A stretch of 38,272 nt of DNA, taken from positions 1 to 38,272 of the forward strand of contig JARLHZ010000003.1 of the NCBI GenBank assembly GCA_031291995.1. The letters run 5' to 3'. Below, piece by piece: positions 1 to 38,272 of the stretch. Under the pieces are notes generated by a model that saw nothing but the letters and a program-made list of their open reading frames with translations, was not told the origin of the DNA and searched no databases. Made by a program: the position numbers and the translations under genes. This stretch comes from Candidatus Doudnabacteria bacterium (GTDB lineage: Bacteria; Patescibacteriota; Doudnabacteria; UBA920). How positions within the stretch are numbered: position 1 is the stretch's first letter; each line of letters begins with the position of its first letter.

Positions 1-1
1 G

Positions 2-106
2 CCAGAGCCGGAGACAGGCAATGCGGAAGTCAGGATTTGGCATCAGAACACCCTTACGGCGACCAAAACTATTCTGCTTAAAGACCTGCCCCAAGTCCAT
101 CTTTGA
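2..106 (+). CDS. C-terminal tail of an upstream protein (partial)
   Basis: Frame 2 is open from the window edge for 34 codons to a TGA at 104-106. The residues (…EVRIWHQNTLTATKT…) look protein-like, whereas frame 1 also stops early. No domain can be recognised in so short a piece. The start lies outside the window. It is supported only by codon plausibility, so it may be noise. Confidence 0.35.
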   Translation, partial: PEPETGNAEVRIWHQNTLTATKTILLKDLPQVHL

Positions 107-225
107 ATTTTAAGAAGTCCGGTTTTGAATTTTTGCTAACAATCAAAATTACACCCTATTTGATATGACTATAGACAGATAAAGAACACCTACAAAAACC
201 AAAACAGCGACTAATAACGCAATGC

Positions 226-253
226 AAAACCCGCCTTAAGCGAGGCGGGTAGT
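226..253 (-). terminator. Rho-independent terminator of the DUF4214 secreted-protein gene
   Basis: Perfect 8-bp GC-rich stem: ACCCGCCT at 229-236 pairs with AGGCGGGT at 243-250, with a 6-nt loop. On the minus strand it is followed by TTTTG and lies 26 nt after the stop of the large minus-strand gene. Confidence 0.75.
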
Positions 254-276
254 TTGCAAGGCTATTATCCACTCTA

Positions 277-3200
277 TCAATTTATAATAACTCCGCCAAC
301 AAACGGTAAGCTAACTCCCTGTTCGGCAAACAACGCTAATACATTTATGGGACTAAAATTATTTCCCAAAAGTATTTCTCCCAATTCTGAAGCCAACATC
401 CCCTTAGGCACCTGGAATGTAATAGTTTGTCCGTCCGGCGAAGGCAAAGGGCCGATTCCAAAATTTTCCTTACATGGAAATACATCCGCCCCGCCATCAT
501 TCGGATTATAATCAAAGCACAATGTTGCACCCGGTTTCTGCATCTGGAATGCGACGGTGTTGTTATAGCGCGAAAAGCAGTTTCCTTTTATCGTCATGGT
601 GCTTCCGGGTGTTATTGTTGCCATAGTTCCAGCGACTCCATTTATAGAAGTAATTGTCGGGGACTGGGTTGCGGAACAGCCAATGTTAATAGTCCCGGGA
701 TACAAGGCCGAATTGCTTGCTGATAGGGAAGACGCCAAAGAATTTTGCTTGCTGTAATCATTTATGGGAACCGGCAGATTCGGCGCGTAAGTAGTACCGG
801 TAACTAAGATTGAAAGGGTGTTTAAGGTATCGCCGAAAGCATCAACGAGGGTAAGATCGTGTGACCCATAAGAAGTTCCATCGGGAATATTAATAAGCAA
901 ATCTGCAAAATTCGAGTCGCCGTATTTACCGCTCCAACTGTTTAAATTAGTTGCTACAACTTGGCCATCTATCTTAGCCGTAAAACCTCCGCACTGATTT
1001 GAGTTTTGATTGCACCTAACACCCACCAGAATTTGGGCGCCCAGGCTGGCTTTAGGAAAAATAGTCACCGGGGCCTGAGGAATTCTGGAAGTTGCCACAA
1101 GACCAGTCAACAAACCCACGGCGCAAGCAGTACTGGGTTTCCAACCAATCACGACTCCCGAAAAAACTCCAAAGGGCAGACCCCCGCATTCCGGCAGCTC
1201 CGGAGTGACAGTAATTGCGTAAGGCGGGCCGATATTGACTGAATTGCCATTCTCGTCGATTTGGCCCGTTTGGATATGATGAACGCCCAGCAAGACTTTC
1301 GTTCCGTCCGGCAATGTTGGAGGAATTACGAACGAACAAAGCTCGGGATTAGATCCAGAAACGGCGGTACCATTTTGGCAGCTTGCTCCGGATATAGCTT
1401 GGCCGTCAAAATATATTATTCCGCCTTTAAAACCTCCCCCACTCCCAAGATTTGCCGCAATCCCCTCGCAAGCCGGACTGGAAGCACCAGAAACGGCCGG
1501 ATTTATAAAATAGGAACCGTTTTCTATGCACAACTGAATAGGAGTACCAACAGGCCCTTCCGGACCCGCTCCAAATACCGCGGCATTCGATCCTGATCCG
1601 TTAACGATTAGTCCGTTCCCCGACAATATGGTTCCCAAAGGAATCGGTTCCGAACTGGTCAGATATTGGCCAATTTGCAGTTGGAGAGCCTGGGTACAGG
1701 TCAAGCCGTTAAAAAAACCTAAAGCCAGCTTTGTCTTGTCCAATCCCTGGCAGGTCGCCAGACTATTTTGGCTGGATGCCGGCGCGTAAGCGTTACAGAC
1801 AACGTTGGCCGCGCATGACCACGACCACCCGCCGGTTCCGTTGACGGAAATAGTCGGGGTACTGCCGTCTGAACACATATTGTTGGCATTCAAGCTGGCA
1901 GCCGCAGAGAACGTCTGGCCGTTGGCGCTGCCGCAAGACAAACTATTAGTGCCGGGAGCGTAGGCCAAAATGTCCGATTGCAAAACTTTCTGAATTGCCT
2001 GGTTCCCGCCGGCGCCGGAGGTGGTAAATTCCGCGGATGAAACCAAATTGGTAATCAATGAACTGCGGCTGGTTCCAGTGTTAAGTGCGCTTATCCAAAA
2101 TGACTGTCCGCCGGGATCGGGGGCACGGTACAAAATTACGCGGAATGCGTCCGTGACGAATTGCAGATCACTCTTATGCTCATTAGTATACTCCGCTTGG
2201 CTGAACATATCCTGATAAAAAGTCCCAAAACTGGCCGAAGACGAAGTTAGATAATTTATCCAGAATTGCTCACCCGACGCGTCCGCCGGCCTGCCATAAA
2301 GTGTTTCGTAAACGTCATTTATAAAGCTATCCAAGCTATTCGGAAATCTGCCCACGCTATTCGGCTGAGGATAGAATGTAACTCCATTAACGACAATGGG
2401 AGTTGCGGCGACGGTGCTGCCGTTAATCGGCGCGGAACACATGTGTACTCCGCAATACCATTGCACGGTTGACCCAACCTGAATTACGCTTGGGCGGGAA
2501 GCATCGGAACACATATGAGCCAGATCGAGCAAATCTGTCGCGGAACCGGAATATGCTCCCGTTGCTATAGACATCCCGTTATCAATACCGCAGTGGGTAG
2601 TGCCGGGAAAGTTGCACGCGTTAGTGGTATAGTCGGGCACATAGCCGGAAGGACAAGTCATGGGATTATTAGGAACGAGTGTCTGTTGTACAGCTTGACT
2701 GTAATTGGCATTACCCGGCAAACAAGAAGTGCCATCAGCGGAAGGATGTGTATCCGCCGAACAAACCAAGGGTAATTGATTGCTGCCAATGCCGTCGGTC
2801 TGTGTATAAACATCATTGCCGGAAATGGGCTTTGAAGTGTAGAAGACGGCATTAGTGGTGCCATAGTTAAAATTAGGCGCTAAAGTACTGGTTGCCGATT
2901 CGACGCTCGCATCGTTGGGCGAACACGCCCCGGTGCTGGACAAGGTAGTGCCGGTAGGACAGCCTATCACACCGGATGTTCCGGTTATTAATACACATGT
3001 AACCCCATCGGAACCTAAAACCGAGCCAGATGGACAATTCGGGACGTTCCGACCGCTATTACCATTGCTTGTGTTTGAGGATATCGCTGAGTTATTGTTA
3101 TTTCCAGAAGCGCTATCGCTGCTTTCGGAGCCACTGGTATTTTCCGAGGCGGCGGAAGAGTCGGGAGTGGTGAAGGGGCTGCGGAGTATAAGATAGTTGG

Positions 3201-3660
3201 AAGTATACTGGCCATAAGGAAAAGAGTAGTAACTCAAACGGTATTGGGTATTGGGGGCAAACACGGCGCTTGAGGTTACGCTGCCGACGCCGGGTAAGCC
3301 TGCGGCCGAATTGGTTGTGTCAACATTTGCCGGAAACTCGGCGACAATGTGGTAAAGGTTGTCGGTGGAACTCAGTTGTGAAACGTATATGTAACCATTG
3401 CGGTTAGATAGCGTTCTTCCCCACTGGAAGTTATAGGTCCAGTTGCCATTGACCAAACTTACGGGAGTGGCGTTAAAACCGCCGGTAAAGTTTGATTTGG
3501 CCTGGCTGGAAATACGAAGATCGGTCGGAGTTAACCCGGCTGATTGCGCCTGTGCAACTAGTGGAACAATATTACCAAAGAGCGTTGACAACACTAAAAC
3601 CGCCGCGCTAAAAACGCTTAGCTTTTGGCGCAGTTTTGCACTGTGTAAAAACATAAACAT
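277..3660 (-). CDS. Large secreted protein with DUF4214 domain and Cys-pair repeats
   Basis: 1127 aa. Residues 1-39 form a signal peptide: basic start, hydrophobic run LSVFSAAVLVLSTLFG, cleavage near AQA. Residues ~165-205 are a Ser/Asn/Gly linker. Residues ~208-350 hold four short units with paired cysteines (CPSG…C or CPTG…C). A DUF4214 domain lies at about 443-547 (…DVYETLYGRPADASG… and a second half …VILYRAPDPGGQSFW…); this domain is usual in large surface or exported proteins. The rest is Gly/Ser/Thr-rich and beta-like, without catalytic motifs I recognise. No Shine-Dalgarno precedes the ATG; the third codon is also ATG. It has its own promoter (TGGACA-17-TATAAT) and terminator, so it is monocistronic. 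Function is probably adhesion or envelope structure (inference). Confidence 0.85.
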   Translation of the reverse strand: MFMFLHSAKLRQKLSVFSAAVLVLSTLFGNIVPLVAQAQSAGLTPTDLRISSQAKSNFTGGFNATPVSLVNGNWTYNFQWGRTLSNRNGYIYVSQLSSTDNLYHIVAEFPANVDTTNSAAGLPGVGSVTSSAVFAPNTQYRLSYYSFPYGQYTSNYLILRSPFTTPDSSAASENTSGSESSDSASGNNNNSAISSNTSNGNSGRNVPNCPSGSVLGSDGVTCVLITGTSGVIGCPTGTTLSSTGACSPNDASVESATSTLAPNFNYGTTNAVFYTSKPISGNDVYTQTDGIGSNQLPLVCSADTHPSADGTSCLPGNANYSQAVQQTLVPNNPMTCPSGYVPDYTTNACNFPGTTHCGIDNGMSIATGAYSGSATDLLDLAHMCSDASRPSVIQVGSTVQWYCGVHMCSAPINGSTVAATPIVVNGVTFYPQPNSVGRFPNSLDSFINDVYETLYGRPADASGEQFWINYLTSSSASFGTFYQDMFSQAEYTNEHKSDLQFVTDAFRVILYRAPDPGGQSFWISALNTGTSRSSLITNLVSSAEFTTSGAGGNQAIQKVLQSDILAYAPGTNSLSCGSANGQTFSAAASLNANNMCSDGSTPTISVNGTGGWSWSCAANVVCNAYAPASSQNSLATCQGLDKTKLALGFFNGLTCTQALQLQIGQYLTSSEPIPLGTILSGNGLIVNGSGSNAAVFGAGPEGPVGTPIQLCIENGSYFINPAVSGASSPACEGIAANLGSGGGFKGGIIYFDGQAISGASCQNGTAVSGSNPELCSFVIPPTLPDGTKVLLGVHHIQTGQIDENGNSVNIGPPYAITVTPELPECGGLPFGVFSGVVIGWKPSTACAVGLLTGLVATSRIPQAPVTIFPKASLGAQILVGVRCNQNSNQCGGFTAKIDGQVVATNLNSWSGKYGDSNFADLLINIPDGTSYGSHDLTLVDAFGDTLNTLSILVTGTTYAPNLPVPINDYSKQNSLASSLSASNSALYPGTINIGCSATQSPTITSINGVAGTMATITPGSTMTIKGNCFSRYNNTVAFQMQKPGATLCFDYNPNDGGADVFPCKENFGIGPLPSPDGQTITFQVPKGMLASELGEILLGNNFSPINVLALFAEQGVSLPFVGGVIIN

Positions 3661-3705
3661 GGATTTAATTATTTTTTTATTTCTTAAGGGAACTTTTATA
3701 TTTCT

Positions 3706-3734
3706 ATTATAGCACGTCTAAGGTTTTTTGTCCA
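3706..3734 (-). promoter_or_regulatory. Sigma70-type promoter of the DUF4214 protein gene
   Basis: Minus strand: -35 TGGACA (plus 3729-3734), 17-bp spacer, -10 TATAAT (plus 3706-3711), with TGC directly before the -10 (extended -10). The predicted start site lies about 40 nt upstream of the ATG at 3660. Confidence 0.75.
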
Positions 3735-3786
3735 GAAAAATTCACAAATTCTTCTCTATATATTAAACTACAAGCCAGGAGGCTAG

Positions 3787-3972
3787 ATGAAAAACAAAAG
3801 AAGCGGCGCAAGCCTGGAATTCTTACTCGCTTTCTCGGCGACCTTTGCGACTTTCTCGTCCAACGCTCTGGCCGACGGCAGTATCCCCCATCATCCGGCA
3901 CTGGCCGCGGTCGCGTCATTGTTAACTCTTGGTTTCCTTGTCGTTGCTGACATAAAACCACCCGGCCGTTGA
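3787..3972 (+). CDS. Small predicted membrane or exported protein, 61 aa
   Basis: An unusually good ribosome binding site, AGGAGG at 3777-3782, sits 4 nt before the ATG. The product has a basic N-terminus (MKNKR), a first hydrophobic stretch (about 12-28, ending AxA at SNALADG, so possibly a cleavable signal) and a second hydrophobic segment (about 40-55, LAAVASLLTLGFLVVADI). The last codons run into a GC-rich terminator hairpin. It resembles no family I know. A dedicated SD and terminator favour a real gene; its size and isolation keep the call tentative. Confidence 0.55.
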   Translation: MKNKRSGASLEFLLAFSATFATFSSNALADGSIPHHPALAAVASLLTLGFLVVADIKPPGR

Positions 3973-3998
3973 TAATATTTATCGGCCGGGTTTGTTGT
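3961..3998 (+). terminator. Terminator overlapping the 3' end of the 61-aa gene
   Basis: CCCGGCCG (3961-3968) pairs with CGGCCGGG (3983-3990) around an AT-rich loop and is followed by TTTGTTGT. The stop codon of the 61-aa ORF (3970-3972) lies inside the loop. Confidence 0.65.
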
Positions 3999-4017
3999 AA
4001 GTAGGATTAAAAACAAT

Positions 4018-4099
4018 TTTACGTCATCCCCGGCTTGACCGGGGATCCAAAATCCGGTTCGCTTGACTTGGATTCCCGCTTTCGCGGGAATGACGTAAA
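4018..4099. repeat. Dispersed palindromic element (TTTACGTCAT…ATGACGTAAA)
   Basis: Outer inverted repeat TTTACGTCAT / ATGACGTAAA encloses two GC-rich hairpins, CCCCGGCTTGACCGGGG and TTCCCGCTTTCGCGGGAA. Elements of this type (CGTCATTCCCGCGAAAGCGGG…) are seen as dispersed intergenic repeats in many unrelated bacteria. It lies between the 61-aa gene and tgt with no ORF of its own. Confidence 0.75.
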
Positions 4100-4136
4100 G
4101 GATCAAAAATTATTTTTGAGATAGGTTCTAATAAGA

Positions 4137-4174
4137 TAAAAAATTACTGCTCGGAATACTCCCGGTAATTTTTT
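4137..4174 (-). terminator. Terminator at the 3' end of tgt
   Basis: AAAAATTAC (4139-4147) pairs with GTAATTTTT (4165-4173), with a CGG/CCG inner stem. On the minus strand the arm ends in an A/T-rich tract. It abuts the tgt stop codon, and the symmetry means it could act in both directions. Confidence 0.55.
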
Positions 4175-5483
4175 ACCTCTCGACTCCGCTCTGGGCGGCG
4201 CCAGTATAATCCCGATAATTCGCCGCCATCTCGTCAAAATAATCGTATTGGATAGCAGTGCGGATTTTTTTCATGAGGTTTAAATAAAACCGCAGGTTGT
4301 GCATGCTGGCCAGGCGGGTGGAAAGCGGCTCCCCTGCCGCGAACAAATGGCGAAGATAAGACTTGGTATGGTTTAAGCATAAGTAACAATCGCAAGTCTC
4401 GTCGATGGTCGTAAAATCTTCCTTGTATTTTTCCAGCCGGATGTCGATGGTTTTATATCCTTCCACAACCCCCTCGCCGCCTTCGGCGGCACTCCCCCTT
4501 GCCAGGGGGAAAGACTCCGCCGTTATTTCGGACAAGTGCGGAGCTTCCCCTCCTGTTAAGGAGGGGTGGTTCGCGAAGCGAGACGGGGTGGTTGGCGTCG
4601 GGATATTTTTTGCGCTAATATACAGCCTCCCATGTCGGGCTTCCCTTGTGGGAATTACGCAGTCAAACGTATCGCATCCTCTCGCGACTGCCTGCACTAT
4701 ATTAAACGGCGTACCCACGCCGAGCAAATGTTTGGGAGAATTTTCCGGAAGAAATGGAATAGCGGCTTCCACCGCCTTCATCATTTCTTCGTGCGGTTCG
4801 CCCACGGCCACGCCGCCAATGGCAAATGCCTCAAAGCCCAGACCGGTCATATCTTTGGCCGACTGTTTTCGCAAGTCGGGAAAAGACGCGCCCTGCACAA
4901 TCCCCCACAATTTTTGTCCGGGATTTATCGGGTCCCCATGCCGCATAATATTTAAAAATTCTTTTTGCGCGCGCTCGGCCCAGCGCTTTGTAAGCGCGAT
5001 GGATTCAACCGAACGTTCGTGCTCAAACGGGTAGCCGGGAAAGTCGTCCAGTATGAGCGCCACGTCGCTGCCCAGGTTGGCCTGAATTTGTACGGACTTT
5101 TCCGGGCTCAAAATTTCCTGCCTGCCGTCCAAATCAAATTGGAACAACACGCCGGCCTCCATAACCTTTCGCATTTTGGCCAGACTAAAAACCTGGAAGC
5201 CGCCGCTGTCGGTGAATATTGGCCCTTTCCAGTTCATAAATTTATGCAGGCCGCCGGCTTTATAAATCAGCGCGTCGCCCGGCCGCTGCCACAAATGGTA
5301 AGTGTTGGCTAAAATCATTTCCGCGCCCCAAAATTTCAGCTCCTCCGAAGTCACCGCTTTAACCGTCCCTTTTGTGCCAATAGGCAAAAACGCCGGAGTA
5401 TTTACGTCACCATGGGAAGTATGGATTACTCCGTTGCGGGCAAGGGATGATGAATCTTTTTTTATGACGTCAAAGTATGGCAT
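4173..5483 (-). CDS. tgt: tRNA-guanine transglycosylase with in-frame insertion
   Basis: 436 aa against a usual ~370-380. Bacterial Tgt exchanges guanine-34 of GUN-anticodon tRNAs for preQ1 on the way to queuosine. Visible landmarks are TDSGGFQVFSL (Asp92 proposed active-site Asp), WGIVQG, AIGGVAVGEP, DCVIPTR (Asp274, the nucleophile of the family) and the zinc site C364-x-C366-x2-C369 … H395. The extra length is residues ~294-342, inserted between RHGRLYISAKN and YKTIDIRLEKYKEDF; it is Pro/Ser/Gly-rich and encoded by a palindromic repeat. All catalytic and zinc residues survive, so the enzyme may still be active. It follows the coiled-coil gene and pnp on the same strand; no SD is visible before the ATG. 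Confidence 0.96.
   Translation of the reverse strand: MPYFDVIKKDSSSLARNGVIHTSHGDVNTPAFLPIGTKGTVKAVTSEELKFWGAEMILANTYHLWQRPGDALIYKAGGLHKFMNWKGPIFTDSGGFQVFSLAKMRKVMEAGVLFQFDLDGRQEILSPEKSVQIQANLGSDVALILDDFPGYPFEHERSVESIALTKRWAERAQKEFLNIMRHGDPINPGQKLWGIVQGASFPDLRKQSAKDMTGLGFEAFAIGGVAVGEPHEEMMKAVEAAIPFLPENSPKHLLGVGTPFNIVQAVARGCDTFDCVIPTREARHGRLYISAKNIPTPTTPSRFANHPSLTGGEAPHLSEITAESFPLARGSAAEGGEGVVEGYKTIDIRLEKYKEDFTTIDETCDCYLCLNHTKSYLRHLFAAGEPLSTRLASMHNLRFYLNLMKKIRTAIQYDYFDEMAANYRDYTGAAQSGVER
4458..4604. repeat. Palindromic repeat element inserted in frame in tgt
   Basis: 147 nt (49 codons) absent from ordinary Tgt proteins. It is built of nested palindromes: GCCGCCTTCGGCGGC, CCCCCTTGCCAGGGGG, CCCCTCCTGTTAAGGAGGGG and TCGCGAAGCGA. 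Loosely complementary ends (CCACAACCCCCTCG near 4463; GACGGGGTGGTTGG near 4594) bracket it. The frame is preserved with no stop codon. It is comparable in principle to Rickettsia palindromic elements inside genes. Confidence 0.8.
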
Positions 5484-5493
5484 GCGCTATAAC

Positions 5494-5527
5494 AAACCAG
5501 CGCCTCAAAGTCGAAGCGCTGTTTTGT
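5494..5527. terminator. Hairpin between the coiled-coil gene and tgt
   Basis: CAGCGC (5498-5503) pairs with GCGCTG (5516-5521) around a 12-nt loop. TTTT follows on the plus strand; on the minus strand it ends GGTTTGTTAT only ~10 nt before the tgt ATG. It could attenuate readthrough from pnp into tgt or shape the tgt leader. Confidence 0.4.
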
Positions 5528-5577
5528 ATCTTATCCTCAATAATTTAATGCAGATCCGTGTTCCAGTTACTGGCGTC

Positions 5578-5823
5578 TTAGGCGATAGCGTCCAGAGATG
5601 AAGTATGCTGATTAAGAATTTCCTCGATAGTAGCTAAACGTCCGGCTATTCCGTTAAGGCTCTCTTGCGTGGCCAAATTAACCATGCCGGTATTAATAGC
5701 AGAAATGCCCTGTTGGATGGGCTTAAGTTTGGCGTCAAACTTGGCATCCAGCTTCTCATCCAGCTTCTCATCCAGCTTTTTGTCGAGCAGGTGTTCAATG
5801 GCTTTTATGGTTACTTCGGACAT
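5578..5823 (-). CDS. Small coiled-coil protein, 81 aa
   Basis: The N-terminal half is a tandem run of KLDE/KLDA units (residues ~14-32, KKLDEKLDEKLDAKFDAKL), strongly helical and charged. The second half is an amphipathic helix with heptad-like hydrophobics (IAGRLATIEEILNQHTSSL). No TM segment or signal is present. The DNA shows near-perfect 12-nt repeats (CATCCAGCTTCT), so the run may vary in length. It starts 23 nt after the pnp stop on the same strand, so it is probably cotranscribed with pnp. No SD. Function unknown; a small oligomeric helical protein is the most one can say. Confidence 0.65.
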   Translation of the reverse strand: MSEVTIKAIEHLLDKKLDEKLDEKLDAKFDAKLKPIQQGISAINTGMVNLATQESLNGIAGRLATIEEILNQHTSSLDAIA

Positions 5824-5846
5824 ATTCTTATTTTATCACTGAATTT

Positions 5847-8087
5847 TTATCTGTCAAAATTCCTGCGCGGGGGGCGTGAACCGCCGTGGCCGCCCATTGG
5901 CCGGCGCGGCCTGTCGAATCCCCTGTCGCCACCCGAAGCGCCGGCTGCCAGCTGTTCCGGAGTCGGCGCGGCCGCGAATGGTTTGTGGGTTAAGTTTACT
6001 CTGCCCTGGTCGTCAATTTCCGTAACCTGAACTTTCATCGCGTCGCCGATTTTACATACGTCTTCAACTTTATTCACTCTATAATTAGCCAGCTGGGAAA
6101 TATGCACCAAGCCGTCTTTGCCGGGCAGCACTTCCACAAACGCGCCAAAATCCATTATACGCACGACTTTGCCTTCGTAAATTTCTCCGGGCTCGACTTC
6201 TTTGACGATATTCTGAATCCACTCCACGGCTTTTTTGGCGCTTTCGGCGTCGGTGGACGTGACCATAACCAAACCGCTGTCTTCAATGTCTATTTTCACG
6301 CCGGGGCATTTGGCAATAATTTCGTTAATAACCTTGCCGCCGGAGCCGATGACTTCGCGGATCTTGTCTGGCTTAATCATAAACGATGTTATGCGCGGGG
6401 CAAAAGGAGACAAATCCGGCCTTGGCACGGCAATGGCTTCCTTCATTTTGCTGATAATATGCACGCGTGCCGGCTTGGCCTGCTCCAAAGCTTTGGCCAA
6501 AATATCAGCCGACAAACCCTTAAGCTTCATATCCAATTGCAGTGCTGTTACGCCGGTCTCGCTGCCGGTAACTTTAAAATCCATATGGCCGTTAAAATCT
6601 TCTATGCCGGCAATGTCCGTTAACACTTTAAAATTATTGGGATTGCTTTCGTCCATAACCAAACCCATGGCGCAGCCGCCAATAACTTCCGTAATCGGCA
6701 CACCGGCATCCATTAAGGCCAATGTTGAGCCGCAGGTGGAAGCCATGGAAGTGGAACCGTTGGAAGACATAATTTCGCTGACTAACCTCATGGTGTACGG
6801 AAAAGTTTCCTGCGGGGGCAGAACGACTTCAACCGCGCGCTCGGCCAGCATGCCGTGGCCAATTTCGCGGCGGCCCGGACCGCGCAACGGGGCGACTTCG
6901 CCAACGCTGTAACCCGGCATATTATAGTGGTGGATATAGCGCTTGGTCCGGCCTTCGGTCGGATCTTCCATGCCGTCCAATGTCTGTTCATCACCTTTAC
7001 TGCCCAACGTGACTATGGTTAACGCCTGGGTTTCACCGCGGGTAAATAAAGCGCTGCCGTGGGTGCGGGGCAATACGCCGACTTCACAGGTAATCGGGCG
7101 GGTTTCGGTTAATTTACGGCCGTCTACGCGGCGTTCCTTGGACAGGATTTGCTTTTGCTGATATTTCTTTAAAACTTTATCCACGGCTTTGGCCGCGTCC
7201 TTTTCTATCGACACACCTTCAATTTCACCCAGCGCGGATTTAACTTCTTCTATAATAGATTTAGTTAATAGGTCGATGTTGGTTTCCCGCAATTCCTTGC
7301 CTGTGACATAAATAGCCGAGTCCATTTTGGCATCAGTCAACAATTCTTTAACTTTATCCATTACGGCCGGATTCGGCAAAACCATAATCGGCTCGGATTT
7401 TTCCTTACCGACCTGTTTGGCAAAATCAATTTGGCATTGCGTTAATATACCCAAAAATGGCTGGGCGAATTTTATTCCTTCCACAATTTCCTGTTCCGTA
7501 ACCAGTTTCGCGCCCATTTCCACCATAATAATATGTTCGCCGGTGCCGCAAACCACCAAATCCATGGTTGAGGTTTCCTGTTGTTTGTGGGTTGGATTGA
7601 TTATGTACTGGCCGTCGATTTTTCCGACTCGCGCGCCGGCTACGGGCCCGTCAAAGGGCACGTTGGAAATAGCCAAAGCCATGGAAGCGGCATTTACCGC
7701 CAGCATGTCCGGTTCGTTTTCCCCGTCTATAGATAACACCATGGCGGTTACCTGGACGTCGTTGCGCATGCCGTCCGGAAAAAGCGGGCGGAGAGTCCGG
7801 TCAATTACCCGGCCTTTTAAAATGGCGTCGTCGGTGGCGCGGCCTTCGCGCTTTATCCAGCGGCTGCCCTTGATTTTACCCGCGGCGTAAAGCCGTTCTT
7901 CGTAATCCAAAAGCAGGGGGAAAAAATCTATTCCTTCCCTGGCTTTGTCGGACATAATTGTTGTGGCTAAAACCACCGTGTCGCCTACGCGGGCCAAAAC
8001 GGCGCCGCTGGCCTGGCCGGCCAATTTGCCGGTTTCAAAACTAAAATCGGCCTCGCCGATTTTACAGGAGATCTTTTTCGCTTCCAT
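5847..8087 (-). CDS. pnp: Polynucleotide phosphorylase
   Basis: 746 aa, full length. PNPase degrades RNA 3'->5' by phosphorolysis and acts in the degradosome. Order: first RNase PH domain (from ~12), linker helical domain, second RNase PH domain (~310-540, with TRGETQALT, MRLVSEIMSSNGSTSMAS, GGCAMGL), KH domain (~555-615, GSGGKVINEI carrying the GxxG loop), S1 domain (~625-695, GEIYEGKVVRIMDFGAFVEVLPGKDG), and a Gly/Arg-rich tail. An AGGGAAG tract ~8 nt before the ATG serves as SD. It lies downstream of the response regulator, separated by a repeat-rich 226-nt leader that could hold an autoregulatory structure. Confidence 0.98.
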   Translation of the reverse strand: MEAKKISCKIGEADFSFETGKLAGQASGAVLARVGDTVVLATTIMSDKAREGIDFFPLLLDYEERLYAAGKIKGSRWIKREGRATDDAILKGRVIDRTLRPLFPDGMRNDVQVTAMVLSIDGENEPDMLAVNAASMALAISNVPFDGPVAGARVGKIDGQYIINPTHKQQETSTMDLVVCGTGEHIIMVEMGAKLVTEQEIVEGIKFAQPFLGILTQCQIDFAKQVGKEKSEPIMVLPNPAVMDKVKELLTDAKMDSAIYVTGKELRETNIDLLTKSIIEEVKSALGEIEGVSIEKDAAKAVDKVLKKYQQKQILSKERRVDGRKLTETRPITCEVGVLPRTHGSALFTRGETQALTIVTLGSKGDEQTLDGMEDPTEGRTKRYIHHYNMPGYSVGEVAPLRGPGRREIGHGMLAERAVEVVLPPQETFPYTMRLVSEIMSSNGSTSMASTCGSTLALMDAGVPITEVIGGCAMGLVMDESNPNNFKVLTDIAGIEDFNGHMDFKVTGSETGVTALQLDMKLKGLSADILAKALEQAKPARVHIISKMKEAIAVPRPDLSPFAPRITSFMIKPDKIREVIGSGGKVINEIIAKCPGVKIDIEDSGLVMVTSTDAESAKKAVEWIQNIVKEVEPGEIYEGKVVRIMDFGAFVEVLPGKDGLVHISQLANYRVNKVEDVCKIGDAMKVQVTEIDDQGRVNLTHKPFAAAPTPEQLAAGASGGDRGFDRPRRPMGGHGGSRPPRRNFDR

Positions 8088-8190
8088 TATAATACTTCCC
8101 TTTTTGTTTCGAGATGACGTTCAGATGAACGATGACTTGTAAAAGTCCTCGCAGAATCCGACAACCATCCCAAAACATTAATTGTTTATC

Positions 8191-8308
8191 CGCTGATCGG
8201 TCGCTGAAGACTGCAACGCTGAGTGGACGCTGAATCTCCAAATCCATCCACGAGGAGGGTATTTAAGATCAGCGGCAAATCAGCGTACCTATCAGCGTTT
8301 ATTCAGCG
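8191..8308. repeat. Phased CGCTGA / TCAGCG array in the pnp leader
   Basis: Four CGCTGA units (8191, 8202, 8217, 8228) face four inverted TCAGCG units (8269, 8280, 8292, 8303). Spacings are 11, 15, 11 and 11, 12, 11 nt, with a ~35-nt centre. The two halves can pair as a large hairpin in RNA, or present same-face protein sites on DNA. It lies between the response-regulator stop and pnp. Confidence 0.7.
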
Positions 8309-8313
8309 TCGTC

Positions 8314-8703
8314 TTAGCGTTTAGCTAAGACAGCCTTAAGTTTAGCTAAAATTTCGTCCGGTGTAAAGTAGGCTTTAACCATAAATTCGTCAGCTTTAAG
8401 CGCCTTGGCTCTTAAAATATCCTGGTTGCTCCAGAGGTTGCTTAAGACAATTACCGGGATGTTGGCCAATTTTTTGTCGCTGTTGCCGCGGATTTTTTCC
8501 AAAACCCCAAAACCGTCCAGCTCCGGCATCATTAAATCCAGCAACAGCAGGTCCGGCGGATCTTCGTCAAACATTTCCAAAGCCTTTACCCCGTTTTCGG
8601 CGTGGCGCACAATAAACCCGTTGGTTTCCAGCTTATGACTGACAATTTCCGCCATCGCCACATCATCTTCCGCCACCAGTATATTATTTTTTTGCTCGGG
8701 CAT
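8314..8703 (-). CDS. Single-domain response regulator (REC only)
   Basis: 129 aa, CheY/Spo0F-like receiver with no output domain. Acidic pocket AEDD (D13/D14), phosphoacceptor Asp in LLLLDLMMPELDGFGVL (~D56), Thr/Ser equivalent in VIVLSNL (S~87) and conserved Lys in MVKAYFT (~K109). Accepts phosphate from a histidine kinase and signals by protein contact. No kinase is adjacent; the only one in the window is at 22877-24565. It has its own extended -10 promoter and may be the first gene of the pnp transcript, since no clear terminator separates them. Confidence 0.93.
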   Translation of the reverse strand: MPEQKNNILVAEDDVAMAEIVSHKLETNGFIVRHAENGVKALEMFDEDPPDLLLLDLMMPELDGFGVLEKIRGNSDKKLANIPVIVLSNLWSNQDILRAKALKADEFMVKAYFTPDEILAKLKAVLAKR

Positions 8704-8734
8704 AACTTTATTTTAAGACCCTGAAATTTATTAT

Positions 8735-8743
8735 ATTATAGCA
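8735..8743 (-). promoter_or_regulatory. Extended -10 promoter of the response-regulator gene
   Basis: Minus strand TGCTATAAT (-10 TATAAT at plus 8735-8740), about 32 nt before the ATG at 8703. No good -35; the upstream bases are the T-tract of the preceding terminator. The TGC before the -10 matches other promoters in this window. Confidence 0.55.
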
Positions 8744-8750
8744 CAAATCT

Positions 8751-8790
8751 TTAAAAAAACGAAAAAGGCCCCAAAGTTTCCAATGGGGCC
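8751..8790 (-). terminator. Terminator of the alpha/beta-hydrolase gene
   Basis: On the minus strand GGCCCC (plus 8785-8790) pairs with GGGGCC (plus 8767-8772), extended by partial pairing, followed by TTTTTCGTTTTTTT. A textbook intrinsic terminator ~165 nt past the hydrolase stop. Confidence 0.85.
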
Positions 8791-8834
8791 AAGGCTCGCG
8801 TGTGAGCAAAACAAAAAGTCTGAATCAAATGGAA

Positions 8835-8863
8835 GGCGGCGATCCTGGGTTAAAATCGCCGCC
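8835..8863. repeat. 9-bp GC-rich hairpin downstream of the hydrolase gene
   Basis: GGCGGCGAT (8835-8843) pairs perfectly with ATCGCCGCC (8855-8863), loop 11 nt, no T-tract. It lies between the hydrolase stop and its terminator and could stabilise the mRNA 3' end. Confidence 0.5.
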
Positions 8864-8955
8864 AATGGCATATCCACACTTTCCCGTACCCTACCGGAGA
8901 CGGTAACTCGTGTGAAATTCATAAGCGATACTGCTAGCGCGGCCCTCACCTCGGC

Positions 8956-11900
8956 TTAATTGACCGACAGAGAGCAAAAACCCGAGGCTGTATTTCCGGA
9001 ACTGTCCTTGCCGGTTATGGTGTAGGTCTGTACGCCTCTTGTGGTCGGCGACATCAAGGCACTGCCAGTGCCGGTATAGATGCTGCTTCCCGGGAGCAAA
9101 AACAAATACGATCCGGTACCGCCAACACAAGAAGCCGAAATGGTTGATCCGCTACCCAAATTAATTGGGTTGGGGTTAAGCGAACAGCCGCAGCCAAGGC
9201 TTTGGGAAGCGATAACGGTTACCGCCGGACAGGCCAGGCTGAGCTGTTGTAAAGGATTACCGGAATCTCTCACTATAACTGACACACTGTTATAGCTTGC
9301 CGCTGCGTTCGGCACCAAGACAACGGATTGGTAATTACCAATGCTCGCACCGAAACCGGACCAATTAAAATTCTTTGGATCGATCCCGCCGCTGATATTG
9401 GCATTCCAGACAATGTTACTGCCGGTTGAAAAACTCTGTGCCATGGTTGAACCATTAACCGTGCAATAGCCGGTTAACGTAGAAGGACCGGATGGCGCTA
9501 CTACCGTGTAAGGCGGCCAATAAGGCAAAGCTGACTGAAATTGAGAGATGTAAGTATCTAGGGAGCCGCTGGCTCCCCAGCTCTTGATTTGCTGAAGCGC
9601 TTGGATATACTGCTCGGGGTGACCGTAAGTGTAGTGGTTCCCTGCCACAAACAGATCCGGAATCATTACCCAACCCGGTCCAAAAGACTGCCAGGAGGAC
9701 AAACTCCAAGTATAGGAGCTGGTTGGAATAGGCAGTGGATTGGAGTAAACAGTAACCGCCGTGGGAGTATTGGCGGTAACATTTAGCGTGTAGTTGGCAT
9801 AAACGGTTAAACCCGAGATGGAAGATTGAATCTGCATCGGGTAACTTGTCACGGCCAAAACTGAGCTGGCCGCCAGTTTAAGCGCAAAGGTAGCAGATTG
9901 TCCTATGGCCGGCATTGTTACGGAAGCCGGGAAGTTGTCGTTTAAGCCGGTAGGCCACGCGGAAGCCAAAATATAGTCAGCAATATTGACTATGGTCCCG
10001 GCTGTGGCACTGTTATTCGTAACGGTAACATTCAGACTATTAGCGGTAACCTGAGGCAAGTTAACCGAAGAAGCTGCGGTCACCGAGAAAGCCGTTGCAG
10101 GCGGACTGCTCACCGTGACTGCGATTTTAGCCACAGCAGTAATCCCGGACAAGGACGCCCTGTATTCGTAATTGTAGGTGCCCGGAACGGCGCCGGAAGT
10201 GGTATTAAACGTGATGCGGGCAGGGATGCTGCCATTGGCGGGAAGCAAAGTACCGCTTCCATTAAGGTAACTATAGGTAAAACCCGCAGGACAAGTTGAC
10301 TGCATACACCACAGACCCAGGCTCGGGTTGCCGGTAAAGCCATTCTGGCTTTGTAGTGTGAGATCGGCATAAACCGACTGGCCGACAACCACGGATTTGG
10401 ATTGAGTAGCAGGCGAAAAAACCATTGTTGGCGTAGTCGATGCCGGAGACGTGACAGTGATCGCGATTTTGGCTACCACGGCCGTACTGCCTAACGTTGC
10501 CCGGTATTCGTAATTGTAAACCCCGGGGGTTGCTGAGGTGTTTGTGGAGAAAGTGACACGCAATGGCAGACTGGCGTTGGCCGCCAGACTTTGGGCTCCC
10601 GTTGGGTAGCTGTATGTAAACCCGGCGGGACATGTTGGTTCGCACCACAAACCCACGGACGGAGAACCCGCAAAACTATTCTGGCTTTGGAGAGAAATAT
10701 CGGCACTCACTGACTGGCCCGCGACCACGGGCTTAGACTGCGTGGACGGACTCAGGGTGAAAGTGGGTGCGGCCACGACATCTATGGACCGTAAGTTAGC
10801 CACTCCACTTGAGGTAGGCGCGGCGGTAATCCAGGAACTGCTATTGCTGAGCTGATAGGCCACGAAAAAGTCGTAGTGGCCCGCGGCCGTAATCTGCCGG
10901 CTGCCGCTAAAGCTGTAAATCTGTCCTGGGGATAGAGTGAGGTTGGTCACGGTGGGACCAAGATCAGGGCAAACGTTATTCGGGCATTGCCCGTACAGGC
11001 GTCCACCGAGTACGAGATTGGCCAGCGTAATGTTACTGCTGCTTACATTCTGGATGGCATAACTCCCGGTGACCGTTTGTCCTACGTAAACGTTGCTTGT
11101 GGGGCTAACGTTGACCGGGGAGGTCACCATCACATTGTAGGCATCGGCCGTGATATCGGTGATGATTGTTTCGTACAATCCAGAGCCGGGTATTGGATTG
11201 TAAAGCGGGATGTGATTGCTTGAAGATCCTGCAAATACAAGCCACGATGTGAAATCGCTGGTATGTGCAAACTTGAAGCTGGGGTCATGCCACTTTTCGT
11301 CCGGTCCGATTAAAGGGATAGTCGAACCGTCGGAATTTTTGATAGTGGTCAAGGTGTTTGCCTGAGGATCATAATTGGGAAGTATAGAAAGCACAGGTGT
11401 ACTTCCATTTCCCAATACATAAGCCGGCGGGTGCCATTGGTTGTAGGTATGCAAAAGAGCGGACTCTTCACATACGACACCATCCTCCCACCAGCCAACG
11501 CTACAACCACCATTATCGCTAGGATTAGTGGAACGCCGATCGGTGACACTGGACAGCCTGCCTGCCGCCGCCAACCATTTGCGCGGACGATTTGTAGTAG
11601 GCAAACTCCACGTGGCGTTCAGGTCGCATAGAAACTGGGAAGAACGGACGGTGTAACCTTGGGAGGTTACAGTCTCACAGATTTGGCCGTTGTTGCCAGC
11701 TTCGGGCGGAAGAGTAGGGGTGTACGGAAGCTGGGTGTCTCCAGGGTTGATTCTGGAGAAATCACCGTACATCTGCCCAACCAATATGTTATTCCGTGCA
11801 ATGTAGTCGAGTGAGCTGTCATACGGATAACCAAAATTAGGCGTGCCCAAAGTAATCATCGTGCTAACGTAATACTTGTTATTTGTCTGGGTGACGCTAA

Positions 11901-12345
11901 CGTTGGAAAGGTAGTCCTGGGCAATCATTTGCCGGGCAATTAGACCACCTAAAGAGTAAGCAACGATTATCACTTCATTGCCAGCCGGATTTTGATTTGC
12001 AATGTAGTGAGCTAAACGTCTTGCGCCGGTATCGATAGTGCAAGGCTTGCCAGAATCAAATGGGTTAGTTGGTACTGTGAGTTTGTGGCTATTGGCACAA
12101 TCACCAAAATCATAGCCCCAATCGACCACAAATGCAGCGTTTGCACCAAAACCAGCAATGGTAAACCCGCTGTTCGGATTCACGCCAGTGAGGGTGATGG
12201 AAAGTTGGGTCGCCAAATTTTGCATATCCTGGTAACTCTGTGCAATTCCGTGTACCACGAATACAGTTTTTTTGACCGGGGTTTGCGCTACCAAGGGCAA
12301 CAAGGCCGCGAGCAGCACGAAAAAACGTCTGAGATATTGAAGCAT
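8956..12345 (-). CDS. Secreted PGAP1/lipase-like alpha/beta hydrolase with Ig-like repeats
   Basis: 1129 aa. The ATG at 12345 is chosen over one nine codons upstream because AGGAGG (plus 12355-12360) lies 9 nt before it. Signal peptide 1-20 (RRFFVLLAALLPLVAQ). The hydrolase domain (~25-340) has the oxyanion motif VFVVHGIA (~28-35) and nucleophile elbow AYSLGG (Ser131); the acid and His are less certain (SNHIPLYN may supply His). Then come a CARDB-like Ig region (~410-520) and two near-identical ~105-aa Ig-like units with paired Cys (…SPSTQSKPVVAGQSV… and …SPATQSKSVVVGQSV…), a third beta domain, and C-terminal beta repeats with paired Cys. Likely exported or surface esterase acting on lipid or ester substrates (inference). 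Confidence 0.88.
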   Translation of the reverse strand: MLQYLRRFFVLLAALLPLVAQTPVKKTVFVVHGIAQSYQDMQNLATQLSITLTGVNPNSGFTIAGFGANAAFVVDWGYDFGDCANSHKLTVPTNPFDSGKPCTIDTGARRLAHYIANQNPAGNEVIIVAYSLGGLIARQMIAQDYLSNVSVTQTNNKYYVSTMITLGTPNFGYPYDSSLDYIARNNILVGQMYGDFSRINPGDTQLPYTPTLPPEAGNNGQICETVTSQGYTVRSSQFLCDLNATWSLPTTNRPRKWLAAAGRLSSVTDRRSTNPSDNGGCSVGWWEDGVVCEESALLHTYNQWHPPAYVLGNGSTPVLSILPNYDPQANTLTTIKNSDGSTIPLIGPDEKWHDPSFKFAHTSDFTSWLVFAGSSSNHIPLYNPIPGSGLYETIITDITADAYNVMVTSPVNVSPTSNVYVGQTVTGSYAIQNVSSSNITLANLVLGGRLYGQCPNNVCPDLGPTVTNLTLSPGQIYSFSGSRQITAAGHYDFFVAYQLSNSSSWITAAPTSSGVANLRSIDVVAAPTFTLSPSTQSKPVVAGQSVSADISLQSQNSFAGSPSVGLWCEPTCPAGFTYSYPTGAQSLAANASLPLRVTFSTNTSATPGVYNYEYRATLGSTAVVAKIAITVTSPASTTPTMVFSPATQSKSVVVGQSVYADLTLQSQNGFTGNPSLGLWCMQSTCPAGFTYSYLNGSGTLLPANGSIPARITFNTTSGAVPGTYNYEYRASLSGITAVAKIAVTVSSPPATAFSVTAASSVNLPQVTANSLNVTVTNNSATAGTIVNIADYILASAWPTGLNDNFPASVTMPAIGQSATFALKLAASSVLAVTSYPMQIQSSISGLTVYANYTLNVTANTPTAVTVYSNPLPIPTSSYTWSLSSWQSFGPGWVMIPDLFVAGNHYTYGHPEQYIQALQQIKSWGASGSLDTYISQFQSALPYWPPYTVVAPSGPSTLTGYCTVNGSTMAQSFSTGSNIVWNANISGGIDPKNFNWSGFGASIGNYQSVVLVPNAAASYNSVSVIVRDSGNPLQQLSLACPAVTVIASQSLGCGCSLNPNPINLGSGSTISASCVGGTGSYLFLLPGSSIYTGTGSALMSPTTRGVQTYTITGKDSSGNTASGFCSLSVN

Positions 12346-12471
12346 CGCGCAAGTCCTCCTCTGACTTGTCAATGTACTTACAGAAAAAGCGAAGACCCTA
12401 GTCTTGTTTCCTTTCCTGCACCAAAAATTTTAACTATAAAATCCTTGGAGCAAAAAATAAATTACTTTATG

Positions 12472-12506
12472 TTGACATTGACATTAAAAATTATAAATAT
12501 TAAAAT
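12472..12506 (+). promoter_or_regulatory. Sigma70 promoter of the 103-aa membrane protein
   Basis: TTGACA at 12478-12483, exact 17-bp spacer, TAAAAT at 12501-12506. A second overlapping TTGACA lies at 12472-12477. Start site expected near 12513, giving a ~25-nt leader before the ATG at 12538 and excluding upstream ATGs. Confidence 0.7.
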
Positions 12507-12537
12507 CAATACGAGTAAATCAACCAATTTAAAGTCT

Positions 12538-12849
12538 ATGAATTTAAAAAAATATTTTTCATTCTTTGGGCTAACAATGTCCGTACCAACTTTGATATAT
12601 ATATTTTGGTATTCAATTCCTGAAGCCGTGAGCGCTTGGCCATGCAAATTTAAATGTGAGGATGGAACTTATTGGGTGCTTTTTATAGTAGCGCTAGTAG
12701 TATTAATAGTAATTAATAAAGTTTCTTTAGCTGCCGTAAAAGAAACGAATAATTACCATAAAACTGTCTATACTATTTTTGTAGTCGCATTATTTTTGCT
12801 TACCGTGTTATTTGATGTATTTATATTCTCAGGGGAAGGTATACATTAA
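12538..12849 (+). CDS. Small membrane protein with three TM helices, 103 aa
   Basis: The reading frame is open far upstream, but the part before 12538 overlaps the hydrolase gene and its promoter; MNLKKYFSFF starts just after a consensus promoter. Hydrophobic segments lie at ~8-27 (FFGLTMSVPTLIYIFWYSI), ~45-62 (YWVLFIVALVVLIVINKV) and ~77-97 (TVYTIFVVALFLLTVLFDVFIF). CxxxC (CKFKC) lies in the first loop. The region is markedly AT-rich relative to its neighbours, which hints at acquisition. No SD. No family recognised. Confidence 0.6.
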   Translation: MNLKKYFSFFGLTMSVPTLIYIFWYSIPEAVSAWPCKFKCEDGTYWVLFIVALVVLIVINKVSLAAVKETNNYHKTVYTIFVVALFLLTVLFDVFIFSGEGIH

Positions 12850-13105
12850 CGAAGTTTCAGGATATTTTTGAAACAAAAAAATAGTATAAAAATTAATACT
12901 ACAAAATTTTTTATACTCACAATAAGACTTATTTTTCAGTATCGCATATTCCTCTTTTAAGTTGTCAAAGAGCGATGACTTGGAATCAAAGGTTCCTATC
13001 CCAAGCAATAAAATTCAGGTTGGATTTAAATTCAATTGCCCGGGCGGGAAATTTTGGGTATTTGCTGTTAGTGTGCATTTATCTAGAATTTAAAGGTTTT
13101 AGGAT
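12850..13105. other. AT-rich intergenic stretch without a convincing gene
   Basis: Holds a weak hairpin (GTTTCA…TGAAAC, 12854-12874) and only short ORFs, such as a 48-codon one from 12974 lacking SD or domain features. Nothing functional could be supported here apart from the dyad array that follows. Confidence 0.5.
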
Positions 13106-13178
13106 TGTTGTCAATATTTAACAGCATATTAGCTTGTATTTATTCACTTTAATAACAATCTGTTGTAAGCGTTTAACA
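13106..13178. promoter_or_regulatory. Paired dyad element, copy A
   Basis: Two 18-bp dyads of the form TGTT-N10-AACA: site A1 TGTTGTCAATATTTAACA (13106-13123) and A2 TGTTGTAAGCGTTTAACA (13161-13178), start-to-start distance exactly 55 bp. The same arrangement and spacing recur at 15811-15883. Copy A sits downstream of the broken surface-protein gene, with a terminator 43 bp further on and no gene behind it. Confidence 0.65.
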
Positions 13179-13218
13179 GTAGCAAAAAACAAGAAATGCC
13201 GCCTACATTGAAATGTTA

Positions 13219-13250
13219 AAACGCCGCCCTTTTTAGGGCGGCGTTTATTA
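13219..13250. terminator. Strong bidirectional terminator after the surface-protein gene
   Basis: ACGCCGCCCT (13221-13230) pairs with AGGGCGGCGT (13235-13244), a perfect 10-bp stem with TTTT loop. T-runs follow on both strands. It ends minus-strand transcription of the surface protein and would stop any plus transcript leaving dyad element A. Confidence 0.85.
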
Positions 13251-13260
13251 AAATGGCGGG

Positions 13261-14523
13261 TTAATTCCCACTAGAAGGAGTTGAAGTGGCATTTGAATTT
13301 CCACAGGTTCCGGCGATTTGGTTTAGCGGAGTATCACATTCTGGTAACTTCATAGGGACAACGCCATTCTGGCTCATTGCTAATTCAGCGCTATTTGCAG
13401 GCACAACTTTAGAAAAATCAAATCCCCAGGAATTAAAAGTAGCCAAGTCGGGAAACCCATACAGACTATTGTTGCCAACATAAACTACTGTTCCATTTTT
13501 ACTTACCCGTTGTCCAACACGGGCAGTCGCGGAAGTATCTGGCGCTGACAGCGTCAGGTTTACTGGAATCTGCAAATTTCCAGCGGAGCTACTTGCAGTC
13601 ACAGTACCGGTATAAGATCCCGGCGTTAGGTTAGAGGTATTTATCGATAATATCAAGATAATAGGATTTCCGAGAGAAGAGTACTGCTGGGCAGTTGTGC
13701 TTAGTTGCAGCCAACTACTATCGGTAGAAGCCTCGATTTTTGTAAGCTGTGAACTGTTGCTATTTATGGTAATGTTTTGATGTCCGATTTCCCCTGGCAA
13801 CAGATTAACTGACCAGGAAGAAGGGGTGGCCGTAAGTTGGATATTTGCTGGGCTTGAAGAAGATGAACCTGAACCTCCGGAGCCGGATGCCTGATTAATT
13901 GTTAGAGATAATAATTGTGATGCGGTATTCCCGGCTGAATCGGTAACCTGAATTTTCCATTGATAAGTACCGGCTGGACTGGCGCTACTAACAGCAGTGC
14001 AATTGTGAGTACCAAAAGTGGCAGCTAAGGTTGAGGAAGACACGGCATTATCAAATAACCACAAACAGCTGCCTGGATAGGTGGTGTAAACGGTACTCCA
14101 AGTATAAGGGGCTATGCCTCCACTCACTTGAAGTTGGGCGGAATAAGGCTGACCTATGGTGGCGTTGGGTAAATTTGTTGGAGTAATCTGCAACGAAACC
14201 GGAGTTGCTGATGTCGCGCTGCTTCCCCCGGATCCGCCGCCGGATCCGCCGCTTGAAACCGAAGTATTTACGGCAGTTGCCTGGAGAGGAGTAAGCTGGC
14301 CAGGTGTGCGGGCGGGTAAAACTCCCGTCTGACTCATGGCTTTATCGGCCGCGTTAGCGGGCACGACGTAGGAAAAAGAAAAACCCCAGCTGTTAAAAGT
14401 CGCCAAATCCGGAATACCTAAAACTCCATTGTATCCGACTAGTTGTACGGTCCCGTTATTATTTATTAAAACACCGGGGCGGTGCGCTGAGGTGGAATCG
14501 GTAATTGGGGCTGCGCTGTTCAT
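13261..14523 (-). CDS. Surface protein, C-terminal part (downstream of frameshift)
   Basis: 420 aa. Begins in mid-unit: upstream of its Met the same frame reads …IVADTGW, which continues the repeat left unfinished at the end of the 14520-15677 ORF, so this is probably not an independent gene although the ORFs overlap as ATGA. Contents: one module unit (NGTVQLVGYNGVLGIPDLATFNSWGFSFSYVVPANAAD), Gly/Ser linker, a He_PIG-like Ig domain (~115-215), Gly/Ser linker, a BACON-like domain (~230-330, …SWSVNLLPGEIGHQNITI…) and a last unit (NGTVVYVGNNSLYGFPDLATFNSWGFDF…). No signal peptide. Alternative: separate protein translated by coupling from the preceding ORF. Confidence 0.75.
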   Translation of the reverse strand: MNSAAPITDSTSAHRPGVLINNNGTVQLVGYNGVLGIPDLATFNSWGFSFSYVVPANAADKAMSQTGVLPARTPGQLTPLQATAVNTSVSSGGSGGGSGGSSATSATPVSLQITPTNLPNATIGQPYSAQLQVSGGIAPYTWSTVYTTYPGSCLWLFDNAVSSSTLAATFGTHNCTAVSSASPAGTYQWKIQVTDSAGNTASQLLSLTINQASGSGGSGSSSSSPANIQLTATPSSWSVNLLPGEIGHQNITINSNSSQLTKIEASTDSSWLQLSTTAQQYSSLGNPIILILSINTSNLTPGSYTGTVTASSSAGNLQIPVNLTLSAPDTSATARVGQRVSKNGTVVYVGNNSLYGFPDLATFNSWGFDFSKVVPANSAELAMSQNGVVPMKLPECDTPLNQIAGTCGNSNATSTPSSGN

Positions 14524-15677
14524 CCAGCCGGTATCCGCGACAATGCGTTGGCCAGGCTAAAACCCAGGCCGCTAATTAAACCCGGAGAGCTAAATGAAGC
14601 CTTGCGGCCGCCGCTGATTAAAAAGCAGGTGCCATTGTCGAGAGCAGCTGTCGGGCAAACCACCTTTCCGTCATTGGGAGGAATAAACGATCCGGCCGGT
14701 ATGGTCAAATCGGTAGCACTCATTGGCACCGTCTGATTATTGGCATTAAAGCCATACGACAAGAAAGCCGCTGAGGATGAATAGGCGCGGCGGGTGCCGT
14801 CGGGAGAAATCATATAAATTACTCCGGTGGAGTCCACGACGTTAGTACCGATCGCGTGAGAACCAGCGGGCAGGGACGTGGCTGCGGCAGTATTGGCCAC
14901 ATTGTTGTTACTCCCGGATGATCCCGAAATAAGAGATAAGGAAGGGGTGGTACTGCCAATAACTGCCGGAGTTGAACTTGAAATGGCCGACGGTGTACCT
15001 GTGACAGTCGGGGCAATCCCGACAGAAGAGACAGTTGAAGATGCTAAAGTATTGGCAGATGCGCCGGACAAAACTTCCAGTTGTTCGGGTTGGCGGCTGG
15101 ACAACACCCCGCCTGTCGGCAGGAGGATATCAGCGTCATTCGCCTGAACAATATCTTGAAAAGAAAACCCCCAGGATTGCAGAGTGGCCGGATCGGGAAT
15201 ACCTAACAAACCATTTCCCCCTACCAGATAAACCGTGCCATTTTTGTTAACCAAAGTCCCCGGCTGGTGCGCGGCGGCGGAAGTATTAATAGTAGATGTG
15301 GCGTTTAAAAAGGAAACATCTCCGTATTGGACATTATTAAAAGAGTAACCAAGGCCGTGGAAAACATCGGCGCTGGTAAAGCCCGATTTTTGCCCCGCCG
15401 TGATTAGATAGCAGGTGCCTTTATCCCCTCCCCTGTCGGAACAAAAGACCTTGCCGTCCCGGGGCGGGATAAAACTGCCCTCCGGTAAAGCCAAATCTTC
15501 GGGCGAGGCCGAAACAACGCCGGTCCAGGTATTAAAGTCGTAGGATAAAAAGGCTCCGGCGGAAGTATAAGGCCGCCTGACGGTCTGGCCATTTTCCGTC
15601 GTTATGGTATAAACTGTCCCGTTTGCGGTTGAAATATTTGCCCCCCAAAGGATGTTGGGCGGCATTGGCGACCGCAA
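14520..15677 (-). CDS. Surface protein, N-terminal repeat part (between two frameshifts)
   Basis: 385 aa. Built from two copies of a three-unit module: units at ~10-70, 72-130 and 131-185 (NGTVYLVGGNGLLGIPDPATLQSWGFSF…), then a Ser/Thr linker, then units near 280-345 and 348-385. Pattern of a unit: GTVYLI, a gap, a Gly/Lys turn, f-S--aFlsyGFsf, then a-dl-lp-G. The ORF's own start (MRSPMPPN) lacks SD and signal peptide, whereas the other frame just upstream encodes a perfect one (15729-15660). The ORF ends abruptly (ALSRIPAG) inside a unit. One intact gene of ~820 codons was probably broken by two single-base changes, or the bases are assembly errors. Confidence 0.75.
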   Translation of the reverse strand: MRSPMPPNILWGANISTANGTVYTITTENGQTVRRPYTSAGAFLSYDFNTWTGVVSASPEDLALPEGSFIPPRDGKVFCSDRGGDKGTCYLITAGQKSGFTSADVFHGLGYSFNNVQYGDVSFLNATSTINTSAAAHQPGTLVNKNGTVYLVGGNGLLGIPDPATLQSWGFSFQDIVQANDADILLPTGGVLSSRQPEQLEVLSGASANTLASSTVSSVGIAPTVTGTPSAISSSTPAVIGSTTPSLSLISGSSGSNNNVANTAAATSLPAGSHAIGTNVVDSTGVIYMISPDGTRRAYSSSAAFLSYGFNANNQTVPMSATDLTIPAGSFIPPNDGKVVCPTAALDNGTCFLISGGRKASFSSPGLISGLGFSLANALSRIPAG

Positions 15678-15729
15678 GCAGGCTGGCCCACAAGAAAATG
15701 GCCGCCGACATAATGTAAATTTTTCTCAT
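15660..15729 (-). pseudogene. Out-of-frame signal peptide of the surface protein
   Basis: From the ATG at 15729 the frame reads MRKIYIMSAAIFLWASLLAVANAAQ, a classic Sec signal with cleavage after ANA. It then continues in the wrong frame (HPLGGKYF…). Dropping one C from the CCC near 15663 joins ANAA directly to NILWGANISTANGTVY of the 14520-15677 ORF. The first 69 nt therefore belong to that gene. Confidence 0.7.
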
Positions 15730-15779
15730 TGTTTTTAAAATTCCGCCGCGGTTAATTGCCTCGGCTTCTTAATTATTTA

Positions 15780-15788
15780 TGCTATAGT
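15780..15788 (+). promoter_or_regulatory. Extended -10 for the TrmB-like regulator gene
   Basis: TGCTATAGT (-10 TATAGT at 15783-15788). No clear -35. It would give a ~120-nt leader containing both dyads of element B, ahead of the ATG at 15916. Confidence 0.4.
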
Positions 15789-15791
15789 TTA

Positions 15792-15819
15792 AATATATAT
15801 AATTACTGTTTGTTGTCAA
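15792..15819 (-). promoter_or_regulatory. Promoter of the surface-protein gene
   Basis: Minus strand: -35 TTGACA (plus 15814-15819), 16-bp spacer, -10 TATATT (plus 15792-15797), ~60 nt upstream of the signal-peptide ATG at 15729. The -35 lies inside dyad B1, so a factor bound there would block or modulate this promoter. Confidence 0.6.
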
Positions 15820-15883
15820 TGATTAACATATATTAACCTTATTTTCGCTTGCTTTTTCGGCAATCTGTTGTTATCCTGTAACA
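15811..15883. promoter_or_regulatory. Paired dyad element, copy B (divergent control region)
   Basis: B1 TGTTGTCAATGATTAACA (15811-15828) and B2 TGTTGTTATCCTGTAACA (15866-15883), both TGTT-N10-AACA, start-to-start exactly 55 bp as in copy A. It lies between the divergent surface-protein and TrmB-like genes; B1 overlaps the -35 of the former. Candidate operator pair for a dimeric regulator, possibly the TrmB-like protein itself (inference). Confidence 0.7.
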
Positions 15884-15915
15884 GTAAAGCGCGTCAATAA
15901 TTTAAGCGCCTGGTT

Positions 15916-16605
15916 ATGGAAAATCAATTACTCAAACAATTGGCAAACTTCGGGCTTTCGGAAAAAGAGGCTAAAATTTACCTGGCCTTACTTGAACTCG
16001 AAGCGGCAACTGTATTTGAAGCGTCCAAACAATCGGGCATAAACCGCAGCTCGGCTTACGTTGTATTAGAAGGCTTAAAGAAAAAAGGCTTTGTCGGCAT
16101 TTCCGACGACAAAAAAGTCCGCCGCTATATAGCAGCATCCCCTGAAACCCTCCTGCTCGCCGCCAAACAGGCCGCAAAAAAACAGGAAGACACCAAACTC
16201 GGAATTGAGTCAATCATTCCCGAACTTAAAGCTTTGCACAAAGGAGCCAAACACAGGCCCATAGTAAAAGTGTTTGAGGGAGAAAATGGGGCGAAGGATG
16301 TATACTGGAATATTTTTTCATCAACAGGAAAAGACCTGAAAACATTTGCAAACCCCATAAATATGTTCAAACTAATTTCTAATTTTATAGAACTTGATAA
16401 AGAGAGAGGGCGTCGCGGAATCAAAATGTTTGCTATAAATGCAGGCACGAAAGAGATGATTGAGCTTTACAAAAAAAATAAACCGAGCAAACCATACGAA
16501 GTTGCCTTAATTCCTGAAAAAAAATTTAAATTCTCTTCCGATATGGGGATTTATGGAGATAACACTTTTCATTTCCCCGGAAGAAAACTTTGGAATAGTC
16601 ATTGA
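15916..16605 (+). CDS. TrmB-family transcriptional regulator, frameshifted near its C-terminus
   Basis: 229 aa as read. The N-terminal winged helix (1-~75) is TrmB/Rrf-like: LANFGLSEKEAKIYLALLELEAATVFEASKQSGINRSSAYVVLEGLKKKGFV. A coiled linker (~90-115) follows, then a C-terminal effector domain (~118-220). The ORF ends …GDNTFHFPGRKLWNSH, but the next frame continues the expected sequence (…FISPEENFGIVIESKEIADMLRNTFDLAWEEAKRL). Removing one T from TTTT at 16566-16569 restores GDNTFISPEENFG. TrmB proteins typically control sugar or metabolic genes; placement before the lyase operon and beside dyads B suggests local control. No SD (GCCTGGTT precedes ATG). Confidence 0.85.
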   Translation: MENQLLKQLANFGLSEKEAKIYLALLELEAATVFEASKQSGINRSSAYVVLEGLKKKGFVGISDDKKVRRYIAASPETLLLAAKQAAKKQEDTKLGIESIIPELKALHKGAKHRPIVKVFEGENGAKDVYWNIFSSTGKDLKTFANPINMFKLISNFIELDKERGRRGIKMFAINAGTKEMIELYKKNKPSKPYEVALIPEKKFKFSSDMGIYGDNTFHFPGRKLWNSH

Positions 16606-16756
16606 GAGTAAGGAAATAGCTGACATGCTAAGAAATACCTTTGATTTAGCCTGGGAAGAAGCAAAAAGGCTAGATAAAAAAATAGTATTAAATATTTTTT
16701 TATATTCTGTACAAAAAGCAAACCGTAACAGGTATTTGCTGAATCAGTTGAATTAG
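16553..16756 (+). pseudogene. Displaced C-terminal end of the TrmB-like regulator
   Basis: This +1-frame ORF begins inside the regulator. Its residues ISPEENFGIVIESKEIADMLRNTFDLAWEEAKRLDKK are the usual end of TrmB-family effector domains. The tail beyond LDKK is atypical; one A fewer in the A7 run (16676-16682) would create a TAG right there, so a second indel is possible. Not an independent gene. Confidence 0.7.
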
Positions 16757-16777
16757 TCTGGAAAAATAAAGGGAATA

Positions 16778-16786
16778 TGCTATAAT
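16778..16786 (+). promoter_or_regulatory. Promoter of the ammonia-lyase operon (extended -10)
   Basis: TGCTATAAT with -10 TATAAT at 16781-16786; weak -35 (CTGGAA at 16758-16763, 17-bp spacer). Start near 16793 would leave an ~18-nt leader without SD before the GTG at 16811. The operon can thus be transcribed independently of the regulator. Confidence 0.6.
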
Positions 16787-16810
16787 AAAGCAGTAATTTA
16801 ATAAATACAC

Positions 16811-18388
16811 GTGAAATCAAAAAGTTTTTTTATTAACGGCCATACACTTAATCCCCGAAGTTTAGCAACATTTACCGCGAGCCACAGACAACACATTGAA
16901 ATAAACAGTTCGGCTTTAAATAAAGCTGAAATTGGGCATCGGTTTTTGGCGGATACGGTAGAAAAAAACAACCGTGTTATTTATGGTATTAACACGGGCT
17001 TCGGGCCAATGGCCAACTATATATTGGCCCATGGGCAAATTGAAGATCTGCAAAAAAACCTTATTCTTAGCCATGCGGCCGGTTTAGGCGAAAAACTTCC
17101 CGACGAATATGTTTTAGCCGCGATGGTTGTTCGTTTGAACACTCTGGTATTGGGCCATTCGGGCGTTTCTCCGGAATTACTCAAACGCCTGGAACAGTTT
17201 ATTAACCTGCGGATTATTCCGGTAGTGCCGAAGCATGGCGCGGTTGGCACCAGCGGGGATTTGGTCCAGTTAGCGCATATTGCTTTAGCCATAATTGGAC
17301 AAGGAGAGGTTGTTTATAAAAACCAGCGCCAAAAAACCGCTGCGGTTTTAAAACAGCTCGGAATAAAACCATATAAGCTCAAACCCAAAGAAGGATTGGC
17401 CCTTATAAACGGTACCGCGATGATGACGGGTATAGCCGCACTTTTGTGTGTTGAGACTGCGGATATCTTAAGTCTGGCCGTACGCAACGGCTGCTTGGCC
17501 CTGGAATTGGTTAAGGCCTATAGCGACAGCTTCGGTCCGGTAATACATCAGCTGCGCCCGCACCCGGGCCAGTCGGCCATTGCCAAAACCATGAGGACAG
17601 TCCTGGCCAACTCGCAATTAATCCGAAATCGTGATGGTTTAAATAAACAGGCCAACCAGAGCAAAGAAGTTCACAAAATAAGCGACTCGGTCCAAGAATT
17701 TTATTCCATGCGTTGTCTGGCGCAGGTATTGGGTCCGGCATACGACACACTATCTCATACTTGGAAGACCACAGAAATTGAAGTCAACTCGGTTACGGAT
17801 AATCCGATTGTCGATTGGGAACACAAAACTTTCCTACATGGCGGCAATTTCCATGGCGACTACATTGCCGTAGCCATGGACCAGCTAAAAATGAGCCTGG
17901 TAAAACTGACAATGCTTTCGGAGAGACGCCTGAATTTTTTCCTTAACAATAAAATAAACCAGACATTCCCACCATTTTTAAATCTTGACACTCCAGGGCT
18001 TACTCTTGGGCTCCAAGGTCTGCAATTTGTTGCCACTTCGACTACAGCGCACAGCCAAACACTGGCTTACCCTATGAACCTGCACTCCATCCCCACCAAT
18101 GGCGATAACCAAGATATTGTGAGCATGGGATCTGACGCGGCTCTTTTGACAGGCGAGGTTTTGGAAAACGCGCGGATTGTCCTCGGCATTGAGCTATTTG
18201 CCTTGTGCCAGGCGGTTGATTTCCTGAAAGTTAAAAATCGATTGTCCAAACAGTCGCGAAATTTGTACGGGTTTGTCCGGGAAAATGCGGAAAAAGTTAC
18301 TGCCGACCGCTCGCTGTCCTTAGAGTTGCAATCATTTTTGGCCAAACTTAAAACTAGCCAGGAAATAAATTTATTTAAGAAATTTTAA
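16811..18388 (+). CDS. MIO-type aromatic amino acid ammonia-lyase (HAL/PAL/TAL family)
   Basis: 525 aa, full length, GTG start. The family removes ammonia from His, Phe or Tyr (or moves it, in aminomutases) using an MIO cofactor made autocatalytically from a tripeptide, usually Ala-Ser-Gly. Here the site reads GAVGTSGDL (Thr147-Ser148-Gly149). Other landmarks: Tyr58 in IYGINTGFG (catalytic Tyr loop), Asn200 in LALINGT, Tyr298/Arg301 in VQEFYSMRC, NQD (433-435) in DNQDIVSMG. True HALs have NQED here, so PAL/TAL-like chemistry is favoured. Ser87-His88 in NLILSHAAG fits a polar ring, so tyrosine (giving p-coumarate) is a reasonable guess, not proven. No hut genes are nearby. First gene of a six-gene operon; 14 nt before the ligase. 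Confidence 0.93.
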   Translation: MKSKSFFINGHTLNPRSLATFTASHRQHIEINSSALNKAEIGHRFLADTVEKNNRVIYGINTGFGPMANYILAHGQIEDLQKNLILSHAAGLGEKLPDEYVLAAMVVRLNTLVLGHSGVSPELLKRLEQFINLRIIPVVPKHGAVGTSGDLVQLAHIALAIIGQGEVVYKNQRQKTAAVLKQLGIKPYKLKPKEGLALINGTAMMTGIAALLCVETADILSLAVRNGCLALELVKAYSDSFGPVIHQLRPHPGQSAIAKTMRTVLANSQLIRNRDGLNKQANQSKEVHKISDSVQEFYSMRCLAQVLGPAYDTLSHTWKTTEIEVNSVTDNPIVDWEHKTFLHGGNFHGDYIAVAMDQLKMSLVKLTMLSERRLNFFLNNKINQTFPPFLNLDTPGLTLGLQGLQFVATSTTAHSQTLAYPMNLHSIPTNGDNQDIVSMGSDAALLTGEVLENARIVLGIELFALCQAVDFLKVKNRLSKQSRNLYGFVRENAEKVTADRSLSLELQSFLAKLKTSQEINLFKKF

Positions 18389-18392
18389 CCTA

Positions 18393-18401
18393 CCCCCCCC
18401 C
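18393..18401 (+). repeat. C9 homopolymer directly before the ligase start codon
   Basis: Nine consecutive C between the lyase stop (18386-18388) and the ligase ATG (18403), in the position where an SD would be expected. A tract of this length is prone to slippage; it changes spacing, not reading frame. Confidence 0.9.
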
Positions 18402-18402
18402 A

Positions 18403-19914
18403 ATGCCCCAGCCCCACCAATCAAAAAAACCAAACGGCAACTGGGTGACCGATTATTACAGATTGGATATAAAGACAATTGAGCAGGATTTAAAAAACCA
18501 AACCGGGAACATTTGGCAAACTCAAAGCGAAAAAAGAGCACTGGATATTTTCCACCAAGCCGCCAAAAGAGTTCCGGCTTACAAAGATTTTTTGCACCAA
18601 CATAAAATCCGTCCCGAGAAAATAAAAAGCATTAAAGATTTTTCCCAAGTTCCCGCCACGGACAAAAAAAATTACATTTTTAAATATCCCTTAAAAATGC
18701 GGGCTTGGGATGGCAAGCTAAATCAGGGAAAAATTATTGCCTCAAGCTCTGGAACCACGGGTAGCAGTAACTTTTGGCCGCGCGGGCGCGGACAGGAATT
18801 GAAAGCCGCGGTCACGCACGAGCTGCTTTACAAAAACTTTTTTGAAATAGATAAATATCAAACCCTCCTAATAATTGGGTTTCCAATGGGCGTTTACGTT
18901 TCGGGAATGGCCACGGTTTTGCCCAGCTGGCTAGTGGCGCAAAAATATCCGCTGACTGTTATGAGCGTCGGCAACAACAAAACCGAAACGCTCAAAGCCA
19001 TAAAAAATTTACACAAACTTTACCAGCAGATTATTTTTGTCGGGCATCCATTTTTTATTAAAGATGTTATTGAAACGGGGAAAAGCGCCGGGGTAGACTG
19101 GAAGAAAATCAAACTGCGGCTGATGTTTTGCAGTGAAGGGTTTAACGAGGCCTGGCGCGAGCATCTAATGGATGAGGCCGGGATCAAAAACAAATTCGGC
19201 TCGACTCTAAGCACCTATGGATCTTCCGAGATGCTGCTGATGGCTTTTGAGACCCCAATGAGCATAAGCTTAAAACAGCTGGCCGAAAACAAACCGAGCT
19301 TGTTTGGCCGGGCGCACGCTCCCAATGTGTTCCAGTACAATCCCCTGCTCCGCTATGTTGAAGGGGTTAATCGGGAACTAATTTTTACCTCGGACAGCGG
19401 CCTGCCGCTTATACGCTTTAACCTCCACGACAGCGGAAAAACCCTAAATTTTAAACAGGCGGCTACAGCTTTAGATTCCGGAAATAAAAATTGGCGCGCT
19501 AACATAAAACCCTGGCCGCTGTGGCAGCTCCCGTTTTTGGCTCTCTGGGGCCGCAGTGACCACACCATAATTTTTTACGCCGCGAACATCTACCCCGAAC
19601 ACATTCACGCCGCCCTGCACCAAAAACCTTTTTTGCGGAATTTAACCGGCAAATTCACTCTGCACAAAGGCTACAAAAAAAATATGGATGAATTTTTGGA
19701 AATCAACATTGAGCTCCGGCCAAACGTAAAAAAACAAAATACTATGGCCAAAAACATCCAGCAAGCGGTTGTAGAAAAGCTTGAGGGCATTAATATGGAA
19801 TATCAATTCTTAAGAAACCACTTGGAAAAGGACCTGGTACCGAGGGTAAAACTGCATCCCTACCAACATCCCGCCTACTTTAAACCTGGATTAAAACCAA
19901 AATATATTAGCTAA
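18403..19914 (+). CDS. PaaK/CapK-like adenylate-forming ligase
   Basis: 503 aa. Related to phenylacetate-CoA ligase: activates a carboxylic acid as acyl-AMP, usually then passing it to CoA. Visible: P-loop SSSGTTGSS (~113-122), RVPAYKDFL near the N-terminus, GFPMGVYVSG (substrate-side loop), LRLMFCSEGFNEAWR (~233-248), STYGSSEMLL (A5-like, ~266-275), GLPLIRFNLHDSGKTL (~345-360, the D-x-G/R region), and a small C-terminal domain (~400-495). Direct coupling to the ammonia-lyase makes a cinnamate- or coumarate-like acid the likely substrate, by analogy with TAL plus coumarate ligase pairs; the acceptor (CoA, carrier or amine) is unknown. No SD; a C9 tract precedes the ATG. Confidence 0.85.
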   Translation: MPQPHQSKKPNGNWVTDYYRLDIKTIEQDLKNQTGNIWQTQSEKRALDIFHQAAKRVPAYKDFLHQHKIRPEKIKSIKDFSQVPATDKKNYIFKYPLKMRAWDGKLNQGKIIASSSGTTGSSNFWPRGRGQELKAAVTHELLYKNFFEIDKYQTLLIIGFPMGVYVSGMATVLPSWLVAQKYPLTVMSVGNNKTETLKAIKNLHKLYQQIIFVGHPFFIKDVIETGKSAGVDWKKIKLRLMFCSEGFNEAWREHLMDEAGIKNKFGSTLSTYGSSEMLLMAFETPMSISLKQLAENKPSLFGRAHAPNVFQYNPLLRYVEGVNRELIFTSDSGLPLIRFNLHDSGKTLNFKQAATALDSGNKNWRANIKPWPLWQLPFLALWGRSDHTIIFYAANIYPEHIHAALHQKPFLRNLTGKFTLHKGYKKNMDEFLEINIELRPNVKKQNTMAKNIQQAVVEKLEGINMEYQFLRNHLEKDLVPRVKLHPYQHPAYFKPGLKPKYIS

Positions 19915-19915
19915 A

Positions 19916-21100
19916 ATGAATCTGGAAAAAACTTTAAAAGCTAAAGCTAAATTGCAAGCAGAATCGACTCCGCGGTTATTTGATTTGTCAAAAACCGGAC
20001 ACCGGCAAAATCTAAAAAAGCTGTTTGCAAAAAAACATATCCGTCAGGTTGTAGATGACTACCGCGAACAACTTAAGGAATATTATCAAATATTGAATCC
20101 ACAAATTGCCAGTCTTCCAATTTTTGAAAAAAACTTCCAAAATTACATTAGCGGGTTTGAAAAAAATGGTAGTTTAATGACCCATGGCCGCTGGGTATAC
20201 TTTCCTTGGCTGGAAACATTGGTCCACATTCTTGAAGAAAAAAATTTCTTTGTAGTCCGAACTGCTAGAAACAAAAACCTGATTACTGAAGCGGAACAAA
20301 AAATATTTTATGATGCGGTTATTGGAGTGGCGGGCTTAAGCATTGGCAACAGCGCGGCTTTAGCCATTACCCTCCAAGGTGGTGCCAGACACATCAAGCT
20401 AGCCGATCATGACAAACTGGAATTGTCTAATACTAACCGCATCAGGACTTCCATTACAAATTTAAGCCTTCTCAAGGTACAAGTAGCGGCGAGACAAATT
20501 TACGAGCTGAACCCTTATGCGAAAGTCGACATATTCTCTGAAGGGATAAATGAAAAAAATATAAGCGGTTTTTGCCGAGATTTAAATATTATTATAGACG
20601 AAGTTGATAACCTGGCAGTTAAATATTTACTGCGTGAGTATGCCAAAAAAAAAGGTCTGCCGGTAGTCATGGCGGCAGACAACGGAGATAACGGGCAGGT
20701 CGACATCGAAAGATATGATATAAACAAAAAAACCAAATTTTTCCATGGGCGCTTGGGAAAAGTTAGCCTAACTGATTTAAAAAGCCTCAATAAATTTCAA
20801 ACGGGTCGACTAATAGTGAAACTCCTGGGGGTTGAAAATATCGGACAAAGGACTTATGAATCGTTCCTGCAAATGGGTAATACTTTGGTAAGTTGGCCGC
20901 AATTAGGAGGTTCAGCTTTGCTAAACGGTTCTGTAGTGGCCTATTGCGTGAGAAAAATTCTTAACAAGCAAAAATTATCAGCTTCCAGAACCGTTATTTC
21001 GCTTGACGCCATACTGACTCCAAACTTCGATTCTAAAGAGATAATAAGCCAACGGATAAAGATTGTAAAAAAAATTAAACAAATCCTCAAACTGCCATGA
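19916..21100 (+). CDS. ThiF/E1-like adenylyltransferase (Rv1355c N-terminal half type)
   Basis: 394 aa. The N-terminal ~125 residues are helical (…RWVYFPWLETLVHILEE…RNKNLITEAEQ). The E1/ThiF Rossmann domain follows: IGVAGLSIGNSAAL (135-148, nucleotide loop), LADHDKLELSNTNRIR (162-177; Asp164/166, Asn174, Arg175), IIDEVDNLAVKYLL (~225), LPVVMAADNG (~252). E1-like enzymes adenylate a C-terminal carboxylate. No zinc-binding CxxC pair is evident, so it differs from MoeB/ThiF proper. The layout, together with the downstream nitroreductase gene (ATGA overlap), matches mycobacterial Rv1355c-type proteins that fuse both domains. It starts 1 nt after the ligase stop, so translation is coupled. The substrate is unknown; no ubiquitin-like or precursor peptide is seen nearby. 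Confidence 0.85.
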   Translation: MNLEKTLKAKAKLQAESTPRLFDLSKTGHRQNLKKLFAKKHIRQVVDDYREQLKEYYQILNPQIASLPIFEKNFQNYISGFEKNGSLMTHGRWVYFPWLETLVHILEEKNFFVVRTARNKNLITEAEQKIFYDAVIGVAGLSIGNSAALAITLQGGARHIKLADHDKLELSNTNRIRTSITNLSLLKVQVAARQIYELNPYAKVDIFSEGINEKNISGFCRDLNIIIDEVDNLAVKYLLREYAKKKGLPVVMAADNGDNGQVDIERYDINKKTKFFHGRLGKVSLTDLKSLNKFQTGRLIVKLLGVENIGQRTYESFLQMGNTLVSWPQLGGSALLNGSVVAYCVRKILNKQKLSASRTVISLDAILTPNFDSKEIISQRIKIVKKIKQILKLP

Positions 21101-22155
21101 CTGATGTTTTAGAAAAAATAATTGATGCCGCCATCCACGCCCCCTCAGGCGATAATTGCCAACCGTGGAAATTTGCCGTCAAAAATGACAATCAGATTTT
21201 GGTTTACATTATCCCTGAACGCGACCAATCCCTCTATAGTTGGGGCAACAGGGCTTCATTGCTCGCCATAGGCGCGGCTATAGAAAATGCGGCGATTGCG
21301 GGCAAACATCTTGGCTATAATATTTCCGTCGAATCTTTCCCCTCCGGCGACGAGCCGAACCTAGTTGCCAAACTCACGCTGACAAAAAACGATGGGGTCG
21401 AACAAAATTTATATAGCGCCATTTTTACACGCTGCACCAACCGTAAACCCTACAAGCGGCAACCACTAGCCCCGGAGCTTGTTAAATTATTCGGAAACGA
21501 CTTCGGCGGTATTCAAGTGGCGAAGCTCTTAATGGCAAACGACAGCTCAGAAATTAAAAAGTTGGCAAAATTATCGAGCGCCAATGAAAAAATTCTATTT
21601 GAAAATCTTTTGATGCACCAATTTTTTTACAGCCACATCAATTGGGATGCCGGCCAAGAGCTGCACCACCGGGAAGGCTTTTATATTAAAACCTTGGAGG
21701 TTCCAGCATTTGCCATGCCGAGTTTTAAACTCGCCAAACACTGGCCTGTATTAAATTTTCTGAACAAATTAGGTTTTGCAAACATTATTGCCTCAGAGAA
21801 TGCCAAAACTTACAATTCCTGCTCTGCCATAGGCGCAATTGGACTTGTCGATAACTCAGCACAAAGTTACCTGGCGGGCGGAAGACTGTTTGAAAAAATA
21901 TGGCTGACGGCAACCAGTCATGGTTTACAACTTCAGCCTTTAACCGGCATCTGCCTCCTAATGCAAAAACTTATTAATAATTCGGCCAGAGAGCTTTCAG
22001 ACACCCACAGAAAGTTAATAACGGAAAACTACGGACAAATGCAAAATATTTTTAGTTTAAAAAATAAGACCATCGCATTATTGTTTCGTATCGGATATGG
22101 CCCGGAGCCGAGTGCCCGGACACTGCGACTGCCTCCACAAATTCTAGAACGGTAA
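21097..22155 (+). CDS. Nitroreductase-like flavoprotein (Rv1355c C-terminal half type)
   Basis: 352 aa, longer than simple nitroreductases (~200). Start APSGDNCQPWKF (~14-25) matches the Acg/Rv1355c-type nitroreductase entry, where FMN phosphate and ribityl contacts lie; WGNRASLLAIGAAIENAAIAGKHLGY (~49-74) is the dimer helix; TRCTNRKPYKRQPL (~114-127) is typical of the group; AGGRLFEKIWLTATSHGLQLQPLTG (~265-290) is the second flavin region. The family performs two-electron redox on aromatic or quinone substrates, or in some members binds flavin without turnover. It overlaps the ThiF-like gene by 4 nt (ATGA), so the two are made in equal amounts and probably form one complex (inference). Confidence 0.85.
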   Translation: MTDVLEKIIDAAIHAPSGDNCQPWKFAVKNDNQILVYIIPERDQSLYSWGNRASLLAIGAAIENAAIAGKHLGYNISVESFPSGDEPNLVAKLTLTKNDGVEQNLYSAIFTRCTNRKPYKRQPLAPELVKLFGNDFGGIQVAKLLMANDSSEIKKLAKLSSANEKILFENLLMHQFFYSHINWDAGQELHHREGFYIKTLEVPAFAMPSFKLAKHWPVLNFLNKLGFANIIASENAKTYNSCSAIGAIGLVDNSAQSYLAGGRLFEKIWLTATSHGLQLQPLTGICLLMQKLINNSARELSDTHRKLITENYGQMQNIFSLKNKTIALLFRIGYGPEPSARTLRLPPQILER

Positions 22156-22158
22156 CCT

Positions 22159-22884
22159 ATGAACCTTTTTGCCAAAAGAATAAAGGAACCAAAGATAATG
22201 GATAAAATTGAGATGAGCGCATTTGAGCGCTTGTCGCTAGCTAACTATAAACGCTGGATTATCCCTTTGGCTGACAATGTCATAAAAGTCTCCGGATTAA
22301 AACGGGGCAAGATTTTGGATGTTGCCTGCGGACCAGGCTTGCTCAGCAAAGAATTGGCCGTGCGGTCGAAAAATTTTCAAGTTACTGGAATTGATTATTC
22401 GCCTCAGGCAATACGTTTAGCAAAAAAAAATTGTCGTCGGCTAAAAAACGTCAAATTTAGACTGGCCAATATTTACAAGCTTCCTCACGACAGTAATCAT
22501 TTTGACCTGGTCGTCTGTAAGGATAGTTTTCATCATTTTGACCATCCCGAAGCGGCCATTCAGGAAATGTTAAGGGTGTCGGGCCAAAACGGAGTAATCT
22601 ACATACAAGATTTAAAGAGGAACCTACCCAAATATATATTTAAAAAATGTCTTCCGCCAGATACGGTGATAAAAAAATTACAGTATTATTCAACCAGGGC
22701 TTCTTATACCCCCAATGAAATAAAGGTCATGCTTCATAAAATGGGTATAAAAAAATTTAGTGTCAAAACTCACATACCGAGCTTAAAAGAAAAAAATAAA
22801 TATAGCCGAATCGGCATAAGCTCCAAAACGTTAAAAGAAAGCTTAGAGTCGCGTTATTCACTAATTATAAAAAATCGTGTTTAA
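22159..22884 (+). CDS. Class I SAM-dependent methyltransferase
   Basis: 241 aa. Motif I ILDVACGPGLLSKEL (52-66), acidic loop VTGIDYSPQAIRLAKKN (~76-92), post-motif FRLANIYKLPHDSNHFDLVVCKDSFHHFDHP (~100-130), then LRVSGQNGVIYIQDLKR. This is the Methyltransf_11/25 fold of small-molecule O-, N- or C-methylases. Start 3 nt after the nitroreductase stop; a second candidate Met at codon 14 (AAGGAACC upstream) is possible. In this operon it probably methylates the aryl product or its conjugate (inference). Confidence 0.9.
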   Translation: MNLFAKRIKEPKIMDKIEMSAFERLSLANYKRWIIPLADNVIKVSGLKRGKILDVACGPGLLSKELAVRSKNFQVTGIDYSPQAIRLAKKNCRRLKNVKFRLANIYKLPHDSNHFDLVVCKDSFHHFDHPEAAIQEMLRVSGQNGVIYIQDLKRNLPKYIFKKCLPPDTVIKKLQYYSTRASYTPNEIKVMLHKMGIKKFSVKTHIPSLKEKNKYSRIGISSKTLKESLESRYSLIIKNRV

Positions 22885-24565
22885 TTTCTACAGCATCTTT
22901 GGGGGGAATAATTTAGACCTGTTGACTGTTGGGATAACCATCGCGGCTATCGCTATTTTAGGGTTTATTGTGTACGACAGCAATACTGACAGTATGACCA
23001 GTAAAACATTTTTAGCTTTGTCTTTTACGGATATTGGTTACGCGCTAGTTAATTATTTAAGTTACCACACCACTTCTGTTTCTTTGGCTCTTTTGTTTTT
23101 AAGATTAGTTATGTTTTTTGCGGTCTGGTATTCGCTGGTGTTATTTTATTTGGTGCTGGTTTTTCCAAAAAGCGAAACGCCAAAAATTCCCAAAATAATC
23201 AAGTTTATTTTATTTCCAATAACAGTCGCCACATCAGTTATCACATTAACTCCTCTGGTCTTCACAAAAATTTCCACCGCCGTCGTCATTGGCAAGGTGG
23301 CAAACCCGGAACGCGGGCCGGCTATCGCATTATTCGGCCTGGTTATAATGACTTTGGTCATCAGTAGCATTTATCTGCTTGGTAAAAAAACTTTTAAAGC
23401 CCAAGGTGAAGAAAGGAGCCAACTAAGGCTGGTTTGGATTGGCATCCTGATTACTTATACACTGATAATAATTTTTAATTTTATTTTACCGGTAATTTTT
23501 AATATCCTGGATTTTATCCCATTGGCCCCGCTCTTAACCTGTTTCTTTATTGCTTTTACTGCCTACGCCATTATTAAACGGCACCTGCTCAATATTAAAG
23601 TAATAGCAACAGAGTTGCTAACTTTTGTGCTTACAGTTGCGACCCTGTTCGAAGTTCTGGTATCGCAGGATCTGGTCACCCTGTTCTTGAGGTTTAGTAT
23701 TTCTTTGCTTGTATTGGGAATCGGGATTTTGCTTATTAAGAGTGTCCGTAAAGAAGTCGAGCAGAGGGAGCAGCTGGAAATTTTAAGCAAGCAGTTAGGC
23801 GAAGCTAATGAGAAGTTAAAGGTTTTGGACAGCGCCAGGGCGGAGTTTATTACTATTGCCAGCCATCAGTTGAGGACTCCCCCGGCAACGGTGAAGTGGT
23901 ATTTGTCCGCGGCCATGAATGGGGATTACGGAAAAATGTCCAAGGATGTTTTCGCGGTTGTGGAAAAAGCCGCGATTACCAATAACCACCTGATTTCCCT
24001 GATTGAAGATATGTTGAACGTCTCCAGGATTGAACGGGGGAAAATGGAGTTTTTGTTTGAGGAAACAAACGTGGAAGAACTTGCCAGTTTTGCCTACGAA
24101 CAGCTTATCCCGATTGCCAAAAACAAAAAACTTACTTACACCTACAATCCACCCAAAAAATCCCTGCCCAAAATTATGGCCGACAAAGAAAAGCTCCGCC
24201 AGGTTATGAATAACTTAATTGATAATTCCATAAAATACACCAAGTACGGCGGCAAGGTAACCGTCGGTCTGGCCAAATTGGGAGATGAAATTATGTTTCA
24301 AGTCGAGGACACCGGCAAAGGAATAAGCGAAGAAGAAAAAAATACGATTTTTGAAAAATACAGCCGCGGCAAAGAATCGGTCAAGCAAAGCGCCGGTCTG
24401 GGCCTGGGCCTGTATGTGGCAAAAATTATTATTGAACAGCACAAAGGCAAAATTTGGGCCGAAAGCGCGGGGGTGGAATTGGGCTCAAAGTTCTGTTTCA
24501 GTCTGCCCATAAACAGCGGTCTAAAGGAAACTACTCTTGTTGACCTGGCGGTCAAAAAAGCTTGA
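22877..24565 (+). CDS. Membrane histidine kinase, 7TM-type sensor
   Basis: 562 aa, GTG start overlapping the methyltransferase by 8 nt. The N-terminal ~290 residues hold seven or more hydrophobic helices (15-35, 45-65, 70-97, 108-128, 148-168, 184-212, 215-235, plus a pair to ~292), as in HisKA_7TM sensors. A coiled linker (293-320) follows, then HisKA with the H-box ITIASHQLRTP (His330), and HATPase_c with N-box NNLIDNSIKYT (~445-455), G1 VEDTGKGIS (~477-485) and G2 AGLGLGLYVAKII (~506-518). All catalytic boxes are intact. No response regulator lies beside it; the REC-only protein at 8314-8703 is the only candidate in the window. Last gene of the lyase operon, so it may sense the pathway's product or precursor (inference). 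Confidence 0.93.
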   Translation: MFNFYSIFGGNNLDLLTVGITIAAIAILGFIVYDSNTDSMTSKTFLALSFTDIGYALVNYLSYHTTSVSLALLFLRLVMFFAVWYSLVLFYLVLVFPKSETPKIPKIIKFILFPITVATSVITLTPLVFTKISTAVVIGKVANPERGPAIALFGLVIMTLVISSIYLLGKKTFKAQGEERSQLRLVWIGILITYTLIIIFNFILPVIFNILDFIPLAPLLTCFFIAFTAYAIIKRHLLNIKVIATELLTFVLTVATLFEVLVSQDLVTLFLRFSISLLVLGIGILLIKSVRKEVEQREQLEILSKQLGEANEKLKVLDSARAEFITIASHQLRTPPATVKWYLSAAMNGDYGKMSKDVFAVVEKAAITNNHLISLIEDMLNVSRIERGKMEFLFEETNVEELASFAYEQLIPIAKNKKLTYTYNPPKKSLPKIMADKEKLRQVMNNLIDNSIKYTKYGGKVTVGLAKLGDEIMFQVEDTGKGISEEEKNTIFEKYSRGKESVKQSAGLGLGLYVAKIIIEQHKGKIWAESAGVELGSKFCFSLPINSGLKETTLVDLAVKKA

Positions 24566-24589
24566 TGTATTTATTTAGAACCTAATATA

Positions 24590-24627
24590 AAAAAACCCCG
24601 GCTTGGTAAGAAGCCGGAGTTTTTTTA
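24590..24627. terminator. Bidirectional terminator closing the lyase operon
   Basis: CCGGCTT (24598-24604) pairs with AAGCCGG (24611-24617), extended by CC/AG; A-run before and TTTTTTT after (24620-24626), so it works on both strands. It serves the histidine kinase (plus) and the 136-aa gene (minus), whose stop lies in the T-run. Confidence 0.9.
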
Positions 24628-25035
24628 GATTTTCTTTTTGGGCTTAATACTACCCATTATTTCGTGTTCAAAATTCATCAAAAACTGCGCCGGATCCGGC
24701 GTACTGCCGAATAAAATATGTTCTACACTATTTCGTTGCCCGCGGTTTTCGGTACTGCCCACGCCCTTTTCCTGAAACCATTCCATCCATTCGTCGCTAA
24801 ACTTTTTGTATCCAAGGGAGTTTTCATCGCCGTAGGTGGCGTAAATTACTTCGTATTTAACCCTGTCACACACATTAATAAATTCGCTTTTTTCGTCTAG
24901 AGTCAAAAACCCATTTTTTTGTAACGCGTGCTTTATCTCCTGGATCCTCGGGTTTATATAGATGGCCTGGCAAATTTCCTTACCCAGCTCCGTCCATTCC
25001 TTGTCGAACTCTTCAAAATGGGATCCTTTGTTCAT
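24625..25035 (-). CDS. Hypothetical protein, 136 aa, downstream of rpsO
   Basis: Soluble and mixed charged: MNKGSHFEEFDKEWTELGKEICQAIYIN…KYEVIYATYGDENSLGYKKFSDEWMEWFQEKG… ending in a basic KPKKKI tail. Mostly helical by eye; Trp- and Glu-rich, no Cys pair, no TM segment and no nucleotide-binding motif. It begins 17 nt after the rpsO stop on the same strand and ends in a terminator, so it is cotranscribed with rpsO. I recognise no family. Confidence 0.75.
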   Translation of the reverse strand: MNKGSHFEEFDKEWTELGKEICQAIYINPRIQEIKHALQKNGFLTLDEKSEFINVCDRVKYEVIYATYGDENSLGYKKFSDEWMEWFQEKGVGSTENRGQRNSVEHILFGSTPDPAQFLMNFEHEIMGSIKPKKKI

Positions 25036-25052
25036 GTGTATTAATTTATATA

Positions 25053-25325
25053 TTATTCGGCAATTTTCAGTTTAAGCTTTTCGGCCAATTTTACATAGCG
25101 CTTTTCGTCTTCGCCTTTTAAGTAACGCATCAGCCTTCTGCGATTGCCGACCATTTTAAGCAAGCCGCGGCGGGAATGGTTGTCTTTGCGGTGAATTTTT
25201 AAATGTTCGGAGACCTGTTCGATTTCCCGGGTTAAAATGGCCACCTGGACTTCCGGACTGCCGGTGTCATCCTTATGCGTCTGAAACTTCTTAATTATGG
25301 CGTTCTTCTCCTTTGGAGTAAGCAT
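25053..25325 (-). CDS. rpsO: Ribosomal protein S15
   Basis: 90 aa from [14 protein letters not shown], the normal length of S15. The frame is open upstream (to 25409) but that 28-residue extension is not a feature of S15. Motifs: [43 protein letters not shown] (16S rRNA h22 contacts), [10 protein letters not shown]. It binds the central domain of 16S rRNA early in 30S assembly. Promoter TTTACA-17-TATAAT lies ~105 nt upstream, leaving a leader with a perfect hairpin just before the start, a plausible place for S15 autoregulation. SD is weak (GGAAA). Confidence 0.97.
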
Positions 25326-25331
25326 ATTCTT

Positions 25332-25352
25332 GTTTCCGATTGTATCGGAACC
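25332..25352 (-). promoter_or_regulatory. Leader hairpin upstream of rpsO
   Basis: TTCCGAT (25334-25340) pairs perfectly with ATCGGAA (25344-25350), loop 3 nt, extended by G-C/T pairs. It lies ~9 nt upstream of the rpsO ATG and covers the initiation region. S15 mRNAs in several bacteria carry leader structures bound by S15; identity here is inferred from position only. Confidence 0.4.
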
Positions 25353-25428
25353 TTTCAGCACAATTTGGGTAGCAATATTAATGGATATTGATTGCTTTTG
25401 AAAACCCAAACGTGGATTAATTTGTTTG

Positions 25429-25457
25429 ATTATACCTTGAATTCAGGTATTTGTAAA
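25429..25457 (-). promoter_or_regulatory. Promoter of the rpsO operon
   Basis: Minus strand: -35 TTTACA (plus 25452-25457), 17-bp spacer, -10 TATAAT (plus 25429-25434). The start would be near 25422. Confidence 0.75.
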
Positions 25458-25482
25458 CTCTCCCCAGCCACGGAAATATTTC

Positions 25483-25621
25483 ACAAGCCCGAGTGAGGCC
25501 GAAAATCCTGCCGATTTTCCGCAGCTTGGGGGCTCCTCGTTCGTCTGCCTTTGGCAGACATCACTTCGTCGGACAATCCTCGCTGCGGAAAATCGCCAGT
25601 ATTTCCGGCCTCCGGGTTTGT
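25483..25621. repeat. Long fold-back element between the ATP-grasp gene and rpsO
   Basis: Left arm 25483-25525 (ACAAGCCCGAG…TTTTCCGCAGC) is complementary with few mismatches to right arm 25582-25621 (GCTGCGGAAAA…CCGGGTTTGT). Arms are about 40 nt each. The 56-nt centre carries its own hairpin GTCTGCC-TTT-GGCAGAC (25543-25559). No coding frame inside. It resembles a non-autonomous palindromic or MITE-like repeat. Confidence 0.75.
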
Positions 25622-25654
25622 CCTACTCGAGATTGTAAACTGTTACTGGCCACT

Positions 25655-26653
25655 CTATTCCATTGCCTTTAACACTTCAAGATACATATCTTCCACAATC
25701 TTTTGCTGTTTTTTGCCGGTTAACACGTAGTGGTCCAAGCCCGGAGCGGCGTTGGTTTCTAGAATCCAATATTGACCCGGCGGATTCTCAATTCCCGCTT
25801 CAACCAGCAAATCCACGCCACAAAGCCTCAAACCCATATCGCGCGTCAGTTTTATAGAGAGTTTTTTAAATTGCGGGTGAATACTATTGGTTACATCTAC
25901 CGCGTCGCCTCCCGACGACAGATTGGCGTTATCCAGTAAAAAAACCTGCCGATTTTTTGGCAAAACGGTTCGCATCGATAAACCCTCGGTTTTCAGCTTT
26001 TGGAGAATCCGAAAATCATCGGCGTTTATTTGCGTATCGCGGCCATCGGCAACAAATTTTTTTTGTTTGCGCGTCAGCAAAAGCCGAATTGAAGATTTTC
26101 CATCACCCACAACGCTTAGGGGAATCCGGCGGTAGGCGGAAATTATTTTGCCGTCCAAAACCACCACGCGATAATCTTTCCCTTCGCAGAATTTCTGGAC
26201 AATAGCCACGCGGTTGCGCTTAAAAATATGCCGCATGGCCCGATAAAATTCCTGTTTGTTGTGGGCTTTGCATACCCCAATCCCCTGGCTTTGGCTGTTG
26301 GGTTTGACTATGACTGGAAACCCAAGGCGGCGGGCATAGGCAAAACCGGCATTAATATTTTTTTTGGATCCAGTGGCTTTTGTCCAGCGGCCGGAAAAAA
26401 ATGTCTGGCCCTTTATAATGGGATACCCCAGCCGGCCCATAAAAAAATTGGCATAACTTTTGTCTTTGGATATTTCCGAAGCGCCCAGGGGGTTTAGGTC
26501 CAAACTGGAATAGCGAAAATACCTCTTGCGGCCGTTTTTATAAACAACCTGCCCGGCATAATTCCATTCCGGCTCCAGGACAACTTGCGCGCCAATGCGG
26601 GGCGCTATTTTTTTTAACACACGCCCCAAAAGCGGGCTAATAGGTTTCTTCAT
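25655..26653 (-). CDS. ATP-grasp ligase, cyanophycin-synthetase/RimK-like
   Basis: 332 aa. ATP-grasp enzymes join a carboxylate to an amine through an acyl-phosphate. Motifs: FPVIVKPNSQSQGIGVCKA (~112-130, phosphate loop with catalytic Lys), VQKFCEGKDYRVVVLDGKIISAYRRIPLSVVGDGKSSIRLLL (~153-195; VVGDGK is typical of the CphA/glutathione-synthetase-like subgroup), GLRLCGVDLLVE (~283-294) and WILETNAAPGLDHY (~303-316, Mg-binding Glu/Asn). It lacks the Mur-ligase domain of full CphA, so it is a stand-alone ligase of unknown amino acid or peptide specificity. No SD. Divergent from the xer gene, with overlapping promoter region. Confidence 0.85.
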   Translation of the reverse strand: MKKPISPLLGRVLKKIAPRIGAQVVLEPEWNYAGQVVYKNGRKRYFRYSSLDLNPLGASEISKDKSYANFFMGRLGYPIIKGQTFFSGRWTKATGSKKNINAGFAYARRLGFPVIVKPNSQSQGIGVCKAHNKQEFYRAMRHIFKRNRVAIVQKFCEGKDYRVVVLDGKIISAYRRIPLSVVGDGKSSIRLLLTRKQKKFVADGRDTQINADDFRILQKLKTEGLSMRTVLPKNRQVFLLDNANLSSGGDAVDVTNSIHPQFKKLSIKLTRDMGLRLCGVDLLVEAGIENPPGQYWILETNAAPGLDHYVLTGKKQQKIVEDMYLEVLKAME

Positions 26654-26666
26654 TCTTTAATTTTAG

Positions 26667-26684
26667 GCTATAATGGGCTATAAT
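26667..26684 (+). promoter_or_regulatory. Tandem -10 boxes of the xer-like gene
   Basis: GGCTATAAT occurs twice, ten bases apart (TATAAT at 26669-26674 and 26679-26684). No clear -35. The same AT-rich 18 bp also provides TATTAT on the minus strand for the divergent ATP-grasp gene. Confidence 0.5.
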
Positions 26685-26722
26685 ACAAACGTCGCAAATG
26701 TAAAAATATCACGACACAGAGT

Positions 26723-27823
26723 ATGGAAACCAAAATCTCTCCCCTAAAAAAATATATTACCGAGTTCCTGGAATTCTGCGAAATCGGCAAAAACCAAAGT
26801 CAGCGGACTTTGGTGACATATAATCATTATTTGCGGCGGTTTATGGAATTTGCCGCCCAAAACGGCGTCCATAAACCCGCCGACATCTCGTTGGAGCTGG
26901 TTCGAAAATTCCGACTTTATTTGAATCGGTTAGCCGATGACCGCGGCCAAAGCTTAAAGCTGGTCACCCAAAGCTACCACCTAATCGCCTTGAGAGCTTT
27001 TTTAAAGTACCTGATGAAGAACGATGTGACCACCCTAGCGCCGGAAAAAATTGAACTGCCCAAAAACCCCCAACGTCAGGTGGAATTTTTGGATGGCGGG
27101 GAATTGCGCCGTTTGTTTGAAGCGGTAAAAATGGAAAAACACGAACTCCCTCGGTTGCGCGATACCGCGTTACTCCAGACCCTGTTTTCCACCGGTCTGC
27201 GCGTTTCGGAATTGGCTTCGCTGCGGCGGGATAACATTAATTTGGACCGCAAAGAATTTACCGTGCGCGGCAAAGGCAGCAAGCTCAGACTGGTTTTTTT
27301 AAGCGACGAGGCCGCGGCGGATTTAAGAGCTTATTTAAGCAAAAGGCCGGACAGCGGCCAAGCGTTATTTATTGGCCATTCTATTATAGGTAAACCGGCG
27401 GATAAAAAGGAATCCGCCAAAAACGCGAAATCCATTGCCGCTTCCCAAAAAAGAATGGATAAAGAAATTGCCAGCCAGGGATACGCGTCGCCGAATTCCA
27501 AATTATCCGCCAAAGGCGGCCCCGCCTCCGGCGGACAAATTCCAAATTCCAAAACGGGGCTGACACCGAGGCAAATCCAGCGCATTGTCAAAAAGTATTG
27601 CCGACTGGCGGGAATTGTAAAAAAAGTCTCGCCGCACACTCTACGTCACAGTTTTGCCACCGACCTGCTCCAGAACGGAGCCGACATCCGGTCAGTCCAG
27701 ACAATGCTGGGACACGCCAGCATAACCACCACGCAAATTTATACCCATGTGACCAATGAGGGTCTGCGGGATATCCATAAAAAATTCCACGGAAAAAATA
27801 AAGGTTCCTCGCAGCAGAGCTGA
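26723..27823 (+). CDS. Xer-type tyrosine recombinase with internal insertion
   Basis: 366 aa against ~300 for XerC/D. N-terminal SAM-like core-binding domain (~8-105, QRTLVTYNHYLRRFMEF). The catalytic domain has Arg160 (STGLRVSELASL), Lys184 (VRGKGSK), His305-x2-Arg308 (HTLRHSFATDLL), His331 (LGHASITTT) and nucleophile Tyr340 (QIYTHV). All six are present, so it should be active, probably resolving chromosome dimers at dif, or acting for an element. Residues ~219-277 (GHSIIGKPADKKES … GGPASGGQIPNSKTG) are an extra Lys/Ser/Ala/Gly-rich segment between the beta-hairpin and the LTPRQIQRIVKKY helix, encoded in part by palindromic DNA. No SD. Confidence 0.94.
   Translation: METKISPLKKYITEFLEFCEIGKNQSQRTLVTYNHYLRRFMEFAAQNGVHKPADISLELVRKFRLYLNRLADDRGQSLKLVTQSYHLIALRAFLKYLMKNDVTTLAPEKIELPKNPQRQVEFLDGGELRRLFEAVKMEKHELPRLRDTALLQTLFSTGLRVSELASLRRDNINLDRKEFTVRGKGSKLRLVFLSDEAAADLRAYLSKRPDSGQALFIGHSIIGKPADKKESAKNAKSIAASQKRMDKEIASQGYASPNSKLSAKGGPASGGQIPNSKTGLTPRQIQRIVKKYCRLAGIVKKVSPHTLRHSFATDLLQNGADIRSVQTMLGHASITTTQIYTHVTNEGLRDIHKKFHGKNKGSSQQS
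27495..27560. repeat. Palindromic insert within the xer-like gene
   Basis: TCCGCC-AAA-GGCGG and CCGCC-TCC-GGCGGA are nested palindromes within one larger inverted repeat (27508-27537). ATTCCAAATT flanks them as a direct repeat (27495-27504 and again near 27538-27560). The frame is kept. It encodes part of the extra segment that normal XerC/D lack. Confidence 0.6.
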
Positions 27824-27827
27824 CGAG

Positions 27828-27930
27828 GTATTAACTGCAAGGTAACAACTATTACTTCGGAGCAGAGCTCCGAGGCATTGAACCTGTATTAACTCCTCGA
27901 CTCGCTTGTCTTTCAAGCAAAAACGGACTC
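27828..27930. repeat. Palindrome-rich intergenic stretch
   Basis: TCGGAGC-AGA-GCTCCGA (27857-27873) and GCTTG-TCTTT-CAAGC (27903-27917) are short perfect hairpins without T-tracts. No ORF. Confidence 0.5.
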
Positions 27931-27963
27931 GCCTACGTCGTTAATAAAACTTAATCCGCGCAT

Positions 27964-28003
27964 TTTAAAAGCCCCGACATCTGACGACATCGGAGCTTTT
28001 AAA
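27964..28003. terminator. Bidirectional terminator between xer-like and zinc-ribbon genes
   Basis: TTTAAAAGCCCCGA (27964-27977) pairs with TCGGAGCTTTTAAA (27990-28003), one C-A mismatch. The A/T-rich outer stem gives U-tracts on both strands. Confidence 0.75.
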
Positions 28004-28036
28004 TATTACAGCTGGACATCTGTTTCTGTTTAATGT

Positions 28037-28213
28037 TTAAACGTACCATTGCTGTGCGTCCTGGACGCGCATTGGTTCTTCCATATCCACCTGGTATTCA
28101 GCTTGATCTTCTTTACTGTAAGAGGTAAGCGGCACCTGGCAGTACGGGCAAATCCCCGGCTTTTCGCGGCTATAACCGCAACCATCGCACAAATACATAT
28201 GGAAATTCTGCAT
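28037..28213 (-). CDS. Small zinc-ribbon protein, 58 aa
   Basis: MQNFHMYLCDGCGYSREKPGICPYCQVPLTSY… has two CxxC knuckles (CDGC, CPYC) 9 residues apart, a rubredoxin- or zinc-ribbon-like fold, followed by an acidic tail. The start is set at 28213 because AGGGGG lies ~9 nt upstream; the frame's earlier GTG (28222) overlaps that SD. A short hairpin (CGCTCA…TGAGCG, 28236-28250) precedes the SD. Function could be metal-dependent nucleic-acid or protein binding; the ligand is unknown. Confidence 0.75.
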   Translation of the reverse strand: MQNFHMYLCDGCGYSREKPGICPYCQVPLTSYSKEDQAEYQVDMEEPMRVQDAQQWYV

Positions 28214-28411
28214 ATTTATCACCCCCTCTCTTTTTTACGCTCATTTTGAGCGGACTATTTTTGTGACGGGCTGACTAAATTGTTATGCAACCCTCCTACT
28301 CTTGGTCTAATACTTTTATATTTATCTGTCAAGAAAGAAAGTTAACAACCTGTGCTTAAATTGTTCCTAAAACTTATTTCTTATAATTAAGGGCGGATTC
28401 AAAGCACGGAG
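28214..28411. other. Intergenic region upstream of the zinc-ribbon gene and the tRNA
   Basis: AT-rich, no ORF of note. Contains a minus-strand TTGACA (plus 28327-28332) that may belong to the zinc-ribbon promoter, although no well-spaced -10 follows, and a minus-strand AGGAGGG not followed by a start codon at useful distance. Confidence 0.4.
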
Positions 28412-28440
28412 TTGATTAAATCCGCGATTTAAGATAAAAT
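28412..28440 (+). promoter_or_regulatory. Promoter of the tRNA-Arg gene
   Basis: TTGATT at 28412-28417, 17-bp spacer, TAAAAT at 28435-28440. An inverted repeat GCGGATT (28393-28399) / AATCCGC (28419-28425) overlaps the -35. Confidence 0.65.
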
Positions 28441-28490
28441 ATAGGGAGTTTACACCCGGTCGAGTAAAGTGTCGCAAATATAACGCTCCT

Positions 28491-28567
28491 GGTCTCGTAG
28501 CTCAGCTGGATAGAGCGTCAGCTTGCGGAGCTGAAGGTCGGAGGTTCGAATCCTCCCGAGATCACCA
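28491..28567 (+). tRNA. tRNA-Arg (anticodon GCG), CCA encoded
   Basis: 77 nt. Acceptor GGTCTCG pairs with CGAGATC (one G-T), D-arm GCTC…GAGC, anticodon stem TCAGC/GCTGA with loop TTGCGGA (anticodon GCG, reads CGC), T-arm GGAGG-TTCGAAT-CCTCC, discriminator A and encoded CCA. All stems are intact. Confidence 0.95.
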
Positions 28568-28597
28568 TGAAAATTTAGGCTAACCTAAAATCTCATT

Positions 28598-28726
28598 TTA
28601 GAAATAGCTCAGCTCCGACGTTTCGGCATAGCCGAAAGTCGGAGCCCCGACCTCCGCGTCGGGGCTGGATAGAGCGCAAGCTTGCGGAGCTTGAGGTCGC
28701 AGGTTCAACTCCTGCCGCGATCACCA
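28598..28726 (+). pseudogene. tRNA-Arg(GCG)-like copy with 52-nt insertion in the D-arm
   Basis: The 3' part is tRNA-like: anticodon arm CAAGC-TTGCGGA-GCTTG (anticodon GCG), T-arm GCAGG-TTCAACT-CCTGC, acceptor CGCGATC, A, CCA. The 5' D-arm start (TAGCTCAGCT) is present. Between TAGCTCAGCT and GGATAGAGCG lies a 52-nt insert (28615-28666) of two perfect hairpins. The expected 5' acceptor (GATCGCG) is missing; TTAGAAA stands there instead. Probably a decayed tRNA gene, otherwise an unusual processed RNA. Confidence 0.7.
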
Positions 28727-28819
28727 CACAGTGATGCGTGCAATCGTACCGAGAGGGGTCAGCCCCGCCTGGCCAAATTTTTATACCCCGACAGGGATGG
28801 AGCCACAAAGATAGAGAAC

Positions 28820-28856
28820 AAAAAAATCCGGACGCATCGTCTCGGATTTTTTTTGT
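28820..28856 (+). terminator. Terminator of the tRNA transcription unit
   Basis: AAAAATCCGGAC … GTCTCGGATTTTTTTT: stem AATCCG-GAC/GTC-CGGATT with one bulged T, flanked by A7 and T8 (28847-28854). Confidence 0.8.
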
Positions 28857-28864
28857 TGAGAAGT

Positions 28865-28945
28865 TTAGCTCGCCAGCTCCAACTTTTTGTCTTTGAAAAT
28901 CAGTTTGCTTTTTAGGCAGGATAACAAATCCCGCTTCTCCGCCAC
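28865..28945 (-). pseudogene. Relic of a serine recombinase C-terminus
   Basis: 26 codons plus stop read VAEKRDLLSCLKSKLIFKDKKLELAS, identical but for one Lys/Arg change to the C-terminus of the intact recombinase at 31211-32554. Upstream of it similarity ends abruptly. It shows that a second, closely related recombinase once ended here, ~140 nt from the tRNA-like copy. Confidence 0.85.
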
Positions 28946-28995
28946 GCTTTGATGTTCTTCCTAAATTTGTTACCGGGTGCTTATCGGATATTAAC

Positions 28996-30288
28996 TTAAT
29001 TGCTCCAAATTTTAAAAGTCTTCATGGCGTCAACAAAGGTCTTGTACTCTGGCGAAGCGGTCAGTTCCTGGACGGTCTTGAAATTCGGCCGAAACAAATA
29101 AATATCTACCAGGTCATTGGAGCCGGTCAGGGTTGTAAAGTGCGCGTTCCACCAGCCGCCGTTAAAATCATAAAGCGTGGATAAAACTCCAACGCCGCCT
29201 TTAATGTCTACAAACTGTGGTATAGTGTCTTTCTTGTCGCCGCGTAAAACAACATTTGGTGTCAGTTCTTTAGCGGCCAAGTCTTTTTTCATCTGCAAGA
29301 GTTGCGCCTGGTTAATAATGGGCATGCAATCCTTACTGTTTATCTCCGGGTTTAATTTAATTTCCTCATCGCAAAAAGCTGCTTGAGTCTTATACAAGTC
29401 AGTAAATTTGTTTACGGAAACAGAAACCACTCCCGAAGCGGTATCCATAGCCAGGTTGCCGCTGGCGGCCTGAGCGCCCGGAGTTTCCACAACAGCACCG
29501 CTTGTGGTAGCGTCTAAATTACTCAAATACATTTGCTTGTTCCAGTCAAAGCTAAACCCATATTTTGAATTGGAATAAACCTTGCCGTCAAAGCTGTCAG
29601 ATGGCAATGCGGACACGCGGAAACTGCTTAATATCTGTTTGGCGTCATCCATGGATATGTCATTCCCAATGAATACGGACCAGACCCGTCCCCGGTCAAT
29701 AAAGAGAGAACCTTTGGAGTTTCCGACAACAACTGCCGATTGGCCGTCAATTATACTGTTTCCTACAATCGTGCTGGTCGCGTAAGCAGGGCGATCTTGC
29801 TTTGCCATCCACGAACGTATGTCGGTTTCGGAAGTTTTATACGACCAGATTTGCAGGGCGGGTGGCGCTAAAGTATCCGGCGAATTGGCAAAAGAAAAAG
29901 TCACGGTATCCGGTTCAGTTTCGCCGAGCTTTGTTATAACCATAAGGTTCGCCGGATATTGCAAGCTAAATCCCAAAGAAGCGTTTTCATAAGGCGTCCA
30001 AGCTTGCGCCGGATCTCCAGACAGCATGCAGTTTACGCCAGTCTCGTTTTTTAATTTAATTCCAAACAGGGTGTAATAGTTCATGTCCACGGAAGCGATG
30101 GTAAAATTTTTTACCTTCACCGTCCGGAACAGGAAAATCGGAAACCGCGACGCGGCCTTTACGGCTACGGCAGCGCAGGGGCTGGAATTTAAGTCCGGAT
30201 TTTTTATGGCCACTTTAGGAACTATAATTCCGATAATAATTAGCAAAAGCAGGCTTCCTAAAATATAGGCTAGTAATTTTTTATTCAT
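28996..30288 (-). CDS. Membrane-anchored protein with PsbP-like region, 430 aa
   Basis: Start taken at MNKKLLAYILGSLLLLIIIGIIVPKV (30288); six extra upstream codons would overlap the previous gene further. One N-terminal TM anchor (4-25), the rest outside the membrane. Residues ~90-225 (PYENASLGFSLQYPANLMVITKLGE…DDAKQILSSFRV) and ~240-420 (VYSNSKYGFSFDWNKQMYL…FVDAMKTFKIW) are two PsbP/DUF1795-like beta units with the GFSLQYP / GFSFDW signature. Cys pairs occur in both halves. Probably a lipid- or envelope-associated scaffold; no catalytic motif. It overlaps the 275-aa gene by 8 nt, so the two form an operon. Confidence 0.8.
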   Translation of the reverse strand: MNKKLLAYILGSLLLLIIIGIIVPKVAIKNPDLNSSPCAAVAVKAASRFPIFLFRTVKVKNFTIASVDMNYYTLFGIKLKNETGVNCMLSGDPAQAWTPYENASLGFSLQYPANLMVITKLGETEPDTVTFSFANSPDTLAPPALQIWSYKTSETDIRSWMAKQDRPAYATSTIVGNSIIDGQSAVVVGNSKGSLFIDRGRVWSVFIGNDISMDDAKQILSSFRVSALPSDSFDGKVYSNSKYGFSFDWNKQMYLSNLDATTSGAVVETPGAQAASGNLAMDTASGVVSVSVNKFTDLYKTQAAFCDEEIKLNPEINSKDCMPIINQAQLLQMKKDLAAKELTPNVVLRGDKKDTIPQFVDIKGGVGVLSTLYDFNGGWWNAHFTTLTGSNDLVDIYLFRPNFKTVQELTASPEYKTFVDAMKTFKIWSN

Positions 30289-31108
30289 AAAGGCTTCGGG
30301 TGTCATTAAAACTCATATTGTCTCCTGCGGGCGACACCACGAGCTGGATGAATGGAGCCATGTCTTCGCCAGCGGGCTTAGTTTTGGCTTCCCAGCGGTA
30401 AGCGTGGGTCAAGCTGTCTTTTGAACTTTCGGTATAGGTAAAATCGCTACTGGTTTTTACTTGGCTAAAGTCGCTAATGTGTTTGGTTAAGTAAGCGTCC
30501 GCTTTCTGCTTTAGCTGGCTACCGCTCAAGCGGGGTGTCATCCTGTAAGAACTTTCCATTGGCGGGGTTGGGGCAAAGACGAACTCCACGACTTTATTGG
30601 TGGCGGCATCTACCATATATTCCATACCCTTGCTGTCATAATACATATCCACGTTCTTGCCGTTGTTGGAATACGGGTTATCCTTTATATCAACCAGGTG
30701 AATTTGAAGCGACTGGTCTTCGGCCAAGTCTTTGATGTTGGCAATGGCCGCCGCCATAGCTGTCGGGCTTTTATTTTCTATCTGCAATTTATGGACGGTA
30801 TCCTGCAAAACGGAGAACTGCTGGTCAAACCTCTGATTATAATGTTCGCATTGCGGCACGTTGCTTGGTGCGTTAGTTAGACAGCCATATTCGGCTCGGT
30901 ATTCGGCCAGCGTGTCCAACTCGTCCTGAATCTTTAGCACGTCCTTGTTGGTCTTTAACCAGACGGGAATAACAGCGGCAACCTTTTGCCTTTCGGCAAC
31001 GCCAGCCACTATGGATTGTTTGCTTTTGTTCAGTTCCCTATAAATGCCAAAGCCTGCTGCCACAAGGATCAACAGGCCGATGATTACGAAAGCGTATTTT
31101 TTGGACAT
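30281..31108 (-). CDS. Membrane-anchored protein with PepSY-like C-terminal region, 275 aa
   Basis: N-terminal TM anchor (5-23, YAFVIIGLLILVAAGFGIY), a helical segment ~35-125 with a Cys pair (CLTNAPSNVPQC), then a beta/alpha region ~130-275 (MYYDSKGMEYMVDAATNKVVEFVFAP…LKQKADAYLTKHISDF…YRWEAKTKP…FIQLVVSPAGDNMSFND) that resembles PepSY/YcdB-type domains, which often restrain proteases. The assignment is by pattern only. First gene of a two-gene minus-strand operon located between the recombinase relic and the intact recombinase, i.e. possible cargo. Confidence 0.75.
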   Translation of the reverse strand: MSKKYAFVIIGLLILVAAGFGIYRELNKSKQSIVAGVAERQKVAAVIPVWLKTNKDVLKIQDELDTLAEYRAEYGCLTNAPSNVPQCEHYNQRFDQQFSVLQDTVHKLQIENKSPTAMAAAIANIKDLAEDQSLQIHLVDIKDNPYSNNGKNVDMYYDSKGMEYMVDAATNKVVEFVFAPTPPMESSYRMTPRLSGSQLKQKADAYLTKHISDFSQVKTSSDFTYTESSKDSLTHAYRWEAKTKPAGEDMAPFIQLVVSPAGDNMSFNDTRSLYE

Positions 31109-31210
31109 ATAATGTGACTACAAAAATTATAAATACTCCAGATGACAGATTTATTACCTTAATAATAGCAAAATATTGCCCATTATAGAAGGTTAAAAAA
31201 TGTTTTAAAT

Positions 31211-32554
31211 TTAGCTGGCGAGCTCCAGCTTTTTATCTTTGAAAATTAGTTTGCTTCTTAGGCAGGATAGCAAGTCCCGCTTCTCCGCCACACTGCCTTT
31301 GCGTAAAATATATTTGGCATAATTTTTGCTCTCAATTTCCAGTTGCTTTTTTTGCTGTTCGGGATCCAGTTGTAAAACGTCATTCCTAAACTCACTGTAG
31401 CGTTCCACTTCCTGCTTAATCTTGGCTTTCAGGTTTAGCTCATCCAATGTGACTTGGTCCATAATTTTTAGCAACTCCTCTATTAGTAGCTCCTCCCGGA
31501 CGTATCCGGCTTTACAATCCAAATCCTTCTTTTTACCGCAGCCGTAGTAAACGTACCGGTTAATCGTCCCATCTTTTAAAGGTTTAAACTTCTCGCAAGC
31601 CGAGACCCCGCTACCGCATAATCCGCAGGCTATTAGTTTGGTAAAAGCGAATTCCTTAGTGTAGGTTTTATGTTCTTTATCTTGGCCTAATTTGGCCTGG
31701 ACTTTTTGGTATAACTCTTTGCTGATTATTGGGTCGTGTTTGCCGGTATACCAGTTGCCGCTGGCTCTTGGGTATTCGTAGACCCCACTATAGAAAGGGT
31801 TTCGCAGTAGCAGGTAGACATTGCTAAGCATAAAGCGTTTTCCGTTTTTGGTGGTAAATTTTATATCATCTTTTAACCACCTGTAGATTTTTAAACCACT
31901 CCAGCCGTCATCGCCGAACTTTTGGAAAATCTGCTTAACTACCGGTGCCCTAACAATATCTACCATGACTTGGCACTTCCTGTCCGACCGTTTTTCATTC
32001 AAGTATCCGGTCGGCGCACACCCTGGCCAGAGGCCCATCTCAACCCTAGCCCGCATACCGCGTTTGACGTTTATGCTTTTATTATCGTTTTCCAGTTTGG
32101 CTTGGCTACACAAAATCATCAGCAGGAATTTTTCGTTTGGATTATTGCTGAACCTTTGGCCGTTTGTCCTAATTTCCAATAATAATTTTTGATCCATCAA
32201 GTCTACCAGTGACCCTAAGTCCCCAGCATTGCGACTTAGCCTGTCCGGTGCCCAAGTTAGGATGGCGTTAAATTTTCCCGACCGAATATCCGTTACCAGT
32301 TCGTTAAACACCGGCCGCTGACCCGAGGCTTTAGCCGAATGGCTCTCGCGCCTTATCTCTACTATGTTAAGGCCGTCGCGCTGAGCCGCTTGCAGCATTT
32401 CTTTGATCTGCGAATCAATGCTTAAAATTTGTTTTTCCTCCTGCTCGGTCGACTTCCGGGCATAAAGGCAATATTTGATTTGGGCTACTGGTACGGCCAT
32501 GGTCGTGCTGGGCGCTAGCCCAAAAGCCGTCGCCTCCGTCATAGTTCCTTGCAT
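31211..32554 (-). CDS. Large serine recombinase
   Basis: 447 aa. AAAGGAG lies 5 nt before the ATG, fixing the start. Resolvase catalytic domain ~26-175: YCLYARKSTEQEEKQ (Ser35 nucleophile, Arg33), ILTWAPDRLSRNAGDLGSL (the R-L-S-R active-site motif), LMILCSQAKLENDNKSINVKRG. Recombinase domain ~185-300 (GLWPGCAPTGYL…GVYEYPRASGNWYTGKHDPIISKELY). Zinc beta-ribbon ~308-355 (CGLCGSG…YYGCGKKKDLDCKAGYV). Coiled-coil tail to the end. It integrates or excises DNA between short att sites without a host tRNA-length core. The C-terminus is duplicated as a relic at 28865-28945. It is shorter than phage-type LSRs (~500) but complete. Confidence 0.95.
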   Translation of the reverse strand: MQGTMTEATAFGLAPSTTMAVPVAQIKYCLYARKSTEQEEKQILSIDSQIKEMLQAAQRDGLNIVEIRRESHSAKASGQRPVFNELVTDIRSGKFNAILTWAPDRLSRNAGDLGSLVDLMDQKLLLEIRTNGQRFSNNPNEKFLLMILCSQAKLENDNKSINVKRGMRARVEMGLWPGCAPTGYLNEKRSDRKCQVMVDIVRAPVVKQIFQKFGDDGWSGLKIYRWLKDDIKFTTKNGKRFMLSNVYLLLRNPFYSGVYEYPRASGNWYTGKHDPIISKELYQKVQAKLGQDKEHKTYTKEFAFTKLIACGLCGSGVSACEKFKPLKDGTINRYVYYGCGKKKDLDCKAGYVREELLIEELLKIMDQVTLDELNLKAKIKQEVERYSEFRNDVLQLDPEQQKKQLEIESKNYAKYILRKGSVAEKRDLLSCLRSKLIFKDKKLELAS

Positions 32555-32875
32555 ATTGCTCCTTTCCTTGTTAGTTGCTTATACACAAGGAATGACGCAA
32601 CCGGGAGGGGTTGTCCAGGTTGGAGAAGTTGATAACTAACCCCCAAAAAGCTATAGGAAACAGGGAAACTCAAACAGTTAGAACTTCTGGGATCGGGGCA
32701 ATACGGTATGGTGGCATGACAAAGTTGGACCGAAATAAAAACGACGGCCGGAAACTTTAAGTGATCTCCAGCCGACAAACTAATGCCCGGGATTTATTCT
32801 CCAATAGAATGCAGTTCTCCGCACCCCAAAATGGTTTGTGTTTATTTTATTAACGAATTGTAGCGTTGTTAGCAT
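32555..32875. other. Intergenic region upstream of the serine recombinase
   Basis: No convincing gene. Contains CCTTGTTAGTTGCTTAT facing ATAACTAAC (32565-32640, imperfect inverted repeat), the GGAGGGGTTGTCC / GGTTGGAGAAGTTG tract, and CCTTG…CAAGG. Serine-recombinase att sites often lie beside the recombinase start, so this is where one would look; no site can be assigned by eye. Confidence 0.4.
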
Positions 32876-32902
32876 TTGACGCCTTAGCCTTTGTATTATA
32901 AA
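32876..32902 (+). promoter_or_regulatory. Promoter of the LuxR-HTH/ParB operon
   Basis: TTGACG (32876-32881), 15-bp spacer, TATAAA (32897-32902). The short spacer makes it suboptimal. AGGAGG (32920-32925) lies 6 nt before the ATG at 32932. Confidence 0.5.
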
Positions 32903-32931
32903 GTATTATCAAGTCATACAGGAGGATAGAA

Positions 32932-33237
32932 ATGGCGAGTTTTCCAAAGCCTGCCTTAACCGCTGTAGGCAGAGTATCAAATGAAAGCAGCGGCGATGAT
33001 GAAAGATTAAGATTACTCCGCTCGCCCCATCTGAGTCAGCGCGAGTGGGAAATTGTAACGCTCATTGTTATTTTGAGCAAAAGCAATAAAGAGATCGCAA
33101 ATGATCTCAATCTAACTGAAGGAACGGTGAAAGAGTACCTGAACCGTTTATTCAATAAACTTGGTCTCAACATGAGAAACCGGGGCTCACTTGCTCTTTG
33201 GTGGTCCCGATACGGAACACGTACTTGTCCGAGATGA
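32932..33237 (+). CDS. LuxR-type (GerE) HTH protein, 101 aa
   Basis: A disordered N-terminus (1-~30), then a GerE helix-turn-helix at ~33-95: LSQREWEIVTLIVILSKSNKEIANDLNLTEGTVKEYLNRLFNKLGLNMR, with the typical SNKEIAxxLxxxxGTVKxxLxxLxxKLG core. There is no receiver or ligand domain, so it is a DNA-binding module only. Strong AGGAGG SD. It precedes the parB-like gene by 14 nt and probably regulates the element's own genes, including the divergent recombinase (inference). Confidence 0.9.
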   Translation: MASFPKPALTAVGRVSNESSGDDERLRLLRSPHLSQREWEIVTLIVILSKSNKEIANDLNLTEGTVKEYLNRLFNKLGLNMRNRGSLALWWSRYGTRTCPR

Positions 33238-33251
33238 AATGAGGAGACGCG

Positions 33252-34103
33252 ATGGAAATGACAGAGACTGTTCAAGCGATTGATTGTTCGAAAATTCGCC
33301 AATTCGAACAACAGCCCCGGCAATATTTTGACCAGCCGGCGCTGGAAAGCCTGTTGGAAAGTATTAGAGAATATGGCCAGGAAAAGCCTGGCGAAGTCAG
33401 GACCTTGTCGGAGGGAGAAACCTATCGTTACGAACTGATAGACGGCGAACGGCGGTGGCGCTGCTGTACCTTGCTTGGTATACCATTTAAGGCCGTGGTG
33501 CGCAGCGACATAACCGATGTCAAAAGCCAGTTTTTGGCCTCTTTTTTGGCAAACGGGGGCCAGGAAAACCTGACCGACCTGGAAAATGTAAAGTCAATCG
33601 TACGCATCAAGCAGGAACATGGCCTTACAAATAAGCAGGTCGCCTACCGGATAGGCAGGTCGGAGGATTGGGTGTCGGAACGCGCGGCCCTTGCAAAATT
33701 GGGGCCGAAGATTATGGAAATGATGTCGCCGGAAAGGGAGGATCGACTGTCTTTCTCCCATGCTTCCCTGCTTTTAAGAGTTGGCTCCAGTCGGCGGGAC
33801 GCACTTGCGGAAATTGTCGTAAGGGACGGTTTAAAAACAAGCCAGCTTAGAGACCTGACTCGGCGCGATCGTCAGGTTGAAGCCAAACCCGGCTATGAGT
33901 ACGTAAAATTTACGGGCATGCTCAGGCGATTACTCGAAGACTCCCAGGCACTTAAAGAAAAGGGCGACAACCTAAGGAGGATAATGAAAAGCCGCCCGAA
34001 CCGGGAAATAAGCAATGCAATGGCCAGAGTTGGCCAAATCTCCGAGAATCTGGCGACGCTTCGCGAGGCTCTTAATTCCCTGCTGAAAACTCGGGTCGCG
34101 TAA
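33252..34103 (+). CDS. ParB-like partition/nuclease-domain protein
   Basis: 283 aa. GAGGAG 5 nt before the ATG. ParB N-terminal CTPase domain ~10-110: IRQFEQQPRQYFDQPALESLLESIREYGQ, then YELIDGERRWRCCTLLG (GERRWR nucleotide/box motif). HTH domain ~115-190: KSIVRIKQEHGLTNKQVAYRIGRSEDWVSERAALAKL. The C-terminal helical region to 283 differs from chromosomal ParB dimer domains. No ParA gene is in view. Such ParB-like proteins are common on plasmids and integrative elements; pairing with LuxR-HTH and a serine recombinase suggests element maintenance or regulation. Confidence 0.9.
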   Translation: MEMTETVQAIDCSKIRQFEQQPRQYFDQPALESLLESIREYGQEKPGEVRTLSEGETYRYELIDGERRWRCCTLLGIPFKAVVRSDITDVKSQFLASFLANGGQENLTDLENVKSIVRIKQEHGLTNKQVAYRIGRSEDWVSERAALAKLGPKIMEMMSPEREDRLSFSHASLLLRVGSSRRDALAEIVVRDGLKTSQLRDLTRRDRQVEAKPGYEYVKFTGMLRRLLEDSQALKEKGDNLRRIMKSRPNREISNAMARVGQISENLATLREALNSLLKTRVA

Positions 34104-34126
34104 AATGAAGATGTTTTACATCAAGG

Positions 34127-34164
34127 GTGCTGGCAGCCGAGAATCGGTGCCAGCCTCTTTTTTT
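34127..34164 (+). terminator. Terminator of the LuxR-HTH/ParB operon
   Basis: GCTGGCAGCCGA (34129-34140) pairs with TCGGTGCCAGC (34144-34154), one mismatch, loop GAA, then CTCTTTTTTT (to 34163). Confidence 0.92.
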
Positions 34165-34171
34165 AAAGCGT

Positions 34172-37100
34172 TTACTGGCACATCTGGCGAAGGGTAACCA
34201 AGCTGCCTTTTTGCAAATTGCCATCAGCGGCATTGGCCGGGACTACGGCGGAAAAAACATTATCGATATGCCAGGAATTCCAAATATCCAGTGACGGATA
34301 GCCATGCAGCACGGAACCGTCGTACCAGTAAACGGTGCCTTTAAAATTAACGTCCAGCCCGGCCATATGGGCAATGTTGGGTTTGGAAATAATATCACCT
34401 TTAGGAACCGCAGCTAACTCCGGCGAAGTCACCACCAGTACAGAACTGAATTTAAAACCCAAATTCAAGAAAACCTGGGCAGAAATAAAACCATGTTTTT
34501 GATTTCCGGAAATAAGATAAACTGTAGGATCGGCCGGTGATTTAACTAACGCGCCGTTGTTTGGAAGCAATAAAGCACCCTGGGTCAGGGCGCGATAGGC
34601 GTCTGTGGCAGCTATCGCGTCTTTAAATTCGTAGCCGAATGAATATAATATGCCGGGATTTGTAATACCCCTTTTTAAACCGTTTTGTATCAAATAATAA
34701 GTAGAAGAGTCTTTTATTAAACACATATTAACCGCCAAAGCTCCAGCATTTCCCGGAGCCGCCGGCAGGCTTTGGCCTGCCGTGGGCTTGGCGGATCCGA
34801 CGGCAGACTGGGTAAAGCTTCCAGAAGAAGTCTGAACATAGGCACCGTACGAATAAACAGCGCCGTTAACCAGACCGGTGTCCAAAAACGACTGGCCGGT
34901 TCCGCTATAAACTTTAGTCCCATCGGTCACGCTGCCGGGGGCGCTGGTGCCAGTCTTTCTTACTATAACGGTCTGCAACCAGCCAGTGCCGGTAGAAGGG
35001 TTCACCCAGGTAAGCAGGGCTTGGCTATCGCCGGATAAAATCGTAAAATTACTAATAGCAGTATTTAATATCGTTCCTCCACCACCACCCCCGCCTCCAC
35101 CACCCCCGCCTCCACCTCCAGAAGCCGCTTGGGTAGTGGCAGAAGCCACGGAAGATTGTGCGGACAGGTTGCCGGCCGCGTCAAAAGCTAAAACCGTATA
35201 AGAGTAATTGGTGGATGCGCTAAGTCCGGTATCCGAATAAGAAGTCACGCTGCTTGTGGCAATTTGTATTCCGTCCCGAAACACCAAATAACCTGTAACA
35301 CCGACGTTATCGGTGCTGGCTGACCACAATAAATTAATTCCTGAACTGGAAATTGCGGTAGCGGTCAGGCCGGTAGGTATGCTCGGCGCCTGAGTATCTG
35401 GAGAAGCCAAAGTTGTGGCCGAAGCTCCTGAACTTGCCGCAGATTCATTACCAGCGGCGTCATAAGCTGAAACCGTGTAAGAATAATTGGTTGATGGAGT
35501 GAGAGCGGTATCAGTATAAGAATTAATGGTCGAAGTCGCTACTCTGACCCCTCCCCGATTAATATGATAACCGGCGACGCCCACATTGTCAGTAGATGCC
35601 GTCCACAGCAAACTCATGGTTGTGGTGGAAGAAGAACTGGCGGTCAAAGCAGTGGGAACGGTTGGGGCCGTAATATCGGCCACGGAAGTGGTCAGCAGGG
35701 TTTTATCGGTTGATGTAGACAAATTGCCGACCGTGTCCGATGACCGGACGCGAAAATGATAGGTAGTAGATGCCGCTAATCCTGAAAGGGACACGGAATG
35801 AGATGTAACTAAATTGGAATCCAGCGTCGTGGTCGAACCGTAAGCCGAGGTGAGGCCGTATTCCACTTGTGAATTAGCTGATTCGTTGGTAGTCCATGTT
35901 ATAGTGGCGGTCGTGGCCGCAGTGGTGGAAGCAATGGCGGAAATTACCGGCGGGGTATTATCCACCGTTATGGAAACTGCCGAGGAAGTAGCCTGGTTAT
36001 TGGAACTATCTCGCGCTACGGCAATTAATGTATGGGAACCATCGGCTATGCCGCTTAAAGTATTCCAGGTTGTGCTATAGGTGTTGGGCGATGAGGTAGA
36101 GGTGATCTCGCTTCCAATTAAATGCGTGGAGTCGTAATAAAATTTTACCCCGGCCACGGCTACGTTATCATTGGCAACGGCGGAAAGATTAGCCGTACCG
36201 GCAAGAGAAGCGCCGGCCGACGGCACGGACAAGGAAACCGCTGGCACTTGGTTGTCGGAAGAACTGATGGTAAAAATTGCCTGGTCAAAAAATTTGCCAG
36301 TTGAGGAAGTGTCGTCGGCTTCAATTGTAAATGTTTTTGTGCCCGGCAAAGTTGAGGTTCCGGAAATAAGTCCGGTTGTTGAATTCAGCGACAGGCCGGA
36401 GGGCAAAGTGCCGCTAGCAACAGCAAAGGTCAGCGAGTTATAAAAAGAGGAGGCCGCTACCGATTGGGAATAGGCAACACCGACTGTGGCGGCCGGAAGG
36501 GAAGCAGTGGTAATTTTTACTAAATTGAATTGCAAAACGCGGTTGTTGGCGCTGTCAACCATATAGAGATGTTTGTTAGTGGAGTCATAAGCCAAAGCGT
36601 TTACATAATTTAAGGCATTTTGACTTGTTCCGGCAATACTTGAAACAAAATCGTTCTGACCCAAAACGTTTAGGGCAGTTTCGCCGTTGGCAATTGTACT
36701 GGTAGCCCTAAAATTTAAAACCCTACTGTTTGAATAATCATCAACGTAAAGTTGCTGCGAAGAAGAATCAAAAACCAGGCCAAAAGGGTCCGATAAAGCC
36801 GAGGCGGAAGTACCTGCCGAATTGCCGCTAAAGCCACTCTGACCAATGACGCTTACAGCCGCCGTGCCAGTCAGGTTACTGCCGGTCGGCGCGCCATAAA
36901 CCATAACCCGGTTATTGCCGCCATCAGCCACAAACAGGCGCTTATTTACAGAATCATAAGCCAGGTTATTGGGACTGGTAAGTCCGATTTGGGAGGTACT
37001 GGCCGTGCCGGTTATCATATCCATCTGCCCCAAAACATACTGGGCGTTTAAATTGGTTAAACTTGTTGAGGTTGGCACATTAAAGACCAACACCCTGTTG

Positions 37101-38272
37101 TTATTTTGGTCGGAAACGAACAGGCGCAGGTTGGCACTGTCATAGGCCACGCCGACTGGTCCCGATAAACCGTTGGCCGCGGTGTTGGCGCCGGAGCCGG
37201 TGGAACTTGTCTGGCCAATAAAATATTGGGCGCTTAAATTAGTTAAATTAGTGGAAGTTGGTACGTTAAACACTAGTACCCGGTTGTTGGCATTATCGGC
37301 CAAAAAAAGGCGGCTATTTGGCGCATCAAAGGCCATGCCGGACGGCGTGCTAAGAGTGTTGGCTGTGGTATTGGCGGTGCTTGAGTTAAAATTAGCCTGA
37401 CCTAATACATAACTAGCTGTGGTGGTGGAAATTGCATTGCTGGAATTAAGTGAAAAAATAAGAACACGATTGTTGGATTGGTCGGATACAAATATCCTGT
37501 GGCCTACAGGATCGATTTCTGTCTGGTAAGCAAAATTAAATCCTTTGGGATTGGGTCCATTATTGGATCCAGCCATAATGTAACTATCGCTGCCGCTTTG
37601 ATTAGTCTGTCCCAAAATTGCCGAAGCATTCTCGCCGTCGCTGGGGTTTGAGGCAGAGAACACCAGCAGCCGGTTGTTGGCCTGGTCTGTGATAAATAAG
37701 TTGCCACTGCTGGAATCATAGACCAAACCCGCGGGAGCCGACAGTCCGCTTTGGGTGGTGGTAGCGTTGCTTGAGCTGTAATCGATTTGACCCAAAATGT
37801 TTATGGCCGGAGAATCATCTTCAATGGTGGAAGTGGCATTAAATACCAGCACCCGGTTATTAAGATTATCGGAAACAAACAAACGCTCGCCGGCGCTGTC
37901 ATAGGCAACCCCATAAGGGCTGCTTAAACTGCTTTGGTCCGTGCCTGCATCGGCAGTACCAAAAACAGCTTGGCCAAACACCGACAAAGCCGGCTCGTTG
38001 TCGCTAATGCTCAAAACATTCGTATTATAAATAATAACCCGATTATTAAACTGATCGGAAACAAATATCCTGTCATTTGTATCGTCATAAGCTAAATTGG
38101 CAGGACTGGACAGACCAGTTTGGCTGGTGTTTGCCGAGCCGCTAATAAAATCCGCCTGGCCTAAAACGTGGCTGGCGGCCTGGCCGTTACTTATACTGGC
38201 CGTGTTATAAACCAACACGCGGTTGTTGGCGGTATCGGAAACGAATAAACGGTTGTTTGTGGAATCAAAAGC
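34172..38272 (-). CDS. Giant secreted NHL-propeller/Ig/FN3 surface protein (N-terminus outside window)
   Basis: At least 1366 codons; the frame is open past the right edge (AFDSTNNRLFVSDTANNRVLVY…), so the Met at 38218 is not the true start. Order from the N-side: about ten ~47-aa NHL-like units (VLGQ-F…GLSSP-gLAYDS-n-RLFVSD-NNRVLVFN) forming one or two propellers; a He_PIG Ig domain (…GTLPSGLSLNSTTGLISGTST…); a Big-type Ig; an FN3-like domain; two near-identical FN3 domains (…WTASTDNVGVAGY… / …WSASTDNVGVTGY…); a Gly15 linker; a further FN3; then three C-terminal units of the module seen at 13-15.7 kb (…YYLIQNGLKRGI…, …VYLISGNQKHGF…, …VYWYDGSVLHGYPSLDIWNSW…VVPANAADG). Probably a cell-surface adhesin or scaffold; the C-terminal module may anchor it (inference). 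Confidence 0.9.
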   Translation of the reverse strand, partial: AFDSTNNRLFVSDTANNRVLVYNTASISNGQAASHVLGQADFISGSANTSQTGLSSPANLAYDDTNDRIFVSDQFNNRVIIYNTNVLSISDNEPALSVFGQAVFGTADAGTDQSSLSSPYGVAYDSAGERLFVSDNLNNRVLVFNATSTIEDDSPAINILGQIDYSSSNATTTQSGLSAPAGLVYDSSSGNLFITDQANNRLLVFSASNPSDGENASAILGQTNQSGSDSYIMAGSNNGPNPKGFNFAYQTEIDPVGHRIFVSDQSNNRVLIFSLNSSNAISTTTASYVLGQANFNSSTANTTANTLSTPSGMAFDAPNSRLFLADNANNRVLVFNVPTSTNLTNLSAQYFIGQTSSTGSGANTAANGLSGPVGVAYDSANLRLFVSDQNNNRVLVFNVPTSTSLTNLNAQYVLGQMDMITGTASTSQIGLTSPNNLAYDSVNKRLFVADGGNNRVMVYGAPTGSNLTGTAAVSVIGQSGFSGNSAGTSASALSDPFGLVFDSSSQQLYVDDYSNSRVLNFRATSTIANGETALNVLGQNDFVSSIAGTSQNALNYVNALAYDSTNKHLYMVDSANNRVLQFNLVKITTASLPAATVGVAYSQSVAASSFYNSLTFAVASGTLPSGLSLNSTTGLISGTSTLPGTKTFTIEADDTSSTGKFFDQAIFTISSSDNQVPAVSLSVPSAGASLAGTANLSAVANDNVAVAGVKFYYDSTHLIGSEITSTSSPNTYSTTWNTLSGIADGSHTLIAVARDSSNNQATSSAVSITVDNTPPVISAIASTTAATTATITWTTNESANSQVEYGLTSAYGSTTTLDSNLVTSHSVSLSGLAASTTYHFRVRSSDTVGNLSTSTDKTLLTTSVADITAPTVPTALTASSSSTTTMSLLWTASTDNVGVAGYHINRGGVRVATSTINSYTDTALTPSTNYSYTVSAYDAAGNESAASSGASATTLASPDTQAPSIPTGLTATAISSSGINLLWSASTDNVGVTGYLVFRDGIQIATSSVTSYSDTGLSASTNYSYTVLAFDAAGNLSAQSSVASATTQAASGGGGGGGGGGGGGGGTILNTAISNFTILSGDSQALLTWVNPSTGTGWLQTVIVRKTGTSAPGSVTDGTKVYSGTGQSFLDTGLVNGAVYSYGAYVQTSSGSFTQSAVGSAKPTAGQSLPAAPGNAGALAVNMCLIKDSSTYYLIQNGLKRGITNPGILYSFGYEFKDAIAATDAYRALTQGALLLPNNGALVKSPADPTVYLISGNQKHGFISAQVFLNLGFKFSSVLVVTSPELAAVPKGDIISKPNIAHMAGLDVNFKGTVYWYDGSVLHGYPSLDIWNSWHIDNVFSAVVPANAADGNLQKGSLVTLRQMCQ

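Follow-up and report, generated by a model that had tools for sequence, protein, structure and literature searches.

Organization of the locus

The features of the locus are collected in Table 1, where positions refer to the window, the whole stretch of 38,272 nucleotides of a Candidatus Doudnabacteria contig that was analysed. The leftward gene of a surface or secreted protein and the rightward gene of a trmB-like regulator diverge from each other, and the region between them holds one pair of short dyads, copy B. A second pair, copy A, lies past the end of the surface-protein gene, with a terminator between them. The row of genes that follows trmB possibly forms one operon with it, although a promoter-like match at 16759-16786, ahead of the lyase gene, means that the row need not be co-transcribed with trmB.

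Table 1. Coordinates of the features of the locus in the window
Feature	Position	Strand	Description
Secreted esterase-like (DUF676) protein, 1138 aa	8956-12372	-	Ig-like repeats; possible leftward target of copy A
Leader left of copy A	12850-13105	-	Over 33 nt up to the ribosome-binding site, similar to the leader of the G038 operator duplicate (by eye)
Operator A, site 1	13106-13123	+	TGTTGTCAATATTTAACA; holds the -35 TTGACA (13114-13109, minus strand) of a leftward promoter, -10 TAAATT
Operator A, site 2	13161-13178	+	TGTTGTAAGCGTTTAACA; rightward -10 not recognisable
Terminator hairpin	13199-13260	.	AACGCCGCCCTTTTTAGGGCGGCGTT; separates copy A from the end of the surface-protein gene; read from sequence
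Divergent surface/secreted protein gene	13261-15729	-	Signal-peptide-like start, Ig-like Big_13 match, repeats; two frameshifts
Operator B, site 1	15811-15828	+	TGTTGTCAATGATTAACA; holds the -35 TTGACA (15819-15814, minus strand) of the surface-protein promoter
Operator B, site 2	15866-15883	+	TGTTGTTATCCTGTAACA; trmB ATG 33 bp further on; may overlap a weak trmB -10, TATCCT
trmB-like regulator gene (PF01978)	15916-16605	+	Frame broken after codon ~216
Gene row after trmB	16811-24565	+	Aromatic amino acid lyase, PaaK-like ligase, ThiF/E1-like enzyme, Acg-type nitroreductase, methyltransferase, 7TM histidine kinase

Three frameshifts fall in the two adjoining genes, at 15560-15730, about 14520 and about 16560 of the window. 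They suggest either the decay of both genes or indel errors of the assembly. Intact trmB orthologues are 261-268 residues long, and the broken frame in the window may likewise be a mutation or an assembly error. The system may therefore be inactive in this strain, unless the assembly is at fault.

The TrmB-like protein

The product of the trmB-like gene belongs to the TrmB family by its winged-helix domain (PF01978, E=2.9e-17, 62.7 bits against the Pfam cut-off of 25.6). Over about 215 residues it is 73% identical to the protein of genome G026, which is a Doudnabacteria of the same order as the window's genome (G000), and 71% identical to that of genome G038. Judged by full-length score, it does not appear to be a TrmB or TrmBL1 sugar-sensing equivalog: the NCBIfam equivalog models give 39.3 bits for TrmBL1 against a cut-off of 650, and 28.5 for TrmB against 600. 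An AlphaFold model of the regulator has a mean pLDDT of 86.6 and a pTM of 0.56. The nearest solved structures found by Foldseek are TrmBL2 (5bqt, E 2.1e-14, 21% identity) and TrmB (3qph, E 2.4e-9), in agreement with a TrmB-type fold, although the whole-chain TM-scores to both are low (about 0.4). No relatives of the protein were found in the viral contigs searched.

The dyad sites

All four 18-bp dyads claimed in the preliminary description are present in the window, and the two sites are 55 bp apart in both pairs. In this AT-rich window the plain pattern TGTT-N10-AACA occurs four times against 0.9 expected, and at least four occurrences were reached in 3 of 100 shuffles; taken alone, the pattern is no more than moderately rare. 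TGTTGT-N8-AACA is found exactly four times in the 1.49-Mb genome, every time in this window (control, 1). A genome-wide count of motif pairs, which had been proposed as a check, gives the pair twice in the genome and not at all in the control.

A scoring matrix trained solely on sites from other genomes ranks these sites as the top four of the window, with scores of 18.6 (copy A site 1), 14.4, 12.1 and 11.4. In random sequence as long as the window, a lone score of 11-12 is nothing unusual; the second sites of both copies, whose scores could be reached by chance, therefore rest also on their position and spacing. Copies A and B are identical at 48 of 73 positions overall, with 30 of 36 identical within the sites as against 18 of 37 between them, which fits sites that were kept while the remainder drifted.

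Further regulon members were sought in the genome among matches with up to three mismatches (57, against 25 in the control), and none was accepted; the excess is probably inflated because the search pattern includes a -35. A seeming open frame of 24,216 residues at G000:C2:87583 was dropped, being a stretch with a long run of N.

Promoters overlapping the sites

As the preliminary description had it, copy B overlaps the -35 of the surface-protein gene, where TTGACA is followed by a 16-bp spacer and TATATT. A leftward promoter of the same kind in copy A (TTGACA-16-TAAATT) had been overlooked. In all eight site-1 copies with a TTGTCAA core, a perfect TTGACA stands on the reverse strand at a constant offset, which indicates that site 1 is built around the -35 of the leftward promoter. 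After a spacer of 16-18 bp, the same eight copies have a hexamer that resembles a -10 at 3 to 5 of 6 positions, so that the promoter matches come to 9-11 of 12; among random positions, 2.85% reach 9 of 12. The orientation is inverted in genome G103, where TTGACA, as read from the sequence, is directed toward trmB.

Site 2 falls inside or just past the expected trmB promoter and is less conserved than site 1. Its overlap with the trmB -10 is clear in G038 only (TTGCCT-17-TATATT). The -10 assigned to trmB in the window was chosen by eye and is weak (3/6 plus 4/6).

Conservation in Patescibacteria

The near-exact form of site 1, TGTTGTCAATNNTTRACA, was found at seven places in five of 380 Patescibacteria genomes, against two places for a reversed-pattern control. 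Five of the seven are located 100-190 bp upstream of a trmB homologue (window copy B, G026, G038, G013 and G103), and the remaining two are additional copies that G000 and G038 carry 2.65-2.7 kb away. Paired or triple dyads precede trmB orthologues in several Patescibacteria lineages. The site-bearing upstream regions are those of G026, G038, Staskawiczbacteria (L055), Wildermuthbacteria (L056), Wolfebacteria (L057), UBA3533 (L058) and UBA926 (L060 = G013), and a clear second or third site is present in all of them but the last.

Site 1 has the general form TGTTGTCAATnnTTrACA, and site 2, located 20-80 bp ahead of trmB across the orthologues, is often the better palindrome, for example TGTTGGTATCTACCAACA. 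The distance between sites is 55 bp in both copies of the window, 66 bp in G026 and Wildermuthbacteria, 89 bp in Staskawiczbacteria, 106 bp in both copies of G038, and 109 or 110 bp plus 53 bp in Wolfebacteria and UBA3533.

G013 has trmB and the site, yet lacks the ThiF gene of the enzyme cluster, while G003, G004, G024, G025 and G032 have this gene and lack the exact site. This pattern indicates that the site tracks trmB and not the enzyme cluster.

Copy A and the duplicated operator of G038

It had been described that copy A has only a terminator and no gene behind it. This is correct for its right-hand side, but on the left there is the leftward promoter. G038 has its second operator copy 2,655 bp away from the first and in the same orientation; over 200 bp this copy shares 89% identity with the promoter region of trmB. 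The repeat begins at the outer edge of site 1 and runs to about codon seven of trmB, after which come a stop codon and a terminator. This copy precedes a gene for a 194-residue protein and one for an 884-residue secreted protein with a GHSQG box, a secreted hydrolase. The Ig-like repeat region of the latter and part of the DUF676 protein of the window share 37% identity. The proteins encoded between the two G038 copies differ from that of the window. The window and G038 have a common layout: in both, a copy of the operator separates a leftward gene for a surface or secreted protein from the leftward unit that comes next.

By analogy with G038, the DUF676 gene is a possible target of copy A. 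The link is weaker than its G038 counterpart because a small plus-strand gene (ATG at 12538, end at 12849) separates copy A from the DUF676 gene and because the frame just past the leader is closed. It is a serious possibility, although not the one we prefer, that copy A is a relic, a duplicated operator which now drives nothing and was kept by chance. No intact reading frame directly adjoins it on the left, the small gene intervenes before the hydrolase gene, and its site 2 is without a -10. Against this, its site 1 has the highest score in the window; the DNA between its sites differs in large part from that of copy B, yet the promoter is intact.

The leaders of copy A (window 12930-12990) and of the G038 copy (L048 6340-6385) both contain CTTTGACAA, followed in each by a ribosome-binding site and a reading frame of 2-3 codons (ATGCGATACTGA; ATGATATAA). 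Leaders of a similar kind, TTCTTTRACA-AGGAGG, occur at other loci too.

Proposed mechanism

The dyads lie between the regulator and a divergent gene and are kept there in orthologues, which is the arrangement of a divergent operator. Each copy very probably consists of two operators of 18 bp that serve a dimeric regulator of the TrmB family. This regulator would act autoregulatorily and divergently, and copy A would be a duplicate that brings the next leftward unit under the same control. The earlier reading of the sites as functional operators for a dimeric protein gains strong support from their conservation upstream of trmB orthologues and from the fixed -35 within site 1.

The protein that binds would be a dimeric winged-helix protein of the TrmB family, and the most likely candidate is the one encoded next to the sites. 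Between the two divergent genes, site 1 of copy B lies over the -35 of the surface-protein gene, and site 2 falls in the promoter or the leader of trmB. A dimer bound at site 1 would shut off the leftward promoter, and one bound at site 2 the promoter of the regulator itself. Repression in both directions, which we favour over activation, would last until a presumed effector frees the operators. The regulon would comprise the regulator, the surface protein and possibly the gene row downstream, if this is co-transcribed. Copy A, as a duplicated operator-promoter between the terminator of the surface-protein gene and the next leftward unit, would draw the latter into the regulon, its present target being putative.

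It is less probable, but not far-fetched, that TrmB binds as an activator or dual regulator, or that sites 1 and 2 cooperate through looping. Archaeal members of the TrmB family repress or activate according to the position of the site (PMC4158304), and several of the spacings are near 5, 6 or 10 helical turns. However, site 1 lies over the -35 itself, the usual position for repression, and the 89-bp spacing (8.5 turns) and the general spread speak against strict phasing. The looping suggested in the preliminary description is thus possible, but the spacings of 53, 55, 66, 89, 106 and 109-110 bp, corresponding to 5.05-10.5 helical turns, have no constant helical phase and lend it no special support; a strict phasing for looping was rejected because they are too varied.

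That another regulator binds the dyads, for example the response regulator of the 7TM histidine kinase, with trmB as one of its targets, is quite improbable. The kinase is found within the cluster, and the window (8314-8703), G038 and L060 each have a gene for a stand-alone receiver-like protein in the vicinity. However, these receiver-like proteins are only about 130-150 residues long, with no room for an added DNA-binding domain; furthermore, G013 has the site and trmB without the kinase cluster, and several genomes have the cluster without an exact site.

Sites of tyrosine recombinases, such as those of the Xer/dif system, are short imperfect inverted repeats. The dyads resemble them in this respect, a gene for a XerC/D-type recombinase is present in the window (26723-27823), and the two copies, directly repeated, lie on either side of one gene here and, 2.65 kb apart, of other genes in G038; nevertheless the proposal that the copies are Xer-like recombination sites or exchange repeats bounding a surface-protein cassette is very improbable and was rejected, because G026, G013 and G103 have a single near-exact site with no second copy and because the G038 repeat is by nature a promoter, a copy running from site 1 into the trmB codons as expected of promoter duplication, with different content between its copies. 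In addition, the sites follow trmB promoters and enclose the -35, and the dyad spacing of 53 to 110 bp is unlike a conserved recombination core.

Comparison with known systems

The preferred reading, a pair of autoregulatory operators in a divergent region, has a classical counterpart in tetR/tetA, an example of a divergent autoregulated repressor-operator region. Both have one regulator, two dyads and two divergent promoters, with self-control predicted here. They differ in that the present regulator is of another family, the divergent target varies by genome and the operator is duplicated to a second promoter.

The archaeal regulators TrmB, TrmBL1 and Tgr share with the present protein the PF01978 winged helix, a helix-linked alpha/beta C-terminal domain and inverted-repeat promoter operators, and autoregulation has been reported for some archaeal members of the family (PMC4158304). 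The motif here is TGTTG-N8-AACA, in contrast to the archaeal TGM TATCAC-N5-GTGATA and TACT-N3-AGTA. Unlike the archaeal case, the promoter is of the bacterial sigma-70 type and the dyads are paired in a divergent region, the equivalog scores are far below the cut-offs, and valine replaces aspartate at a reported DNA-contact position. TrmBL2 of Pyrococcus (5bqt, 5bpd) has the nearest solved fold to the model, but it is an abundant chromatin protein, whereas the sites here are few and specific in the genome.

The family and the regulatory logic are of known kinds, while the literature searched gave no precedent for the motif, the setting or the copied operator. No paper combining "TrmB" and "Patescibacteria" was found in the open-access literature searched, and this may be the first predicted operator and small regulon of a TrmB-type regulator in Patescibacteria. 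The prediction supplies a motif, a promoter position and a recognition residue that can be tested, and with the intact genes of the orthologues the predicted binding is directly testable in vitro.

Recognition helix and dyad types

The DNA-binding residues listed for archaeal TrmB proteins include a Tyr-Asp pair (PMC4158304). The corresponding pair in the subgroup studied is Tyr-Val, and a helix of the form RS[ST]xYV goes with TGTTG dyads. Several relatives with an RTTxYD helix have the other dyad, TTGT[GC]...GACACAA, over a TTGACA. These observations are only suggestive of a tie between the residue pair of the helix and the type of dyad. The association of RS[ST] with its dyad is partly circular, because seven of the nine RS[ST] sequences trained the matrix. 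A counterexample is the YD relative L020, which scores 13.4 on the matrix, and most YV relatives of the RATTYV type are without a TGTTG-type site.

In the sister RTTxYD subgroup, a TTGT[GC]-N12-[GC]ACAA dyad lies across TTGACA upstream of the trmB-like genes of L020, L021, L022 and L026, and it is likely a second type of operator. In a third subgroup, with a RATTYV helix, TGTCA-N8-TGACA dyads are found upstream of the trmB-like genes of several members (L065, L077, L081, L082).

The enzyme and sensor cluster

The set of ligase, ThiF, nitroreductase and kinase genes occurs in many other Patescibacteria, and the ThiF gene of the cluster is found in 39 of 240 genomes. Cluster members lie close to trmB in G026, G038 and L055-L058. 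A search of the open-access literature on this enzyme cluster found nothing relevant.

It is conceivable, though rather unlikely, that the TrmB-type switch runs a small-molecule signal pathway of Patescibacteria. The compound would be produced and sensed by the products of the conserved genes (aromatic amino acid lyase or amino-acid dehydrogenase, PaaK-like ligase, ThiF/E1-like enzyme, Acg-type nitroreductase and 7TM histidine kinase), the same switch would turn on secreted or surface proteins, and the operator would have been copied to recruit further surface genes. The predicted regulon would tie surface and secreted proteins to a conserved cluster of enzymes and a sensor; such small, often host-dependent bacteria may use these proteins on other cells.

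In G026 (L047 2675-9244, minus strand) the gene divergent from trmB, beside the same operator, encodes a 2189-residue protein of the RHS/SpvB/FG-GAP type. The cluster loci, namely 16811-24565 of the window, L047/L134, L048 and L055-L058, include an aromatic amino acid lyase or an ELFV dehydrogenase. The ThiF protein and the nitroreductase of the cluster resemble the two halves of fusion proteins of the Rv1355c type.
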